Positions 1-64,000 of a stretch of DNA of 64,000 bases are shown in pieces. Position numbers and translations under genes: made by a program. Positions within the stretch are counted from its first letter, which is position 1, and the number at the start of each line of letters is the position of its first letter. Origin of the DNA: Haloarcula halobia (GTDB lineage: Archaea; Halobacteriota; Halobacteria; Halobacteriales; Haloarculaceae); NCBI RefSeq assembly GCF_029338255.1, contig NZ_CP119787.1, forward strand, positions 2,046,001 to 2,110,000, read 5' to 3'. The notes under the pieces are model-generated. The model worked only from the letters and a program-made list of their open reading frames with translations. It searched no databases and was not told the origin of the DNA.

Positions 1-445
1 GGTTCTCGCGGTCGGTCTCGTCGGGGTCGACGACGTAGTTCGGGATGCCGATGGCGGTCCCGTCCGTCGTATCGAACACCGTCTCGATGCCGCGTTCGGC
101 GTAGTACGTCGCCGGCGTCCGGAACGCGTCGGCGGCGGTGTTCGTGAGGATCCAGGCGCCGATGCGGGTCTGGATCGCGTCGGGCAGCAGGTAGTCTGCG
201 ACCCGGCTCCCGGCGTCGAGCAACGGGTTCTCCCAGGCGACGCCGTCGTCGTCGAGCGTCAGTCCGTGCTCCCGGGGTTCCAGCCCCGTGATGATCGTCG
301 GCCAGAGCTCGTGCGTGCTCGGTTCCCCTTCGACGCTGTCTATCGTCGCTATCGAGTCGTGGGCGTCCAGCACGAGGTTCGGGTGTCGCTGCCCGTCGAC
401 GAGTTCCGGGTCGAGGGCGTCGATTCCCAGGACGACGAGGACCAT
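1..445 (-). CDS. Alkaline phosphatase superfamily (type I phosphodiesterase-like) protein, C-terminus beyond window
   Basis: The gene reads leftward from an ATG at 445 and runs off the window, leaving 148 codons. The N-terminus opens with a hydrophobic strand followed by the metal-binding Asp of the fold (VVLGIDALD). It continues to a T-H-E-L-W-P-T-I-I-T-G segment (residues 44-54), which matches the nucleophile region of nucleotide pyrophosphatase/phosphodiesterase-type enzymes with Thr as nucleophile. It is divergent from a second superfamily member at 542, with about 96 nt between the two starts. The substrate is unknown; its position beside flippase and glycosyltransferase genes suggests work on a glycan, lipid-linked sugar or glycerol-phosphate head group. 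Confidence 0.72.
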   Translation of the reverse strand, partial: MVLVVLGIDALDPELVDGQRHPNLVLDAHDSIATIDSVEGEPSTHELWPTIITGLEPREHGLTLDDDGVAWENPLLDAGSRVADYLLPDAIQTRIGAWILTNTAADAFRTPATYYAERGIETVFDTTDGTAIGIPNYVVDPDETDREN

Positions 446-541
446 CGTTGTCACGGAGGAGACTCGGCGGCCGCTAATCTCTTTCGGATGGCAACCGGAA
501 CACAGAAACTCCTCCCCCGGAAACGGACCACTCACGTAGCG

Positions 542-1927
542 ATGGCGCGCCCCAACATCGTCTGGATCACGCTGGACAGCGTCAGGGCGGATCACACCAC
601 CCTCGACGGATACGACCGCGAGACGACGCCGGACCTAGAGCGTATCGGGCGCGAGGGACACGCGTTCCGGAACTGCTTTGCACACAGTCTCTCGACGCTG
701 CCATCGACCGGGGCGATGATGAGCGGGTATCCCCCGTCACGGAACACCGTCGGCGTCGACGGCAACCAGCTGCCCGACTCCATCAGCACGATGCCGGAGC
801 GATTCGCCGACGCCGGCTACACGACGGCGTGTCTCTCCCGCAACTCGTATCTCAGTTCGGCGACCGGCCTCGACAGGGGATTCGATCGCTTCCAGTGGCT
901 CTCCTCGTCGACACTCCACGAGGCTGGTCTCAGGCCGCTCCTCTCCTATGCGTTGAACCTCAGGACACATTCCGCGGGGCTGTCGACTGATACGGCCAAG
1001 CACTCGTCGGCGTACCTGATGAACGAAGTGGCGAAAGACTGGCTGTCTGACTTCCGGCGCGCGGACGACCCGTTCTTCTTCTACCTGCACTACAACGAAC
1101 CGCACCGCCCGTACTACCCGCCCCGGAAGTACCTCGACCGGTTCACCGACGACATCGCGATGTCGGGGACGGAGGCCGCCGAATTCGCGCTCGACGTCCA
1201 CTACAATCTGGAGGACGTCGTCGCGAACGGCTGTGGGCTGACCGACGACGAGTGGGCTGCACTGAAGGCGATGTACGACGCGGAGATAGCCTACACCGAC
1301 GAGATGGTGGGCCGCCTGTTCGACCATATCCAGTCGAACGCCGATCGGGACACCGTCGTGGTCATCACCGCCGACCACGGCGAGCTGTTCGGCGAGTACG
1401 GCCTCCTGTCGCACAGTTACGTCCTCCACGACGCAGTCACGCGCGTCCCACTGGTCGTCCACGGGCTCGAGGACGACCTGGCCGTCGACGGGGACGAAAC
1501 GGTCCAGCACCTCGACGTGTTCCGGACCTTGTTGAACGTCGTCGGTGGGGACCCGGGGGACACTATCGGCGTCGACCTGCGGGAGGAGACGCGGGACTTC
1601 GCCGTCTCGCAACGTGGCCCGACGGATTTCGACGAACTACTCGCACACAATTCCTCGTTCGATACGTCGCGCTTTCACACCGAGACGCTGACTGCACTCC
1701 GGACGCCGGAGTTCAAGTACCAGCGGAGCGCGGACAGATCGGAACTGTTCGCGCTCCCGGACGAGGACGAGGACGTCTCGGCCGACTACCCCGACGAACG
1801 TACGGCGCTCGACGAGGAACTGGGCGACTGGTTGGAACAGTACGGACAGCCGGTCGGGGACGCCGAGGAGGACGAGTTCTCCGACGCGGTGACCCGTCAG
1901 CTTCGCGACCTCGGCTACATGGAATGA
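542..1927 (+). CDS. Sulfatase-fold (alkaline phosphatase superfamily) enzyme with Thr in the nucleophile position
   Basis: A 461-residue protein starting MARPNIVWITLDSVRADH, the classic sulfatase-fold N-terminus with a metal-binding Asp. A later ITADHGELFGE segment supplies the second metal cluster. The family signature C/S-x-P-S-R is replaced by T52-L-P-S-T56 followed by GAMMSG, so neither formylglycine formation nor the usual Arg is possible. That fits a phospho- or phosphoglycerol-transfer/hydrolysis enzyme better than a true sulfatase (inference). The ATG at 542 is preferred over upstream in-frame starts at 266 and 488 because the domain begins exactly there. Its stop overlaps the flippase start by 4 nt (ATGA), indicating translational coupling. 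No signal peptide is visible, so it is probably cytoplasmic-facing. Confidence 0.8.
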   Translation: MARPNIVWITLDSVRADHTTLDGYDRETTPDLERIGREGHAFRNCFAHSLSTLPSTGAMMSGYPPSRNTVGVDGNQLPDSISTMPERFADAGYTTACLSRNSYLSSATGLDRGFDRFQWLSSSTLHEAGLRPLLSYALNLRTHSAGLSTDTAKHSSAYLMNEVAKDWLSDFRRADDPFFFYLHYNEPHRPYYPPRKYLDRFTDDIAMSGTEAAEFALDVHYNLEDVVANGCGLTDDEWAALKAMYDAEIAYTDEMVGRLFDHIQSNADRDTVVVITADHGELFGEYGLLSHSYVLHDAVTRVPLVVHGLEDDLAVDGDETVQHLDVFRTLLNVVGGDPGDTIGVDLREETRDFAVSQRGPTDFDELLAHNSSFDTSRFHTETLTALRTPEFKYQRSADRSELFALPDEDEDVSADYPDERTALDEELGDWLEQYGQPVGDAEEDEFSDAVTRQLRDLGYME

Positions 1928-3363
1928 GACTCGGGAAGACCGCCGCCTCTCACTTCGCTTCGCAGGTCGTCGTCACGCTGTCGGGGTTCGTCGCGACGTG
2001 GCTCATCGCGTTCGTCCTCGGGGCCGAAGGGCTCGGTCGGTACTCGGTGGTGGTCTCGCTTGGCTTCTTCTGGCTGGTCATCCCGTCGAACGCGGTCAGT
2101 ATGGCGATCAAAAAGCGGATGAGCGAGCAGGAGTCGCCGGCGGCGTTCTTCGGGGGCGGCGTCCTGCTGAACATCGCGTTGGCCGCCGTGCTGGCCACGC
2201 TCGTGCTCGCAGCCGGTGAGCTGCTGGGCGGCATCGTCTCGCGGAATCGCGAACTGATGATCGTCCTCATCGAGTACGACGTGGAGATAGCGGTGTTACT
2301 CTCCGCGGCGATCGCCCACCAGACGGCGCAGGCGGTCCTCCAGGGACAGAAGCGCGTTGCCACGACGGGGTGGTTGAAAGCCGGCGAGCGAATCGGCCGG
2401 ACCGCGTTCCAGGTCGGTGCGCTGGTCCTCGGACTGGGCGTCGCGGGCATCTCGTTCGGTCACGCCGCGTCCCTCGCACTCGTCGCCGTGGCCGGTTTCC
2501 TCTTCAGCAAGTATCGGCCCTCGATTCCCTCACTCGCCCAGGTAAAGAGCCTCCTGCGATACGCACAGTTCGCCTGGGCCGGGGCGCTGCGGGGTCGCGT
2601 GTTCGGGTGGCTCGACACCATCGTCCTCTCGTTTTTCGTCAGCGCGTCGTTCATCGGTATCTACGAGGCTGCGTGGGGTATCGCGTCGATGCTGGCCATC
2701 GCGAGCGGGTCTATCAGCCAGACGCTCTTCCCGGAGGTGAGCGAGCTCAGCACCGACAGCGGGTTCGACCGCATCCGCCACTACCTGGACGAGGCCCTGG
2801 CGTTCGGTGCCATCTTCGTCATCCCGGGGCTGTTCGGGACGCTCGTCCTCGGCGAGCGAGTCCTGCGGTTCTACCGACCCGAGTTCGGGCAGGGGACACA
2901 GATACTGCTCGTCCTCATCCTCGCGTACCTGGCCGACGTCTTCGCGTCGCAGTTCACGAACGTCCTCAACGGCATCGACCGCCCCGACGCGGCGTTCCGC
3001 GTCAACGGCCTCTTCATCGTGGTCAACATGGTGCTGAACGTCGTCCTCGTCTGGCAGATTGGCTGGTTCGGCGCGGCACTCGCGACGGCGTCGTCCTCCC
3101 TGCTCCGGGCCGTCGCCGGCTACTGGGTCCTCGAGCGGATTCTCGGTGGCGTCAGCATCCCGTACGGCGAACTCCTCCGGCAGGTCGTCGCGGCACTGGT
3201 GATGGCCGGCGCAGTCTTCCCGGTCGTCGGCCTGGCGCCGAGCGGCCGCGTGGGGACCGTCCTGCTCGCCGGGTTCGGCGGCGTCGTCTACTTCGCCGTG
3301 CTGCTGGGGATCGCCCCGCGGATTCGCTCGAAAGCGTTCTCGCTCGTTCCCGAGGCCGCCTGA
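1924..3363 (+). CDS. Wzx/MATE-like polysaccharide flippase (oligosaccharide exporter)
   Basis: A 479-residue, strongly hydrophobic protein with roughly 12-14 predicted membrane segments. It starts MRLGKTAASHFASQ and has an early GAEGLGRYSVVVSLGFF segment typical of the polysaccharide biosynthesis protein/Wzx family (AglR-like in haloarchaea). The expected role is to flip lipid-linked glycan, probably dolichol-phosphate-linked, across the membrane for transfer to S-layer protein by AglB, encoded 3.7 kb downstream. Translation is coupled to the preceding sulfatase-fold gene by an ATGA overlap. The next gene begins 55 nt later. Function is from family membership and context. Confidence 0.85.
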   Translation: MRLGKTAASHFASQVVVTLSGFVATWLIAFVLGAEGLGRYSVVVSLGFFWLVIPSNAVSMAIKKRMSEQESPAAFFGGGVLLNIALAAVLATLVLAAGELLGGIVSRNRELMIVLIEYDVEIAVLLSAAIAHQTAQAVLQGQKRVATTGWLKAGERIGRTAFQVGALVLGLGVAGISFGHAASLALVAVAGFLFSKYRPSIPSLAQVKSLLRYAQFAWAGALRGRVFGWLDTIVLSFFVSASFIGIYEAAWGIASMLAIASGSISQTLFPEVSELSTDSGFDRIRHYLDEALAFGAIFVIPGLFGTLVLGERVLRFYRPEFGQGTQILLVLILAYLADVFASQFTNVLNGIDRPDAAFRVNGLFIVVNMVLNVVLVWQIGWFGAALATASSSLLRAVAGYWVLERILGGVSIPYGELLRQVVAALVMAGAVFPVVGLAPSGRVGTVLLAGFGGVVYFAVLLGIAPRIRSKAFSLVPEAA

Positions 3364-3418
3364 GCGCTCCTGGTCGCTATGGGAATTCTTAATTGCGAGA
3401 GTGCTGGACACTCCAGAC

Positions 3419-4765
3419 ATGGAGAAGGTCCTCCTCGTCACTATCGACTCTCTGCGGGCCGACCACGTGGGGTACCACGGCTACGACCGGGACGTGACGC
3501 CCAATATCGACGAGCACGCGGCACGCGGCAGCCGGTTCACGAACGCCCACTCGCACGTCGGTGGCACCCGGTTCTCGTTTCCCGGCATCCTGACGGGCGT
3601 GACGCCGATGATGTACGGCGGTCACGAGCGCATCTCGGCGGACCAGACGCTCGTCTCCGAGGTGTTCCACGAGGCCGGCTACCGTACCGGGGGCTTCCAC
3701 TCGAACCTCTACGTGTCCGGACAGTTCGGCTACGACAGGGGCTGGGACGAGTTCTTCGACTCGGCGCCCGACGAGTCGGCGACCTCGAAGTTCCGCAAGT
3801 GGGCGAAGACGAACCTCGACGGGGTCGTGCTCGACGTTCTGAAGAAGGGCTACGACTTCCTCGAGTCCTCACAGGGGATGAACGTCGGGTCGTACCACGT
3901 CCCCGCCGACGAGATGACCGACCGGGCCATCGAGTTCGTCGAGGACACGGGCGACGACCCGACGTTCGCCTGGGTCCACTACATGGACGTCCACCACCCG
4001 TTCCTCCCGCCCGAGGAGTACCAGCGCGAGTTCCTCGACGAACCGGTCTCTCACGAGGAGTCCATCCGGCTTCGCCGGAAGTTCATCGAGAACCCCGACG
4101 ACGTCACCGACGAGGAACACCAGACGTTCATCGACCTCTACGACGCCGAGATCAAGTTCAACGACGCCGAGATCGGCCGCCTGCTCGACGCCGTGGAAGC
4201 CGAGTGGGGCGACGACCACCTGCTGGCGCTGACCGCGGACCACGGCGACCACTTCCTCGAACACGGGTACTTCGGCGGCGCCCGCCTCCTGGAGGTCAAG
4301 AACCACGTCCCGCTGTTCGTGAGCGGGTGGGACGACCAGGGGGAGTACGACGAGCTCGTCGGCCTGACGGACCTGCCGTCGACGCTTGTCGACAGCGCCG
4401 GCCTCGAGATTCCGGACAACTGGTTCGGCTACAGTCTCCGGGACCTGGTGTTCGACGGCGAATGGGCGCGTACCGACGTCATCGGGGGCTACCGTGACGA
4501 GGACGGCGAACACATCCGCGTCAGGGATCCCGAGTGGAATCTCGTGGTTCACGAGGACGAACCCGACGCTCTCTACCACCTCACCGAGGACCCGGGCGAA
4601 CACGAGAACGTCATCGACGAGTACCCCGAGGAGGGACGGCGACTCCGGAAACGGCTCGACGCTCACAGACAGCTCGTGGAGTCGACGGTGGCCGAGGACG
4701 TCGAGCGTCCCGACATGAGCGAGGACGTCAAGGAACGGCTCCGCCGGCTGGGCTACAAGGAGTAG
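3419..4765 (+). CDS. Second sulfatase-fold enzyme of the glycosylation locus, Thr nucleophile
   Basis: A 448-residue paralogue of the gene at 542. It begins MEKVLLVTIDSLRADHVGYHGYDRD and contains LTADHGDHFLEHG, which carries the second metal site. The nucleophile segment reads T50-R-F-S-F-P-G-I-L-T-G, so the sulfatase C/S-x-P-x-R motif is absent and Thr sits at the nucleophile position. Both paralogues end in a similar RLRxLGYxE tail. The ATG at 3419 is chosen because the domain starts there; the only upstream in-frame start adds six unconserved residues. The stop codon abuts the stop of the convergent glycosyltransferase gene with no bases between. It probably modifies or trims a glycan or a lipid head group; the substrate cannot be read from sequence. 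Confidence 0.8.
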   Translation: MEKVLLVTIDSLRADHVGYHGYDRDVTPNIDEHAARGSRFTNAHSHVGGTRFSFPGILTGVTPMMYGGHERISADQTLVSEVFHEAGYRTGGFHSNLYVSGQFGYDRGWDEFFDSAPDESATSKFRKWAKTNLDGVVLDVLKKGYDFLESSQGMNVGSYHVPADEMTDRAIEFVEDTGDDPTFAWVHYMDVHHPFLPPEEYQREFLDEPVSHEESIRLRRKFIENPDDVTDEEHQTFIDLYDAEIKFNDAEIGRLLDAVEAEWGDDHLLALTADHGDHFLEHGYFGGARLLEVKNHVPLFVSGWDDQGEYDELVGLTDLPSTLVDSAGLEIPDNWFGYSLRDLVFDGEWARTDVIGGYRDEDGEHIRVRDPEWNLVVHEDEPDALYHLTEDPGEHENVIDEYPEEGRRLRKRLDAHRQLVESTVAEDVERPDMSEDVKERLRRLGYKE

Positions 4766-5908
4766 TCAGGCGACAACGGCGAGGATCTCGCGATACCGCC
4801 CGCAGGCCGCCTCGAAGCTGTACTCCGATTCTATCAGTTCACGCCCGTTCGCACTCACTTCCGAGAGGTCGTCCCGTCCGAATATCGCCTTGATGCCCGC
4901 ACACAGCGCGGCCGGGTCGCGGCTGTCTATGTGGAACCCCGTCTCCCCGTCTCGGACCACGTCCGGGACCCCCGAGACCGGCGACGCGTACACGGGCGTC
5001 CCACAGGCCAGCGCCTCGAGAATCGTCGTCGGCAAGCCCTCGGTGGGCTGGGAGGGGAGCACGAGCAGGGACAGTCGGTTCAGTTCCGCGGGGACGTCGT
5101 CGTGGTCGACCCAGCCGGCCAGTTGAACCTGCCCGGACTCGATTTCTGTCGCGAGCTCGCCCTCGAGCCACTCGCGGAGGTCGCCGTCGCCGATGAAGCG
5201 GAAGGTGACGTCCGCCGGGAGGTCGCGGGCCACCTCGGCGAGCTCCCGGATTCCCTTTTCCTCGTCGAGTCGCCCGAGGAACCCCACGACCTGCTCGCGG
5301 TCGTCGTAGGGCGTGGCCACGTCGAAGGCGTCGGTCCGGACGTATCGGGCGCCCTGCGGGTACACGTCGGGGGCTTCCGGATGCAGTCCGAGCTGGCGGG
5401 CCATCGCCGGCGTGTAGGTCACGACGCCGTGCGCAGCGGCGAAGCCGGCCCGTTCGAGTGTGCGGACCAGGCCAGCGAGGCCCCGGGCGACCGGGTCTGG
5501 CAGTCGCTGCTCCCAGTTGAGTCGCAACGTGAGCGGCACGTCGCCCCGGGGTTCGACCAGGACGGTCTTGCCGAGGAGTCGCGCGGCGAGTATCGGGAGG
5601 AGATACGACGTCGCGCCGTAGAACAGGACGACGTCCTCGTCGCGGCTCGCGAGCACACGACACATCCGGAGCTGGTTCAGGACGAACCTGGCGGCGGCCA
5701 CGGGGACCGAGTCGCCGGCGCCCTTCTGGGTCAGTTCGATCAGCTCGTGTCGGTCACGAATCTCGGAGTCGGCCGGCAGGTCCGCGGTGACGAGCGAGAC
5801 GACGGTAATCGCCGACAGGATGTCGAGCAGGCTCCGGGTCGCGTTCTCGCCCGCGGCCGCGAGCGGGTGGGTGACCACACAGACGTCGGGGAGAGTGGTG
5901 TCGGGCAT
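4766..5908 (-). CDS. Glycosyltransferase, GT4 family (GT-B fold)
   Basis: A 380-residue protein. Its C-terminal half shows the GT4 nucleotide-sugar site: VVGFLGRLDEEKGI in the hinge, FIGDGDLREWL, and the E-x7-E-type element in PTEGLPTTILEALACGTPV. The N-terminal half is the more variable acceptor domain. It should transfer a sugar from an activated donor to a membrane-linked acceptor during glycan assembly. The ATG at 5908 lies 4 nt after the stop of the upstream GT2 gene, so the two form an operon read toward the sulfatase-fold genes. Donor and acceptor sugars are not predictable here. Confidence 0.87.
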   Translation of the reverse strand: MPDTTLPDVCVVTHPLAAAGENATRSLLDILSAITVVSLVTADLPADSEIRDRHELIELTQKGAGDSVPVAAARFVLNQLRMCRVLASRDEDVVLFYGATSYLLPILAARLLGKTVLVEPRGDVPLTLRLNWEQRLPDPVARGLAGLVRTLERAGFAAAHGVVTYTPAMARQLGLHPEAPDVYPQGARYVRTDAFDVATPYDDREQVVGFLGRLDEEKGIRELAEVARDLPADVTFRFIGDGDLREWLEGELATEIESGQVQLAGWVDHDDVPAELNRLSLLVLPSQPTEGLPTTILEALACGTPVYASPVSGVPDVVRDGETGFHIDSRDPAALCAGIKAIFGRDDLSEVSANGRELIESEYSFEAACGRYREILAVVA

Positions 5909-5912
5909 CGGG

Positions 5913-6857
5913 TTACCCCCACACGTACATGCCATAGAGGTAGCCGACGCCCACCGCACCGGTCAACACGACGAGGAAGACCAGCTGGAGGACCGCCGCG
6001 ACGGACGGCGAGCGAACGAGGCCGCCGAGACGGGCCGGGACGTACGAGAACAGCAGGTCGCCGAGGAAGGCAGACTCCTCGCCGGTCGACTCGGGGACGA
6101 ACACCTCCATCCCGCGTTTCGAGTAGCCCTGCCAGAACGCCCGGTCGACGAGCCACCCCGGGTCGGTCCGGTACTGGAACACCTTGTGGGCCACCAGCGC
6201 GTCCGGGGTGTAGTAGACGCCCGCGTCGTACTCGCTTCGGAGCCGTGCACAGAGTTCGGTCTCGCCGCCCTGCAGGTTCTTCTCGCCCGTCCGCCCGCCG
6301 ATGTCGTCGTCGAACCCGCCCAGGTCTAAGAACACCTCGCGGTCGAAAGAGATGTTCGAACCGAACGTGTTGCGGACCTCGCCGGGTTCGTCCGGGTCGC
6401 CGTCGGGGCCGAACCCGCGATGGGTGACCCCGACGAGCCAGTAGAACTCCTCGGGGAGGAAGGCCGGCTTGCCCGCAACCCACGCCGGGGTCATGCGGCC
6501 ACCGACGGCCAGTACGTCTTCGCGGTCGTACGCACGCACGAGTGCTTCCACCCAGTGCTCGTCGGCGATTGCGTCGTCGTCGATGAACGCGACGACGTCG
6601 CCCGTCGCCACGGCCGCGCCGTTGTTCCGACTCTCGAGCAGGCCGACGTTCTCGTCGTTGCAGTGGGTCAGGACGTCCTCGCGGTCGCCGAAGTCCGCCT
6701 CGTAGCGCTCGTAGACGGCCTCGTCGCCGTCCGAGACCAGCACCAGCTCGACGTCGCCGTAGGTCTGGTCGAGGACGCTCTCGGCCGCCGCGCGACAATC
6801 GTCGTACCGGTCCAACGTGTGCGTACAGAGGACGACCGAGACGCGCATGTCGGGCAT
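5913..6857 (-). CDS. Glycosyltransferase, GT2 family (AglE/AglG/AglI type) with C-terminal membrane segment
   Basis: A 314-residue GT-A protein. It starts MPDMRVSVVLCTHTLDRYDD, has the donor-binding DxD-like motif in VVAFIDDDAIADEHW, and an acceptor-loop motif GGETELCARLR. One or two hydrophobic segments near the C-terminus (VAAVLQLVFLVVLTGAVGVGYLYG) would tether it to the cytoplasmic membrane face, where dolichol-linked glycans are built. The ATG at 6857 (or 6848) is preferred; the long upstream extension is low-complexity. It is divergent from aglB across a 164-nt region, so the glycosyltransferase and transferase genes may share regulation. Confidence 0.85.
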   Translation of the reverse strand: MPDMRVSVVLCTHTLDRYDDCRAAAESVLDQTYGDVELVLVSDGDEAVYERYEADFGDREDVLTHCNDENVGLLESRNNGAAVATGDVVAFIDDDAIADEHWVEALVRAYDREDVLAVGGRMTPAWVAGKPAFLPEEFYWLVGVTHRGFGPDGDPDEPGEVRNTFGSNISFDREVFLDLGGFDDDIGGRTGEKNLQGGETELCARLRSEYDAGVYYTPDALVAHKVFQYRTDPGWLVDRAFWQGYSKRGMEVFVPESTGEESAFLGDLLFSYVPARLGGLVRSPSVAAVLQLVFLVVLTGAVGVGYLYGMYVWG

Positions 6858-6987
6858 TGGACGACCGGCGCTGTTAGTCGTTTCTATCCGCCATGTGGTC
6901 CGTCGCTCGCGGCGGCGCGGGATTCCGAACCGCCAGACCGTCGGCGTGTCGCTGCTGTTCGAGGCGCGCGCTCGTCCAGAGGTCAAA

Positions 6988-6998
6988 AGGCTTATGCG
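6988..6998 (+). promoter_or_regulatory. Putative TATA box for aglB
   Basis: The segment AGGCTTATGCG lies 24-34 nt before the aglB ATG, preceded by a purine-rich stretch (GGTCAAA) that could act as BRE. The spacing predicts a leaderless or very short-leader transcript. Confidence 0.5.
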
Positions 6999-7021
6999 CG
7001 CCTTGGCAGTTTCTCCGTCCA

Positions 7022-10000
7022 ATGAGTCAATCGTCGGGCTATTTTGACGACAACCCCGAACTCGACGCCGCCCTGGACTGGGCCGAGCGGTGGTATCACG
7101 TCCCGATACTGCTGGTCATGGTCGGGTTCATGCTCTGGAACCGCGTACAGAACTGGCGCCGTTTCGTCGTCGACGGCGAGGTGCTGTTCAGCGGGAACGA
7201 CCCGTTCTATCACTTCCGGTCGACGATGTACGTCGTCAGGAACTGGCCGGCGACGATGCCCTTCGACCCCTGGACCCGGTTCCCCATCGGGAATCGCTCC
7301 GGACAGTTCGGAACCCTGATGGATCAGGTCGTGGGGACCGTCGCGCTGGTACTCGGTCTCGGGTCACCGAGCGAGGGTACCGTCGCGATGACCGCGCTGT
7401 TCGCGCCGGCCGTCATGGGGACGCTAGCGGCGATTCCGACCTACTACGTCGGCAAGCGCCTGGGTGGGCGCATCGGCGGCGTCACCGCCGTCGTCGTCCT
7501 GGCCCTGTCGGCCGGCACCTTCACACAGCGGAGCCTCGTCGGCGTCTACGACCACCAGGTCGCCGAGGGGCTCCTCCAGGTGACGGCGGTGCTCGGGGTG
7601 ATGGTCGCCCTGAGCGTGGCCGAACGCGACCGCCCCATCTACGAGCAGTTCGTAGAGCGCGACGTCGCCTCCCTCCGTGACACCCTCGGCTGGTCGGTGC
7701 TCGCCGGCTTCGGCGTCGCCATCTATCTCTGGACCTGGCCGCCGGCCGTCCTCCTCATCGGTATCCTCGGCACGTTCTTCCTCCTCCGACTCGTCGTCGA
7801 GTTCTGGCGCGGCCAGAGTCCGGAACACACCGCCATCGTCGGCGCGGTGACGATGGGGACGGTCGGCGTCCTGACGCTGGCGTCCTTACAGACGTTCGGC
7901 CTCACCGCGACCGATCATTCCCTCCTCCAGCCGCTTCTGGCCTTCACGGTCGCGCTCGGGTGCGTGTTCATGGCCTGGCTCGCCCGCTACGTCGAGGCCG
8001 AATCGCTCGACCGGAACCTCTACCCGGTGACGGTCTTCGGTATCATCGCCGTCGGGGCGGTGCTCATGGCCATCATCCTGCCGGACGTCTTCAGTTACTT
8101 CGTCGACCAGGTGCTCCGGGTCGTCGGCTTCACCGCCTCGCCGTCTGCGACCCAGACCTCGGTCGGTGAGGCCCAGCCGCTGCGGAACCCCTCGTCGCTG
8201 TACAACGAGTACGGCCTCGCGTTGCTGCTTGCCATCATCGGCGCGCTGTACGTCCTCTTCCAGCAACTTTTCGGCAGCAGGCGGTCGGCCGAGGAGTTCT
8301 TCGTCTTCGTCTGGACGGCGTTCATCTTCGCCGCCACGCTCACGCAACTGCGCTTTGGCATCTACACCGTCTTCCCCATCGCGACGCTCACGGGACTGGT
8401 CGTGGGCAAGGCCGTCGACTGGATCGACCTCTCTGCGAACGACGGCGTCGACACGTACCAGGTGCTCGCCGTCATCACCGTCGTGTTCGTGGTCGTCGGC
8501 CCGCTGGTGTTCGTGACCCCCACGGCATTTGACCTCGGTCGCTCGGCCGAACCGGGTGACGGGATCCAGGGCTGGGACCAGAACCTCGAGTGGATGCAGG
8601 GCAACACCCCCGAGGAGGGCGCCTACGGTGTCGGCGGCAACCGGTCGCTCGAGTACTACGGCACCTACCAGATGCAGGACGACTTCGACTACGACGAGGG
8701 CGAGTACGGCGTCATCTCCTGGTGGGACTACGGGCACTGGATCACGACCCAGGCCGAACGCATCCCGAACGCGAACCCGTTCCAGCAGGGCTCTGACCTC
8801 GCCGCGAACTTCCTACTCGCACCGACCGAGGAGAAGGCCAACTCGGTGCTCGACGGCGTCGACGAGGACGACGCGCACACGCGGTACGTCGCCGTGGACT
8901 GGAAGATGGCGCAGGTCGCTGCCGGGCCCGGCTTTCAGGGCAAGTTCTTCGCGCCGCCGCGCTTCGAGGACCAGTACAACACCACTGCGTCAGACTACTA
9001 CCGCCCACTCCAGGTCCAGCAGAACGGCGAGGTGACCAACCAGCGGTTCTACTACCGGACGCAGGACTACTACAACACGACCGTCGTCCGGCTCTATGAG
9101 TTCCACGGCAGTGCCGTGCAGCCACAACCGTTCGTCGTCGACTGGGACCGCGAGACGGTCAACGGACGGACCTTCAGGGTCACCCCCACCGACGGTCGAA
9201 CCCTCAAGCAGTTCCCCAACATGTCCGCGGCCCGCGCGTACGTCCGTGAGGACGGAACCGCGCAGGTCGGCGGGTTCGGGACCAATCCGGGCGAACGCGT
9301 CCCGGCGATGGAGCACTACCGCTACGTCGGGTCGAGTTCCATGAGCGCGTACGAGTCCACCGCGCACAACCGCGCGACGCTCGTCGAGGCCCAGAGCATC
9401 GGGCTCCGGCTCCGCCAGGCGAGCACCTGTACGGCAAACGAGACGAGCATGCCTCTCGGCAGTGCGAACTTCTGTATGCCCGACGGCGGTGCGGACCTGA
9501 TGAACGCCAACAACCCGGCGTGGACCAAGACGTTCGAGCGAGTGCCCGGGGCGACCATCGAGGGCACCGGTCCGGCCAACACGGCGGTGACCGCCGCCGT
9601 GCGGATGCACAACGAACAGACCAACGAGACGTTCGTCTACCGCCAGCAGACACGGACCGACGCCAGCGGCAACTTCGCGATGACGGTCCCGTACTCGACG
9701 ACCGGCTACGACGAGTGGGGGACGGAAGCTGGCTACACGAACGTCAGCGTCCGTGCCGAGACGAGCTACCAGCTGACCGCGACGAGTGCACAGAACGGCA
9801 TCCAGATGCCCTTCACTGCGACGACCAACGTCACCGAGGGCCAGGTCATCGGCGAGAACGAGTCGGCGGCGACCGTCGAACTCGAGCCGGCCTTCGAGAT
9901 ACAGTCCAACGATACCACTCAGAGCGAGAACGAGACGGCGGGCGACGTCACCACCGACGACGGTGACCAGACGACACCGAACGAGACCAGCGGGTCGGAC

Positions 10001-10075
10001 ACCTCGACGAACTCGACGGACACCTCGAACTCGCTCGCGCCTGTCGCCGGTGAGCGGTTCGTCGTCGCGCCCTGA
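7022..10075 (+). CDS. aglB: Oligosaccharyltransferase AglB (STT3 family)
   Basis: A 1017-residue STT3 homologue that transfers the assembled glycan from a dolichol carrier to Asn of N-x-S/T sequons on S-layer and other exported proteins. The N-terminal half (to about residue 500) has some 12-13 membrane segments and an early GNDPFYHFR element carrying the acidic metal-binding residue. The signature WWDYG lies at residues 567-571 at the start of the extracytoplasmic domain. The C-terminal region ends in a Thr/Asn/Ser-rich tail with several N-x-T sequons, so AglB may itself be glycosylated. The start at 7022 gives MSQSSGYFDDNPELD and fits the upstream TATA box. It is the terminal enzyme for the glycosyltransferases and flippase nearby. 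Confidence 0.95.
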   Translation: MSQSSGYFDDNPELDAALDWAERWYHVPILLVMVGFMLWNRVQNWRRFVVDGEVLFSGNDPFYHFRSTMYVVRNWPATMPFDPWTRFPIGNRSGQFGTLMDQVVGTVALVLGLGSPSEGTVAMTALFAPAVMGTLAAIPTYYVGKRLGGRIGGVTAVVVLALSAGTFTQRSLVGVYDHQVAEGLLQVTAVLGVMVALSVAERDRPIYEQFVERDVASLRDTLGWSVLAGFGVAIYLWTWPPAVLLIGILGTFFLLRLVVEFWRGQSPEHTAIVGAVTMGTVGVLTLASLQTFGLTATDHSLLQPLLAFTVALGCVFMAWLARYVEAESLDRNLYPVTVFGIIAVGAVLMAIILPDVFSYFVDQVLRVVGFTASPSATQTSVGEAQPLRNPSSLYNEYGLALLLAIIGALYVLFQQLFGSRRSAEEFFVFVWTAFIFAATLTQLRFGIYTVFPIATLTGLVVGKAVDWIDLSANDGVDTYQVLAVITVVFVVVGPLVFVTPTAFDLGRSAEPGDGIQGWDQNLEWMQGNTPEEGAYGVGGNRSLEYYGTYQMQDDFDYDEGEYGVISWWDYGHWITTQAERIPNANPFQQGSDLAANFLLAPTEEKANSVLDGVDEDDAHTRYVAVDWKMAQVAAGPGFQGKFFAPPRFEDQYNTTASDYYRPLQVQQNGEVTNQRFYYRTQDYYNTTVVRLYEFHGSAVQPQPFVVDWDRETVNGRTFRVTPTDGRTLKQFPNMSAARAYVREDGTAQVGGFGTNPGERVPAMEHYRYVGSSSMSAYESTAHNRATLVEAQSIGLRLRQASTCTANETSMPLGSANFCMPDGGADLMNANNPAWTKTFERVPGATIEGTGPANTAVTAAVRMHNEQTNETFVYRQQTRTDASGNFAMTVPYSTTGYDEWGTEAGYTNVSVRAETSYQLTATSAQNGIQMPFTATTNVTEGQVIGENESAATVELEPAFEIQSNDTTQSENETAGDVTTDDGDQTTPNETSGSDTSTNSTDTSNSLAPVAGERFVVAP

Positions 10076-10201
10076 CAGCCCTCGTTCGTTCGTTTCGGTG
10101 CGGGTCCCTGCGCAGGTCCCTGTCGAGGCCCTGGCCGTGGCTGTGGACGCCGCTCTGGCTCAGTCACACAGAGGGTGGTTGCGTCGGGCCGACGGCCGGT
10201 C

Positions 10202-10378
10202 TCAGGCGAGCGGGTTGTAGGACCCGCTGATGTCCCACTCGTGCAGGCAGTAGGGGCTGCCGGCCTCCTTCTCGCCGTCCTCGACGGCGATGACCCAGCC
10301 GACCGTGCTGTCGTCCCACACGTCGTGTCGCCCGCACCGTTCACAGACCCGCTCCCGTGGGGGTGCGATTTCTGCCAT
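10202..10378 (-). CDS. HEWD-type small zinc-binding haloarchaeal protein
   Basis: A 58-residue protein, MAEIAPPRERVCERCGRH..., ending with PYCLHEWDISGSYNPLA. Its CxxC-x-H pair and a later Cys-Leu-His form a plausible zinc knuckle. The HEWD string is the hallmark of a small conserved haloarchaeal family known to me only by that name; no function is established. It lies convergent with aglB, 126 nt after its stop. Confidence 0.75.
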   Translation of the reverse strand: MAEIAPPRERVCERCGRHDVWDDSTVGWVIAVEDGEKEAGSPYCLHEWDISGSYNPLA

Positions 10379-10434
10379 GTGCGCTGAAAGTAGACGAATC
10401 CCTATCAGCGTGCCGGTCTTCCGGGGTGTCCGGC

Positions 10435-10890
10435 TCAGAAGTCCGGCAGGTCGTCGACGTCGGGCTCCTCGGCCTCCCAGTCGAGGTACTCGTCTGCCAG
10501 TACGTCACAGACGACCTGGCCGAGTTCGGTCAGGCCGGCGTTGATGCCCGAGACGGTCGCCCAGGACTCGATCGAAGGGTGGACCTCCCGCTCGCGCCAG
10601 TCCTCCGGGAGGCCCGGCGCGTGGTAGCCGACGCGGCCGGCAAAGGAGTCCCAGAAGAAGTCGAACTCGCCGACCAGCCCCAGGTCGGTGACGACTTGCC
10701 ACTCCGATTCCTCGAGGCCCGTCCGGACCGCCCACGCCTCGAACGCGTCGGCCCAGGCGCCCGCGCGGAGCGCCTCGGCAAGTTCCTCGCGTCTGTACTC
10801 GTCACCCTGGACGTCCGCGTCGTCGTACTCGTCGACCGACGTTCCGGTCGCGAGGTCCGGTACCGGCGGTGTAGCCACGTCGAGTCCCAT
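10435..10890 (-). CDS. Uncharacterised haloarchaeal protein (about 151 aa, acidic)
   Basis: A 151-residue acidic protein, MGLDVATPPVPDLATGTSVDEY..., rich in Trp and Asp/Glu. No membrane segment, signal peptide or metal motif is visible. The reading frame has the strong third-position GC bias of its neighbours and a clean ATG, and the C-terminus DWEAEEPDVDDLPDF looks like a genuine acidic halophilic tail. It is read in the same direction as the HEWD gene, 56 nt upstream of it. No family assignment can be supported from sequence alone. Confidence 0.65.
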   Translation of the reverse strand: MGLDVATPPVPDLATGTSVDEYDDADVQGDEYRREELAEALRAGAWADAFEAWAVRTGLEESEWQVVTDLGLVGEFDFFWDSFAGRVGYHAPGLPEDWREREVHPSIESWATVSGINAGLTELGQVVCDVLADEYLDWEAEEPDVDDLPDF

Positions 10891-11010
10891 ACCGGTCCTA
10901 GGGCGTCACAGGGGATAAAATCAGGCCGTCGGGCGCTCGCGCAGGCGGACCTCGGACGCCCAGTTGTGACTGGTCGTAGCGCCGCTCGTGTCAGGGAGAC
11001 ACGTCGGGTG

Positions 11011-11286
11011 TTACGCCGAGACGTACTGCGCTTCCCAGTCCTGCCGGGCGTCGAGCTCCCGCAGCCCTCGCTGGGTCAGCGTATAGAAGTTCGTCCGTCT
11101 GTCGAGCTGGCCCTTCTCTACGAGCCCCTTCTCGACCAGTGTGTCGAGGTTCGGGTAGAGTCGCCCGTGGTTGACGCCCCCCTCGTAGTACTCCTCGAGT
11201 TCCTCTTTGATGGCGAGGCCGTGGGGTTCGTCCAGCCCGGCGATCACGTACAACAGGTCACGTTGAAAACCAGTCAGGTCATGCAT
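11011..11286 (-). CDS. PadR family transcriptional regulator
   Basis: A 91-residue winged-helix protein, MHDLTGFQRDLLYVIAGLDEPHGLAI..., with the family pattern GLAIKEELEEYYEGGVNHGRLYPNLDTLVEKGLV (recognition helix) and a wing (RRTNFYTLTQRGLREL). It consists almost only of the DNA-binding domain, as do many haloarchaeal PadR proteins that repress stress or efflux genes. A TATA-like ACATATATCAC stretch at 11312-11322 lies about 27-36 nt upstream, and an ACTAGT palindrome sits between it and the start, where an autoregulatory repressor could bind (inference). Confidence 0.87.
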   Translation of the reverse strand: MHDLTGFQRDLLYVIAGLDEPHGLAIKEELEEYYEGGVNHGRLYPNLDTLVEKGLVEKGQLDRRTNFYTLTQRGLRELDARQDWEAQYVSA

Positions 11287-11622
11287 AAACGGTAACTAGT
11301 ACACCGTACCCAACATATATCACTCTTGTTAATCTCGGAGTGAGTAGAAACCCCGATAGTACGTTCGTAGCGAACCGGCGGTAGTGGAATCGCGTCTCTC
11401 CCGACACACTTCTGGCCGGGTATCGACCCCGCGCCGAGGTCCGAATACCTAGATGAATAGACATAACAGATGACGAGGCCTGGGTAACACATGTCGGGAA
11501 TGTAGACTGACTGGACGGTACCCTCGCAGTATCGGGGACTGCATCGGGGATCACGGGTGCTCGTTTCCGGGCCTTCGCCCGTACCCGACAACGGTAAAGG
11601 AGATGACTGTGTAACGCGGGTG
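11287..11622. other. 336-nt intergenic region between divergent PadR and TraB genes
   Basis: No coding region is convincing here. The left edge carries the PadR promoter (TATA-like at 11312-11322). The right edge has an A-rich GGTAAAGGAG stretch about 20-30 nt before the TraB start. The middle holds no repeats or RNA gene that I can recognise. Confidence 0.5.
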
Positions 11623-13143
11623 ATGACCGAACACGCGGAGTCGGCGCCGGACGACCTCCCGGAACCGTCGGGGGAGGGGTCCGTCCAGGTCGTCGGAACC
11701 GCCCACGTCTCGGAGCACAGCGTCGCGGAGGTGCAGGAGGCGATAGCCACCTCGCGGCCCGACATCGTCGCCGTGGAACTCGACGAGGGTCGGTACCGGC
11801 AGATGCAGGGCGAGACGCCCGACGACCTCGACGCCAGCGACCTGCTCAAGGGGAACACCGTCTTTCAGTTTCTGGCGTACTGGATGCTCTCGTACATCCA
11901 GACCCGCCTGGGCGAACAGTTCGACATCGAACCGGGCGCCGACATGCAGGCGGCAATCGACACGGCCGAGGAGCTGGGTCTGGGCGTCGCACTCGTCGAC
12001 CGCGACATCCAGACGACCGTCCAGCGGTTCTGGGCCCGACTGACGGCCAGAGAGAAAGTCAGACTCGTCGGGAGTCTCCTGGCCGAGCTCGGACCGCCGC
12101 TCACCGTCGGACTCAGCATCGGTGTCATCGTCGGCATCTCCGGGTTCGTCGTGGCCTCGGCGCTGGGTGGCCCGTTCGTCCTCCCGCCGGCCGTCGCGGG
12201 CACCGTCGGCGGATCAATCGTCGGGATCGTGGATGCGCTGCTGGTCGGCCTCGCGGTGACGCTCCTGGTCGGGACCGCCATCGCCGCGTTGCTCGCCCGG
12301 CAGCGCGGCGGTGACGACATCGACGAGTTCGACATCGAACAGCTGACCGACACGGACGTCGTGTCGGCGATGATGGAGGAGTTCCGTCGGTTCTCGCCGG
12401 GCGGCGCCGAGGCGCTCATCGACGAGCGCGACGCGTTCATCGCCCACCGCCTCGTCGGCCTGCGTGAGGCGGGCTACGATGTCGTCGCCGTCGTCGGCGC
12501 GGGCCACCGGGAAGGCATCGAGCGGTACCTCGAGCACCCCGAGTCGCTCCCGCCGATGGAGTCGCTGGTCGGCAGGGAGACAGGGAGCCGGTTCTCGCTG
12601 TACAAGCTCGTCGGGTGGGCGATCACCGTCGGGTTCGTCGCGTTCTTCGTCCTCCTGGCGATGGCCGGCGTGCGCGATACCTTCCTGCTCCAGGTATTCG
12701 CCGCCTGGTTCCTCATCAACGGCATCGTCGCCGCGGGTCTGGCGCGACTGGCCGGTGCCCACTGGAGCAGTTCGCTGGTCGGCGGGGGCGTCGCCTGGAT
12801 GACCAGCGTCAATCCGCTGCTTGCCCCTGGCTGGTTCGCCGGCTACGTCGAACTGCGCTACCTCTCGGTCAACGTCGGCGACATCGGACGACTCAACGAG
12901 ATTCTGGCCGACGAGGAGTCGCCGATCCTGGACCTCGTCCGGCGTATGCGCGCCGTGCCCCTGTTCAGACTCATCCTCATCGTCGCCATGACGAACATCG
13001 GGAGCATGATCGCGAGTTTCCTGTTCCCCGTGATGGCGCTCCCGTATCTCGCCTCGCAGGACCGCGACGTCGGCTGGGTCGTCTCGAAGATGATTGAGGG
13101 CGCACAGAACAGCGCCGATTTCATCTGGGGGCTAGTCGTATGA
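11623..13143 (+). CDS. TraB/PrgY-domain membrane protein
   Basis: A 506-residue protein. The N-terminal soluble domain starts VQVVGTAHVSEHSVAEVQEAI with VAVELDEGRYRQM, the TraB/PrgY/GumN signature; its Glu and His residues resemble a metal-binding hydrolase site. A GAGHREGIERYL block lies near residue 295. Two membrane segments interrupt the domain and several follow after residue 325. PrgY in enterococci limits pheromone signalling, probably by binding or degrading peptide; the archaeal role is not known. The stop overlaps the start of an M50-family protease gene by 4 nt, so the two products are probably made together. The ATG at 11623 is preferred over an upstream start because the acidic N-terminus MTEHAESAPDD begins there. 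Confidence 0.8.
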   Translation: MTEHAESAPDDLPEPSGEGSVQVVGTAHVSEHSVAEVQEAIATSRPDIVAVELDEGRYRQMQGETPDDLDASDLLKGNTVFQFLAYWMLSYIQTRLGEQFDIEPGADMQAAIDTAEELGLGVALVDRDIQTTVQRFWARLTAREKVRLVGSLLAELGPPLTVGLSIGVIVGISGFVVASALGGPFVLPPAVAGTVGGSIVGIVDALLVGLAVTLLVGTAIAALLARQRGGDDIDEFDIEQLTDTDVVSAMMEEFRRFSPGGAEALIDERDAFIAHRLVGLREAGYDVVAVVGAGHREGIERYLEHPESLPPMESLVGRETGSRFSLYKLVGWAITVGFVAFFVLLAMAGVRDTFLLQVFAAWFLINGIVAAGLARLAGAHWSSSLVGGGVAWMTSVNPLLAPGWFAGYVELRYLSVNVGDIGRLNEILADEESPILDLVRRMRAVPLFRLILIVAMTNIGSMIASFLFPVMALPYLASQDRDVGWVVSKMIEGAQNSADFIWGLVV

Positions 13144-13772
13144 ACGTCACCTTCAGCGACGAGGAGATAACGGACCTGCTGGTGGCCTGGGCCGCTCTGG
13201 GCGTCGCGTTCACGCTCTTTCTCGAGCGCGACATCCGGATGGCGCTCCTCGGGCAGGTCGAGGGACTCACCGTCGCCGGCGTCGTCTCGACGCTCCTGGT
13301 CAGCCTCCTGACCGTCGGCGTCGGGTTCCTGCTCCACGAACTCGCACACAAGGTCGTCGCCGTCCGCTTCGGGCAGATCGCCGCGTTCAAGGCGGACTAC
13401 CGGATGCTGGGCTTTGCCATCGTCGGCGGCCTCGTCGGGTTCCTCTTCGCGGCGCCCGGTGCGGTGGTCCATCGTGGCCGCATCACGGAACGCGAGGGCG
13501 GTCTCATCGCGCTGGCCGGTCCGGTGACGAACCTCGGGCTGGCACTGCTGTTCATCGTCTCCGTGCTCGTAACGCAGCTGGCGGGCCTGCGCGGGTTCCT
13601 CCTCAATCTGGCGCAGATGGGGGTCCAGATCAACCTCCTCCTCGCTGGATTCAACATGATTCCGTTCGGCCCGCTCGACGGTCGGAAGGTGTGGTCGTGG
13701 AGCAAGGTGGTTTTCGTCGGTGCCGTCGTCGCCGTCATCCTGTTCGGCGTCGCTGGCTTCGCAGTCCTGTAG
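13140..13772 (+). CDS. M50 family membrane metalloprotease (site-2-protease-like)
   Basis: A 210-residue membrane protein with the zinc motif HELAHK (HExxH) in the second membrane segment. A distal N-M-I-P-F-G-P-L-D-G-R-K motif carries the third zinc ligand (Asp), as in S2P and its short archaeal homologues. It has five to six membrane segments and no PDZ domain, so it is of the minimal type. These enzymes cut membrane-spanning substrates such as anti-sigma factors or transcription regulators. ATGA overlap with the TraB-domain gene upstream suggests a joint pathway. The substrate is unknown. Confidence 0.85.
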   Translation: MNVTFSDEEITDLLVAWAALGVAFTLFLERDIRMALLGQVEGLTVAGVVSTLLVSLLTVGVGFLLHELAHKVVAVRFGQIAAFKADYRMLGFAIVGGLVGFLFAAPGAVVHRGRITEREGGLIALAGPVTNLGLALLFIVSVLVTQLAGLRGFLLNLAQMGVQINLLLAGFNMIPFGPLDGRKVWSWSKVVFVGAVVAVILFGVAGFAVL

Positions 13773-13821
13773 GGGTCCCGGGAACGATGCGCTTTTGCCC
13801 GCGCCACGTCCCCACACGGGT

Positions 13822-14826
13822 ATGACCGAAGACCACGACGACGAGACGGGCACAGAGGAGGGGCTCACCTACGCCGAGACGGGCGTCGACATCGACGCCA
13901 GCGAGGCGGCGACGAAGGCTCTCATCGGCGCCGCGGGCGAGTTCGAGGGCGACTACGCGGGCCTGGTCGACATCGGCGACCAGTACCTCGCGCTCGCGAC
14001 GGACGGGGTCGGGACGAAGCTGCTCGTAGCCGAGGCCGTCGACGACTACTCGACTATCGGCATCGACTGCATGGCGATGAACGCCAACGACCTCGTCGCC
14101 ACGGGTGTCGAACCGGTGGCCTTCGTCGACTATCTTGCCGTCGAGGCGCCCGACGAGGAAACGAGCGAGGCGATCGGCGCGGGGCTCCGTGAGGGGGCCG
14201 AGCGGGCCGGCGTCAAGCTGGTCGGCGGCGAGACGGCCGTGATGCCCGACGTCATCAGGGGACTGGACATCGCCGGCACCTGTGCGGGCCTGGCGCCCAA
14301 GGACGGCGTCTTCCCGGGTGAGGCAGAGGCCGGCGACGCCATCGTCGGGTGGCCCTCCTCGGGCATCCACTCGAACGGGCTGACGCTGGCCCGGGAGGCC
14401 GTGACCCGGACCCACGACTACGGCGACCCGTTCCCGCCGAACCCGGACTCCACCATCGGCGAGGAACTGCTGACGCCGACGCGAATCTACAGCGACGTCC
14501 TCCCGGCGCTGCGGGCCCACGAGACCCACGCGGCGGCCCACGTCACCGGCGGTGGCTGGACGAACCTCACGCGGATGGGCGCGTACCGCTACGACGTCGA
14601 TGACCCCTTCGAGGCACAGCCGGTCTTCGGGTTCGTCCAGGCGGAGGGCGACGTGAGCGACGAGGAGATGCACCGGACGTTCAACATGGGGACCGGGTTC
14701 GTGGCGGCGCTACCGCCCGAAGACGCCGAGTCGGTCGTCGAGGCCTCCGCCGACGCCCGCATCGTCGGCGCTGTGGTCGACGGCGACGAGGTGGTCTCGA
14801 TTCGGGGCCTCGAGCTGTCCGGCTGA
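13822..14826 (+). CDS. purM: Phosphoribosylformylglycinamidine cyclo-ligase (AIR synthetase)
   Basis: A 334-residue PurM that closes FGAM to 5-aminoimidazole ribotide with ATP in purine synthesis. Visible family motifs are the N-terminal acidic loop (YAETGVDIDASEAATKALI), DGVGTKLLVA, the GIDCMAMNANDLVATGVEP block that binds nucleotide, GGETAVMPD, SSGIHSNGLTLAR and HVTGGGWTNLTRM. The ATG at 13822 follows an acidic halophilic N-terminus. It begins 50 nt after the protease gene and is read in the same direction, though a functional link is not evident. Confidence 0.95.
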   Translation: MTEDHDDETGTEEGLTYAETGVDIDASEAATKALIGAAGEFEGDYAGLVDIGDQYLALATDGVGTKLLVAEAVDDYSTIGIDCMAMNANDLVATGVEPVAFVDYLAVEAPDEETSEAIGAGLREGAERAGVKLVGGETAVMPDVIRGLDIAGTCAGLAPKDGVFPGEAEAGDAIVGWPSSGIHSNGLTLAREAVTRTHDYGDPFPPNPDSTIGEELLTPTRIYSDVLPALRAHETHAAAHVTGGGWTNLTRMGAYRYDVDDPFEAQPVFGFVQAEGDVSDEEMHRTFNMGTGFVAALPPEDAESVVEASADARIVGAVVDGDEVVSIRGLELSG

Positions 14827-14832
14827 GTCCGT

Positions 14833-14994
14833 TCAGGCGGGCTCGACGGCCTCGGTGTCGTCGGGGCCGTCGGTACGCGCCGACTCGGCCACCCGCAGCT
14901 GGAGTGCCTCTCGCAGGTGATAGCGGACGCGCTCGTGTTCGGCCCGTTCGAGTGCCGATTCCAGGTGCTCGTCGACGGACGCGGCTCGTGACAT
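14833..14994 (-). CDS. Small uncharacterised haloarchaeal protein (53 aa)
   Basis: A 53-residue protein, MSRAASVDEHLESALERAEHERVRYHLREALQL..., predicted almost entirely helical with an amphipathic heptad-like pattern, so possibly a short coiled coil. It ends 6 nt from the convergent purM stop. Its composition matches real haloarchaeal genes, but there is no family assignment. Confidence 0.55.
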   Translation of the reverse strand: MSRAASVDEHLESALERAEHERVRYHLREALQLRVAESARTDGPDDTEAVEPA

Positions 14995-15116
14995 GGCTCT
15001 ATCCGGATCGTCTCGCGACCGACCGATATACCCACTCGATCGTTCGAGCGCGTAGGCGGTGGCTGCGTGCCGTAAGCGAGCGCATAACTGTCCCAGATGG
15101 AGCGGGCCCGGCGACG

Positions 15117-15659
15117 TCAGCTGACCGTCCGGGCGATGTCGGCTTCGGTGATGACGCCGACGGTCCGCCCGTCCTCGACGACCATCACGGCCGCGTTGTG
15201 GTTGAGGTAGGCGTCGACCTCGTCGATGGTCGCGTCGGGTTCGACCGTCGCGATGGACTCGTGCATCACTTCCGCGACGGGCAGGTCGCCGACGTTCTCC
15301 TCGGGGCGCTGGCGGATGTCCGAGTTCCCGATGAGCCCCTGGGGCGACCCGTCGCGGATGACGGGGACCTGCGAGTACCCCTTCTCGTCCATCAGCGCCT
15401 TCGTCTCGTGGACAGAGTCGTCGGGGGCCACCGAGACCACCGGGGAGTTCATCAGGTCGGCCGCCCTGACGATGCCACCCTCGGCCTCCTCGAGCGCGTT
15501 GACGATCCGGCGGAGTGTCGAGAGACGCGGGTCGACGTCCCCGCCCTCGATGCGCGCGATCAGCGGCTGGGAGACGTCGGCCTGTTCGGCCAGTTCGCTC
15601 TGGGTCAATCCGAGCTCGTTCCGGCGCTCCCGGAGGTCCTCGGGCGTCGGCAACTCCAT
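15117..15659 (-). CDS. XRE-family HTH regulator with paired CBS domains
   Basis: A 180-residue protein. Residues 1-58 form a Cro/C1-type helix-turn-helix (LRERRNELGLTQSELAEQADVSQPLIARIEGG), followed by two CBS repeats (about 65-118 and 125-178; HETKALMDEKGYSQVPVI and EVDAYLNHNAAVMVVEDGRTVGVITEADI). CBS pairs bind adenylates or S-adenosyl compounds, so this is likely a ligand-gated regulator conserved in Archaea. A perfect inverted repeat immediately before the start is a strong autoregulation candidate. The ATG at 15659 fits the domain start. Confidence 0.88.
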   Translation of the reverse strand: MELPTPEDLRERRNELGLTQSELAEQADVSQPLIARIEGGDVDPRLSTLRRIVNALEEAEGGIVRAADLMNSPVVSVAPDDSVHETKALMDEKGYSQVPVIRDGSPQGLIGNSDIRQRPEENVGDLPVAEVMHESIATVEPDATIDEVDAYLNHNAAVMVVEDGRTVGVITEADIARTVS

Positions 15660-15664
15660 ACCTC

Positions 15665-15683
15665 GTATTACTGGAGGTAATAC
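15665..15683. promoter_or_regulatory. Perfect inverted repeat, candidate operator of the HTH-CBS regulator
   Basis: The 19-bp element GTATTACTGGAGGTAATAC has two perfect 7-bp arms and a 5-bp spacer. It begins 6 bp upstream of the regulator start codon and touches an A/T-rich stretch (CAAAAAGC on the plus strand) that would serve as TATA box. A bound HTH dimer here would block initiation of its own gene. Dyad size fits an XRE-type dimer. Confidence 0.65.
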
Positions 15684-15733
15684 AAAAAGCCATCGGCTAC
15701 CCGTTCCGGCCAGCGACCGCGAGCGCGCGCCGG

Positions 15734-16102
15734 TCAGGCCTCGGCCTCGGCCTCGTCGTCCTCCTGGGTCTCGAACACCTCGATGACCTTCAAGGGGACG
15801 TCGCGGAGGGCGCCACCGATCTCGCTCTTGGCGATGCGCTGTGCGTGTTCGGTCGACTCGGCGTTGAAGACGTCCATCTCGAGGACGAGCCCGACCAGTG
15901 CCGTGTCGGCGGCGATGAACGCCGAGTCGAACGGTTCGCCACAGGCGGGACATCCCGTCGCGCCGACCTCGACTTCGACGTAGTCCATCTCAGCCTCGTT
16001 GAGCCGTTTCCCTGCCTCGCTCACGGCGACACCGATGGCGTCGTCGATGTCTTCGACGTCACGGACCAACCAGGCTGCTTCCATCGCTACGAGATAGTTC
16101 AT
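15734..16102 (-). CDS. UPF0212 (DUF555) family protein
   Basis: A 122-residue protein, [35 protein letters not shown]..., matching the UPF0212/DUF555 family conserved in euryarchaea. It has a [13 protein letters not shown] segment whose CxxC may bind metal, and an acidic tail. The function of the family is unknown to me. It is in the same orientation as the HTH-CBS gene, separated by about 75 nt with its own likely promoter. Confidence 0.82.
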
Positions 16103-16335
16103 ACACGACCCAACGACGCCCGCCTATTCGTTAGTTTTGATTCGCTCGCGGTGCGCACGTCATCGGGAATATTCCCATAACGTATCCAGACTCCGGCGCT
16201 CCCCCATGACCCAGTTACGCCGCGAACGGCGCGAACGACTCAACGAGTTGGACTCTCTGCAAGTGGAGTTTAATCGCACCACGGCGGCAGGACTGTCTGT
16301 CACGAACGTTCAAACATGACTGATCGGTGTCAATA

Positions 16336-16347
16336 ACTTATTTATAC
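16336..16347 (+). promoter_or_regulatory. TATA box of the 56-aa membrane protein gene
   Basis: The A/T block AACTTATTTATA, about 31-42 nt before the ATG at 16378, is the most A/T-rich point of this intergenic region. Confidence 0.5.
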
Positions 16348-16377
16348 CGGCGTTTTCCTCTCCACAACCGAGGGACG

Positions 16378-16548
16378 ATGGAATCCCAACTGCACAAGAC
16401 GACGCTGCTCGCGCTGTACCAACTGAGCCTGATGCTGGGTATCGTACTGTTCCCGGTGGCGGTGGTCACCCAGCGACTCGGTGTCAGGCTGCCCGTCGAA
16501 CGACTCGTGACTGGGCTCAACGAGGCCTACGAGCAGGCGAGCGCGTGA
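16378..16548 (+). CDS. Small single-pass membrane protein upstream of psmB
   Basis: A 56-residue protein, MESQLHKTTLLALYQLSLMLGIVLFPVAVVTQRLG..., with one hydrophobic segment (about residues 11-31) and an amphipathic C-terminus ending NEAYEQASA. It lies 76 nt before the proteasome gene, which has its own TATA box, so cotranscription is uncertain. The function is unknown; the membrane topology is read directly from the sequence. Confidence 0.6.
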   Translation: MESQLHKTTLLALYQLSLMLGIVLFPVAVVTQRLGVRLPVERLVTGLNEAYEQASA

Positions 16549-16590
16549 GGTGAGAGCCGCCTGGTGGCGGTCAGGCTCACCACAAGAAGA

Positions 16591-16600
16591 GGTTTTATCA
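16591..16600 (+). promoter_or_regulatory. TATA box of psmB
   Basis: GGTTTTATCA lies 25-34 nt before the psmB ATG, giving a short or absent leader. Confidence 0.55.
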
Positions 16601-16624
16601 CCGCCCGACTGATACCGGTGGGTA

Positions 16625-17347
16625 ATGCGAGAGACAACTCCTGGCCCCGATTTCTCCCGACCGCCGAGCGCGGACGAGTTCCAGAGCGACCCGTACGCAC
16701 CCGAGGTCGGATCGCTGCCCGACCAGTCCCCTCGTGACACAGAGAAGGTAAACAAGACGGGGACGACCACCATCGGCATCTCGACGACCGACGGGGTCGT
16801 CATCGCGACGGACATGCGCGCCTCCCTCGGTGGCCGGTTCGTCTCGAACAAGAACGTCCAGAAGGTCGAACAGATCCACCCGACAGGTGCGCTCACGCTC
16901 GTCGGCAGCGTCGGCGGCGCCCAGTCGTTCATCCGCACCCTCCGGGCCGAGGTCGACCTCTACGAGGCCCGTCGCGGCGAGGACATGTCGATGCAGGCCC
17001 TCTCGACGCTCGCGGGCAACTTCGCCCGCGGCGGTCCCTTCTTCGCTATCAACCCGATTCTGGGCGGCGTCGACGAGGACGGCCACCACGTCTACTCCAT
17101 CGACCCGGCCGGCGGCGTGATGAAAGACGACTACACCGTCACCGGGTCGGGGCTGACCGTGGCCTACGGGACCCTTGAGGACCGGTACGAGGACGATATG
17201 AGCAACGAGGAGGCACGCGAGGTCGCGGCCGCGTCCATCAAGGCCGCCGCCGAACGTGACACCGGGTCCGGCAACGGCATCTACCTGGCCGACGTCACCA
17301 GCGACGGCGTCGACATCCAGGGGTACGACTTCGACGACCTCCTGTAG
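16625..17347 (+). CDS. psmB: 20S proteasome beta subunit
   Basis: A 240-residue precursor of the catalytic beta subunit. The propeptide runs to Gly46; autocleavage would expose Thr47 (TTTIGIS), the N-terminal nucleophile. Asp63 (ATDMRA) and Lys80 (NKNVQKVEQ) supply the catalytic acid and base, and GSGNGIYL near the C-terminus carries the conserved Ser/Gly-rich loop. It assembles as the inner heptameric rings of the cytoplasmic 20S core with alpha subunits encoded elsewhere. The propeptide is long and acidic, as in other haloarchaeal beta subunits. The start is set by the upstream TATA box. Confidence 0.96.
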   Translation: MRETTPGPDFSRPPSADEFQSDPYAPEVGSLPDQSPRDTEKVNKTGTTTIGISTTDGVVIATDMRASLGGRFVSNKNVQKVEQIHPTGALTLVGSVGGAQSFIRTLRAEVDLYEARRGEDMSMQALSTLAGNFARGGPFFAINPILGGVDEDGHHVYSIDPAGGVMKDDYTVTGSGLTVAYGTLEDRYEDDMSNEEAREVAAASIKAAAERDTGSGNGIYLADVTSDGVDIQGYDFDDLL

Positions 17348-17505
17348 TCCGGCCGGTTCGCTCCCCGGGAGTCGTCTCTCCCGGTCCTCTGAGTCCGGCG
17401 GGTCCCGGAAACTTCGCTCGGCCCCGGCATGGCGTCGCCGGAAGTCCCACACGATTTTTCACCGACGTACATACATATTTGTCCAGAAACACCGCGTTAC
17501 AGAAG

Positions 17506-17514
17506 ACATATATG
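17506..17514 (+). promoter_or_regulatory. TATA box of the zinc-ribbon gene at 17536
   Basis: ACATATATG ends 22 nt before the ATG, so the transcript is predicted to be leaderless. Confidence 0.5.
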
Positions 17515-17535
17515 CCGCTGTTGGCAGGGTGACGT

Positions 17536-17814
17536 ATGACCTCCACAGAACCGACCCGGAAAATCAAATCGACGTTGTTCTGCCCCAGCTGCGAGTACCG
17601 CGGCGAGGCCGACACCGACTGGGTGGAGTACACCCTGCGAGGACACACCCAGCGTCGCTGTCCTGCGTGTTACGACGTCGTGGACAGGCGGCCGGCACGC
17701 GGCGACGAGGACGCGTGGGCACGGTACACGGCACCGATGCAGTCCGGTCTCGTGGCCTGGAAGGCCGGCCTGCAACGCGTCAGCGAGTCGGTCAGACAGT
17801 TTTCCCCACTGTAG
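17536..17814 (+). CDS. Small zinc-ribbon protein, uncharacterised
   Basis: A 92-residue protein with two cysteine pairs, FCPSC (near residue 17) and RCPAC (near residue 43), separated by about 27 residues: a zinc-ribbon arrangement. The C-terminal third is helical and basic/aromatic (WARYTAPMQSGLVAWKAGLQRVSESV). Similar small zinc proteins are common in haloarchaea and act in regulation or complex assembly, but no role can be given here. It is convergent with the sensor kinase gene, 30 nt apart. Confidence 0.65.
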   Translation: MTSTEPTRKIKSTLFCPSCEYRGEADTDWVEYTLRGHTQRRCPACYDVVDRRPARGDEDAWARYTAPMQSGLVAWKAGLQRVSESVRQFSPL

Positions 17815-17844
17815 CGTCCCCGACTACGCTGCCGTATCCCGCCG

Positions 17845-19992
17845 TCAGCGGGTGACCTCGACGCCGGTAATCTCGAACCGGGCGCCGCCCGTCTCGCCGG
17901 AGGCGTGGTCGAGTGACCAGCCGTGAGCGTCGGCGACCCGGCGCGCGATGCTGAGGCCGAAGCCCGTCCCCTCAGCGAGATTCGACCACCCGGGCTCGAA
18001 GACCGCGTCCCCGTACGCGGCCGGCAGGCCGGGCCCGTCGTCCTCGACGTAGAAGCCGTCCGCCAGCTCCCCGACGGTGACGGTCACCGACTCCCCGCCG
18101 TGTTCGACGGCGTTGCGCAGGAGGTTCTCGAAGAGCTGCTTGAGTCTGGACCGGTCGGCGTGGACGGAGCAATCGACGTCCGCCCGCAGGGTCGCCGCCT
18201 CCGTCTCGACGGTCTGCCAGCACTCCGTCACCAGGGTCGCGAGGTCGACGGGTTCGGCGTCGTTCATCTGGTTGCCGTCCCGAGCGAGTTGCAGGAGGTC
18301 GTCGATGAGCGTCGACATGCGTTCGTGTGCGTCCTCGATACGGTCGAGGTGGTCACTCTCACAGTCCTCGCGGGCGAGTTCGAGGTGGGCCCCCGCCACG
18401 TGGAGTGGGTTCCGGAGGTCGTGACTGACGACGGACGCGAACTGCTCGAGTTGCTCCTCGCGCGCTTTCCGCTCGGAGATGTCGCGGCTGACGACGATGA
18501 ACCGCGCCTCGTCGTCCATGTCGTGGCGCCGGGTGTGGACCTCGACTGGGAACGTACTCCCGTCTTTCCGGCGGTACCGTCCCTCGATCGTGAATTCGTC
18601 GTCCTGGTCCATCGACTGCCAGTGGGCCCTGGCGGTCTCCGGGTCGGCGCGTTCGTCGACGTCCCAGACCTTCATGGCGGTCAGCGTCGACTCGTCGTAG
18701 CCGGTCTGTTCGCACAGTCGCGGGTTCGGGTCGATGATGTTCCCGTCTATGTCGTGGATGTTGATCATGTCGGGCGACTCGTCGAACAGCGATTCGAGCC
18801 GGGCCTTCGTCTCCTGGAGCGCCTGTTCGCGCTTCTTCCGTCCGGTGACGTCGCGGCTGTTGACGACGATGCCGTCGATGCCCGGGTGGTCCCGGTAGTC
18901 GGTGGCACGGAGTTCGAGCCAGCGCCACTCGTCGCCGGCCGTCCGGAACCGTAGTTCGTCGTCGGTACGCCGCTCGTCGCTCGTCAGGAGCTGCTCGAAG
19001 GTCTGGAGTGCCGAGGCTCTGTCGTCCGGGTGAACGTACTCGAAACCCTGCTCGCCCACCAGCTGACCCGCGTCGTAGCCGAGGATCCGCGTCACCGACG
19101 GGCTCTGGTACTGTATCGTTCTGTCCTCGTCGAGGACGGTGATGATGTCGGTCGATCCCTCGAGATACGCCTTGTAGCGCTCGAGGTCGCGCTGTCGCTC
19201 CCTCCGGTCCGTGACGTCTTGGAACAGCGAGATGACGGTCACGACGTCGCCGTCGTCGTCGGTGATGACGCGATTGTGCCACTCACAGACGATTCGCTCG
19301 CCGTCCTTGCGCACGTTCTCGTCGACGCTCCGGAACCCACCCCTCGCCGCCTCGAGTTCGTCGGTGACCCGGTCGACGTGCTCGTAACTCTCCTCCGTCA
19401 CGAGTACCTCCCACGTCTCGCCGACGAGTTCCGATTCGGTGTACCCGAGGATCTCCTCTCCAGTCTCGTTCAGCCGGACGATCTCGAAGTCCTCGTCGTA
19501 CTCCAGGACGCCAAGCGGCGACTGCTCAAGGAGCAACGACAGCCGGTCCCGACTCTCCTCGAGCGCGGTCGCGGCCCGGTACTGCTCGACGGCGTTCGTG
19601 ATGCGGTTGGCGAGCACGGTGTACTGTCCCGTGCCCGTCTCTTTCTGCAGATAGTCGGTGACGCCCCTGGAGATGGCTTCGCTGGCGATCTCCTCGGACC
19701 CTTTCCCGGTGTAGAGGATAAACGGCAGGTCCGGGTGGTCCTCGCGGACGGCCGAGAGGAACTCGATGCCGTTCCGGTCCGGGATGTCGTAGTCGGAGAC
19801 GATGCAGTCGAACCGGTGTTCGGCGAGCATCGCCAGTCCCTCGTCGACGTCGCTGGCCGTGGTCACCTCGAACCGGTCGTTTTCCACCTCGAGATAGGTC
19901 TTTGTGAGATCCAGCAGGCCCGGTTCGTCGTCCACGTGGAGGATGGCGATCGTACCGTTGTCGGTCGCGCGCCTGCTCGGGGAGGAGGTCAT
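17845..19992 (-). CDS. Hybrid sensor: receiver domain, PAS domains, histidine kinase
   Basis: A 715-residue soluble protein. A receiver domain (about 14-135) has an acidic DDE cluster and phosphoacceptor D67 (IVSDYDIP). Three PAS domains with PAC tails follow (about 145-270, 275-395, 400-510; VTDRRERQ, VTGRKKRE and ISERKARE mark their ends). A HisKA domain has H524 (VVSHDLRNPL), and the ATPase domain shows NLLRNAVEHGG, DDGPGLP and GTGFGLSIARR. No membrane segment is present, so it senses cytoplasmic signals such as redox or light through PAS cofactors (inference). The layout is common in haloarchaea. No dedicated output regulator is adjacent. The start at 19992 is not certain within about 10 codons. 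Confidence 0.9.
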   Translation of the reverse strand: MTSSPSRRATDNGTIAILHVDDEPGLLDLTKTYLEVENDRFEVTTASDVDEGLAMLAEHRFDCIVSDYDIPDRNGIEFLSAVREDHPDLPFILYTGKGSEEIASEAISRGVTDYLQKETGTGQYTVLANRITNAVEQYRAATALEESRDRLSLLLEQSPLGVLEYDEDFEIVRLNETGEEILGYTESELVGETWEVLVTEESYEHVDRVTDELEAARGGFRSVDENVRKDGERIVCEWHNRVITDDDGDVVTVISLFQDVTDRRERQRDLERYKAYLEGSTDIITVLDEDRTIQYQSPSVTRILGYDAGQLVGEQGFEYVHPDDRASALQTFEQLLTSDERRTDDELRFRTAGDEWRWLELRATDYRDHPGIDGIVVNSRDVTGRKKREQALQETKARLESLFDESPDMINIHDIDGNIIDPNPRLCEQTGYDESTLTAMKVWDVDERADPETARAHWQSMDQDDEFTIEGRYRRKDGSTFPVEVHTRRHDMDDEARFIVVSRDISERKAREEQLEQFASVVSHDLRNPLHVAGAHLELAREDCESDHLDRIEDAHERMSTLIDDLLQLARDGNQMNDAEPVDLATLVTECWQTVETEAATLRADVDCSVHADRSRLKQLFENLLRNAVEHGGESVTVTVGELADGFYVEDDGPGLPAAYGDAVFEPGWSNLAEGTGFGLSIARRVADAHGWSLDHASGETGGARFEITGVEVTR

Positions 19993-20688
19993 CTGTCACC
20001 CCCTCCCTTCCGGGGGCGTTCGCCACTCGAGCGGTCGCACTCGCCACCGTGGGCGGGTCGCCAGGATCGTACCGCGATGGCGGCCCGGCCACGTGAAGTA
20101 GCCAGGCTGACCGCGATGGTCGTCGTCCGAGCGGTGCCAGAGACGTGGCCGGGGCGTAGCATCGTCATGTGTATCGTGGGCACGGAGCGATGTGTCAGGT
20201 GGGATACCGCGACCGGCCGAGGAATGACCCGTCCGCTCGCGACGCCACCGAGAACATTCGCTCCCGGGTCCGACACCCTTGCATACAGTGTAGAACAGTG
20301 ACGTATCGGGATATAGTTTTATCTCACCCTGTGGCAACCTTCACGGTTCAACGGGTGGTGCTACGCACGTGCTGTTGACAGTCCTCCGACGAGTCTTCGT
20401 CCGGGCACATCAAGACAGGGATCCGCATGATATCCGGAGGGATACTATGGCGTATCGTTTTACACTGAGAGGACAGGACCTGCTGCATCCGTACCCTGAA
20501 TCTCGCGCGGCTAACCAGAGTAGACAGATTTCGGGGCACCCGACGGGTCTCATCTCCGACTCCTCATCATCGACAACTTCCGATGTCTCGTGAGATAGAC
20601 GGGCTACTACCGAGGAACCCACCTCCACGGTAGACAGTGGCTGAAGTGGCCTGTAGTACTCGGAAATCAGTCTAACAGGACGCTCGAA
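19993..20688. other. About 700-nt non-coding stretch on the left flank of the accessory island
   Basis: No frame here has recognisable protein similarity or the neighbours' codon bias. The left part (19993-20300) is GC-rich and could be leader or decayed sequence; from about 20300 the composition falls toward A/T with TATA-like GATATAGTTTTATC at 20311-20324. The change in composition continues into the repeat-bounded island, so this may be decayed island sequence. No RNA gene is recognised. Confidence 0.45.
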
Positions 20689-20730
20689 ATGTACGCCCGG
20701 AACACTACCGGAAGAGAATCTACTAGTAGG
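20689..20730 (+). repeat. Island repeat, copy A (42 bp)
   Basis: First of three near-identical 42-bp direct repeats. It begins ATGTACGCCCGGAACACTAC and ends in the palindrome CTACTAGTAG plus G. It matches copy B at 38 of 42 positions and copy C at 37 of 42 by my manual alignment. It lies 57 nt beyond the stop of the small gene at 20788 and marks the left edge of the Doc module. Confidence 0.85.
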
Positions 20731-20787
20731 TTCGGTAGAAGTAAAACTCACGTTTCTGCGAACCGAGAAGGGACGGACGTGAGAACG

Positions 20788-20928
20788 CTATTCGTTTTCT
20801 AGAGCGTCGTAAATGTCGCGGTGTTCGTCCCGATCAGCCTTGGCGACACGCAACACGAGCTCTCGACGAATCTCCTCCATCACGTCGTCAAGCTGTGTTC
20901 GTTCCTCTGTTTTCTTTTCCGTCGCCAT
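20788..20928 (-). CDS. Small acidic partner protein downstream of Doc toxin (possible antitoxin)
   Basis: A 46-residue, highly charged, helical protein, MATEKKTEERTQLDDVMEEI..., ending DIYDALENE. It starts 25 nt after the Doc-like toxin stop and is read in the same direction. Its size, charge and pairing suggest an antitoxin or accessory subunit, but its position after the toxin differs from the usual phd-doc order and no DNA-binding motif is visible. An in-frame extension to 21000 exists, but the ATG at 20928 is preferred because it starts the charged helix and avoids overlap with the toxin gene. Confidence 0.55.
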   Translation of the reverse strand: MATEKKTEERTQLDDVMEEIRRELVLRVAKADRDEHRDIYDALENE

Positions 20929-20953
20929 GTCTACTTCTTGACCACGAATCCGG

Positions 20954-21442
20954 TTAATCGTTCGGGTCCGATGATTCGTCGGACAACTGATCAAGTCCAT
21001 ACTCGACGAGGTCGCCTCGCCATCGTTCGACCACTTCGTTCAAATCAACGTCTGTCGTGTGTGCTCGAAGATATTCGAGCACGTCGTCCTCATCGACTGC
21101 CTTCTCGTCGGTGCCGAACTCCACCAGTATCTCTCTGATTTCGTCGTCGTAATCGAAGCGATAGCCGTTGAGCAGATAGAATACGACCACCACGTTGAGT
21201 GCGGTGCGCTTGTTTCCGTCCACGAACGGATGGTTGGCGACGAGAAGCCGAAGCAGGTGAAACGCCTTCTCGTGAACCGTCTCTGGAACCGACCCGAAGC
21301 TCCCTTCCTCGACGTACTCAAGTGCGAACTCAACGTCACCCCGGTTCCGGACGCCAGGGCTGGTATCCGGGTATTCGGAGACGATATCGTCGTGGATATC
21401 GACGATGTCCTTGGCGGACGGATACCAGAGCCGATCACTCAT
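20954..21442 (-). CDS. Doc/Fic family toxin (death-on-curing type)
   Basis: A 162-residue Fic-fold protein with the catalytic loop HPFVDGNKRTA at residues 71-81, the H-x-F-x-D-G-N-K-R signature. Bacterial Doc phosphorylates EF-Tu; canonical Fic enzymes AMPylate. The Asp-Gly-Asn-Lys-Arg form here is close to Doc. Surrounding helices (ETVHEKAFHLLRLLVAN before it, LNVVVVFYLLNGY after it) match the family. A TTG start at 21454 is possible; the ATG at 21442 is preferred. The target in archaea is unknown. The gene lies between copies A and B of the island repeat. Confidence 0.85.
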   Translation of the reverse strand: MSDRLWYPSAKDIVDIHDDIVSEYPDTSPGVRNRGDVEFALEYVEEGSFGSVPETVHEKAFHLLRLLVANHPFVDGNKRTALNVVVVFYLLNGYRFDYDDEIREILVEFGTDEKAVDEDDVLEYLRAHTTDVDLNEVVERWRGDLVEYGLDQLSDESSDPND

Positions 21443-21522
21443 CGTCCGCGCCAACGGGTGGGGAGAAAATGTAGCTTTCCACGCGGGGATTCGCGCGACC
21501 GCCGCTGGAACTCAGTTCGAAA

Positions 21523-21564
21523 ATGTACGCCCGGAACACTACCGGACGAGGATCTACTAGTGAG
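21523..21564 (+). repeat. Island repeat, copy B (42 bp)
   Basis: Second direct copy, differing from copy A at four positions by manual alignment; the terminal palindrome is altered to CTACTAGTGAG. It lies between the divergently read Doc module (start at 21442) and HTH/MazF module (start at 21620), exactly at the module boundary. Confidence 0.85.
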
Positions 21565-21619
21565 CCCGTACGCGAAGTACAGCAGTACATTCATTACATC
21601 AGCACTCTAATTCCTCCGT

Positions 21620-21994
21620 ATGCCCGTGAGTATCGACGAGTTCGAATCGGGGGACTTGCCGGAGGGGCCGAGCGTGCCCGAGCAGGTGATCACGTACCTC
21701 CACACGCATCGGGACGCAGCGTTCACCCGGTCAGAGATTGCGACCGCTATCGACGAAGATCCGAACACGGTCGGCACAGCACTCACGCGACTGAAAGAGC
21801 GCGATCTCGTCCGTCACCGTGGTCAGTACTGGGCAATCGCGGAGGACGAACAGCGAGTCACTGCCGCGTACGACCTCCACGACGTGAGCAGACGGCTTGA
21901 CGAAGCCGACGGTGGGATCGATTCAGCGGATTGGGACGCTGTCGCTCCTGACCAAACCCATCCGAGCGAACAGGATTCGAGCGAGGACGGGTAA
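21620..21994 (+). CDS. Winged-helix protein paired with MazF-type toxin (probable antitoxin/repressor)
   Basis: A 124-residue protein. A winged helix (VPEQVITYLHTHRDAAFTRSEI...PNTVGTALTRLKERDLVRHRGQYWAI) occupies residues 19-75 and an acidic, probably disordered tail follows (to SEQDSSEDG). The tail is the kind of segment antitoxins use to wrap a toxin. Its stop lies 3 nt before the MazF-like gene. A MarR/PhiH1-like HTH serving as antitoxin is an inference from pairing and tail. Confidence 0.75.
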   Translation: MPVSIDEFESGDLPEGPSVPEQVITYLHTHRDAAFTRSEIATAIDEDPNTVGTALTRLKERDLVRHRGQYWAIAEDEQRVTAAYDLHDVSRRLDEADGGIDSADWDAVAPDQTHPSEQDSSEDG

Positions 21995-21997
21995 TCG

Positions 21998-22327
21998 ATG
22001 GAGCCGGAACGCGGCGATGTCGTCAGGAGTACCGATCCATTCAAACACGGTACCGAGCGTCAGCGTCCGTGGCTCGTCGTGAACACCAGTACCCACCCGT
22101 TCGCCGACGAGCAACACATTGCGGTCGCTATCTCTACGAAGGAATACGACGACTCGCTTCCGCTCAGTGAGGACATCTGGGAAGTCGGCGGCGTTCCACG
22201 AGAGTCGTTCGTCTCGCCATGGGCGGTCCACTCACCCCGGAGCGAGGACATTGTTGCGTGGCAGGGTCGAGTCACTGACGAATTCGTGGACCGCGTCGTC
22301 GATTCGCTGGAGACGTATCTCCGGTAG
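21998..22327 (+). CDS. PemK/MazF family toxin (endoribonuclease fold)
   Basis: A 109-residue protein, MEPERGDVVRSTDPFKHGTERQRPWLVVN..., with the PemK/MazF SH3-like barrel pattern: an N-terminal RGDVV strand, an RPWLVVN strand with the conserved Arg-Pro, a mid-protein Thr/Ser (AVAISTKEY), and a C-terminal helix (DEFVDRVVDSLETYL). MazF-type toxins cut mRNA at short motifs. It is 3 nt downstream of the putative antitoxin gene, and repeat copy C begins 7 nt after its stop. Confidence 0.8.
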   Translation: MEPERGDVVRSTDPFKHGTERQRPWLVVNTSTHPFADEQHIAVAISTKEYDDSLPLSEDIWEVGGVPRESFVSPWAVHSPRSEDIVAWQGRVTDEFVDRVVDSLETYLR

Positions 22328-22334
22328 TTCTGAG

Positions 22335-22376
22335 ATGTACGCCCGCAACACTACCGAGCGAAAATCTACTAGTAGG
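22335..22376 (+). repeat. Island repeat, copy C (42 bp)
   Basis: Third direct copy, with the CTACTAGTAG palindrome intact at 22366-22375. It differs from copy A at five positions by manual alignment. It starts 7 nt after the MazF-like stop and precedes an A/T-rich promoter region for the next module (TTTTTATTACTTATG at 22447-22461). Confidence 0.85.
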
Positions 22377-22490
22377 CCTAGTGAAAGTGAAATCGTATGA
22401 GTGGTATCTGCTCAGTACAGGCCGATCATTGGCGGACTGACGCACATTTTTATTACTTATGTCGTCGTTTGTTGTTACCATATACCATAC

Positions 22491-23203
22491 ATGACCACCG
22501 CAGAATCTTCAACAGTCGCGGATAGTCAGTCAGCCACACAGAAGAGCGGAACGCTCGGTGGATTCGCTGGCACCTTCGTTCCGGGACTTTGCTTCGAGAG
22601 CGGCTACTGTTTTTGGCTCCTCGCATTCACCGATACACCGACTCAGTTCAATGAGTACACCGAACTGTGGATTATCACGCCGGATGGAGAACGGATTCTC
22701 TATACTGACCCTGAACCAGCCGCAGAGGAAGTCCAGAAGTACCATGATTTCGACCGGGTGAATGGTGCTACCATTACTTGTGACCTCAGTGACAAGCGTT
22801 TCAGTGTTGAGATGGAAGCGACCGATGGGACGGAGTTGGAACTGACCGGCGCTGCCCGCCAAACCATCGGAACCAGAATATTGAATACCGTCATTGGACT
22901 GACGCCTGACGCTATCCTTCAGAGCCGTGTGGGAACAACAGTAAGCACTCTCTCTCTCTGAATCTGCTTTTGGATGCTAATGGGCTGAAAGTCGCCGGAC
23001 GGACGGAAACAGACCGACGGTATCGGCTGGATGCCAAGCGGTTACAACAGATTACAAACGCCTCTGGGACCTTAGATGAGCGCGATCTCGGTTCGCTCAG
23101 TTCCCCGGACCAACCGATTGAATTTGGCGACGCAAAAACGACTTCGGACGCGCTGTATGTTCCCGGTACATTACATTTGGAACAACGCAACGGAAAAAAG
23201 TAA
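22491..23203 (+). pseudogene. Uncharacterised lipocalin-like protein, split by a (CT)6 frameshift
   Basis: The first frame runs from the ATG at 22491 to a stop at 22959-22961 (156 residues: MTTAESSTVADSQ..., then LWIITPDGERILYTDPEPA). A second frame covers 22910-23203 and ends PGTLHLEQRNGKK. They join across a CT dinucleotide tract of exactly six units (22948-22959): removing one CT unit fuses them into one protein of about 236 residues reading ...VSTLSLNLLLDANGLKV. This suggests a slippage frameshift, either a disabled gene or reversible phase variation. The beta-rich pattern hints at a lipocalin-like barrel; no family is assigned with confidence. Base composition is lower in GC than the flanks, consistent with transfer. 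Confidence 0.65.
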
Positions 23204-23218
23204 CACCCAAGAGGGGTG

Positions 23219-23650
23219 TCAAAACGGGAGTTCGACGGCACCAATGCCTTCCATAAGCCCCAACATATCTGTCCGTGGCCACTCGTCAACGACATACCCA
23301 TCATTAATTCGGAACAGGGCCGCATTGGTTATCTCGAAGCGATTCCCCGTTGCGGGAATTCCCAGCATCTCCCCTGAATGAGTCATAGCCATCTCGAAGT
23401 CGTAGGCGACGATGTCGTCCTCGACCAGACAGTGTAGTTCCGTGATCTCGATGTCGGAGAACCCACCGAGGGCTCCCTGCAGGTATCCTTGAAGCGCTTC
23501 GCGGCCCTCAATACTTCCCTGCAGGCCACCGTGGCGGGTTGCTCCCGATGCGTAGAACTCCGGGACTACATCGAATGACTGCTTCTCGTAGAGCGTTTGA
23601 TAGAGCTCACGGACCAGTTCCTTTTGTTCTGCTGAGCTGTCTTCACTCAT
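23219..23650 (-). CDS. SnoaL-like/ester cyclase family protein
   Basis: A 143-residue single-domain NTF2-fold protein. Typical features are an N-terminal helix (ELVRELYQTLYEKQSFDVVPEFYA), GGLQGSIEGREALQGYLQGALGGFSDIEIT, VEDDIVAYDFEMAMTHSGEMLGIPATGNRFEI and a terminal strand pair. SnoaL-like proteins include polyketide cyclases and hydrolases on small hydrophobic substrates; most haloarchaeal members are uncharacterised. It is convergent with the split lipocalin-like gene (15 nt apart), and the two make up the third module of the island. Confidence 0.75.
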   Translation of the reverse strand: MSEDSSAEQKELVRELYQTLYEKQSFDVVPEFYASGATRHGGLQGSIEGREALQGYLQGALGGFSDIEITELHCLVEDDIVAYDFEMAMTHSGEMLGIPATGNRFEITNAALFRINDGYVVDEWPRTDMLGLMEGIGAVELPF

Positions 23651-24057
23651 AGTTCGGCTCCTGTTGCGTTCCGTAAGATGGCTACCTCTCCAATCAGCTA
23701 CTGACCCCGTGGAACGCTACTCTCGAAATGTACCAGCGACTATGTTAAATGTTACCTCTCCTCAAGAAATCCGTTGTAGTCCATATTATTTTGAAGTTAT
23801 CTAAATATCATACTGAAATTATCGCCCGGAACACTAACGTCCGGCATCATCCTGGGCGGTGTGCCAGGTCAGCCGACAAACCCTCGTGCCGGGCGGTCGC
23901 CTCACGGCGACGGGTCCGCTGTGTCACGCGCCCGGGTTCTCCGGTCTGTCATCGTCCCGATGTCGGGCCTCGGCCGGGGATTGAAGGCACGTGCTCGACG
24001 GTACCGTGTCGGTACACCTAAGCGTGGCGTTCGGGTCCGGGCCGGCTTCGCGTGGCC
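23651..24057. other. 407-nt intergenic region at the right edge of the island
   Basis: The first half (to about 23840) is unusually A/T-rich and holds the promoter of the SnoaL-like gene and a partial repeat copy. After about 23850 the sequence returns to the GC-rich composition of the core chromosome. No gene or RNA is recognised. The composition switch at the partial repeat marks the likely right boundary of the insertion. Confidence 0.5.
23815..23838 (+). repeat. Island repeat, partial copy D
   Basis: GAAAT, then the 14-mer CGCCCGGAACACTA (23823-23836) shared with copies A and B, then ACG in place of CCG. The second half of the 42-bp unit, including the CTACTAGTAG palindrome, is missing. 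Same orientation as copies A-C. Confidence 0.6.
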
Positions 24058-25416
24058 CTATACGGTGTAGTCCGACTCGCGCAACTGGACGTACCGGCCG
24101 TTCCGGTAACCGAACTTACCCCACTTGTACGTCACAACCATCTTCAGGCCGTAGTAGCCGCCTCTGAGGGCCGCGTCGGCCTTGATACCGCGGGTGTCCA
24201 TCAGGGCATTGGCGGTGGCGAAGGCGCGGTCCCAGTCCGCCGGGCGCCAATCACGGACCATGTCGGCGAAGGTGACGTTGCGGAGGATCTCGTCACCGAT
24301 GGCGGCGTGCCACTCGTCGTTGTAGCGGTCGAGACGCCCCTGAGCGGCGAGGCGACCGGCGATTTTCCCGGTCCGGACAGCGACGTGGTCGCCGCCCTCG
24401 TGGAACGCCGACGTCGCGCCCATCGCCCCGCCAGTGACGGCGATGCCCGCCCGGCAGGGGGATTCGATGGGGCGTGTCGAGGAGATGGGGTAGGTCTCCG
24501 TCCCGCCGGACTTGCCCCGGTCCTCGACGAGCGGGAAATCGGCGAGGTCGTAGTCGGGGAACTGCCGTTCGAGGAGGCGTCTCACATACTCGTTCCCGCG
24601 GGGGATGCCATCGTCCTCGTGACGCAGCAGGTCCCACTCGCGCTTGTCGTAATCCCCGATGTCGAGGCCGATTGGCATCGTCAGGCCGATGCGAGCCACC
24701 GGCGGGTCGTTCGGGAAGATCCAGGGATAGGCCGTGTGGCCGGGCATGATACCCCACCAGAACTCGATGAACTCCGGGTCGAACAGCTCCTCGGGCATCC
24801 GGCGGTGTTCCTGGTAGGCGATGTGGTTGGCCGACGTCGAGGGGAGAATCTCTGCCATCGAGCGCCCGTCGGGGAGGAACTGGTCGAGCGTCCCGCTGGT
24901 CACGGTGCGCTGTGGCCCGTCGGCCAGCACGACCGCGTCGGCTCTGAGATTCTCGCCGTCTGCGAGGGTGACCGTGTGGCGTGGCGTCCGGGAGAGGTCC
25001 GACTCGACGCCGGTGACGCTGACGCCCGTCCGGTAGTCCGCCCCGGCCTCGAGGGCACGCTCGCGGAGCCAGTCGTCGAACTTCGCCCGGTGGAACGTGA
25101 ATCCGAACCCGTCGTAGGTGGCGTCGATGCCCGTCTCGGTCAGCTCCAGTTCGCTGTCGGGGCCGTAGAACCTCGCGCCCTCGAGTTCGCTCAAGACCAC
25201 GTCCTCGGGGAACTCGCCGGGCTCGAACTCCATGATGTCGAGCCAGTAATCCAGCAGTCCGGCCGCGTCCGTCGAGTCCGGACCCAACCCTTCGCGGTCG
25301 GCCCTGGGGACCCCCTTCTCCAGGACCACAGCGTCGGCGCTGTGGGCGGCCGCGGCCCGGGCCGCAGCGGACCCGGCCGGGCCGCCGCCGACGATAGCGA
25401 CGTCTACGTCTTCCAT
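24058..25416 (-). CDS. Geranylgeranyl reductase family flavoprotein
   Basis: A 452-residue FAD oxidoreductase. The N-terminal dinucleotide motif is VGGGPAGSAAARAAA, there is a mid-protein second FAD contact (AVVLADGP), and GGAMGATSAFHEGGDHVAVRTGKIAG (about 335-360) is the family's second flavin motif. Family members saturate geranylgeranyl chains of archaeal lipids or reduce related isoprenoids; this may be a paralogue with another substrate. The ATG at 25416 starts directly at the Rossmann strand. It is divergent from a 2-hydroxyacid dehydrogenase gene across 141 nt. Confidence 0.85.
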   Translation of the reverse strand: MEDVDVAIVGGGPAGSAAARAAAAHSADAVVLEKGVPRADREGLGPDSTDAAGLLDYWLDIMEFEPGEFPEDVVLSELEGARFYGPDSELELTETGIDATYDGFGFTFHRAKFDDWLRERALEAGADYRTGVSVTGVESDLSRTPRHTVTLADGENLRADAVVLADGPQRTVTSGTLDQFLPDGRSMAEILPSTSANHIAYQEHRRMPEELFDPEFIEFWWGIMPGHTAYPWIFPNDPPVARIGLTMPIGLDIGDYDKREWDLLRHEDDGIPRGNEYVRRLLERQFPDYDLADFPLVEDRGKSGGTETYPISSTRPIESPCRAGIAVTGGAMGATSAFHEGGDHVAVRTGKIAGRLAAQGRLDRYNDEWHAAIGDEILRNVTFADMVRDWRPADWDRAFATANALMDTRGIKADAALRGGYYGLKMVVTYKWGKFGYRNGRYVQLRESDYTV

Positions 25417-25557
25417 ACGCACAGTCGTGCCGCCCCGGTGGCTAAAACCTATTGTCTCGGACCGCTCGAGTGCTCGTCTCGCCGCCGTTCGCCGCCACAA
25501 TTTTGCCAGTCCGGTGAGCAGGCCACCTATGCACGATACCGACGCACGGAGGCCACG

Positions 25558-26511
25558 ATGACGGACATCCTCGTGATGCGACACAACATCCACGGGATAC
25601 CTCTCGACCGGTACGTGACCGCCCTCAGAGAGCGTCTTCCGGACTACGACGTCGCCGTCGCCCGGACCCCGGACGAGGAACGGGAGCTGGTCTCCGACGC
25701 GACGGTACTGACCGGCGTTGCGCTCCCCGATGCGGTCCTCGACAGGGCCGAGTCCCTCGAACTGTTCGCCAACATCTACGCCGGCTACGACCACCTGCCG
25801 CTCTCGGAACTGGCAGCCCACGGGATCGCGCTGACGACCGCTTCGGGCGTCCACGGACCGAACATCGCCGAGCACGTCATCGGGAACTGGCTTGCGTTCG
25901 CTCGTGGCTTTTTCACCGCCCGGGACCAACAGCAGGACCACGTCTGGCAGTCGTTCCCCTCTACGGACTTCGCGGGAAGTACCGTCTGTGTCGTCGGTCT
26001 CGGGGCCATCGGCCAGGCCATCGTCGACCGCTTGGGCGGGTTCGGCGTCGACACCGTCGGCGTCCGGTACTCGCCGGAGAAGGGTGGCCCGACCGACGAG
26101 GTCTACGGCTTCGACGAGATACACGACGCCGTCGTCGACGCCGAGTACGTCGGCATCGCGTGTCCCCTGACCGAGACCACGCGACACCTCTTCGATGCCG
26201 ACGTCTTCGAGACGATGCGGCCGTCGGCCGTCGTCTCGAACGTCGCCCGTGGGCCCGTCGTCGAGACGGACGCGCTGGTCGACGCGCTCCGGCACAACAA
26301 CATCGGGGGCGCGGCGCTGGACGTCACCGATCCCGAACCGCTCCCCAACGACCACCCGCTCTGGGACTTCGACAACGTGCTCATCACGCCCCACAACGCG
26401 GGCCACACCGAATCGTACTTCCAGCGCCTGGCCGACATCGTCGCGGAGAACGTCCGCCGTCACGAGGAGACCGGGACCTGGGACGACCTGCAAAACCAGG
26501 TCGACCTCTGA
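25558..26511 (+). CDS. D-2-hydroxyacid dehydrogenase family protein
   Basis: A 317-residue NAD(P)-dependent oxidoreductase. It has the Rossmann motif VVGLGAIGQAI near residue 145, catalytic Arg in NVARGPVV, catalytic Glu in DVTDPEPLP and catalytic His in ITPHNAGH, all in the usual order. The family interconverts 2-keto and D-2-hydroxy acids; the substrate (for example glyoxylate, phosphoglycerate or a branched keto acid) is not resolved by these motifs. It lacks the C-terminal ACT domain of typical SerA. The ATG at 25558 gives MTDILVMRHNIHG. It is convergent with asd, 69 nt apart. Confidence 0.9.
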   Translation: MTDILVMRHNIHGIPLDRYVTALRERLPDYDVAVARTPDEERELVSDATVLTGVALPDAVLDRAESLELFANIYAGYDHLPLSELAAHGIALTTASGVHGPNIAEHVIGNWLAFARGFFTARDQQQDHVWQSFPSTDFAGSTVCVVGLGAIGQAIVDRLGGFGVDTVGVRYSPEKGGPTDEVYGFDEIHDAVVDAEYVGIACPLTETTRHLFDADVFETMRPSAVVSNVARGPVVETDALVDALRHNNIGGAALDVTDPEPLPNDHPLWDFDNVLITPHNAGHTESYFQRLADIVAENVRRHEETGTWDDLQNQVDL

Positions 26512-26580
26512 GGGGGCGTCGACCGGCGAGACGCGCCGCTCCGACCCTGGTCCCTCGAAACGTCCGAGTGTGTCGGCTCC

Positions 26581-27618
26581 TTACAGGTAGCCGCGCTGTT
26601 TCAGGAGTTCGCCGTTCAGGATGCTCGCACCGGCGGCACCGCGCATCGTGTTGTGCGCCAGGCAGTTGAACTGGACGCCCTTCGTCGTCCCCTGGAACCC
26701 GCCGACGGCGACGCCCATCCCGTCCTCGACGTTCCGGTCGAGTCGGGGCTGTGGGCGGTCCGGTTCCTCGAAGACGGTGATGAGCTGGTCGGGCGAGGAC
26801 GGGAGGTCGATGCCGGTGACCTCGGTCATCGCGCCCTCTGCGTCTGCGGCGGTGACGTCCGCGGCCGTGTCGGCCCAGACGTTCTCGAGGTGGCCGTCAA
26901 GCGTCGCGATGCGGTTACACGATGCGGCGACGTCCATGTCGTGGAGGGAGACCTCCGCGCCGTCGAACGAGCCCAGCAGTTTGCGGGACTCGGTCTCCAT
27001 CTTCTCCTCCTCGCCGCCGATGTACGGGATGGCGTTGTCGATGATCTCCATCGACGTGACGCCGGAGTAGCCCGCGCCCGAGACGGCCTGCAGGGTCGAG
27101 ACGTTGACATCGGTCAGGCCGAAGGCCTTATCGAGAGCGGCCAGCGGCGGGACCATCGTGATGGTCGAGCAGTTGGGGTTCTTCAGGAGCGCGCCGTCCC
27201 ACCCGCGCTCGTCACGCTGGACCTCGATGAGGTCGACGTGGTCGGCGTTGATCTCGGGGATGGTCAGCGGGACGTCGGGGTCCATCCGGCCGTTCGAGGA
27301 GTTCGAGGAGACGACGTAGCCCGCCTCGCAGAAGTCGGGTTCGACCTCGGCCCCGACGCTCGAGGGGAGCGACGAGAAGATGAGGTCGACGTCGTCGGGG
27401 ACGTCTTCAGGGGTCGTCGCGCCGACCTCGATTTCGGCGACGTCCTCCGGGATGGGGGAGTTGACACGCCACTTCGCGGCCTCCTTGTAGGTCTTCCCGG
27501 CGCTCGATTCGCTCGCGGTCAGTGCGGCGATCTCGAACTCGGGGTGCGGGTCGAGCAACTGGATGAGTCGCTGTCCCACTGCCCCGGTCGCGCCGAGAAC
27601 GCCTACGCGTACAGACAT
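26581..27618 (-). CDS. asd: Aspartate-semialdehyde dehydrogenase
   Basis: A 345-residue enzyme that reduces aspartyl phosphate to the semialdehyde with NADPH, the branch point to Lys, Thr and Met. It has the cofactor motif VGVLGATGAVGQRL at the N-terminus, the active-site Cys in NPNCSTITM, a substrate motif VSGAGYSGV, and a C-terminal GGFQGTTKGVQFNCLAHNTMRGAAGA block with the catalytic His. It is of the archaeal/fungal type (about 345 residues). The ATG at 27618 is chosen since the Rossmann strand begins at residue 3. Confidence 0.94.
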   Translation of the reverse strand: MSVRVGVLGATGAVGQRLIQLLDPHPEFEIAALTASESSAGKTYKEAAKWRVNSPIPEDVAEIEVGATTPEDVPDDVDLIFSSLPSSVGAEVEPDFCEAGYVVSSNSSNGRMDPDVPLTIPEINADHVDLIEVQRDERGWDGALLKNPNCSTITMVPPLAALDKAFGLTDVNVSTLQAVSGAGYSGVTSMEIIDNAIPYIGGEEEKMETESRKLLGSFDGAEVSLHDMDVAASCNRIATLDGHLENVWADTAADVTAADAEGAMTEVTGIDLPSSPDQLITVFEEPDRPQPRLDRNVEDGMGVAVGGFQGTTKGVQFNCLAHNTMRGAAGASILNGELLKQRGYL

Positions 27619-27690
27619 TGTGCTACCGGTCTGCGTCGGGTACACTAAGCAGTTTGGGTATCGTCTACCCCTGTCAGCCTGCCGTCAGAT

Positions 27691-28128
27691 TCAGGACTCG
27701 ACCAGCGTGTCCTCGAAGGCCCACGTGACGACGCGTGCCTCCACCAGGTCGCGCTCGTCGACGTACGGGTCCTCCGGGTCCGAGAGGACCGCTGTGGCCG
27801 ACTCGCGCATCTCGCGCTCGAGGTCGCTGTGGTCCGGTTCGTCCCGTACGTCGTTCAGCAGCGCCTCGAAGTCCTCGCGCAGGTCGAAGGAGGCGTGGGC
27901 GACGTTACACCGGGAGAGCGGGCTCATTCCGGTCTCCAGCACCAGGTCACGGACGGTCTCCCAGTCACGCTCACAGAAGTAGATGGACACCTCGCCGACG
28001 ATGTCGCGCCAGGCGATGGCCTCCGAGTGTTTCAGCAGCGGGACGGCGCGCGGGGGCAGGTCGATGCGCGTCTCGATGTCAGGGTTCCCACACAGGCAAC
28101 AGGCCGTCTCCGTCTTCCCCGTGTACAT
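27691..28128 (-). CDS. Uncharacterised haloarchaeal Cys-rich protein
   Basis: A 145-residue acidic protein with an N-terminal CCLCGNPD cluster, another Cys in YFCERDW and a further one in RCNVAHA, so four or five Cys/His ligands could hold one zinc. The remainder is helical (FDLREDFEALLNDVRDEP). It is upstream of asd in the same orientation, 72 nt away. No function is assigned. Confidence 0.65.
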   Translation of the reverse strand: MYTGKTETACCLCGNPDIETRIDLPPRAVPLLKHSEAIAWRDIVGEVSIYFCERDWETVRDLVLETGMSPLSRCNVAHASFDLREDFEALLNDVRDEPDHSDLEREMRESATAVLSDPEDPYVDERDLVEARVVTWAFEDTLVES

Positions 28129-28219
28129 GCCGTCGTGTTGGGCCGGACGGACTTGTGTGCACCGCTCCCGGGCGAGGCGACACGGAACGTTTTACTCGCC
28201 GGAGCGGGGACCGGAGCGT

Positions 28220-29254
28220 ATGGATACGGCCGAGCGACTCGACCTGGTGACGCGACACACACAGGAGGTCGTCACCGAAGACGAACTCGAAGCACTGCTC
28301 GACGACGACCCGTCGGCCTACATCGGCTACGCCCCGACCGGCGAGATGCACATCGGCCACTTCACCACGATGCGCAAGCTCGCGGACTTCCTGCAGGCCG
28401 GCGTCGACGTGACGGTCCTCATCGCGGACCTGCACGCTCACCTCGACGACAACAAGAGTCCCTTCGACCTGCTCGACGCCCGCTCGGAGTACTACCAGAT
28501 CGCGATCGAGGCGATGATCGACGCGGCCGGCGCCGACCCAGACGACGTCGAGTTCGTCCGCGGGACGGAGTTCCAGCTCGAGGAGGACTACACCCTCGAG
28601 ATGTACCGGATGGCCGCGGAGACGACCATCTCGCGCTCCCAGCGCGCCGCCAGCGAGGTCGTCCGCGAGTCCGAGAGCCCGAAACTGGGTGGCCTGCTCT
28701 ATCCGCTGATGCAGACGCTCGACGTGAAGGCGCTGGACGCCGACATCGCCTACGGCGGCGTCGACCAGCGCGGTATCTACATGCTCTCCCGGGAGGTGCT
28801 TCCCGACCACGGCGGCGACGCCCCGGTCTGTCTGTTCGCCCCGCTGCTCTCTGGGCTCTCGGGCGGCAAGATGAGCGCCTCCGAGGAGGCCTCGAAGGTG
28901 AACCTCACCGACTCGCCCGACGAGGTCGAGGAGAAGATCGGCCAGGCCTACTGCCCGGCCGGCGAGCTCGAGGACAACGGCGTCCTGGAGTACCTCGACC
29001 ACCTCGTCTTCCCCGTGTTGGCGGAGCGCGGCGAGGACTTCGTCGTCGAACGGCCCGAGGAGTACGGCGGCGACCTCGTCTACGAGGCCTACGAGGCCGT
29101 CGAGACGGACTTCCTGAGCGGCGAGCTCCACCCCGCGGACCTCAAGCCCGCGGCCGCGGCGGCGATCTCCGACGTCATCGGCCCCGTCCGGGAGCGACTG
29201 CGCGAGGAGCCCGACCTGCTGGCGGATGCCTACCCCGACGCGTACGGCGAGTAA
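28220..29254 (+). CDS. tyrS: Tyrosyl-tRNA synthetase
   Basis: A 344-residue class Ic synthetase of the short archaeal/eukaryotic type. MHIGH (HIGH motif, residues 44-47) is in the first nucleotide-binding segment, LSGGKMSAS is the KMSKS-like loop, and YGGVDQRGIYMLSREVLP is the tyrosine/adenylate pocket. It charges tRNA-Tyr in the cytoplasm. There is no C-terminal RNA-binding extension, as expected for Archaea. A TTTTAC element about 30 nt before the ATG is the likely TATA box. The long in-frame upstream extension lacks similarity and is rejected. Confidence 0.95.
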   Translation: MDTAERLDLVTRHTQEVVTEDELEALLDDDPSAYIGYAPTGEMHIGHFTTMRKLADFLQAGVDVTVLIADLHAHLDDNKSPFDLLDARSEYYQIAIEAMIDAAGADPDDVEFVRGTEFQLEEDYTLEMYRMAAETTISRSQRAASEVVRESESPKLGGLLYPLMQTLDVKALDADIAYGGVDQRGIYMLSREVLPDHGGDAPVCLFAPLLSGLSGGKMSASEEASKVNLTDSPDEVEEKIGQAYCPAGELEDNGVLEYLDHLVFPVLAERGEDFVVERPEEYGGDLVYEAYEAVETDFLSGELHPADLKPAAAAAISDVIGPVRERLREEPDLLADAYPDAYGE

Positions 29255-29398
29255 GGAAGGAGTGCCCACGCACCGAGGGCCGAGGCCCGTCGTCTGCTGG
29301 GCCGTCTCCCGGGCCGGTTCGTAGCCGCGGCAGTGACTCCTTCCCTGTCGAGCGGCGCTGTCGAAACCCGTAAACCGCCGGTTCACCCACTCGATGAC

Positions 29399-30055
29399 AT
29401 GGACGAGCGGTCCCGCCACGGCGTCCGCGAGACGTACGAGACCATCGGCGAGCACTTCTCGAAGACCCGGGAGTACGCCTGGCCGGAGGTGGCGGCGTTC
29501 GTCGGGACTGACCGGGAGGTCGACATCGCGCTCGACCTCGGGTGTGGCAACGGCCGGCACGCCGCGCTGCTCGCCGACGTCGCGAGCCGCGTCGTGGGCG
29601 TCGACGCGAGCCGTGCGCTCCTGTCGGCGGCCCACGAACGGGTGGGCGACGACGTCGCCCTGGTCCAGGGAGACGCATCGCGGGTGCCGCTGGCGGCCGA
29701 CAGCGTCACCCTGGCCGTCTACGTCGCGACGTTACACCACCTCCCGACGGACGCCGACCGGGCGGCCAGCCTGGACGAACTCGCTCGTGTCCTCGCCCCG
29801 GACGGGGAGGCACTCGTGAGCGTCTGGAGTACCGCCCACGACCGCTTCGACGCCGACGCGGACGCCGCGACGGGGTTCGATACGACCGTCGACTGGACGC
29901 TCCCCGGCGGGGAGACGGTCCCGCGGTTCTATCACATCTACGCACCGGCTGAGTTCCGTGCCGCCCTGGAATCGCGTTCGCTTCGCGTCGTCGACTTCGA
30001 GGTTTCGAGCGGGAACTGCTATGCCGTCGTCGAACCGGAAGGGAAACGCCCTTAA
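29399..30055 (+). CDS. Class I SAM-dependent methyltransferase (Trm9-like)
   Basis: A 218-residue Rossmann-fold methyltransferase. Motif I is IALDLGCGNGRHAALL, motif II an acidic end (VVGVDAS), motif IV YVATLHHLP and motif post-I ALVQGDASRVPL. The N-terminal helix (GVRETYETIGEHFSKTREYAWPEV) resembles Trm9/ALKBH8-type enzymes that modify wobble uridines of tRNA, which is suggestive only. It ends 66 nt before a tRNA-Gly gene. The ATG at 29399 is preferred; an upstream start adds an unconserved segment. Confidence 0.8.
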   Translation: MDERSRHGVRETYETIGEHFSKTREYAWPEVAAFVGTDREVDIALDLGCGNGRHAALLADVASRVVGVDASRALLSAAHERVGDDVALVQGDASRVPLAADSVTLAVYVATLHHLPTDADRAASLDELARVLAPDGEALVSVWSTAHDRFDADADAATGFDTTVDWTLPGGETVPRFYHIYAPAEFRAALESRSLRVVDFEVSSGNCYAVVEPEGKRP

Positions 30056-30121
30056 CGGACACCCGGGTAAGACCAGGTACGTTCGCGACACGGCGTGCCC
30101 GTGGACGGACGCGCGACTCGA

Positions 30122-30192
30122 GCGGCGGTGGTCTAGTGGTAGGACCTGAGCCTTCCAAGCTCATGGCCCGGGTTCAAATCCCGGCCGCCGCA
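30122..30192 (+). tRNA. tRNA-Gly (anticodon TCC)
   Basis: A full cloverleaf: acceptor arms GCGGCGG/CCGCCGC, D-arm with AGTGGTA, anticodon stem TGAGC/GCTCA around loop CTTCCAA with TCC at positions 34-36, and T-arm loop GGTTCAAATCC. Discriminator A. No encoded CCA. No intron. Confidence 0.95.
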
Positions 30193-30376
30193 TTCTGCGA
30201 GGAACGCAGGTGACGAGTGTAACAGCTGCGCCGGAGTCGTGAATCCTCTCGGTCCCGCCAGCAACAGCACCGCGTGGTCGGGACGCTTTCTGAGACGCCG
30301 CGTGCGGCCGGTCTGTCGACGAGTAGAGAGTGAAAAGTGGAACCGGCGACGAATCGGTGTCAGACCCGCTGGGCCG

Positions 30377-30775
30377 TCACCGCTCGACGTCTTCCCACAC
30401 GTCGGAGGTTATCGAGGCGTCCGGATTGTCCGGGTGTGTGATGGTGAGCGTGTCCCGGCGCGTCTCGCCGACGAGTTCGACGGCGTTTCGTTCCGAACGG
30501 TTCCGCGCTGGATACGTGAACGGGCGGCGCCGGTCCGGGAGTCCGGCGACGCTCCCCCCTCGTGGTGGGTCGACGGCCGCGTCCGCCAGCGCGTCCGCTG
30601 TCGTCTCGTCCCCGCCTCCGTCGTCGCTCTCTGTGACCACTCGGCGGACACCCGGAACGCGTCGAAGCACCTCCGTGAGTCCGTCCAACACCCGTCGCGT
30701 CAGCGACCGGTCGTCCGCGTCCGCTCGCGGTACGGCTTGCCCACCCGTTCCCCCACCCTTGGGTGTGACACTCAT
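30377..30775 (-). CDS. Uncharacterised haloarchaeal protein
   Basis: A 132-residue soluble protein, MSVTPKGGGTGGQAVPRADADDRSLTRRVLDGLTEVLRRVPGVRRVV..., with a Gly-rich start, one amphipathic helix and a C-terminal beta-rich part ending HPDNPDASITSDVWEDVER. No Cys and no membrane segment. A TATA-like stretch (ACATATACTC on the minus strand at about 30781-30791) precedes the ATG. Function unknown. Confidence 0.55.
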   Translation of the reverse strand: MSVTPKGGGTGGQAVPRADADDRSLTRRVLDGLTEVLRRVPGVRRVVTESDDGGGDETTADALADAAVDPPRGGSVAGLPDRRRPFTYPARNRSERNAVELVGETRRDTLTITHPDNPDASITSDVWEDVER

Positions 30776-30825
30776 AGCCGGAGTATATGTTACCTGGCTA
30801 CAAAATCGTTGTGTCACGCCCCCGT

Positions 30826-31638
30826 TCAGAGTTCGATGCGCTCGACGATCTGGTCGCCGTTGTCGTGGCTGTTGATGGCCACGATACGCACGTGATCCTC
30901 GAGGCCCGACTGGTCCAGCTTCGCCTTCAGGAGGTTGTCGACCTGGTAGACGCCGGCCGCGTTGTTCATCGCTATCTCGACCAGCACGGGGGAGTCCTCG
31001 CCGGGGTTCAGCTCTACCTGCTCGATGGCTTGGCTGGAGACGGTGTTGATGCCGCGGCCACCGCTCTCGTAGGGAATCCGAGAGCGGCCATGTTCCATGT
31101 CCAGGGCGTCGGCGACGCGCACCACGCCGGCCTCGAGCGTCAGGGGAGTCTCTTCGGTGTGGTGACAGAGGATAGCGTGGAGCACTTCCCCCTTCACGCG
31201 GATCGCCTCTGGCAGGTCGTAGAACTCGGTCAGGAAGTCATCGAGGACGTCGGCCGCCAGCGGAATCGAGTAGTAGGGGTGGGAGTCCCGGTGGACGACG
31301 TGGCCGATGTCGTGCAGCGTGGCGGCGAGCGCGATGATGACGGCCTCGTCGGCTTCCTCGAGCCCCTGATCGCTCGCGCCGTTGAACTCGACGTCGCCTC
31401 GCTTGAGGAGGTCGTACAGGCACAGTGCCCGGTGGCGGACGATGTCGATGTGTTTCGCGCCGTGGTCGTTGTACCGCATCCGCTTGACGGGGTTGACGTT
31501 CTGTGCGTCGAGGTAGGTCTGTATCCGCTCGTTCTCGGCGATCGAGCGGAGCACCGCGTTCACGCGGCCGTCGGGAAAGGCGTGCTGGGCGTTCTCGTCG
31601 TATCGCCGACCCCCGTGGGTGGCATCGTCGCTACTCAT
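30826..31638 (-). CDS. HD-domain metal-dependent phosphohydrolase
   Basis: A 270-residue HD-superfamily protein. The HD dyad is in LAATLHDIGHVVHRDSHPYYS, an upstream His (HRALCLYDLL) and distal LCHHTEE and VRVADALDMEHGR segments complete the metal site. Such enzymes hydrolyse phosphoesters of nucleotides or second messengers; this archaeal subgroup has no fixed substrate known to me. The C-terminal part (EIAMNNAAGVYQVDNLLKAKLDQSGL) looks like a small regulatory or dimerisation domain. The ATG at 31638 is preceded by a T-rich CCCTTTTTGC element about 20-30 nt upstream. Confidence 0.82.
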   Translation of the reverse strand: MSSDDATHGGRRYDENAQHAFPDGRVNAVLRSIAENERIQTYLDAQNVNPVKRMRYNDHGAKHIDIVRHRALCLYDLLKRGDVEFNGASDQGLEEADEAVIIALAATLHDIGHVVHRDSHPYYSIPLAADVLDDFLTEFYDLPEAIRVKGEVLHAILCHHTEETPLTLEAGVVRVADALDMEHGRSRIPYESGGRGINTVSSQAIEQVELNPGEDSPVLVEIAMNNAAGVYQVDNLLKAKLDQSGLEDHVRIVAINSHDNGDQIVERIEL

Positions 31639-31682
31639 ACTCTCGAAGAGACGGGCCGGTGCAAAAAGGGCTTCCCGGGAAG

Positions 31683-32156
31683 TCAGTCGTCGCGGACGGC
31701 CTCCAGGACGTCGTCGTAGTCCGGTTCGACGCCGGGGTCGTCGCTGACCCAGGCATAGGAGACACGGTGGTCCGTGTCGACGACGTACACCGCTCGCTTG
31801 GCGAGGTTTCGGACGCCGCTCGATTCGAAGTCCATCGAGATGCCGTAGGTGTCGACTATCTCGCGGTTGGTGTCGCTTACCAGACCGAACTCGAGTCCGA
31901 GCTGGTCACGAAACTCGTTGAGGGTGAACGGTGTATCGATGCTGACGCCGTAGACGTCGGCGCCTGTGTCCGCGAACTCGCCGAGTCGGTCCTGGAACGT
32001 GCTCATCTCGTGACTGCAGGTGCTGGTGAACGCGGCGGGGAAGAACGCGAGGACGACCGGTTGTTCGCCGACGGCCTCCGAGAGCGTGAACTTGTCGACG
32101 GTGCCGTTGGCGAGCGGTGCAGTGAAGTCCGGGGCGGTGTCACCGACAGTAATCAT
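31683..32156 (-). CDS. Peroxiredoxin (AhpC/TSA or BCP type), single-Cys
   Basis: A 157-residue thioredoxin-fold peroxidase. The peroxidatic Cys lies in FPAAFTSTCSHEM (family T-x-x-C), with the conserved Arg in LAKRAVYVV. I see no second Cys, so it is a 1-Cys enzyme that must be reduced by an external thiol. It detoxifies peroxides in the cytoplasm. The ATG at 32156 begins MITVGDTAPDF, the standard start of the family. It is divergent from tatA across 175 nt. Confidence 0.88.
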   Translation of the reverse strand: MITVGDTAPDFTAPLANGTVDKFTLSEAVGEQPVVLAFFPAAFTSTCSHEMSTFQDRLGEFADTGADVYGVSIDTPFTLNEFRDQLGLEFGLVSDTNREIVDTYGISMDFESSGVRNLAKRAVYVVDTDHRVSYAWVSDDPGVEPDYDDVLEAVRDD

Positions 32157-32298
32157 GTCCGACGGGCGTTCGCGGTGGGCGCTGATAGCCCTTGGGAAAG
32201 CGTCCGACCGATCGAGGGTGATAGCGTCGCCGTGGGCCGGTTCGCTGCCGCCGGAAAATCCATCGACGGCGGCCCAGGAACGGGGCTTTTGCAAAAAG

Positions 32299-32308
32299 AC
32301 TATAATAA
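32299..32308 (+). promoter_or_regulatory. TATA box of tatA
   Basis: ACTATAATAACA-type A/T block; its centre lies 25-30 nt before the tatA ATG (leaderless spacing). Confidence 0.55.
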
Positions 32309-32331
32309 CAACCACGTAAACTCCGGTTACA

Positions 32332-32610
32332 ATGGCAGCACCATTCGTACCACTGTTCCCCGGCATGCCGGGGACGACGGAGATGATGGTCATCCTCCTC
32401 ATCGCCGTCCTCCTGTTCGGAGCGAACAAGATTCCCAAACTCGCACGGTCGACCGGTGAGGCGATGGGCGAGTTCCAGAAGGGGCGCGAGGAAGTCGAGC
32501 AGGAACTCGAGGAGATGCGTGGGGGGGCGACGGGCGAGGCCGATTCCGAGACGACCGAGGTCACCGAAGCCGACGCCGAGACCAGTACCAGCACCGAGAC
32601 CGAGAAGTAA
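32332..32610 (+). CDS. tatA: Sec-independent translocase subunit TatA
   Basis: A 92-residue TatA/E protein with an N-terminal membrane helix (TTEMMVILLIAVLLFGANKIPKLAR) carrying the FG hinge, then an amphipathic helix (STGEAMGEFQKGREEVEQELEEM) and a Thr/Glu-rich acidic tail. It oligomerises to form the folded-protein conduit of the Tat system, the main export route in haloarchaea. At least two Tat lipoprotein substrates (33485 and 39132) are encoded within 8 kb, although no tatC is seen in this window. Confidence 0.92.
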   Translation: MAAPFVPLFPGMPGTTEMMVILLIAVLLFGANKIPKLARSTGEAMGEFQKGREEVEQELEEMRGGATGEADSETTEVTEADAETSTSTETEK

Positions 32611-32690
32611 CTCCGCTCCATCTTCCTCCGCTTTTTGGCGCCGAGAGCGGTAGCGAAAGCGTTTTTCACGCGCTCCCCGACGACCCGGTA

Positions 32691-32764
32691 GGGCGTGTGG
32701 CCTAGTGGACGAGGGCGAGGGGTTCCTAACCCCTCGATCGCGGGTTCGAATCCCGCCACGCCCG
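32691..32764 (+). tRNA. tRNA-Arg (anticodon CCT)
   Basis: Cloverleaf with acceptor arms GGGCGTG/CACGCCC, anticodon stem GGGG/CCCC extended by flanking pairs around loop TTCCTAA with CCT at 34-36, and T-arm loop GGTTCGAATCC. Discriminator G. No CCA encoded. Its 3' end is duplicated about 105 bp downstream. Confidence 0.95.
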
Positions 32765-32847
32765 TGCATCGACCGCAGGGAGCGAACCGGCATGGCGGGA
32801 TTCTAATCAGGGAGGTCGCGCGCAGCGGAGCGAGCACGTCCGACCGT

Positions 32848-32872
32848 GGTTCGAATCCCGCCACGCCCGTGC
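32848..32872 (+). repeat. Duplicate of the tRNA-Arg 3' end (attachment-site-like)
   Basis: A 25-bp exact copy of 32743-32767, covering the T-arm, 3' acceptor strand and three bases beyond the tRNA. An inverted fragment of the same sequence (TGGCGGGATTC, 32793-32803) lies between the two. This is the footprint expected from integration at a tRNA gene by a tyrosine recombinase followed by loss of the element. No integrase is present nearby. Confidence 0.65.
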
Positions 32873-32948
32873 TGCGGGGAGCGGACGCGACGAGGGAACG
32901 GGCGTGACCGCCTTCGAGCCCCGGATAGAAAACCAGCGGAGACGGTGC

Positions 32949-33485
32949 CTATTCGACGACGACGGCGCCTTTCATCCCGAGTGAGAGGTGGGGTTCACAC
33001 TGGTAGAGGTAGGTTCCGGCCTCCTCGAAGGTGTATTCGAAGGTCGTCCCCTCCTCGGCGACGGCCGAGCCGGAGTCGAACGCGCCGTCCTCTTCGACGA
33101 CGTTGTGGGTGCCGCCCGCGCCGGTCCACTCCCAGACGACGGTCGTTCCCGTTCCGACCTTGATGGCGACCGGTTCGTAGGCGAAGGCACCGCCGTTGCC
33201 CTCGGCGCCGACCATGACCGTTACCTCGCCCTGGCCGGTCATGTCCTGGACCTGCCCATCGAAGTTCGAGGTGTCGCTCAGGTACTCCGAGACCTCGTCA
33301 CTGGCGCTGCTGCTGCCGGAGCCACCGTCACCGCCCGAACCGCCATCGCCACCGTCACCGCCCGAACCGCCATCGCCACCGTCACCGCCCGAACCGCCAT
33401 CACCGCCACAGCCAGCGAGCATCGAGACGGCCGAGACAGCAGCGGTAGTACGGAGGAACGTCCGTCGATTCAGGTTGGGTTGCAT
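32949..33485 (-). CDS. Halocyanin (Tat-exported blue copper lipoprotein)
   Basis: A 178-residue membrane-anchored electron carrier. The N-terminus has a Tat motif (NRRTFLRTTAA) and a lipobox SMLAGC, so Cys26 is lipid-modified. A Gly/Asp-rich linker (about 27-58) follows, then a plastocyanin-type domain with Cu ligands His (GTHNVV), Cys and His (YQCEPH) and Met (LGMKG). It carries electrons on the outer face of the membrane. The linker is encoded by three perfect 27-bp repeats. A TATA-like TCTTTTATG lies about 25 nt upstream and GGAG precedes the start by about 6 nt. Confidence 0.92.
   Translation of the reverse strand: MQPNLNRRTFLRTTAAVSAVSMLAGCGGDGGSGGDGGDGGSGGDGGDGGSGGDGGSGSSSASDEVSEYLSDTSNFDGQVQDMTGQGEVTVMVGAEGNGGAFAYEPVAIKVGTGTTVVWEWTGAGGTHNVVEEDGAFDSGSAVAEEGTTFEYTFEEAGTYLYQCEPHLSLGMKGAVVVE
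33321..33401. repeat. Three perfect 27-bp tandem repeats inside the halocyanin linker
   Basis: Units 33321-33347, 33348-33374 and 33375-33401 are identical by eye (each begins GCCACCGTCACCGCCCGAAC). They encode a 9-residue Gly/Asp/Ser unit, so copy-number change alters linker length in steps of nine residues without breaking the frame. Confidence 0.85.
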
Positions 33486-33689
33486 ACGTACTCCTGTACG
33501 GATTCAATACATAAAAGAGGGGCGTTTTCCGACCGATAAAACGAGCGCATTACGCCCTCTACCGCACGATTCCGAGCGTTTCGGTCACGATTTATCGTGA
33601 TACGTATCACCACCGTTACCAACGTGATTGTGGCGTGGTTTGATGACCATCCCGTCCGTAGGCGACGTAATGATTCGGAGGATCACACC

Positions 33690-35219
33690 GTGACTGTCTG
33701 GCTCCGCGGTGACCACCTCGTTCGCCGCCGTGGCCCGCTGACGGACCGGCCGGACGACCGCGTCGTGCTCGTTGAGGCCACGTCGTTCGCGCAGAAGCTC
33801 CCCTACCATCCCCACAAACTCACGCTGGTGTTCAGCGCGATGCGACACTTCCGTGACGAACTCCGCGACGCTGGGCGGACCGTCGACTACTACCGCGAGG
33901 AGACGTTCGCCGACGCACTCGAGGCCCACTTCGAGGCACACCCCGGGGACGAGCTGGTGACGCCGGCACCGGTCACGGAGCGCGAGCGTGACCGCCTCAC
34001 GGAACTGGTTGCGGCCGCCGGCGGGACTGTCGAGTTCGTCGCCGACGAGCGGTTCGTCTGCTCGCCGGCGCAGTTCGACGAGTGGGCCGGCGACGCGGAC
34101 GGCTACCGTCACGAAGACTTCTACCGGTTCCTGCGCCGCGAGACGGGGTACCTGATGGACGGCGACCGACCGGTCGGCGGCGAGTGGAACTACGACGACC
34201 AGAACCGCGAGACACCGCCGGACGACTGGACGGCGCCGGACCCGCCGTCGTTCGAACCGGACGAGCTGACCAGGGAGGTCGCCGTGTGGGTCGACCAGAC
34301 GTGTGCGGGTGGGTACGACGAACCGCCGTACGGCGGTGACTGGGCCGACCCCGGGCCGTTCCGGTGGCCGGTGACGCGACGGCAGGCCGTCCGGGCGCTG
34401 GACGACTTCGTCGCGAACCGCCTCGCAGAGTTCGGACCGTACCAGGACGCCATGCGCCGCGAGGAGTGGGCGATGAGCCACAGCCTCCTGTCGACGTCGA
34501 TCAACATCGGGCTGCTCGGACCGCGAGAGGTGGTCGAACGAGCAATCGCGGCCTACGAGGCCGGTGAGGCGCCCCGCAACAGCGTCGAGGGGTTCGTCAG
34601 GCAGGTGCTGGGGTGGCGCGAGTTCCTCCGCCACGTCTACCGGCGCGAGATGCCCGCCCTCGCCGGGGCGAACCAGCTCGGCGCCGAGGAGGACCTGCCG
34701 CCGTTCTACTGGACCGGGGAGACGGACATGGCGTGTCTCGCTGACGTCGTCGATGGCGTCCGGACGCGGGGCTACGCTCACCACATCGAGCGCCTGATGT
34801 TGCTCTCTAACTTCGGGCTCGTCTACGGCGTCGAACCCGTCCAGCTCAACCGCTGGTTCCACGCGGGCTTCGTCGATGCCTTCCACTGGGTGACGACGCC
34901 GAACGTCGTCGAGATGGGGCTGTTCGGCGCGGGCGTCTTCGCGACGAAACCGTACGCCGCCTCGGCGAACTACGTCGACCGGATGAGCGACTACTGCTCG
35001 GGGTGTCCCTACTACAAGACCAAGACCACCGGAGAGGGTGCCTGTCCGTTCAACGCGCTGTACTGGGACTTCCTCGACCGCAACGAGGAGCGATTGCGGT
35101 CGAACCACCGCATGGGGCTCGTCTACAGTCACCTCGACGACAAGGACGACGACGAGCGGGAGGCGATTCGCGAGCGGGCCGACCGGGTTCGGACGATGGC
35201 CACACGAGGGGATCTGTAG
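33690..35219 (+). CDS. Photolyase/cryptochrome family protein of the iron-sulfur (FeS-BCP/PhrB, CryPro) group
   Basis: A 509-residue flavoprotein. Cys349, Cys436, Cys439 and Cys452 reproduce the spacing of the [4Fe-4S] ligands in Agrobacterium PhrB (C350, C438, C441, C454), and YAHHIERLM near residue 370 is the active-site His region of (6-4) photolyases. The N-terminal domain (to about 130) would bind an antenna chromophore, probably a lumazine or flavin in this group. Likely role: light-driven repair of (6-4) or CPD lesions, valuable for a sunlit halophile. The GTG at 33690 is chosen because GGAGG lies about 8 nt upstream and the domain begins MTVWLRGDHL; an ATG at 33597 would add unconserved sequence. 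Confidence 0.9.
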   Translation: MTVWLRGDHLVRRRGPLTDRPDDRVVLVEATSFAQKLPYHPHKLTLVFSAMRHFRDELRDAGRTVDYYREETFADALEAHFEAHPGDELVTPAPVTERERDRLTELVAAAGGTVEFVADERFVCSPAQFDEWAGDADGYRHEDFYRFLRRETGYLMDGDRPVGGEWNYDDQNRETPPDDWTAPDPPSFEPDELTREVAVWVDQTCAGGYDEPPYGGDWADPGPFRWPVTRRQAVRALDDFVANRLAEFGPYQDAMRREEWAMSHSLLSTSINIGLLGPREVVERAIAAYEAGEAPRNSVEGFVRQVLGWREFLRHVYRREMPALAGANQLGAEEDLPPFYWTGETDMACLADVVDGVRTRGYAHHIERLMLLSNFGLVYGVEPVQLNRWFHAGFVDAFHWVTTPNVVEMGLFGAGVFATKPYAASANYVDRMSDYCSGCPYYKTKTTGEGACPFNALYWDFLDRNEERLRSNHRMGLVYSHLDDKDDDEREAIRERADRVRTMATRGDL

Positions 35220-35234
35220 GTTACCGCCCGGCGC

Positions 35235-36971
35235 TCACTCGTCGGGGTCGGTCCCCCGCTGGCGGAGCTGGTGGCGGGTGAACTGGGGCTGGGACAGGCG
35301 CGGGCCACGCCGCCGCCGAAACGAGACGAGGAGTACGACTGCGGCGATGGCCGCCACTGTCACGGCTGTCCCGAGGGCGAGGGGGTCACCACGGGTGTAG
35401 AAGAACGCCACGACGGGCACGCCGGCGCTCACGACGATTCCGAGCAGGAGTCGGCGCGCCATCAGCGTCGTCAGGCCGTCGCTGTCGGCGAGCAGCGCCC
35501 GGACGGGCAGCCCCTCCCTGCTGGCGGTGTCCAGGGTCGACTCGAGCGACGGCGGCGTGTGGATTATCGCCCGGGCGGTGGCCGTCGCGGCTGTCTGGAC
35601 CTCCTCCCGGACGGCCGTGCCTGCGTCGGCCGCGCCCTGTTCCATCACGTACTCGGTGATGATGTCGATGAAGTCGAACTCGGGGTCGAGCGACCGGCAG
35701 ACCCCCTCGAGGACGGTCGTCACGCGCACCACGAGCGCGAGGTCCTGCGGGAGTCGCATGGGGAACTCGTACAACTGCTCTTCGAACTGGCCGACGAGTT
35801 CCTCGATGCGGTACTGGCTGATGTCCTCACCGCGGAACTGCTCGATGACGATCCCGAAGGCCTCGCGCATCACGTCGCGGTTCGCCTGCGGGTCCAGCGC
35901 CCCCATGGCGACGAAGGCGTCCATCACCCGATCGACGTCGTCTGTCGCCAGCGCGACGTAGAACTCCATCAGCTGCGCCCGGGTCCGGGCACCCAGGTGG
36001 CCGGTCATCCCGAAGTCGTAGAAGACGAGCGCCCCATCGGGCTGGACCGCGAGGTTCCCCGGGTGCGGGTCCGCGTGGAAGACGCCGTCCTCGACTATCA
36101 TCTGGATGTAGACCTCCTCCAGCCGACGTACCAGTGCCCGCCGGTCGATGCCGAGTTCGTCGAGTCGGTCGACGTCGTCTATCTTCACGCCGTCGACGTA
36201 GGTCATCGTGAGGACGCGGTCGGTGGTCCGTGACGGCAGGACCGACGGTATCACCACGTCGTCCCTGTCCGCGAAGTTCGCACCGATCTCCCGGAGCATC
36301 CGCGCCTCGTGGCCGTAGTCCATCTCCCGGCGGATGGTCGCCGCGAACTCCTCGGCGAGGTTCTCCAGGGTGTATGCCTGGCCTGGCGGGGCGCCGCTGG
36401 TCAGAATCGGCGTCAGCGCGCGCAGGACCCGGAGGTCGGATTCGACCCGCTGGCGGATCCCGGGCCGGAGGACCTTCACGGCGACCGTCTCGCCGTCGCA
36501 CTCGGCGACGTACACCTGGCCGAGCGAGGCGCCGCTGATGGGCGTCGTGTCGAAGTCCTCGAACTGCTCGTCGACGGGGCCCAGTTCCGCCTCGATGACC
36601 TGCCGGATGTCGCCCCAGTCGTCCGGCGGGACGCGGTCCTGCAGTTCCGCGAGGACGTCGACGTACTCCTGTGGGATTGCGTCCGGCCGGGTCGAGAGCA
36701 TCTGGCCGAGCTTGATGAAGGCCGGCCCGAGGTCGACGAACGTCGTCTTGAGCTCTCGGGCTCGCCGCGTCCGCTCGGCCGCCGGCACGGAGCGCGACCG
36801 GCCAAAGAGGACGAACCGGCGTCTGTCCCGGGCCCAGGCCAGCACCAGGGGGACGAACTGCCAGACGATGACCACCGTCCGCCAGAGGGCGCGCAGGGTG
36901 ACCCGGAGGCCGGTCGGCCGCGCCTCGCCGCGCTGGTCGTACCCGTGACCCCCGCTCTCGGAGTCGCTCAC
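35235..36971 (-). CDS. UbiB/ABC1/ADCK family atypical kinase
   Basis: A 578-residue protein with the UbiB-specific KxGQ motif (FIKLGQMLSTRPD), a nucleotide loop rich in Ala/Gly (ISGASLGQVY), the AVKVLRPG lysine strand, HADPHPGN catalytic loop and a DFG metal site. Two C-terminal membrane segments (LLLGIVVSAGVPVVAFF and LALGTAVTVAAIAAVVLLVSF) anchor it. UbiB proteins support isoprenoid-quinone synthesis and lipid homeostasis through ATPase activity. In haloarchaea a role in menaquinone or other polyprenyl lipid metabolism is plausible. It is convergent with the photolyase gene, 15 nt apart. Confidence 0.9.
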   Translation of the reverse strand: MSDSESGGHGYDQRGEARPTGLRVTLRALWRTVVIVWQFVPLVLAWARDRRRFVLFGRSRSVPAAERTRRARELKTTFVDLGPAFIKLGQMLSTRPDAIPQEYVDVLAELQDRVPPDDWGDIRQVIEAELGPVDEQFEDFDTTPISGASLGQVYVAECDGETVAVKVLRPGIRQRVESDLRVLRALTPILTSGAPPGQAYTLENLAEEFAATIRREMDYGHEARMLREIGANFADRDDVVIPSVLPSRTTDRVLTMTYVDGVKIDDVDRLDELGIDRRALVRRLEEVYIQMIVEDGVFHADPHPGNLAVQPDGALVFYDFGMTGHLGARTRAQLMEFYVALATDDVDRVMDAFVAMGALDPQANRDVMREAFGIVIEQFRGEDISQYRIEELVGQFEEQLYEFPMRLPQDLALVVRVTTVLEGVCRSLDPEFDFIDIITEYVMEQGAADAGTAVREEVQTAATATARAIIHTPPSLESTLDTASREGLPVRALLADSDGLTTLMARRLLLGIVVSAGVPVVAFFYTRGDPLALGTAVTVAAIAAVVLLVSFRRRRGPRLSQPQFTRHQLRQRGTDPDE

Positions 36972-37031
36972 TATCGCTCTGTCGGGGCCCGTGACAGATG
37001 AGTGTACTGGACGAGGCAGTCGCGGGCCGGG

Positions 37032-37739
37032 TCACACCGGCACGAGGCTGCTGGCGACCTCGACCCCGGTCTCCCAGACGGAGACGCCGACGGTCACCGA
37101 GAGCGCGAAGTCGGCGGCGAAAAACAGGAATATCACCGCGCCGACGAAGTGTGCCTTCCGGAGGTCGAACGCGTGTGAGAAGCGATGGAAGAACAGCGCG
37201 TTCGCGATGCTCACCGGGATGATGGCCAGCATCTCGCCGGTCCAGATGGCTGTGGGGAAGGACGGATACTGGGTCGCGAGCAAGATGGTGATAGTCTGGG
37301 TCTTGTCCCCGAACTCGCCGAAGGCCATCATGGCGAAGATGGGGAGGAACCCACCCAGCCTGTTCGGGACGCGAACACCGAGGAGGGGGACGCGGACCTC
37401 CAGCTCGCCACCGTCCGTGGTGAACCCGGACTGGGTGCTGGTGTCGGGTGCGCCCTCCGGCGGTGCCGACCGCACGAGCAGGACGGCGAAGGCCACGAAC
37501 AGCAGTGCGGTGAGTGCGTCGAGGTAGACGCCGGGTAGCAGCTCGGTGACGCGCCGGCCGACCCAGACCTCGACGACGGTCCAGCCCGCGAAGGCACTCC
37601 CGGCGGCGGCGACGACCATCGCCGGGTGGAACCGCGTCGAGAGCCCCGCGATGATGAACTGGACCTTCTCGCCGGGGAGGACCGCCAGCTGGGCCCCCGC
37701 CGCGATGGCGACCACGCCGAGCCAGGTCACCTCGCTCAT
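37032..37739 (-). CDS. GDT1/TMEM165 (UPF0016) family cation transporter
   Basis: A 235-residue membrane protein of six to seven helices arranged as two inverted halves. The second half has the family motif E-F-G-D-K-T (MMAFGEFGDKTQT). The first half has a degenerate version, LPGEKVQF, lacking the Asp, which is unusual because both halves normally contribute to the cation site. Relatives move Mn2+ or Ca2+ out of the cytoplasm. Its start overlaps the stop of a DtxR-type regulator gene by 4 nt, so the regulator probably controls it in response to Mn2+ or Fe2+. Confidence 0.85.
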   Translation of the reverse strand: MSEVTWLGVVAIAAGAQLAVLPGEKVQFIIAGLSTRFHPAMVVAAAGSAFAGWTVVEVWVGRRVTELLPGVYLDALTALLFVAFAVLLVRSAPPEGAPDTSTQSGFTTDGGELEVRVPLLGVRVPNRLGGFLPIFAMMAFGEFGDKTQTITILLATQYPSFPTAIWTGEMLAIIPVSIANALFFHRFSHAFDLRKAHFVGAVIFLFFAADFALSVTVGVSVWETGVEVASSLVPV

Positions 37740-38449
37740 GACTGGGTGGATTCGTCGGTCCCGGGGACGGTCGATTCGACGCGCGGCTCTTCGAGCGGGC
37801 GGACCTGGATTGCCTCGGTGATGTGGTCGGGGAGCGAGACGGTCCCCGTCCCGTCGATCCGGACGGTCATCAGCCCGATGGGCGCAATCTCCTCGACGGT
37901 GAACCGGGTCCCGGGCGTGATGCCCTCCCGGTCGAGGTAGGTGAGTTCCTCCGGGTCCCGGTCCCGCACCCGGACCACCTCGAGGTGGTCGCCCTCCCCG
38001 TGGTCCGACAGCGACGACTCGCCTGCGTCGTCGATGGGTTCGAGCGCGTCGTTGGGAATCGGGTCGCCGTGCGGGTCGACCACGGGCTGGTCGAGGCGGT
38101 CAGCCACACGGCGCTCGAACTCCTCGCTGATGTGGTGTTCGAGTATCTCGGCCTCCTCGTGGACCTCGGCCCAGTCGTAACCGAGTTCCTCGCTGAGGAA
38201 CGTCTCGATGAGGCGGTGGTGGCGGATGACCTCGAGCGCGACCGTCTCGCCCTCCCGGGTCAGCGTCACGCCCGTGTACTTCTCGCGGTCGACGAGGCCA
38301 CGGTCTGTCAGGTTCTCGATCATGCTCGTGGCCGTCGGCGGCGTGACCTCGAGCTTCTCTGCGAGTCTGGAGGTGGCCACCGGCCCTCGGTCCTTCCGTT
38401 CGAGGGTGTAGATGGCTTTCAGGTAGTCCTCCATCTTCGCGCTTAGCAT
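37736..38449 (-). CDS. DtxR/MntR/SirR family metal-dependent regulator
   Basis: A 237-residue protein. Residues 1-60 are a winged helix (MEDYLKAIYTLERKDRGPVATSRLAEKLEVTPPTATSMI...). Residues 65-140 form the metal-binding dimerisation domain (VIRHHRLIETFLSEELGYDWAEVHEEAEILEHHISEEF), with His and Glu ligands visible. Residues 150-220 are an FeoA/SH3-like domain. With bound Mn2+ or Fe2+ it should bind DNA. The operon with a GDT1-type exporter suggests manganese control. The ATG at 38449 is used; an upstream TTG is possible. A short inverted repeat lies in its promoter. Confidence 0.9.
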   Translation of the reverse strand: MLSAKMEDYLKAIYTLERKDRGPVATSRLAEKLEVTPPTATSMIENLTDRGLVDREKYTGVTLTREGETVALEVIRHHRLIETFLSEELGYDWAEVHEEAEILEHHISEEFERRVADRLDQPVVDPHGDPIPNDALEPIDDAGESSLSDHGEGDHLEVVRVRDRDPEELTYLDREGITPGTRFTVEEIAPIGLMTVRIDGTGTVSLPDHITEAIQVRPLEEPRVESTVPGTDESTQS

Positions 38450-38453
38450 ACCA

Positions 38454-38474
38454 GAATTTAGACGTGTCGAATTC
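38454..38474. promoter_or_regulatory. Inverted-repeat candidate operator for the DtxR-type regulator
   Basis: GAATT at 38454-38458 and AATTC at 38470-38474, separated by 11 bp, lie 5-25 bp upstream of the regulator start and overlap its likely TATA region. The spacing fits a DtxR dimer, but the arms are only 5 bp. Confidence 0.35.
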
Positions 38475-38513
38475 AAAAGTGTGGTGATGTGCTAGTCCGG
38501 CGTCGTGGGGGCC

Positions 38514-38663
38514 TCACTCGTCGGCGGCGTAGGTCTCGGTCCGGTACCTGGTCAGCAGGTACAGGAACAGGTACCCGATGGCACCGAGGATGAAGAGCGT
38601 CGCCGGGATGAGGAACGGGCCGAACGTGCTGACCAGCGTCTCGACCACCGGCGTGACGAACAT
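38514..38663 (-). CDS. Small single-pass membrane protein (49 aa)
   Basis: Reads MFVTPVVETLVSTFGPFLIP and continues through a 25-residue hydrophobic span to LLTRYRTETYAADE. Clean ATG at 38663 and stop at 38514. Probably N-out with a short cytoplasmic tail. Its acidic tail and third-position bias match real haloarchaeal genes. No family assignment. It lies upstream of the DtxR gene on the same strand and could share a role in metal or membrane homeostasis (speculative). Confidence 0.55.
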   Translation of the reverse strand: MFVTPVVETLVSTFGPFLIPATLFILGAIGYLFLYLLTRYRTETYAADE

Positions 38664-38769
38664 ACCCGGGTTTGGGAACGGGCACTGATAAAACGACGAG
38701 ACACGAACCGGCCTCAGTCACGGCGCCGTCGCTCGCAGTCTTCGTACCCGTCCGACCGGAGCCGGCCGT

Positions 38770-39018
38770 TCAGATGAGGTCCTGGTTCTCGAGTGACTCC
38801 ATCACGTCGTCGACGAACGCGTCGACGCTCTCGTATGGGAACTCACCGTCGAGTTTCGTGTTCAGTTCCATGGCCGTCATCGAGAACTCGCCCGACTCGA
38901 ACTTCGTCGACGGGCCGGCCGGCAGGGCCGGGACGAGGTCCATCGGACTGGATATGGGGTAGTCCGCACCCTCGAACGCCTCGACGAACTGCTCTCGGAG
39001 GTCTGCTTTGTCTACCAT
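38770..39018 (-). CDS. MTH865-like family protein
   Basis: An 82-residue protein whose pattern (REQFVEAFEGADYPISSPMDLVPALPAGPSTKFESGEFSMTAMEL) matches, as I recall it, the small helical MTH865 protein of Methanothermobacter, with the same ADxPIxSPxDL, ALPxGPxT and SG-x-x-x-MTA positions. The family has a solved EF-hand-like fold in the methanogen but no known function. The ATG at 39018 is preferred over an upstream start. A TATA-like TTTTATGG on the minus strand (about 39047-39055) precedes it. Confidence 0.7.
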   Translation of the reverse strand: MVDKADLREQFVEAFEGADYPISSPMDLVPALPAGPSTKFESGEFSMTAMELNTKLDGEFPYESVDAFVDDVMESLENQDLI

Positions 39019-39131
39019 CGTTCGTCTGACTGTACCGCCAGCCGTTCCATAAAAGGTTCGAAGGGGAGACACTCTTCCGTTGTTTGAAGTTTATTCCGCG
39101 CGTTCTTGTCGCTCCAGTCCCAACAGCGGGT

Positions 39132-40478
39132 ATGGTCACACAGCGCCGACGGCAGTTCCTCCGCGCGGGCCTGCTCGGACTCGGCGGGCTCGCAGGGTGC
39201 GTGGGTCCGGGTGGGCCCGCATCCTCGCGCACCGAACCGGCCGACGACACCGGACCGTCGCCACCGTCCCCGGACGAGTCGCCCGACCAGTCGCTCGCCT
39301 CGCTCGAACTCACCGGGGACCCGGTAGCGGACGGGTTTACTGCACCCGTCGACGTCCTCGCGCCCCGGCCGGACGAGTACTTCGTCGCCGACCAGGCCGG
39401 TGTCGTCACTCGCATCGGTCCCGAAGGGGAGTCACGCCCCGTCCTCGACGTTCGGGACCGTATGGTGTCCGTCAGCGGGTACGACGAACGAGGTCTGCTC
39501 GGCCTGGCGCTGCACCCCGATTACGACGGCGACGGCCGCCTGTTTGTCAGGTACAGCGCTCCACGGCGACCGGGGACGCCCGAGAACTTCTCGCACACGT
39601 TCGTGCTGGCCGAGTTCGCGGTCCGCGACGGCAGCGTCGACGAGGGGAGCGAGCGGACCGTCCTGGAGATCCCACAGCCACAGTCGAACCACAACGCCGG
39701 CGCCGTCACGTTCGGGCCGGACGGGTACCTCTACGTGGCCGTCGGTGACGGCGGTGCCGGCGGTGACCGGGGACGGGGCCACGTCGACGACTGGTACGAC
39801 GCCGTCGAGGGCGGCAACGGCCAGGACGTCACCGAGAACCTCCTCGGGAGTATCCTCAGACTCGACGTGGACGACGCGCCCAGCGGCGAGCCCTACGGGA
39901 TTCCGGACGACAACCCGCTGGCCGGCGAGTCCGGGCTCGACGAACACTACGCCTGGGGCTTTCGCAACCCCTGGCGCTTCTCCTTTGGTCCCGACGGGCG
40001 ATTCTTCGTCGCCGACGTCGGGCAAAGCGAGTTCGAGGAGGTGAACCTCGTCGAACGGGGCGGGAACTACGGGTGGAACGTCCGCGAGGCGACACACTGT
40101 TTCGATGCGTCGGACTGTCCGACCGAGACGGCCGACGGCCGGCCGCTCGCCGATCCGATCATCGAGTACCCCCACGGCGGGAGCGACGTCTCGGGCGTCT
40201 CCGTCATCGGCGGGTACCTCTACGACGGCGCGTCGATTCCGGCCCTCGACGGCCGGTACGTCTTCGCCGACTGGCGGGCGAACGGTCGCCTGTTCGTCGC
40301 GAGCGAACGCGACCGCGACCGCTGGCCCGTCCGTGCCGTCCCCATCGTCGGCGAGGACGTGGGCCAGAACGTGCTCGCGTTCGGGCGGACGACGGCGGGG
40401 GAACTGCTCGCCTGTACCACGGAACGCGGGGGCGTGAGCGGCGAGAGCGGCGTCGTCCACCAGATTCGGGAGCGCTGA
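39132..40478 (+). CDS. Secreted PQQ-dependent sugar dehydrogenase family lipoprotein
   Basis: A 448-residue six-bladed propeller of the glucose/sorbosone dehydrogenase (aldose sugar dehydrogenase) family. The N-terminus has a Tat motif (RRRQFLRAGLL) and lipobox LAGC, then an acidic linker. Family motifs include ERGLLGLALHPDY, NHNAGAVTFGPDGYLYVAVGDGG, a GRGHVDDWY loop and YAWGFRNPWRFSFGPDGRFFVADVGQ. Relatives oxidise aldoses with PQQ or bind Ca2+. Anchoring to the outer membrane face is inferred. The start at 39132 is set by the Tat motif. Confidence 0.88.
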   Translation: MVTQRRRQFLRAGLLGLGGLAGCVGPGGPASSRTEPADDTGPSPPSPDESPDQSLASLELTGDPVADGFTAPVDVLAPRPDEYFVADQAGVVTRIGPEGESRPVLDVRDRMVSVSGYDERGLLGLALHPDYDGDGRLFVRYSAPRRPGTPENFSHTFVLAEFAVRDGSVDEGSERTVLEIPQPQSNHNAGAVTFGPDGYLYVAVGDGGAGGDRGRGHVDDWYDAVEGGNGQDVTENLLGSILRLDVDDAPSGEPYGIPDDNPLAGESGLDEHYAWGFRNPWRFSFGPDGRFFVADVGQSEFEEVNLVERGGNYGWNVREATHCFDASDCPTETADGRPLADPIIEYPHGGSDVSGVSVIGGYLYDGASIPALDGRYVFADWRANGRLFVASERDRDRWPVRAVPIVGEDVGQNVLAFGRTTAGELLACTTERGGVSGESGVVHQIRER

Positions 40479-40486
40479 TGCCGGCT

Positions 40487-40505
40487 TCCCGCCCTCGCGG
40501 CGGGA
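40487..40505 (+). terminator. Hairpin after the sugar dehydrogenase gene
   Basis: TCCCGCC-CTCGC-GGCGGGA is a perfect 7-bp stem with a 5-nt loop, starting 9 nt after the stop codon. No clear T-run follows, so termination is only a possibility. Confidence 0.35.
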
Positions 40506-40571
40506 GGCGGTCGGTGTGTCACCACACCTGCCGATACGGTTTTACGTCGCAACGCGATATCTTCGGGCGAG

Positions 40572-41177
40572 ATGATGGCAACGACCCACGCGCTCGTCGG
40601 GGTGGCCGTCGCGTCCGTCGTCGCGGTCACCAACCCGGAGTACGCCGGTGTCGCGATGGTGGGGGCGTTCGCCGGCGGGGTGTTCCCCGACCTGGACCTC
40701 TACGTGGGCCACCGCAAGACGCTGCACTACCCGACGTACTACTGGGTACTCGTCGGCGGCGCGGCGCTGGTCGTGGCCGTCGCGAGTACGCCGGTCACCG
40801 TCGGGGTCGGGTTCTTCCTGCTGGGGGCGGCCCTGCACTCGACGATGGATATCTTCGGCGGGGGCCTCGAGTTGCGACCCTGGGAAGCGGGATCGGAACG
40901 TGCGGTGTACGACCACTTCCGGGGGCGCTGGCACCCCCCTCGCCGGTGGATTCGCTACGACGGGTCGCCGGAGGACGCCCTCGTCGCCTCGGCCGTCGCG
41001 ATACCTGCACTCACCGTGACGGACGGGCCGGTGGCGACGCTCGTCGCGGGGGCGGTGCTGGTCTCGGTGACCTATGCGCTGGTCCGCCGGCAGATACCGG
41101 TGCTGACGGAGCACGCGCTCCGGTTCGTCCCTACGCCGCTGTACGCCTACCTTCCAGACCGGTTCGTCGAGGGATGA
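40572..41177 (+). CDS. Membrane-bound metal-dependent hydrolase (YdjM/DUF457-like)
   Basis: A 201-residue protein with four or five membrane segments. The motifs THALVGVAVA at the N-terminus, GVFPDLDLYVGHRKTLHYP (Asp and His ligands) and LGAALHSTMDIFGGG match the YdjM/DUF457 family of predicted membrane metal-dependent hydrolases. The activity is unproven. It abuts a convergent membrane-protein gene with 3 nt between stops. Confidence 0.8.
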   Translation: MMATTHALVGVAVASVVAVTNPEYAGVAMVGAFAGGVFPDLDLYVGHRKTLHYPTYYWVLVGGAALVVAVASTPVTVGVGFFLLGAALHSTMDIFGGGLELRPWEAGSERAVYDHFRGRWHPPRRWIRYDGSPEDALVASAVAIPALTVTDGPVATLVAGAVLVSVTYALVRRQIPVLTEHALRFVPTPLYAYLPDRFVEG

Positions 41178-41180
41178 CCG

Positions 41181-41771
41181 TCAGCGGTCGTCCCGGCGAC
41201 TCTCGTCCCGGTCGATGAAGTTCTCGAGGTACTCGTCGCCGACGGCCAGGACGACCAGTGCGCCGACGAGGTTGAAACAGAGGTCAAGGAGCGTGTCCGT
41301 TCGCCCGTAGGTCCGCAACATGGGCTCGACATCCAGCGCGTCCGCGACACTGTGGATGCCGTACTCCCCGATCTCCCAGACGATGCCAGCCAGGCCGACG
41401 GCACCCATGACGGTCGCGGTGGGGTCGTTCCCCCGCCGTCGCGTGACGACGTGGACCAGGCCACCGAGTAGCGTCGCCGAGTGAGTGTGCGTGAGGTGGT
41501 CCCACCACCAGACGTCGTCGTAGGGGCCGAGCATACCGACGGCGTGGGTCACCATCGCCGATCCGGTGTACAGCCGTTGCCAGGGCAGGAACTCGACGCC
41601 GTACCTGGATTCGAGGACGGGAGGGAGGAAGGTTCCGGCCAGCGAAAGGACGGCGTTGACTGCCGCACTCCAGTTCCGCCGGTGGACGCCGACGAGGAAG
41701 ACGGCGACGAGCGTGACTCTGATGCCTCGCTCGGCGGTCCGAGCGGGGCCGTTGGAGGAGGATGACGACAC
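41181..41771 (-). CDS. Uncharacterised membrane protein, DUF2238/YjdF-like
   Basis: A 196-residue protein with about five membrane segments. The strings WWWDHLTHTHSATLLGG and GLAGIVWEIGEYGIH carry conserved His, Asp and Glu residues typical of the DUF2238/YjdF-like group. The start is GTG at 41771, the only in-frame start before the first segment. Function unknown. Confidence 0.65.
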   Translation of the reverse strand: MSSSSSNGPARTAERGIRVTLVAVFLVGVHRRNWSAAVNAVLSLAGTFLPPVLESRYGVEFLPWQRLYTGSAMVTHAVGMLGPYDDVWWWDHLTHTHSATLLGGLVHVVTRRRGNDPTATVMGAVGLAGIVWEIGEYGIHSVADALDVEPMLRTYGRTDTLLDLCFNLVGALVVLAVGDEYLENFIDRDESRRDDR

Positions 41772-41837
41772 TGGGGCTCGTTTCGTATCTGACGGATGGC
41801 GTGGAAAAATGTGTTTCGCCGACGCGAGTGGCGTCGG

Positions 41838-42431
41838 TCAGTCGTCGGCCGGCACTGCCGCGTCGCCGTGGGTGACCTCGTCGCCCATGAGCGTCATGAA
41901 CTCCGCGAGCCACTCGGGGTGGTCCGGCCAGGCCTGTCCGGTCACGAGGTTCCGGTCGCGGACGACGCCGTCGACCCACGAGCAGCCGGCGGCTTCACAC
42001 TCCGGGCGACAGGCCGGATAGGACGTCGCCTCGTAGCCGTCGAGGACCCCTGCCGCGGCGAGTATCTGTGGGCCGTGACACAGCGCCGCGACGGGCTTAT
42101 CCGCCTCGAAGAAGTGCTGGACCGCGTCGATGACCTCCTCGTGTGTCCGCAGGTACTCCGGGGCGCGGCCGCCGGGGACGACCAGCGCGTCGTAGTCGCT
42201 GGGGTCGATATCGGCCATCGTCGCGTTCAGCTCGAAGTCGTGGCCCCGCGCTTCCATGTACGTCTGGTCGCCACGGAAGTCGTGTATCGCCGTCTTGATC
42301 TTCTCGCCGGCCTCCTTGTCCGGACAGACCGCGTGGACGTCGTGACCGACCATCTGCAGCGCCTGGAACGGGACCATTATCTCGGCGTCCTCGCCGAAAT
42401 CGCCGACTATCATCAGGATGTCGTTGCTCAT
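41838..42431 (-). CDS. DJ-1/PfpI family protein
   Basis: A 197-residue class I glutamine-amidotransferase-like protein with the nucleophile elbow AALCHGPQ (Cys at about residue 110), the conserved Glu in VGDFGEDAEIMVPF near residue 16 and the VVPGGRAPEYLR strand. PfpI/DJ-1 members act as chaperones, deglycases or proteases under stress. The ATG at 42431 starts the domain directly. It ends and begins close to membrane-protein and HAD genes without overlap. Confidence 0.88.
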   Translation of the reverse strand: MSNDILMIVGDFGEDAEIMVPFQALQMVGHDVHAVCPDKEAGEKIKTAIHDFRGDQTYMEARGHDFELNATMADIDPSDYDALVVPGGRAPEYLRTHEEVIDAVQHFFEADKPVAALCHGPQILAAAGVLDGYEATSYPACRPECEAAGCSWVDGVVRDRNLVTGQAWPDHPEWLAEFMTLMGDEVTHGDAAVPADD

Positions 42432-42486
42432 TGGTACCACCGTCCGTACGTTCTCGCTCGGCGGAAATAAAGACAGAGGTGAACTA

Positions 42487-43293
42487 TCAGATACGTTTCC
42501 CTTCCGGCGGCTCCTCGAAGAGCCGTCCCACGTCGGCGAGCGAGTCGAGGACGTAGTCGGGTCGGACGTCGCTGCGGGCGAGTTCAGCCTCGTCGGTGAC
42601 GCCCGTCGTGACAAGCGCCGTCGTCATCCCGGTCCGTTCCCCCATGGCGATGTCCGTGTCGAGACGGTCCCCGACCACCAGGCACTCCTCGGGCGGACAG
42701 CCGACCCGGTCGAGGGCCGCGTCGACGGCCACCTGTGAGGGCTTCCCCAGGATGGCGTCCGGGTCCCGGTCGACGACGCCGGCGATGGCGTTGATGATGG
42801 CGCCCGAACCGGGGGTGGCCCGGCCCGCTTCGTCGGGGAACGTCCGGTCCGGGTCCGTCCCGAGGAACGCCGTGTTCTCGTCGACGGCACGGAGCGACGC
42901 CACCAGGTCGCGGTAGTGAAACGAGTCCGTCCACGAGGCCAGCAGCACGTCGGCCGCCGCCGGGTCCGAGACGACGTCGACCGACGTCGCACGGACGTGT
43001 GCCCGGAGCGGCTCGCTGCCCACGACGAACACCCGGTCGCCGGCGTGACGCGAGTCGAGGTACTCGCAGGTGACGACCACCGACGAGCAGGCTTCGCCCG
43101 GCCGGGCGTCGACGCCGAGCGCACCGAGGCGCTCGACGTACTCGGTGCCGTCGTGGAGCGGGTTGTTCGAGAAGAAACAGACGTCGGCCCCCCGACGCCG
43201 TATCTCGTCGATGGCGTCGGAGACGCCCGGCAGGAGGGTGTCGCCGCGATAGACGGTGCCGTCCAGGTCAAGAATTACGCCCCCGTATGTCAT
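42487..43293 (-). CDS. HAD-IIA phosphatase (NagD/PGP-like)
   Basis: A 268-residue HAD hydrolase. Motif I is DLDGTVYRGD (nucleophile Asp plus acid/base Asp), motif II FFSNN, motif III GKPSQV with Lys, and motif IV VVGDRLDTDIAMG. The C2-type cap lies between motifs II and III, as in NagD, 4-nitrophenylphosphatase and phosphoglycolate phosphatase. The substrate is probably a small sugar or nucleoside phosphate. It lies 56 nt from the DJ-1 gene in the same orientation. Confidence 0.88.
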   Translation of the reverse strand: MTYGGVILDLDGTVYRGDTLLPGVSDAIDEIRRRGADVCFFSNNPLHDGTEYVERLGALGVDARPGEACSSVVVTCEYLDSRHAGDRVFVVGSEPLRAHVRATSVDVVSDPAAADVLLASWTDSFHYRDLVASLRAVDENTAFLGTDPDRTFPDEAGRATPGSGAIINAIAGVVDRDPDAILGKPSQVAVDAALDRVGCPPEECLVVGDRLDTDIAMGERTGMTTALVTTGVTDEAELARSDVRPDYVLDSLADVGRLFEEPPEGKRI

Positions 43294-43372
43294 CTACCGA
43301 CGCTTCGGACCCGAGAGACAAAAATCCGTCTCGCCGGCGGCGTGATCTCGCCGGCGCTCACCCGGCCCGCCG

Positions 43373-44074
43373 TCAGCGACGCCGGGACCCGACCAGCGGC
43401 GTCGGCGGCGCCAGGGCGACCTCGATGCCGGGGCTGTAGTGAACCAGCGGGTCGGCGACGGGACCACCGAGCCCGACCAGTTCGAGCGGCGCGCTTCCGA
43501 CCGACGCCTCCACCGGGACGAGTCGCCAGGGGTCGTGGCCGACACTCCCGGCGAGACGGGTCCCGGCGGGCCCCGTCGCGAAGTAGCGCTCCCGCTCGAC
43601 GAGAAAGCCCGCAAGCGAATCGGGCGGTGCCGTCGCCCCGTCGCTATCGGCGGGCACGTACTCGACGTCCAGCGCCCGACGGTCGTCCACGTCCAGCGTC
43701 CGGTGGGTCGAGCCGTCGGGTCCGTGGCGAACAGCGAGGCGTCCACGGCGGTAGGGGAGACCGAGCAGGCGGCTGGCCGTCTCCCGGGTGAACCGGTCCT
43801 CGGTGTACAGGCCCAGGAAGTAGACGCCGCGCTGGTCGGTCGGCCCCCGGACGTACGTCCGCAGGTTCACGGCAGCGGCCGGGCGCGTCAGGTCGACGCC
43901 GAACGACCGGACGCGTTCGACCGTGTGTGCGACCGCCGAGACCCACGCGTCGCCGTCGACGGCCTCGACGGTGAGCCAGTCGGGCACCAGCGGGGTCAGG
44001 ACTTCGGGAGCGACCGGCCAGTGACAGAAGCACACGTCGTCGAGTGTCGTCCGAAGCGGGGTGACCGAGACCAC
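43373..44074 (-). CDS. DUF2071 (YqjF-like) family protein, copy 1
   Basis: A 233-residue protein with the DUF2071 pattern: CFCHWPVAPEVLTPLVPDWLTVEAVDGDAWVSAVAHTVER, then VNLRTYVRGP, RGVYFLGLYTEDRFTRETAS and a C-terminal DPLVHYSPGIEVAL. The fold is related to acetoacetate decarboxylase, but the function is unknown. It is followed upstream by a diverged tandem copy (44100) with 25 nt between, so the two form an operon. Confidence 0.8.
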   Translation of the reverse strand: MVSVTPLRTTLDDVCFCHWPVAPEVLTPLVPDWLTVEAVDGDAWVSAVAHTVERVRSFGVDLTRPAAAVNLRTYVRGPTDQRGVYFLGLYTEDRFTRETASRLLGLPYRRGRLAVRHGPDGSTHRTLDVDDRRALDVEYVPADSDGATAPPDSLAGFLVERERYFATGPAGTRLAGSVGHDPWRLVPVEASVGSAPLELVGLGGPVADPLVHYSPGIEVALAPPTPLVGSRRR

Positions 44075-44099
44075 GGCATCGCTTGGAGCAGGACGACAA

Positions 44100-44798
44100 T
44101 CAGTCTAGCGCCCGGGCCTCGAACCGGTGGAGCACGCCGGCGGTCACGTCGATCCCCTCGCTGTAGTGGACGAGCGGTTCGCCGTCCGGGTACTCGAACC
44201 CGTTGACGTCGAAGAGCTCGTTCCGGCGGACGTCGGCCGTCCCGGCCTCCAGCGGCCACGGGGCGTGGTCGATGTCGGCGTAGTAGACCTGTCCGTTCTC
44301 CGCGCTGGCGTAGAACCGGTACCGTTCGACGAGGAACTGCTCCAGCGAGTGTGCGTCGGGTGTCGACGGCGCTCCGTCACCCTGGTAGGTCACGTCGAAC
44401 CGCGCCGTCGACCCGTCCGTCCCGGGCCGCTCGCTTTGGAACCTCACTCGGCCGTCGCGGGACTCGACGCCCATCGACGCCGAGTAGTACGGCAACATGA
44501 ACAGTCGGCGGGCGAGGCGGACGCTGAGCGAGTCGTCGGCGTCCAGGTTGTAGAAGTATACCCCGGGAGTCCCGTCGGCGCGGACGTAGGTCCGCAGGTT
44601 CAACTCGCCGAACGAGCGGCCGATCGGGCTCCCCCGGGGTCTGATGTCGGCCATCCGGAAGGGAACGACGCCAAGGTACGCGTCGCCGTCGTAGGTGTCG
44701 ACCGTCATCGGGTCGGGAAGAGTCTCGGCGACGACGGACGGGTCGACCGGCCAGTGGAGGAACCCCACGTCCCGCCAGCGCATCCGGAGGATGTCCAT
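44100..44798 (-). CDS. DUF2071 (YqjF-like) family protein, copy 2
   Basis: A 232-residue tandem paralogue of the gene at 43373, aligned over its full length: GFLHWPVDPSVVAETLPDPMTVDTYDGDAYLGVVPFRM, LNLRTYVRADGTPGVYFYNLDADDSLSVRLAR and EPLVHYSEGIDVTAGVL. The duplication is old, as only the motif blocks match. The ATG at 44798 is chosen at the motif start. It is the first gene of the pair and is divergent from the macrodomain gene. Confidence 0.8.
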   Translation of the reverse strand: MDILRMRWRDVGFLHWPVDPSVVAETLPDPMTVDTYDGDAYLGVVPFRMADIRPRGSPIGRSFGELNLRTYVRADGTPGVYFYNLDADDSLSVRLARRLFMLPYYSASMGVESRDGRVRFQSERPGTDGSTARFDVTYQGDGAPSTPDAHSLEQFLVERYRFYASAENGQVYYADIDHAPWPLEAGTADVRRNELFDVNGFEYPDGEPLVHYSEGIDVTAGVLHRFEARALD

Positions 44799-44895
44799 AC
44801 TGGATAGTACGTGCTCGAGGACTTTCGGCCTGTCGTGAGAGTCGTCCCCACGCACCCGGCAACGCTTTTTTCGCCAGGGGCCCGACGGTCCACGT

Positions 44896-45399
44896 ATGGA
44901 CTTCGAGGTCATCCAGGGCGACATCGCCGCCCAGTCGGCGGACGTACTGGTCAACGCCGCGAACACGAGCCTCCACATGGGGTCGGGGGTCGCCGGGGCG
45001 CTCAAACGGGCGGCCGGCGGGGGGTTGGACGACGAAGCCGTCTCGAAGGGACCGGTCGAGCTCGGCGGCGTCGCGACGACGGACGCGTACGACCTGGACG
45101 CCGAGTACGTGATCCACGCAGCGGCGATGCCCCCGGGCGGGTCCTCGACGGCCGACAGCATCCGCGACGCCACACGGCACGCCCTCGAAGAGGCCGACGC
45201 GCTGGACTGTGAATCGATGGTCCTCCCGGCGCTCGGGTGCGGCATCGCCGGGTTCGACTTCGAGTCGGGCGTCCGCATCATCTGTGAGACCATCGCGGCG
45301 TTCGACCCCGGCTCGCTCGAGAACGTCCGTCTCATCGCCTACTCCGACGACGACTACGAGCGCATCCGGCGTGTGGCAGACGAGGGACGCACGGCGTGA
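44896..45399 (+). CDS. Macrodomain protein (ADP-ribose binding/hydrolase)
   Basis: A 167-residue single macrodomain. It has the Asn-containing loop VNAANTSLHMGSGVAGAL (residues 19-36), a YVIHAAAMPPGG segment, and the diphosphate loop ALGCGIAGF. Such proteins hydrolyse ADP-ribose 1''-phosphate, O-acetyl-ADP-ribose or mono-ADP-ribosyl groups. A sirtuin, which would generate O-acetyl-ADP-ribose, is encoded in the same window at 57131 but not linked. It overlaps the next gene by 4 nt. Confidence 0.9.
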   Translation: MDFEVIQGDIAAQSADVLVNAANTSLHMGSGVAGALKRAAGGGLDDEAVSKGPVELGGVATTDAYDLDAEYVIHAAAMPPGGSSTADSIRDATRHALEEADALDCESMVLPALGCGIAGFDFESGVRIICETIAAFDPGSLENVRLIAYSDDDYERIRRVADEGRTA

Positions 45400-45668
45400 C
45401 GGACCCCGACAGACCGGCCGACACCGGGGCCGACGAACCCGAGTCGGACGGCCCCGTCCGCTGTCCGGTCTGTGGCGCCGACTTCGAGTCGGCGTCGGTC
45501 CACGACGAGGGGCTGATGGTCAACCTGCTCGAGAACGACCGGTTCAGACGCGTCTGCGTCCAGCCCGTCGGCGACGGCGACGGGACGCCCCTCGTCCGCT
45601 TTTTCCACCACACGCACGAACAGGCCGGGACGGGCCAACCCGGGACTGTCGGCGGGCGGGTCCCCTGA
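45396..45668 (+). CDS. Small zinc-binding protein coupled to the macrodomain gene
   Basis: A 90-residue protein with CPVCGADFESASVHDEG, giving a CxxC knuckle, and a later RRVC and FFHHTHEQ stretch that may complete a zinc site with Cys and His. ATGA overlap with the macrodomain gene implies coupled translation. The N-terminal 20 residues are an acidic tail. Function unknown. Confidence 0.65.
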   Translation: MTDPDRPADTGADEPESDGPVRCPVCGADFESASVHDEGLMVNLLENDRFRRVCVQPVGDGDGTPLVRFFHHTHEQAGTGQPGTVGGRVP

Positions 45669-45674
45669 CGGCGG

Positions 45675-45968
45675 TCAGGTCAGCACCAGTCGGCCGGCGC
45701 GCCACTCCCAGAGCGCCTCCAGCGTGAGCCAGACCAGCAGCCAGGCGGCCAGGAACGTAAACACAAGCAGCGTCGAGGAGAGGTAGTGCAGGACCTCGCT
45801 GGCCGCCGCTAGCGCGGGGTAGAACAGCGCGGTTCCGACGAACGTCAGGGCGAACCCGACGAAGCCGGTGACGTAGTGTTCGACGGGGTCGACCGGGAGA
45901 CCCTGTGGGGCCTCAGCACCGCACGTGCGTCCCGACTGTACCCGGTCGTCGGTCCGTGACGTGGGCAT
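45675..45968 (-). CDS. Two-pass membrane protein, uncharacterised
   Basis: A 97-residue protein with a hydrophilic N-terminus (about 30 residues, two Cys-free turns and one Cys), then two membrane helices (HYVTGFVGFALTFVGTALFYPAL and LVFTFLAAWLLVWLTLEALWEW) and a short basic tail. It stops 6 nt from the convergent zinc-protein gene. No family is recognised. Confidence 0.55.
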   Translation of the reverse strand: MPTSRTDDRVQSGRTCGAEAPQGLPVDPVEHYVTGFVGFALTFVGTALFYPALAAASEVLHYLSSTLLVFTFLAAWLLVWLTLEALWEWRAGRLVLT

Positions 45969-46082
45969 TGTTCACACACCACACCTAGACGGACGCGATC
46001 GGCCTATTTAATCTTTGGCACCACCGGCTGCGTGCGCGGGGAGATCTGCCCACCGAGGGCACGGACCGGTCAGCAGTGGCGC

Positions 46083-46514
46083 TCAGTCGGCCGCTTCCTC
46101 GAGGAGTTCCGTCACGGCCTTCGCGGCGTCCTGGAAGGCCTCGACCTCCATCTCGTCTGTCGTCAGGAGGACGCCGATGCCGTCACCGAGGAAGCGGATG
46201 ACGTAGCCGTCGTCGTGGACCCGTACGGTGAACTCGTAGGTCCCGATGCTTGAGGGGTCGCCCGGGACGGAGAGCACCGATCGGACCGGCGCCTCGTCGA
46301 AGCCGATGCGTTCGAACTCGACCAGTCGCGACTTGGCCTCCATCGCGCCCTGCTGGGTCTCGTAGAGGTCCTTGCGGACGTAAAGCAGGTCCATGTCCCG
46401 CTCTGTGAAGTAGATGACGCTGCGGAGCGTGTCGCCCAGCGTCGTCCGGGCGGCGCTGATGAGGCTGTCGGCGAACGTGGTGTCGATGCCGGTGCTGAAC
46501 GGGACAGAATACAT
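46083..46514 (-). CDS. Uncharacterised haloarchaeal protein (DUF7522-like)
   Basis: A 143-residue soluble protein, MYSVPFSTGIDTTFADSLISAARTTLGDTLRSVIYF..., with a repeated helix-strand pattern and TERDMDLLYVRKDLYETQQG. It resembles a group of haloarchaeal proteins I associate with DUF7522; that link is from memory. A TATA-like TTTAAGATATC on the minus strand (46530-46546) lies 20-30 nt upstream. No catalytic motif is visible. Confidence 0.6.
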   Translation of the reverse strand: MYSVPFSTGIDTTFADSLISAARTTLGDTLRSVIYFTERDMDLLYVRKDLYETQQGAMEAKSRLVEFERIGFDEAPVRSVLSVPGDPSSIGTYEFTVRVHDDGYVIRFLGDGIGVLLTTDEMEVEAFQDAAKAVTELLEEAAD

Positions 46515-46664
46515 GCGCCTCGTAGGTATCCTGATATCTTAAAGTTATGCGTCCCTTTTCGAGCCAATAGTACGAAAAAGAGTCCAGGATTGCGAGAGAA
46601 TTGAACCGTATCCGGACTCCGTCGTGACTCGTGGGCGTCTGTCAGCGGTCGACGCCCACCGCTC

Positions 46665-47642
46665 TCACTCGTGTCCGGACACGCGGACCGGTTCGTACGG
46701 GTCTTCGAGCCACTCGACGTCGCTCGCCGAAAGGTCGATATCGAGGGCAGCGACGGCGTCCTCCAGGTGTTCGATGCTCGTGGTTCCGACGATCGGTGCG
46801 TCGACCCACTCCTTCTCGAGGATCCACGCCAGCGCGATCTGGGCCATCGAGGCGTCGTACTCGTCGGCCAGCTCCTCGACGCGTTCGTTGACCTGGCGGC
46901 CGCCGCCATCGAAGTAGGGATGGCCGCGCGCGTGGTCGTCCGTCTCGCCGCGCGTGGTCGCTTCGAACTCCTCGTGGGGCCGGGTGAGATAGCCCCGCGC
47001 GAGCGGACTCCACGGGATGACACCGACGTCCTCCTGCTCACACAGCGGCAGCATCTCGCGTTCCTCCTCCCGGTAGAGGAGGTTGTAGTGGTTCTGCATC
47101 GTCACGAACCGTTCCAGCCTCTCGCGGTCGCTGGTGTGCAGCGACTCGGCGAACTGGTGGGCCCACATCGACGACGCGCCGACGTATCGCGTCTGGTTCC
47201 GGCGCACCAGGTCGTCGAGGGTCCGCATCGTCTGCTCGATGGGCGTGTCGTAGTCCCACCGATGGATCTGATAGAGGTCGACGGTGTCCATCCCCAGACG
47301 CTCCAGTGAGTTCGCACACTCCTGTTCGAGGGCCTTCCGCGAGAGACCGGCGGAGTTGGGATTGTCCTCGTCCATCCGGTGGAACCCCTTCGTCGCGACG
47401 ACCTGTGCGTCGCGCTCGTAGTCCGCGAGGACGTTCCCGAGGACGCGCTCGGACTCGCCCAGCGAGTACATGTTGGCGGTGTCGAAGAAGTTGATGCCCA
47501 GGTCGATGGCGCGCTCGATTATCTCCCTGCTCTCCGGTTCCTCGAGGACCCAGTCCCGCCAGTCGGACGTACCGAAACTCATACACCCCAGACAGAGGCG
47601 GCTGACTTCCACGCCGGTCGAACCGAGTGTCGTGTACTCCAT
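46665..47642 (-). CDS. Aldo/keto reductase
   Basis: A 325-residue TIM-barrel NADPH oxidoreductase. The catalytic tetrad is visible as Asp and Tyr in FFDTANMYSLGESE, Lys in VVATKGF and His in LYQIHRWD. The cofactor loop ILEKEWVDAPIVGTTSIEHLEDAV is near the C-terminus. It is of the YajO/IolS-like subgroup, acting on small carbonyl compounds. An ATG at 47642 is preferred over a GTG two codons upstream. Confidence 0.9.
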   Translation of the reverse strand: MEYTTLGSTGVEVSRLCLGCMSFGTSDWRDWVLEEPESREIIERAIDLGINFFDTANMYSLGESERVLGNVLADYERDAQVVATKGFHRMDEDNPNSAGLSRKALEQECANSLERLGMDTVDLYQIHRWDYDTPIEQTMRTLDDLVRRNQTRYVGASSMWAHQFAESLHTSDRERLERFVTMQNHYNLLYREEEREMLPLCEQEDVGVIPWSPLARGYLTRPHEEFEATTRGETDDHARGHPYFDGGGRQVNERVEELADEYDASMAQIALAWILEKEWVDAPIVGTTSIEHLEDAVAALDIDLSASDVEWLEDPYEPVRVSGHE

Positions 47643-47684
47643 ACCCACACGGCGAGCGCCGGGGATAAAAAGGTAGAACCCGGG

Positions 47685-48770
47685 TCAGAGTCCCTCGGCG
47701 TCGACGGTGCCGACGTACCGCCTGGCGACGGCGTAGGTCCCGACGGCGACGGCAACGGTGGCGACGACGTGGCCGTAGGTCAGCAGCGTCGGACTGTCGA
47801 CGGCGAGTTTCGCCACCGTCGTCGCCGGGTGCTCGGGGAGCAGCACCGCCGCGCCGAAGACGACCAGCGTCACCACCGAATACAGCAGTTGCGCGGGCCG
47901 CCGGCGCTTCGTCGCCAGGCCGAGGACGACGCCGAAGGTCACCACCAGCAGCGCGACGGCCGTGACGAAGACGACGAGCGTCCCCAGGTTGGCGACGGTG
48001 ATGCCGTTCGTCGAGAGCAACAGGACCCACAGCAGCGCCTGGAGCGGCGCGAGGATCACCATCCCCAGCGCCTTGCCGTCGACGATGTCGAGCAGAGAGA
48101 CGGGCGCGACCCGCAGGAGCTCGAGCGTCCCGCGCTCTATCTCCTCGGTGACGACGTCGACGGCGACGGACCCGCTGATAAAGGGCGGGAGGAAGAGCAA
48201 GAGCGGGATCAACACGGTGTAGGTGAACCCGAAGTAGGGGCTCGCGCCGATCTTACGCGGCAGCGGGGCCGGTGGCTCGTCGAGCGAGGCCGCTCGTTCG
48301 ACCCGCTCCTGTCGTTCGAGCGCGTTCAGGACCCGCCGCACCTCCACGACGACGAGTGTCGACCTGATGCTCCCCTCGGGGACCGTCGCGATGACGTCTA
48401 TCGTCCGGCCGCCCCCGTCGGGCGCCGAGACGTACTGGCCGACGAGGACCGCGTCGACGCGGCGGTCCTGGAACGCCTGCCGGGCCCTGTCGGGGTCTTC
48501 GAAGACGGTGGCCCCGGCCCCCTCCTGTTCGCGGGCCGCCTCGAGCAGTTCCGCTCGTGCGTCGCCGGTCACGGCCATCTCGACGTCCTGCGTGGCGACC
48601 GAGGACGGGTCGTACAGCGAGGTCAGGCCCACGACGAGGAAGGACGAGAACCCGGCGACGAACAGCTGGATGAGCAGCGCCAGGACGATCGTCTTCTCGC
48701 GAGACAGCGAGCGCACGTCCCGCTTGGCGACGACGAGACGCGGGTCGCGCCACCAGGGTCGGTCAGACAA
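47685..48770 (-). CDS. ABC transporter permease (ABC-2 type)
   Basis: A 361-residue permease with an N-terminal membrane helix, a large extracytoplasmic loop (about 55-175) and five or six C-terminal helices, including the family segment SGSVAVDVVTEEIERGTLELLRVAPVS. It starts inside the preceding gene with an 8-nt overlap, so it is the last cistron of the three-gene exporter operon (ATPase 50635-51537, permease-protease 48763-50634, this gene). The substrate is unknown; ABC-2 exporters carry drugs, lipids or Na+. Confidence 0.85.
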   Translation of the reverse strand: MSDRPWWRDPRLVVAKRDVRSLSREKTIVLALLIQLFVAGFSSFLVVGLTSLYDPSSVATQDVEMAVTGDARAELLEAAREQEGAGATVFEDPDRARQAFQDRRVDAVLVGQYVSAPDGGGRTIDVIATVPEGSIRSTLVVVEVRRVLNALERQERVERAASLDEPPAPLPRKIGASPYFGFTYTVLIPLLLFLPPFISGSVAVDVVTEEIERGTLELLRVAPVSLLDIVDGKALGMVILAPLQALLWVLLLSTNGITVANLGTLVVFVTAVALLVVTFGVVLGLATKRRRPAQLLYSVVTLVVFGAAVLLPEHPATTVAKLAVDSPTLLTYGHVVATVAVAVGTYAVARRYVGTVDAEGL

Positions 48771-50634
48771 GGCTGGTCACCACCGTGAGGTTGTAGGCGA
48801 AGTGGACGACCACGGCCGCCCCCAGGCCGGCCAGGTAGCCCGACCGGCCCCGCGTCGCCCCGACGGCCGACAGCGCCGCTGTCACCGTGTGCAAGACGAG
48901 CGGCGCGAGCAAGAACAGCAGCGCGACAGCCCACAAGGGCACGCCGGCGGGCGGGGTCGCCCCCTGGAGCGCCGCCTGGCCGATGGGCAGGCTCTCTAAG
49001 TTCGAGAGCCGGGCGATGAGGAGGCCCTTCTCGGCGACGAAAAACCCCAGCCCCGAGAGCGCGCCGAGGCCGAGCGCCGAGCGAACCGTCCGCTCGTACC
49101 GGGCGGCGTCGTAGCCGGCGTAGACGTGCAGGCTCTTTGCTACCTCCTCGACGACGGCGACGACGCCCAGAATCAGCAGGACGCCGAGGGTCTGGTTCGT
49201 CCCGAAGACGTTCAGCGACACCGAGTCGAGGACGAACAGGAACGCGATGGCGACCAGTTCCGCGACGACGACGAAGGGCAGCAGGACGACGCTCATCTTT
49301 GCCGCGCTCCGCCGGGACCTGATGCGCCCCGACAGCGCGTCGAGCACCTTCAGCGGGATGGCGCGCTGGGTGAACATGTCCTCCTCGCGGTAGAGGCCGG
49401 CGCCCAGACCAAAGAGGACGAGCGCCGTCACCAGCGGCGGGAGCGTCGAGAAGGCGAAGGCCGACGGACTGATCGCCTGTCCAGTGAGGTCCATCACGAC
49501 CAGCGTGAGCGGCGAGATGAGCGCGATGGGTGTGATGTCGGTGAAGATGGCCGGGACGAACGCGTAGGAGGTCAACGAGACGGTTATCGTGACGGTGACA
49601 AAGGTCAGTTCCTTGAACGACCGCGCGAACATCGCCCCGCAGAACGTCGCCGCGAGGAAGAGCAAGGCGAGTGGCACCACCGCCAGCACGGCGATGGGAC
49701 TTCCCCCGGGCGCGATACCGCCAAAGCGCAACGTCGCGGTGATGGCCGTCGCCACGCCGACGGCCCCAAGCAGGTACGGGAGCGTCTTGCCCGCGATGAT
49801 GTCGGCCCGCGAGGCGGGCGTCACGAGCAGGAGTTCGCCCCGGCGGTTCAGGCGCTCGGAGAGCATCGACGACCCGTAGGCCTGGATGACGAAGTTCATC
49901 GGGACGATATAGAGGAAGGCGAGCACGAGCGACTCGAAGGGGAACGGCGGGGAGATATCCGACGGCGTGCCGCCCTGCACCTCGCCGGCCAGCCGCCCCC
50001 CGAGGCCGCTCAGACTCGCCCCCCCACCACCGGCCTCGCCGAGGCCGCCATCACTACCGCCCGCGCTCGCACCGCCGTCGGACCCACCGCCGGCACCGGC
50101 GCCACCGCCACCGGCCCCGTCGTCGTTGCCGCCATCGCTGCCGGCGGTCCCACCGTTCTCCCGGGGATCCAGCACGTCGGTGCCGGCCTGCTCCCGGTAG
50201 ACCAGCGTCACCGAGACGGGGAACGCCGCCGTCTGGTTGTCGTCGCCGGCGAGCGTCCGGTCGTTGTACCGCTCGGTGCTGGAGCGGAACTCGTCGAGTG
50301 CAGCGCGTTCCTTGGGCGTCTGCGGGACGCTGACGAGGCGCGTGCCACGGAACAGCAGTTCCTGCTCCCCGCGTTCGACGGCCGCCGGATCCGGGTCCCG
50401 GACGACGAACGTCCCGTCGTCGGCCGCCACGTCGTAAAACGGGCTCGCGTCGTCGACGCCGACGCGGTAGAGGCCGTCGTCCAGGCCGGCGCCACCGCCG
50501 CCGACGGCGATGGCCGCGACGCCCCCCATCGCGACCAGCGACAGCGCCATGACGGCGACGGTCCGCCGGTCGAGTCCGCCGGCGTTCTTGGTGACCTCCC
50601 ACCGCGCGACGCGCAGGAGTTTGTCCCACTCCAT
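48763..50634 (-). CDS. ABC-2 permease fused to a PrsW-type intramembrane protease
   Basis: A 623-residue protein in two parts. Residues 1-420 are an ABC-2 permease: a membrane helix, an extracytoplasmic loop with a long Gly/Ser/Ala-rich spacer (about 165-220), then helices including GSSMLSERLNRRGELLLVTPASRADIIAGK. Residues 440-623 form a PrsW-like domain with the expected acidic and His/Asn motifs in membrane segments: E496-E497-x-x-K500, E535, H582 and H611-x3-N615. PrsW proteases cut anti-sigma factors; this fusion suggests export linked to regulated proteolysis. The gene abuts the ATPase gene with no gap. Confidence 0.82.
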   Translation of the reverse strand: MEWDKLLRVARWEVTKNAGGLDRRTVAVMALSLVAMGGVAAIAVGGGGAGLDDGLYRVGVDDASPFYDVAADDGTFVVRDPDPAAVERGEQELLFRGTRLVSVPQTPKERAALDEFRSSTERYNDRTLAGDDNQTAAFPVSVTLVYREQAGTDVLDPRENGGTAGSDGGNDDGAGGGGAGAGGGSDGGASAGGSDGGLGEAGGGGASLSGLGGRLAGEVQGGTPSDISPPFPFESLVLAFLYIVPMNFVIQAYGSSMLSERLNRRGELLLVTPASRADIIAGKTLPYLLGAVGVATAITATLRFGGIAPGGSPIAVLAVVPLALLFLAATFCGAMFARSFKELTFVTVTITVSLTSYAFVPAIFTDITPIALISPLTLVVMDLTGQAISPSAFAFSTLPPLVTALVLFGLGAGLYREEDMFTQRAIPLKVLDALSGRIRSRRSAAKMSVVLLPFVVVAELVAIAFLFVLDSVSLNVFGTNQTLGVLLILGVVAVVEEVAKSLHVYAGYDAARYERTVRSALGLGALSGLGFFVAEKGLLIARLSNLESLPIGQAALQGATPPAGVPLWAVALLFLLAPLVLHTVTAALSAVGATRGRSGYLAGLGAAVVVHFAYNLTVVTSLV

Positions 50635-51537
<903 letters not shown>

Positions 51538-51597
51538 CTGCGCGTCGGTTGTGACGGCACGAACCTATACCTTGGCGCCGGTCTATTGGTTTTGATA

Positions 51598-52035
51598 ATG
51601 GTCGCCATCGGCGAGGCGGACGTCTCGGTACAGCAGACGGAGGACGGCCGCCGACTGGTCGTGAGCCACCCCGTCGACGCGTCGCGCGACGCGGTGTGGA
51701 CAGTCCTGACCGACACGGCGCTGTGGCCCGACTGGGGCCCCTCTCTCACCGACGTCGAGGTAGACACCCGGGTCATCGAGGACGGGACGACCGGTCGGGT
51801 CCGGACGGTCGGGGGCCTGTGGCTCCCCTTCGAAGTGACGGCGTGCCGGGCCCACCGGTGGACGTGGGACGTCGCCCGGATACCGGCGACGGGCCACCGG
51901 GCGGACGCGGGGCCCCTGGGCTCACGGGTCGTGTTCGAGATACCCGTACTCGCCGCCGGCTACGTGCCGGTGTGCGTGCGGGCCTGCCGGAACGTGGCGT
52001 CGCTGGCCGCCGGGGAGTCGGCGCCGGAACCCTGA
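51598..52035 (+). CDS. SRPBCC-family (START/Bet v1-like) protein
   Basis: A 145-residue hydrophobic-pocket protein. DGRRLVVSHPVDASRDAVWTVLTDTALWPDWGPSLTDVEVDTRVIEDGTTGRVRTVGGLWLPFEVT is the usual polyketide-cyclase/SRPBCC N-terminal half. Ligand unknown. Divergent from the ABC operon with 60 nt between starts. Confidence 0.75.
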   Translation: MVAIGEADVSVQQTEDGRRLVVSHPVDASRDAVWTVLTDTALWPDWGPSLTDVEVDTRVIEDGTTGRVRTVGGLWLPFEVTACRAHRWTWDVARIPATGHRADAGPLGSRVVFEIPVLAAGYVPVCVRACRNVASLAAGESAPEP

Positions 52036-52075
52036 GCGCTGCTCGGGGGTGTTCGTGTCGTGACGGGCCGCAGGA

Positions 52076-52312
52076 CTACTTGCTCGTTACTCGCGCGTCA
52101 GATACGTTGTGGATGTCCTCGCCGATACCTTCGCCGTCGCAGTCCTCGTTCGGACATCGATAGTGCCACCCGTCCTCCGTCGCCGAGCGCTCTGTGAAGC
52201 GGCCGCCGCACTCGTCGCAGTAGAGCTGGCCCGCAGAACAGGTGTCGAGGTGGAGTTCGAGTTCGAGTTCCGTGCCGAACGTCCGCTTGCAGTTCCGGCA
52301 AGTGTGGGGCAT
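52076..52312 (-). CDS. Small zinc-finger protein (two Cys-rich knuckles)
   Basis: A 78-residue protein with an N-terminal C2H2/C2HC-like finger (TCRNCKRTFGTELELELHLDTC) and a second Cys4 knuckle (YCDECGGRF with RCPNEDC). It resembles other short haloarchaeal zinc proteins; DNA, RNA or protein binding cannot be told apart by eye. An A/T-rich stretch upstream (AAGATTTTTC on the minus strand) fits a promoter. Confidence 0.68.
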   Translation of the reverse strand: MPHTCRNCKRTFGTELELELHLDTCSAGQLYCDECGGRFTERSATEDGWHYRCPNEDCDGEGIGEDIHNVSDARVTSK

Positions 52313-52466
52313 AGAAAAATCTACATATCCATGCCTTATATCTACACCGGAACGTTCACGAGTGGCGCTTCGGCGGTCCTACCCCGGTCTCTCCGTTCTC
52401 AGCGACGGGGCCGACGTGGCGGCCGTCGGTCCGGCATCTCGTCGTGGGCGGTCGGTTCAGCCAGCC

Positions 52467-53477
52467 CTACCGCGGCGTCGCTCGGCGACCGGTGGCTACC
52501 GACACGCGGGTCCCACCGGCCTCGCTCTCGCCGACCTCGAGGGTCCACCCGTGGGCATCGGCGATGGTCGCGGCGACGAACAGGCCGTACCCCTCGCCGC
52601 CGTTCGTTGTCGCGTACCCCTGTTCGAAGACGTGGTCACGGTCGTCGGCGGGGATGCCGGGGCCGTCGTCAGCGACGGCGAAGCCGCTGTCAGTCGCCGC
52701 GACGGTGACGGTGACGTCCTCGCTGCCGTGTTCGAGCGCGTTCTCGAAGAGGCGTTCGAGGAACGTCTGCAAGCGTTCGGGGTCGGCCACGACGGTGACG
52801 TCGTCATCGGTCTCCAGGGTCGCGTCGTCGACATCGAGGGTCTGCCAGACCGTCTCGGCGACGTCGCCGACGTCGACGCGTTCCGTCTCCGTGACCGGCC
52901 GACTCACCGACCCGAGCGTCGACAGCTCCTCGAGCAGCGAGTCGATGCGGTCGACCGATCGGGTGATTGCGTCGGCGTGGACCGGGTCCATCTCCATCAG
53001 TTCCAGTCTGCCGACGACCACGTTCAGCGGGTTCTTCGCGTCGTGGGCGAGATTGCTCGCGACGTCGCTAAAGCGGTGTGCCACACCGTGGCCGTCGCCG
53101 GTCGGTGTGGCGGTCCGGGCACGGATCCGTGCGATGAGTTGTGCCATACTCCCGGGACTCCCGAGGACCGTCACGTCCGCGGCGCCGGCCGACAGCAGCG
53201 CCTCGACACGCGCTGGGTCGGTCGACTCGGTAGCGACGAACACGGGGCGGGACGGGTCGGCCTCGCGGGCCTCCTCGAGTGCAGCGAGCCCGTCGTGGGC
53301 CGGCAACGCGTCGGTGACGACCACGGCGTCGACGTCGCGGTCGGCGGCCGCCGTCGCGGGCTCCGTGGACTCGACGACCTCCACGGTCTCGGTGTCGAGG
53401 TCCAGCTCGATTGACTCAGAGTGCGTGGTGGTTTCGCCGACGACGGCCACCCGCAGTGACTCACCCGTTCGGTTCAC
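52467..53477 (-). CDS. Sensor histidine kinase with degenerate N-terminal receiver domain
   Basis: A 336-residue soluble protein. Residues 8-100 have a receiver-like fold (VAVVGETTTHSE, DAVVVTDALPAHDG, GAADVTVLG), but the acidic pair is missing and Thr occupies the phosphoacceptor position four residues before the Pro, so it is a pseudo-receiver. HisKA follows (FSDVASNLAHDAKNPLNVVVG), then HATPase with FENALEHGS, DDGPGIP and GEGYGLFVAATIA. Without a membrane or PAS input, it may act on a partner or sense through the pseudo-receiver (inference). Confidence 0.82.
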   Translation of the reverse strand: MNRTGESLRVAVVGETTTHSESIELDLDTETVEVVESTEPATAAADRDVDAVVVTDALPAHDGLAALEEAREADPSRPVFVATESTDPARVEALLSAGAADVTVLGSPGSMAQLIARIRARTATPTGDGHGVAHRFSDVASNLAHDAKNPLNVVVGRLELMEMDPVHADAITRSVDRIDSLLEELSTLGSVSRPVTETERVDVGDVAETVWQTLDVDDATLETDDDVTVVADPERLQTFLERLFENALEHGSEDVTVTVAATDSGFAVADDGPGIPADDRDHVFEQGYATTNGGEGYGLFVAATIADAHGWTLEVGESEAGGTRVSVATGRRATPR

Positions 53478-53519
53478 TGCCGACCGCTACGAAAGGGGCC
53501 CCTATGAATCCGTCGCCGC

Positions 53520-54392
53520 CTACAGCAGGTTCTCGACGTGGTCGGCGACCTCTTCGGGGGTGTCGCCGACAGGGACGCCGTTGTCCTCGAGGGCGTTGAT
53601 CTTCGACTGGGCGGTCCCGGTTCCGGACCCCGAGACGATGGCGCCGGCGTGACCCATGCGCTTGCCGGGCGGTGCCGTCCGACCGGCGATGAAGCCGGCG
53701 ACCGGCGTGTCCATGTGCTGGCCGATGAACTTCGCGGCCTGTTCCTCGTCCTCGCCGCCGATCTCGCCACACATCACGACGGCGTGCGTGTCGGGGTCGG
53801 CCTCGAACAGCTCGAGGGCGTCGATGAACCCGGTGCCGATGATTGGGTCGCCGCCGATGCCGATGGCGGTGGTCTGGCCCAGGCCGCGGTCGGTGAGGTT
53901 GTCGACGACCTGGTAGGTCAGCGTGCCCGACCGGGAGACCAAGCCGACGTTCCCCGAGGAGAAGATGTTGCCAGGGAGGATGCCCAGTTTGGCGACGCCG
54001 GGCGTGATGACGCCGGGACAGTTCGGCCCGACGAGGTGTGTGTCGGTCTCCTGCAGTTTGCGGTAGACCCGCGACATGTCCTGGGTCGGGACGCCCTCGG
54101 TGATGGCGACGACGAGGTCGACGCCCTTCGCGTCCAGCGCCTCGAAACAGGCGTCCGCGGCGAACGCGGGCGGGACGAACACGACGGAGGCGTTGGCGTC
54201 CTCCTCGCGGGCAGCCTGCTGGACCGTGTCGTAGACCGGCACGCCGGCGACCTCCTGGCCGCCGCGTCCCGGCACTGCGCCTGCGACGACGTTGGTCCCG
54301 TACTCGAGCATCTGCTCGGTGTGGAACTTCCCTTCGCCGCCGGTGATACCCTGTACGACAACGCGCGTGTTTTCGTCGACTAGAACGCTCAT
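53520..54392 (-). CDS. sucD: Succinyl-CoA synthetase (ADP-forming) alpha subunit
   Basis: A 290-residue subunit that carries the phosphohistidine. The active His is in the [16 protein letters not shown] loop; the CoA site is near the N-terminus ([18 protein letters not shown]), and a [10 protein letters not shown] block follows. It makes ATP and succinate from succinyl-CoA in the TCA cycle, or the reverse. The start overlaps the stop of sucC by 4 nt. Confidence 0.96.
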
Positions 54393-55537
54393 GTGTCCAC
54401 CTCCCCGGCGTACTCGACGGCACGCTGGACGGCGTCCTCCAGCGTGTGTTCGACGGTCACCAGGTCTTCGTTCAGAATCTCCATACCTTCCTCGGCGTTC
54501 GTGCCCGCGAGCCGGACGACGACCCGCTTGGGGATCTCGTCGAACTGCTCCAGAGCCTGATTGATGCCCTGGGCCACCTCGTCACCGCGGGTGATGCCCC
54601 CGAAGATGTTGAACACGACCGAGTCGACGTTCTCGTCGGAGAACACCATGTCGAGTGCGTTCGCGATGCGGTCGGCCTTCGCGCCGCCGCCGACGTCCAG
54701 GAAGTTGGCGGGCGACCCGCCGTAGTGGTCGACGAGGTCCAGCGTCGTCATCACGAGGCCAGCCCCGTTGCCGATGATGCCGACGTTGCCCGAGAGGCGG
54801 ACGTAGTCGAAGCCGTACTCGTCGGCCTTCTGCTCGAGCTCGTCGCCGTCGGCTGCCTCCTCGCCCATCTCGGCGAGCTCGGGCTGGCGGAACAGCGCGT
54901 CGTCGTCGATGTTCATCACCGCGTCGGCGGCGATGACCTCGTCGTCGCTCGTGATCATCAGCGGGTTGACCTCGACGTCGCTGCCGTCGCGGTCGTCCCA
55001 GAGCTGGTAGAGCGTGCGCAGGACGCCTGCGACGTCGTTGGCCAGGTCGCGGTCGACGCCGGCGTCGTAGACGACCTTCCGGGCCTGGAAGGGGTGCATG
55101 CCGAACGCGGGGTCGACGTGCTCGCGCGCGATGGCGTCGGGGTCCTCCTCGGCGACCTCCTCGATGTTGACGCCGCCCTTCGTCGAGACCATCGCGACGG
55201 GCTTGCCAGCGCCCCGGTCCATAGTCACGCCGACGTACAGCTCGTTGACGAAGTCGACGGCCTCCTCGACGAGCACGGTCCTGACGTGATAGCCCTTGAG
55301 GTCCATCCCGATGATGTTCTCGGCGGCCTCGCGGGCCTCATCGGCGTTCTCGACGAGTTCGATGCCGCCGGCCTTCCCGCGCCCACCGACGTGCACCTGT
55401 GCCTTGATAGCGACCGGATAGCCGATTTCCTCGGCCGCGTCGACGGCCTCCTCCACTGTCTCGGCCAGCCTCGATGCGGGTGTGGGGACGCCCGCGTCGG
55501 CGAAGACTCGTTTCGCCTGATATTCGTGCAATCGCAT
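54389..55537 (-). CDS. sucC: Succinyl-CoA synthetase (ADP-forming) beta subunit
   Basis: A 382-residue ATP-grasp subunit. The N-terminal [37 protein letters not shown] (metal site) and [12 protein letters not shown] and FGGITRGD blocks are all typical. It pairs with SucD (ATGA overlap). A TATA-like GATTTAAACC lies 26-35 nt before the ATG, predicting a leaderless or nearly leaderless operon transcript. Confidence 0.96.
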
Positions 55538-55562
55538 GTCATGCGGAAAGGGGAGTGGGGAC

Positions 55563-55572
55563 GGTTTAAATC
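55563..55572 (-). promoter_or_regulatory. TATA box of sucCD
   Basis: GGATTTAAAC on the minus strand, 26-35 nt before the sucC ATG; the surrounding sequence is nearly palindromic (ACGG...CCGT). Confidence 0.5.
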
Positions 55573-55678
55573 CGTCTGTACACGACGGAGCGGCCGGTAC
55601 CGGGCCAACAGTATCGCCGGTCGACCCGGTACCGTGCTCCCGGCCGTGTATTTCGGGGTGCAGCGGCCGTCATAGCGC

Positions 55679-56107
55679 CTATCGCACGACGGTGACCGGG
55701 ACCGGCGACTGCCGCATCACCTGTTCGGCGACGCTACCGAGGACGAGTCGCGAGACACCGGTCCGCCCGTGACTCCCCATCACGACGTGGTCGACGTCGT
55801 GTTCGTCGGCGTACGACAGTATCTCGCGGGCAGGCCGGCCGGTCACGGTGGCGGTCGTCACCGTACTGTCGTGGTCGGCTGCCAACGCCTCCGCGTCGGC
55901 ATGGAGTGTCGCTGCGTGGGCCTCCATCTCCTCGACCCACGAACTGGCAGTGGGGAGCCCCTCCGTCTCCGCGTCGTAGACCGCGAGCATCGGGTCGACG
56001 ACGTAGAGGACGTGTATCCCGGCGTCGGGGTGGTGAGTGAGGACCCGTTCGAGCGCGCGCTTCGAGAGCGGGGACCCCTCGTAGGGGACCAGAATCAGTT
56101 CGTCCAT
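55679..56107 (-). CDS. Universal stress protein (UspA) family
   Basis: A 142-residue UspA-fold protein: ILVPYEGSPLSKRALERVL at the N-terminus and the nucleotide loop GSHGRTGVSRLVLGSVAEQVMRQSPVPVTVV with the G-x2-G-x9-G(S/T) pattern, so it probably binds ATP. General stress role. The ATG at 56107 is preferred over an upstream start at 56176. Confidence 0.9.
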   Translation of the reverse strand: MDELILVPYEGSPLSKRALERVLTHHPDAGIHVLYVVDPMLAVYDAETEGLPTASSWVEEMEAHAATLHADAEALAADHDSTVTTATVTGRPAREILSYADEHDVDHVVMGSHGRTGVSRLVLGSVAEQVMRQSPVPVTVVR

Positions 56108-56166
56108 GTGACATCTTAGCGGGGACGGGTCGAAAACCTTCCTCCGCGCTCGAGTGCACAACGTAA

Positions 56167-56894
56167 TTGTCGGCAACCAGTCTAGCGGGACACACGATCG
56201 AACGGCTCCTCCGCGACGAGGTGCAATCGTCCGGCCGGTACCTCGCAGAGGTCATCTACGGCGCCAACGACAGCATCGTCACGACGTTCGCCGTCGTCTC
56301 GGGTGTCGCCGGCGCCGCGCTGAACCCCGCCATCGTCCTCGTTCTCGGGGCCGCGAACCTCTTTGCCGACGGGTTCTCGATGGGCATGAGCAACTACCTC
56401 AGCCGCCGGTCCGAACTCGAGTACGGGGAGTCGGTGGGGCCGACTCGCCGGACAGCCCACCGGCGGACCTCGACGGCGGGAAGTCCCCCAGGCGGACTGC
56501 GCTGATCACGTTCGCAGCGTTCGTCGTCGCCGGGTGGGAACCGCTCGTGCCGTACATCCTCGCCGCCACGCCTGCCTTCCCGCTTTCCATCGGCTTCACC
56601 GGCGTCGCCTTCTTCCTCGTCGGAGCGAGTCGGAGTCTGGTGACCCGGCGCGCCTGGTACGTCAACGGCGTCGAGATGTTCGTCGTCGGGATGCTCGCCG
56701 CGGCCGTCGCGTTCACCGTCGGGCGACTGCTCGGCGGCCTGGCCCGACGGAACTCAGGCCGATTCCACGGACCCCTCGCCGCGACCACCGAGACGGGCCC
56801 GCCCACGCTGGACGAGTGCGCCGGCGACGAAGAGACAGAGGTGCAACACGGCCCCCAGCGCCACGGCGCCCGCCACGCTCGCGACGACCAGTAA
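56167..56894 (+). pseudogene. VIT1/CCC1-family transporter remnant (no ATG, frameshifted)
   Basis: The first frame covers the family N-terminus (RYLAEVIYGANDSIVTTFAVVSGVAGAALNPAIVLVLGAANLFADGFSMGMSNYLSRRSELEYG), then runs out of frame at 56505. The second frame covers GKSPRRTALITFAAFVVAGWEPLVPYIL onward with three more membrane segments to about 56745. The two join near 56430-56460 if one base is restored, close to the GGGG run. In the first frame there is a stop at 56164-56166 followed only by TTG, so a normal start is missing as well. VIT1/CCC1 proteins carry Fe2+/Mn2+ into stores or out of the cytoplasm. The end overlaps the antisense gene at 56754. Confidence 0.72.
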
Positions 56895-57041
56895 CGCGGC
56901 CGCGCCCTCGAACAGCGCGACACCGAGGACGAGCGCCCCCGCCAGGCCGCCGTTCCGGAGCGCACAGCGCAGTTCCGACGCCACCAGGTCCCGGAACGGC
57001 GTCTCGGTCACCCCGTCCCCGGTCAACCGATCGTAGCACAT
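56754..57041 (-). CDS. Small two-pass membrane protein, uncharacterised
   Basis: A 95-residue protein, MCYDRLTGDGVTETPFRDLVASELRCALRNGG..., with two membrane helices (LAGALVLGVALFEGAAALLVV and AGAVALGAVLHLCLFVAGALV). The last 140 nt overlap the 3' tail of the VIT1 remnant on the opposite strand, so one of the two ends has probably drifted. Divergent from the sirtuin gene across 89 nt. Confidence 0.5.
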   Translation of the reverse strand: MCYDRLTGDGVTETPFRDLVASELRCALRNGGLAGALVLGVALFEGAAALLVVASVAGAVALGAVLHLCLFVAGALVQRGRARLGGRGEGSVESA

Positions 57042-57130
57042 GCCCGTCGCTGGGGCCGCGATCTGTATAAAACGTCGGACAGAGTCGTCGTACCGACGAC
57101 GCTTTTTGCCTCGCTGTCGTACGCCCGGGC

Positions 57131-57886
57131 GTGACCGGGGACGACGTATTCGACGACGTGGCCAGTACCATACGGACCGCCGACTCGACGGTCGCGCTGA
57201 CCGGCGCGGGCGTCTCGACGGCGTCGGGCATCCCATCGTTCCGCGGCGAGGACGGGGTCTGGGACGAGTTCGACCCGATGTCCTTCCACCGCCGGCGGTT
57301 CGACGCCGACCCGACGGGGTTCTGGCGGGACAGACTGGACCTCCGCCGAGCGATCTACGCCGACCTCGACCCGGCCCCCAACGCGGCCCACGAGGCGCTC
57401 GTCGACCTCGAGTCAGACGGGCGACTCGAGGCCGTGGTTACGCAGAACGTCGACGGCCTCCACCACGCCGCCGGGACCGACCGGGTCGTCGAACTCCACG
57501 GCACGCACCGGCGTGTCCGGTGTGACGACTGTGGCGACCGGCTGCCAGCCGACGAGGTGTTCGACCGGGCCGCAGACGGTGAATTACCGCCACGGTGTGC
57601 CTGTGGCGGCGTCTACCGCCCCGACGTGGTCCTGTTCGGGGAGTCCCTGCCCGACGAGGCGATGGACGCCGCCCAGCGCCTCGCCCGGGAGAGCGACGTG
57701 TTCCTGGCACTCGGGTCCTCGCTCTCGGTGCGGCCCGCGTCGCTGCTCCCCCGGATTGCCACGCGGGCGGGGAGCACGCTCGTCGTCGTCAACCTCGACC
57801 CCACGCCCAGAGACGACGAGGCGACCCTCGTCGTCCGCGATGACGTCACGACCGTCCTGCCGGCCGTCGTCAGGCGTCTCCGGTAA
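57131..57886 (+). CDS. Sir2 family NAD-dependent protein deacylase (sirtuin)
   Basis: A 251-residue sirtuin. Motifs in order: GAGVSTASGIPSFRG, TQNVDGLHHAAG, ELHG (catalytic His), a four-Cys zinc site (CDDCG and CACGG), ALGSSLSVRPASLL and VVVNLDPTP. It removes acetyl or longer acyl groups from Lys using NAD+, for example on chromatin or metabolic proteins. The start is GTG at 57131; no ATG exists upstream in frame. The stop abuts the stop of the convergent gene. Confidence 0.93.
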   Translation: MTGDDVFDDVASTIRTADSTVALTGAGVSTASGIPSFRGEDGVWDEFDPMSFHRRRFDADPTGFWRDRLDLRRAIYADLDPAPNAAHEALVDLESDGRLEAVVTQNVDGLHHAAGTDRVVELHGTHRRVRCDDCGDRLPADEVFDRAADGELPPRCACGGVYRPDVVLFGESLPDEAMDAAQRLARESDVFLALGSSLSVRPASLLPRIATRAGSTLVVVNLDPTPRDDEATLVVRDDVTTVLPAVVRRLR

Positions 57887-58312
57887 TCACAGCTGGACGC
57901 CGCCGGGGATCAGGCTCTGACTGCGAAGCAGGCTCCCGTCGTGGTCGTAGACGAGCAGCGTCCGCTTCTCGTAGACGAGCGACTTCCCGTCGCTGTCGGT
58001 CAGGCGGACCTCGTACGTTCCGTCCTCACGGTCCTCCGCGGCGCCGACGAGGGCCAGTATCGCCTCCGTCGGTGCGCCGGCCTCGAGGATGTACTCCCCT
58101 GTCAGCCGCGTCGACAGCGAGACGACGCCGTCCTCGTCGCCCGGCTGGCGACGTAGCGTGACGTCTATCTCGTCGGCGTCGAGTGTCCCGGTGTCTGTAC
58201 TGAAGCGCTCGCGCAATCCCCCCGTCGGGCCGCTGTAGTCGATGCGTATCGTCGGTGTCCCCCCGTCGGTCGGGTCTGGCTCTACGTCGACGGTGAAGTA
58301 GTCGCGCCTCAT
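57887..58312 (-). CDS. Uncharacterised haloarchaeal protein (about 141 aa)
   Basis: A 141-residue protein beginning MRRDYFTVDVEPDPTDGGTPTIRIDYSGPTGGLRERF..., mainly beta-rich, with VSLSTRLTGEYILEAG and a terminal YEKRTLLVYDHDGSLLRSQSLIPGG. No Cys, His cluster or membrane segment. It resembles haloarchaeal DUF5793-type proteins (from memory). The ATG at 58312 is used; the longer upstream frame is unconserved. Confidence 0.6.
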   Translation of the reverse strand: MRRDYFTVDVEPDPTDGGTPTIRIDYSGPTGGLRERFSTDTGTLDADEIDVTLRRQPGDEDGVVSLSTRLTGEYILEAGAPTEAILALVGAAEDREDGTYEVRLTDSDGKSLVYEKRTLLVYDHDGSLLRSQSLIPGGVQL

Positions 58313-58437
58313 TCGGTTACGCTTCGCTAGGTGTCGCGATGCAATGAACGTAACGGCGGCGGGGTCACGGGGCCCCGTCGAACCGGTCGGCCGGTATCGG
58401 TAGCTTTTCCCTGGCACCCCATCCTTCTGGAGACGTC

Positions 58438-58938
58438 ATGGCCTGGGTCAAATCCGAGTACGCCGGCGAGATGGCCGTCCTCTCGACGTGGCTGGTCGCG
58501 CTGGCGCCGTGGTCCGTCTCCGTCTTCCAGGTGTCGGACCTCACCGTCGTCGCCCTGCGCTTTCTCCCCTTCCGACTGCAGTTCATCTTCGGGGCGACCA
58601 TCGAGAACGAGCGGCCCTTCCTGTGGGCCTGGGAAGTGGCGCGGTTCCAGACGTCGCCCGAACTCACGCTCGCCGGGACGCTCGGGTTCGCCGCGCTGGT
58701 CCTGTTTGCTCTGCCGTTGACGCTGAGCGTCTACTACTACTTCGAGGAGGAACGGGTCGGCGACCTGCTCCCGCTGGACCCGGTGCGCCTGTTCGGCGGT
58801 CTGCTGGGTCTGGTGGCGCTCGCGACGGTGGCGGCCACGGCGCTTTTCGTCCGGTTCTTCCCCGGCGTCACCCTCCCGGTCGGTGCTGCGCTCTCCGCCC
58901 TGTTTGCCTATCTCCTGTTGACGATAGACCGCACCTGA
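58438..58938 (+). CDS. Uncharacterised membrane protein (4-5 helices)
   Basis: A 166-residue protein with helices at about 13-35, 60-75, 84-105, 115-135 and 140-160, and a loop motif YYYFEEERVGDLLPLDPVRLFGG. It starts MAWVKSEYAGEM. It lies upstream of the pilus operon in the same direction with 123 nt between, including the pilus promoter, so it is probably independent. No family assigned. Confidence 0.6.
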   Translation: MAWVKSEYAGEMAVLSTWLVALAPWSVSVFQVSDLTVVALRFLPFRLQFIFGATIENERPFLWAWEVARFQTSPELTLAGTLGFAALVLFALPLTLSVYYYFEEERVGDLLPLDPVRLFGGLLGLVALATVAATALFVRFFPGVTLPVGAALSALFAYLLLTIDRT

Positions 58939-58987
58939 GTCGTCCGTTCGCTCGACGGTACCATACTCTCTCGTGATAATTCGGAGA

Positions 58988-58998
58988 GCGAATTTAAG
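58988..58998 (+). promoter_or_regulatory. TATA box of the pilus operon
   Basis: GCGAATTTAAG with TTTAAG core lies about 64-74 nt before the ATG at 59062, predicting a leader of about 40 nt. Confidence 0.45.
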
Positions 58999-59061
58999 TA
59001 GGAGGCCGAACAAGGCACGACAGACCGTAGCCTACGCCGCGATCACCGGTCGTTTCCGCAG

Positions 59062-60681
59062 ATGTCCAATCCCGAGACACCAGATCCAGGTGACGTCGTC
59101 AAGGACCCCATCGGCCACATCCAGTCGTGGCTCTCGCGGACGGCGACCATGCTCAGTGGCGGGGCCATCCCCGAGTCGAACTACGACCCGGGCCGTCACG
59201 GCGCGCTGGTCGCCTTCGACGGCCTGGCGGGCCAGGAAGAACTCGACCGCTACTGGCTCAACGCACCCTTTGCCTTCGTCTCGATCAACCACGACCCCGA
59301 CCGTGACGAGAACCGGTACCACGTGGTCGAACCCTCGCTGACCGACATCGAGGCGGAACTGCTGGACCGACTGTACGAGGACATCCGCGGGCCGCTCATC
59401 TACCGGGACTCGGTGGACCGCGACCCCGAGACGGCGCTCCGCGAGGAGCTCCGCGTTCGCCTCGAGGAGTACGGCGTGGTCATCGAACCGGAGACCTTCT
59501 ACCGCCTCTATTACTACCTCTACCGCTCGTTTCTCGGCTATGGCTACATCGACCCCCTGATGCACGACCCGGCCATCGAGGACATCTCCTGTGACGGTGC
59601 AGGCCTGCCCATCTTCGTCTACCACGACGAGTACACCGACGTCGAGACGAACATCACCTACGAGTCGGAGGAACTCGAGGAGTTCGTCATCCAGCTGGCC
59701 CAGCGCTCCGGCCGGCACGTCTCCGTGTCCGACCCCGTCGTCTCGACGACGCTGCCCGACGGGTCCCGCATCGAACTCGCGCTCGGCCAGGAAGTGACCC
59801 CGCGAGGCAGCGCCTTCACCATCCGGAAGTACGCGGACGAACCGTTCACACCCATCGACCTGCTGGAGTACGGCACCTTCTCCGTCGAGATGCTGGCGTA
59901 CCTCTGGCTGGCGATCGAGTCGAACAAGTCGCTCATCTTCGCCGGCGGGACCGCCGCCGGCAAGACGACGTCGATGAACGCCGTCTCGATGTTCATCCCG
60001 CCCCGGTCGAAGGTGCTGACCATCGAGGACACCCGCGAGCTCTCGCTGTACCACGACAACTGGCTCTCGTCGGTGACCCGGGAGCGATTGGACGACTCGG
60101 ACATCACGATGTACGACCTCCTGCGCTCGGCGCTCAGACACCGCCCGGAGTACATCGTCGTCGGGGAGGTCCGCGGCCAGGAGGCCATCACGCTGTTCCA
60201 GGCGATGAACACCGGCCACACGACGTTCTCGACGCTCCACGCCGACTCGGTCCAGACGGTCATCAACCGCCTGGAGAACGAACCCATCAACGTGCCACGA
60301 CCGATGGTCCAGTCGCTCGACATCCTCTGTGTCCAGGTGCTCGCCCGGTCGGGCGATGAGCGCGTCCGGCGGGCCAAGACCATCGCCGAGATAGAGGGCA
60401 TCGACCAGCGGACGGGCGAACTGGACTACTCGAACACCTACGCCTGGCAGTCGACCGGCGACGAGTTCAGTCGGTCGAACAGCGAGCTGCTCGACGAGAT
60501 CCGCTCGGAACGGGGCTGGAGCCAGTCGGAGTTGCTCACGGAGCTGCAGAACCGCCGACGGTTCCTCGAGTACCTCCGCCGGGAGGGCATCTCCGACTAC
60601 CGCCGGTTCACTGCGATGGTCAACAAGTACTACGCCGACGCCGAACAGGTCATGAAACGAATCGACGACGAGTCCCTCTGA
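59062..60681 (+). CDS. Type IV pilus assembly ATPase (PilB/ArlI-like)
   Basis: A 539-residue type II/IV secretion ATPase. Walker A is GGTAAGKTTSMNAVS, an Asp-box-like VLTIEDTREL and Walker B-like HRPEYIVVGEVRGQEAITLF follow, and GHTTFSTLHADS is the His box. N-terminal parts (to about 200) are the pilus-specific domain. It powers assembly of adhesive type IV pili (PilB3-like in Haloferax) in the cytoplasm. One base separates it from the platform protein gene (60683), so they are one operon. No prepilin gene is visible in the window. Confidence 0.92.
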   Translation: MSNPETPDPGDVVKDPIGHIQSWLSRTATMLSGGAIPESNYDPGRHGALVAFDGLAGQEELDRYWLNAPFAFVSINHDPDRDENRYHVVEPSLTDIEAELLDRLYEDIRGPLIYRDSVDRDPETALREELRVRLEEYGVVIEPETFYRLYYYLYRSFLGYGYIDPLMHDPAIEDISCDGAGLPIFVYHDEYTDVETNITYESEELEEFVIQLAQRSGRHVSVSDPVVSTTLPDGSRIELALGQEVTPRGSAFTIRKYADEPFTPIDLLEYGTFSVEMLAYLWLAIESNKSLIFAGGTAAGKTTSMNAVSMFIPPRSKVLTIEDTRELSLYHDNWLSSVTRERLDDSDITMYDLLRSALRHRPEYIVVGEVRGQEAITLFQAMNTGHTTFSTLHADSVQTVINRLENEPINVPRPMVQSLDILCVQVLARSGDERVRRAKTIAEIEGIDQRTGELDYSNTYAWQSTGDEFSRSNSELLDEIRSERGWSQSELLTELQNRRRFLEYLRREGISDYRRFTAMVNKYYADAEQVMKRIDDESL

Positions 60682-60682
60682 G

Positions 60683-63124
60683 ATGGCCCTGAACCCGCTC
60701 GGCCTGACACCGCTCGCGCTGCTGGTCGTCCTCCTCTCGATCGTCGGCCTCGGTTTCGTCAGCGAGCACTGGGACCGCCGCCTGACGCGGTTCTCGCGGC
60801 GCCTCTTCGGCCGGTACGTGGGGGCCTCACCCGAGCGCAAGCGGGTCCTGGAGTCCGCGTACATCGGAGAGACCTACCGCGGATACGCGGCTCGCACCTA
60901 CCTGTTTACAGCCATCGCGGCGGTGTGCGGGGCACTCGGTGGGGCCTACCTCGTGGGCTTGGTCTTGCTCGCGATCCCGACCATCGTCGACCTGCTGCTG
61001 GGCCTGCCGAACACGATGGTCAACGCGCTTGGCATCCGTGGCTTCGAACTGGTGTTGGCCCCGACGCGGACGCTCGCCATCCTCGCCGCCGGCGGCGTCT
61101 TCACCGGCGCTGGGGCGGCTGGGCTGACCTACATACTGCGCTGGGAGCTCCCGAAGAACACCGCGGCGGTCCGCCGGCGCAACATCGAGGAGGGGATGCC
61201 ACGGAACATCGCCTTCATGTACGCACTGGCCCGGGGCGGCATGTCGTTCCCCGACATCGTCCGAGTGCTCGGTCGCAACCAGGACATCTACGGCGACATG
61301 TCCCGCGAGATATCCATCGCCGTCCGCGAGATGGACCTCTTTGGCCGGGACGCCATCTCCTCGCTCCAGCACGTCTCACACCGCACGCCCAGCGAGAAGA
61401 TGAAGACGTTCACCGAGAACCTCTCCAGCGTCCTCCAGAGCGGGCAGTCCCTCGAGTCGTTTCTCCACGACCAGTACGAGCGCCACCAGGAGGACGCGGC
61501 CCAGCGACAGGCGGACATCATCGAGAGCCTCGCCACCGTCGCGGAGGCCTACGTCACGATCTTCGTCGCCGGGGTGCTCTTTCTCATCACGATCCTCCTC
61601 GTGTTCGGCCTGACGACGACCGACACGCTCCCCTTTCTCCAGTTGCTCGCGTATCTGGCCATCCCGCTCGCGAACGCCGGCTTCATAGTCTACCTCTCGT
61701 CGAAGATGGAAGCGCTCGGCATCAGCGACAGCGGCACGACAGACGTACTGGACCGCCTGGAGACGACGACGTTCGGCAAGCCGGCGGCACGGCCCGAGGG
61801 CGGCGTCACCGACGGTGGCCAGGTCGGTACGGCCACCGACAACTGGGCCCGCCTGCGCCTGTACGACCGGGTCCGGCGGGTGAAGCGGATACTCCGCTCG
61901 CCGGTCGAGACGCTCGTCTGGAACCCGACGCAGATACTCTACGTCGCCGTCCCCGTCGCAGTGCTGGCGTTCGCCCTGCGCGCCCCGGCGGCCTTCCAGA
62001 CCTCGCTGGTCAACGTGCGACTGCTCGACGACCTGCTCGTCCAGTCGACGCTGCTTGTGCTGGGTTCTTTTGCCGTCGTCAGGTTCGTCTACGTCCGTCG
62101 GGTCGCCCGCATCGAGCAGGTGACGCCGGAACTGTTAGAGCGCCTGGCGAGCCTCAACGAGGCGGGCATGACCGTCGTCGAGAGCATCCGCCGCGTCCGG
62201 GGCAACGACGTCGGCGTCCTCACGTCCGAAGTGAAACGCATCTGGGCGGACATCCGGATGGGCGCAAACGTCGACGACGCGCTAATCCGGTTCGGGCGCC
62301 GCATCAAGACGACGGCGATCATCCGGGTCGTGACGCTCCTGATACATTCGATGCGGGCCTCCGGGGAGTTGGGGCCGGTCCTCCGTATCGCCGCGACCCA
62401 GGCACGCTCGGAACTGCAGCTGCGGAGGCGCCGCCGGCAGCAGATGCTGACCTACCTCGTCGTCATCTACATCTCCTTCGTCGTCTTCCTGGTCATCATC
62501 GTCGCCGTCCAGGAGGTGCTCGTGCCGGCGCTCCCGTCAAACGTCCCGACGCCGACGGGGTCGGCCAACCGCCTGGGCGTCGGCGTCGACCAGTTCGCCC
62601 GCTTCGGACGGGTCGACAAGGCGGCCTACACGCTGGTCTTCTTCCACACGGCGCTCATCCAGGCCGTCCTGACCGGGTTCATCGGCGGCCAGCTCGGCGA
62701 GGGGACGCTCAAAGACGGTGCAAAACATGCCGCCGTCCTGCTGGGGGTGGCCTACGTCGCCTTCCTGCTCCTGTCCTCGCCGGTGGCCTCGGTGACCGTC
62801 GCCGACCAGCCCGTCGACGGGGGCGAACTGACCGTCGGGTCAGCGTCGCTCTCTGACGGCGGGTTCGTCGTGGTCCACGAGCGAGACGCCGATGGCCCGG
62901 TCGTCGGTACCTCCGGCTACCTCCAGGCGGGGACCCACCAGAACCTCCGGATATCGCTCGACAGGTCGGTGAGCTCGGGCACGCCGCTGGTCCTGGTGGT
63001 CCACCAGGACACCAACGGGAACCAGGCCCTGGACTACGACTTCGAGGGCGCGGGTGGTCCAGACCAGCCCTACGCCGCGACCGGCAACGAGGAGTTCGTG
63101 ACAGTCGAACTGACGGTCGAGTGA
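60683..63124 (+). CDS. Type IV pilus platform protein (PilC/TadC-like) with extra C-terminal domain
   Basis: An 813-residue polytopic protein. Two type II secretion F repeats (about 155-340 and 450-610) carry the family helices MARGGMSFPDIVRVLG-like and EAGMTVVESIRRVRGND. Membrane segments flank each. From about residue 700 it has a soluble, extracytoplasmic beta-type domain (VTVADQPVDGGELTVGSASLSDGGFVVVH...DTNGNQALDYDFEG...) that resembles a repeat-like domain I recall from haloarchaeal surface proteins (DUF7282-like). It would anchor the growing pilus and may contact the S-layer. Confidence 0.9.
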   Translation: MALNPLGLTPLALLVVLLSIVGLGFVSEHWDRRLTRFSRRLFGRYVGASPERKRVLESAYIGETYRGYAARTYLFTAIAAVCGALGGAYLVGLVLLAIPTIVDLLLGLPNTMVNALGIRGFELVLAPTRTLAILAAGGVFTGAGAAGLTYILRWELPKNTAAVRRRNIEEGMPRNIAFMYALARGGMSFPDIVRVLGRNQDIYGDMSREISIAVREMDLFGRDAISSLQHVSHRTPSEKMKTFTENLSSVLQSGQSLESFLHDQYERHQEDAAQRQADIIESLATVAEAYVTIFVAGVLFLITILLVFGLTTTDTLPFLQLLAYLAIPLANAGFIVYLSSKMEALGISDSGTTDVLDRLETTTFGKPAARPEGGVTDGGQVGTATDNWARLRLYDRVRRVKRILRSPVETLVWNPTQILYVAVPVAVLAFALRAPAAFQTSLVNVRLLDDLLVQSTLLVLGSFAVVRFVYVRRVARIEQVTPELLERLASLNEAGMTVVESIRRVRGNDVGVLTSEVKRIWADIRMGANVDDALIRFGRRIKTTAIIRVVTLLIHSMRASGELGPVLRIAATQARSELQLRRRRRQQMLTYLVVIYISFVVFLVIIVAVQEVLVPALPSNVPTPTGSANRLGVGVDQFARFGRVDKAAYTLVFFHTALIQAVLTGFIGGQLGEGTLKDGAKHAAVLLGVAYVAFLLLSSPVASVTVADQPVDGGELTVGSASLSDGGFVVVHERDADGPVVGTSGYLQAGTHQNLRISLDRSVSSGTPLVLVVHQDTNGNQALDYDFEGAGGPDQPYAATGNEEFVTVELTVE

Positions 63125-63162
63125 CGCTGGGTTTACGGTCGTCAGCGGGGAAGACGGGGTAG

Positions 63163-64000
63163 ATGGAGTTCGCCGCCTTCGCCGATGCCGCCGCCGCCAT
63201 CGGGGCCGAGAGCACAGACACCGCCGTCGTCGCGGCGGTGACCGACCTGCTGGCCGACGCCGACGACGACCTGGCCCACCTCGCGCGCTTCGTCCAGGGC
63301 CGGGTGTTCCCGGCCCACGACTCCCGCACGCTCGACATCGGGCCACAGCTCTGCTACGAGGCCATCGCCCGCGCGGCCGGACAGAACGTCTCCGCCGGAG
63401 ACGTCGAGGACCGCCTGGCCGAGGTCGGCGAGATCGGGGCCGTGGCCGCCGAGTACGACTTCGGCGGGCAGCAGGGTCTCGCGGCGTTCGGGGCCGGTGG
63501 GCGCGAACAGCTGACCGTGGCCGAGGTGACCAGCGAACTCGTGGACCTGGCGGCCGTCGACGGCGACGGGAGCCAGTCGACGAAAGTCGAGATGCTCTTT
63601 GGCCTGTTCAACCGCTGTTCGCCGACGGAGGCCCGGTACCTGGCGCGACTCGTCCTCTCGGAGATGCGCATCGGCGTCGGGACGGGCACCGTCCGTGACG
63701 CCGTGGCCGCGGCGTTCGACGTCCCCGTCGCGGCCGTCGAGCGGGCACTCCAGGTTTCGAACGACTACGGGTACGTGGCGACAGTGGCCCGCGACGAGGG
63801 CGTCGACGGCCTCGACGACATCGACCTCGAGGTCGGCCGGCCGGTCCAGGCGATGCTCGCACAGGCCGGGACCGTCACCGGCGCGCTCGAGGACTGGGAG
63901 ACGGTCGCCGTCGAGTGGAAGTACGACGGCGCCCGGGTCCAGGTCCACTTCGACGGCGAGTCCGCCCGCCTGTTCTCGCGCAACATGGAGGAGGTGACCG
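63163..64000 (+). CDS. lig: ATP-dependent DNA ligase (C-terminus beyond window)
   Basis: The first 279 codons of an archaeal DNA ligase. The N-terminal DNA-binding domain (about 1-220; ARFVQGRVFPAHDSRTLDIGPQL, RYLARLVLSEMRIGVGTGTVRDAV) precedes the nucleotidyltransferase domain. The nucleophile Lys253 sits in EWKYDGARVQVHFDG (motif I, K-x-D-G-x-R). It seals Okazaki fragments and repair nicks with ATP. The start at 63163 gives MEFAAFADAAAAIGAES. Confidence 0.94.
   Translation, partial: MEFAAFADAAAAIGAESTDTAVVAAVTDLLADADDDLAHLARFVQGRVFPAHDSRTLDIGPQLCYEAIARAAGQNVSAGDVEDRLAEVGEIGAVAAEYDFGGQQGLAAFGAGGREQLTVAEVTSELVDLAAVDGDGSQSTKVEMLFGLFNRCSPTEARYLARLVLSEMRIGVGTGTVRDAVAAAFDVPVAAVERALQVSNDYGYVATVARDEGVDGLDDIDLEVGRPVQAMLAQAGTVTGALEDWETVAVEWKYDGARVQVHFDGESARLFSRNMEEVT

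Follow-up and report, generated by a model that had tools for sequence, protein, structure and literature searches.

An ABC-2 permease and a PrsW-type intramembrane protease are joined in a single protein of the archaeon Haloarcula halobia. The gene for this fusion lies in the window, that is, the whole stretch of 64,000 nucleotides analysed (contig NZ_CP119787.1, positions 2,046,001 to 2,110,000). Together with the ATPase and the second permease encoded next to it, the fusion probably forms a heteromeric ABC-2 exporter with a built-in protease, which may cut a membrane-inserted substrate that the pump handles. That the cutting is directed at this substrate is considered a serious possibility rather than a probability. 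The span 48763-50634 that the sequence-only reading had given to the fusion was found to be correct, with the gene on the minus strand. The genes of the operon and the parts of the fusion are as follows.

48763..50634, minus strand: fusion of 623 aa, an ABC-2 permease with a C-terminal PrsW-type intramembrane protease (open reading frame; AlphaFold2 model with pLDDT 80 and pTM 0.72)
50635..51537, minus strand: DrrA/CcmA-like ABC ATPase of 300 aa, directly upstream of the fusion with a 0-nt gap
47685..48770, minus strand: second ABC-2 permease of 361 aa, with its first 8 nt lying inside the end of the fusion gene
49327..50634, minus strand: ABC-2 permease half, residues 1-436, with TM1, an extracytoplasmic part and five more TM helices (Pfam, DSSP, Foldseek)
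49966..50181, minus strand: Gly-rich disordered extracytoplasmic loop, residues 152-223, with pLDDT mostly <50; it varies among relatives
49402..49935, minus strand: Pfam ABC2_membrane_3 match, residues 234-411, E=1e-6
49822..49836, minus strand: probable coupling helix, residues 267-271 in RGELLLVTP, a short helix of the model between TM2 and TM3
48766..49317, minus strand: PrsW-type domain, residues 440-623, with five TM helices, four of which carry one motif each (PF13367, hhalign, model, Foldseek)
49135..49149, minus strand: motif 1, E496-E497-x-x-K500, in TM helix 480-509; invariant in 69/69 diverse fusions
49027..49044, minus strand: motif 2, F531-xxx-E535-K536; E and K in 69/69, F in 68/69
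48889..48891, minus strand: motif 3, H582, in 69/69
48790..48804, minus strand: motif 4, H611-xx-Y614-N615; H in 69/69, and position 615 always N or D

The three genes form a tight minus-strand operon in the order ATPase, permease-protease fusion and second permease, and the ATPase gives an ABC_tran match of 2e-31 in Pfam. The fusion is a single open frame of 623 codons with no interruption and is, therefore, not a joining artefact. Chance readthrough or faulty assembly is also refuted by homologues of full length, which occur in dozens of genera and in independent assemblies; nothing speaks for it except a frameshifted copy in locus L001. In that locus (4001-6947, Halomicroarcula sp. SYNS111), the fusion frame ends early, at 583 aa, which puts motifs 3 and 4 out of frame; the second permease is broken too. 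Both look frameshifted, either by decay of the operon or by sequencing indels. The same 583-aa fusion frame is present in genome G332, and another copy (L124, G417:C5) is interrupted, with its N- and C-terminal parts in different frames. The closest named relative found for the window fusion is a protein of Halomicroarcula sp. SYNS111, with 95% identity.

The permease half was recognised through Pfam and through the structural model. Its ABC2_membrane_3 score of 28.4 is just below the gathering score of 31.6; among the relatives, 51/69 match ABC2_membrane_3 and 16/69 match ABC2_membrane_2 at E <= 0.1. DSSP places the model helices of this half at residues 23-44, 233-262, 276-304, 313-336, 340-363 and 390-414. 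The stretch RGELLLVTP is conserved in alignments A1 and A3, and by analogy its short helix is the probable coupling helix of ABC-2 permeases. In a PDB sequence search with the whole fusion protein, the matches were confined to low-complexity sequence of the Gly-rich loop. With the whole model, Foldseek pointed weakly to ABC exporters of the ABCA, ABCH and NosY kinds. This output was dominated by the permease and by large alignments of poor quality, and the protease domain was, therefore, folded alone.

When modelled in this way, the domain shows five TM helices with high confidence (pLDDT 87.5, pTM 0.84). PrsW proteases are defined by the motifs EExxK, FxxxE, H and HxxxD/N (PMC12943098, PMC4602095), all four of which are present in the window fusion. 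The residues E496, E497, K500, E535, H582, H611 and N615, as named beforehand by the sequence-only reading, are all in place; F531 and K536 had gone unmentioned there. The family profile PF13367 is marginal on the window fusion, which scores 25.4 bits (cut-off 23.5) in the genome-wide profile search, and it is absent from the hmmscan list for the whole protein at E <= 1; in relatives, its scores reach 38.6 bits. By hhalign, the probability of a match between the fused domain and stand-alone PrsW (31 proteins from the same phylum) is 96.2, with all motifs in register; the corresponding values are 4.4 with CPBP proteins and 0.2 with the second permease, which served as a control. Profile A4, which represents the fused domain, also recovers stand-alone PrsW at E of about 3e-9. 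On these profile comparisons, the domain is tied to stand-alone PrsW rather than to CPBP. A CPBP identity is further rejected by motif 1, which reads EExxK and not EExxxR. The earlier claim of a true fusion between an ABC-2 permease and a PrsW-type domain is borne out.

In a Foldseek search of the PDB with the domain alone, the top three matches were APH-1 chains of gamma-secretase, and the rest were at background. The APH-1 matches have probabilities of 0.98, 0.82 and 0.72, TM-scores from 0.56 to 0.47 and E-values from 0.3 to 0.9. APH-1, PrsW and CPBP are known to belong to one superfamily (PMC6588880, PMC4602095).

The motif residues are strictly conserved. Among the haloarchaeal fusions (the window fusion and 80 relatives), they are invariant in the 79/79 that reach those positions, the gaps being L008 (contig end) and L001 (apparent frameshift). 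In this set, E496, E497, K500, E535, H582 and H611 are always kept, and position 615 is N, or twice D. They are likewise kept in 54/54 fusions from other families of the phylum, which comprise 14 relatives (most of them 25-32% identical) and the 40 most divergent ones. The sequence-only reading had named loss of the motifs beside a retained permease as the observation that would count against it, and what these two sets show is retention throughout. In the alignment of 69 diverse fusions, the well-filled columns without any variation number 17; the residues E496, E497, K500, E535, K536, H582 and H611 make up seven of these, which excludes chance. The pairwise identity of the protease domain in these sequences has a median of 31% and a minimum of 15%. 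At the level of the alignment, motifs that stay fixed while the domain diverges are what one expects of a functional active site. Such an invariant site makes activity likely, and we infer that the fused PrsW domain is very probably catalytically active.

It could be argued instead that the domain has lost its protease function and is kept solely to give the permease a membrane scaffold or gate. The domain is indeed trimmed, several conserved residues of stand-alone PrsW are missing from it, and K replaces N after the glutamate of motif 2. This explanation is nevertheless improbable, as the motif residues stay fixed across all 69 diverse sequences, against a median identity of about 31% for the rest of the domain. 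Furthermore, APH-1, the known non-protease of the superfamily, to which we assign the QExxR variant, has an altered motif 1 (QExxR in place of EExxR).

The K536 that follows E535 is unusual, since the fusions have E-K where 31/31 stand-alone PrsW proteins have E-N. The residues D98, E103-P104, D183-G184 and R228 (L082 numbering) are invariant in the stand-alone PrsW of these genomes, and no evident counterpart of them was found in the fused domain by hhalign comparison. Owing to these missing residues and the change from E-N to E-K, the chemistry or the substrate of the fused protease may differ. The genome of the window itself (G000:C1) also carries two ordinary stand-alone PrsW genes, at 937596-938192 and 1260830-1261399, within frames of 351 and 352 aa that have the E-N form of motif 2.

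The permease and the protease were also searched for separately in 295 sampled genomes of the phylum. The permease-half profile A3 has matches in 147/295 of them and the protease profile A4 in 145/295, in the same genes. All the frames matched by A3 are of fusion length, at least 515 aa, except those of G615 (contig edge) and G417/L124 (interrupted). The two cases matched by A3 only, G412 and G569, were read directly (L157, L158), and the motifs are kept in both. An intact permease of the family of the fusion that lacks the protease domain was not found in these 295 genomes. Given that every intact member of this permease family found there carries the protease, the cargo of the pump is the most economical candidate for what the protease acts on.

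Within the class Halobacteria, the fusion is present in 287/391 genomes and 67/86 genera, and it extends to many further families of the phylum. About a quarter of the genomes in the class do without it; hence, the lineage does not depend on it. In the tree, the fused domains lie on one side of a fully supported branch (100/100), with stand-alone PrsW on the other, and the fusions form one clade with the diagnostic E-K in motif 2. The simplest reading is that one old fusion would have been inherited with losses; the separating branch is long, and more complex histories are possible.

The conserved neighbours of the fusion are the ATPase and the second permease only. The second permease directly follows the fusion in almost all haloarchaeal loci and in 53/54 others. 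The ATPase is in line upstream in most haloarchaeal loci; outside the haloarchaea (L114-L189), it is found in 43/54 loci, mostly divergent from the permease pair, and in these 54 loci nothing else is conserved. No fourth gene is conserved; an upstream SRPBCC-like gene and a downstream aldo/keto reductase gene recur in under half of the haloarchaeal loci (34/80 and about 33/80, respectively). No gene for a small membrane peptide or other cargo was found to be conserved beside the operon in the haloarchaeal and the 54 other loci. In the window, the SRPBCC-like gene (about 51600-52035, plus strand) is divergent from the operon, the aldo/keto reductase (46665-47648, minus strand) lies downstream of it, and a macro-domain-like protein (GDIAAQSADVLVNAANTS) is encoded at 44896-45399 on the plus strand; all three are named from sequence only. 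In Halorussus salinisoli, an orphan fusion (L021, 4001-5935) has neither the ATPase nor the second permease nearby, and the same organism carries a normal operon (L024) as well.

The known role of PrsW in Bacillus is the cutting of the anti-sigma factor RsiW. To our knowledge, sigma factors are absent from archaea, and RsiW cutting is without an obvious archaeal counterpart. The sequence-only reading had proposed that a signal is released when the pump is engaged. In its full form, regulated proteolysis would mean that the pump engages cargo and PrsW then cuts a separate membrane-anchored regulator, thereby switching a response. A sensor fused to the protease would make the cutting pump-dependent, and the single characterised PrsW is a site-1 protease in an antimicrobial-peptide stress response (PMC4602095, PMC12943098). 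However, neither a regulator nor an anti-sigma-like protein is a conserved neighbour of the operon in the haloarchaeal and the 54 other loci, and where PrsW is fused to other proteins, it is believed to process the polypeptide of which it is part (PMC3482391). With no linked anti-sigma-like protein, regulator or substrate, the proposal of signal release found no specific support, and signalling of this kind appears unlikely.

Membrane clearance, in which the protease degrades inserted toxic peptides or damaged small membrane proteins and the ABC part extracts the fragments, is another doubtful candidate, at about one chance in five. Such a system would serve protection and not secretion. Both the PrsW and the CPBP family have links to resistance against antimicrobial peptides and to bacteriocins (PMC6588880, PMC4602095, PMC12943098), and the wide but patchy presence of the fusion fits a protective system. 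Against this, no linkage to halocin or immunity genes was seen, and PADLOC had no match on either permease, with only generic matches on the ATPase. A role in anti-phage defence was rejected on the same PADLOC result for the permeases.

The preferred reading remains cutting and export by one machine. The presence of one ATPase and two permeases per operon suggests a heterodimeric pair of transmembrane domains over an ATPase dimer, and the two permeases probably do assemble as a heterodimer. By the usual ABC-2 topology, the N-terminus of the fusion would lie inside. TM7 to TM11 would constitute the protease, with the motifs at mid-membrane: EExxK in TM8, FxxxEK in TM9, H in TM10 and HxxYN in TM11. 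While the permeases pair over the ATPase dimer, the protease would cut a peptide inserted in the membrane, or the segment that anchors a small membrane protein there, before or during its extraction, and the same exporter would then bind, extract or release the cut substrate. The least certain element is that the protease acts on the own cargo of the pump rather than on a separate target, for which our confidence stops a little short of the halfway mark. It is conceivable, and put forward with somewhat greater reserve, that this is a phylum-wide archaeal machine in which a glutamic intramembrane protease, covalently joined to an ATP-driven ABC-2 exporter, would process membrane-inserted cargo. 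Such a principle of transport has so far not been demonstrated for PrsW proteases.

Intramembrane proteolysis in archaea is poorly known. A review of the membrane proteases of Haloferax volcanii lists one PrsW-like protein only, HVO_0408 (PMC9263693), and one homologue of the fusion is annotated in its record as a plain ABC transporter permease; the family has, therefore, probably been overlooked as a protease. No published fusion of PrsW with an ABC permease was found in the open-access literature. Because the protease belongs to a single exporter, it should be possible to find its substrate. The question can also be tested directly, as relatives of the fusion (L036, L042, L056) are present in haloarchaea that are amenable to genetics, such as Haloferax. 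If the proposal is true, the fusion would be a well-defined example of mechanical coupling between an intramembrane protease and an ATP-driven transporter.

Several known systems resemble the fusion in part. A permease with a CPBP protease is already catalogued as NCBIfam NF041647, 'ABC transporter permease subunit/CPBP intramembrane protease', and the version with PrsW is apparently new. The two share the same kind of architecture and the same protease superfamily; in NF041647, however, the protease is of the CPBP type, with EExxxR in place of EExxK, and the permease part is closer to the second permease than to the fusion. The window fusion scores 18.6 bits against the NF041647 cut-off of 435 and is not a member, and no sampled genome of the phylum passes this cut-off. 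With ABC-2 exporters of the NatAB, DrrAB and NosFY types, the window system has in common a DrrA-related ATPase, the ABC-2 TM layout and weak fold matches to NosY and ABCA; unlike them, it has two unequal permeases, one of which carries a protease domain. In PCAT exporters, cutting by a C39 peptidase and export are combined in one polypeptide (PMC6959990). They offer a working analogy only, as the C39 peptidase is unrelated, being of the soluble cysteine type, and the exporter is of a different type. APH-1 has the nearest solved fold to the domain, but in gamma-secretase it is a subunit and not the protease. PrsW itself (PF13367; MEROPS M82; for example, PrsW/YpdC of Bacillus subtilis) has the same four motifs in the same order and the same four-helix core, and the spacing from motif 1 to motif 2 is 35 residues in both. 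Most PrsW proteins are said to have eight TM helices (PMC3482391), whereas the fused domain has five, stands behind an ABC-2 permease and is without an anti-sigma partner. From the stand-alone PrsW of archaea, it is set apart by E-K in place of E-N and by the lack of residues such as D183-G184 and R228.
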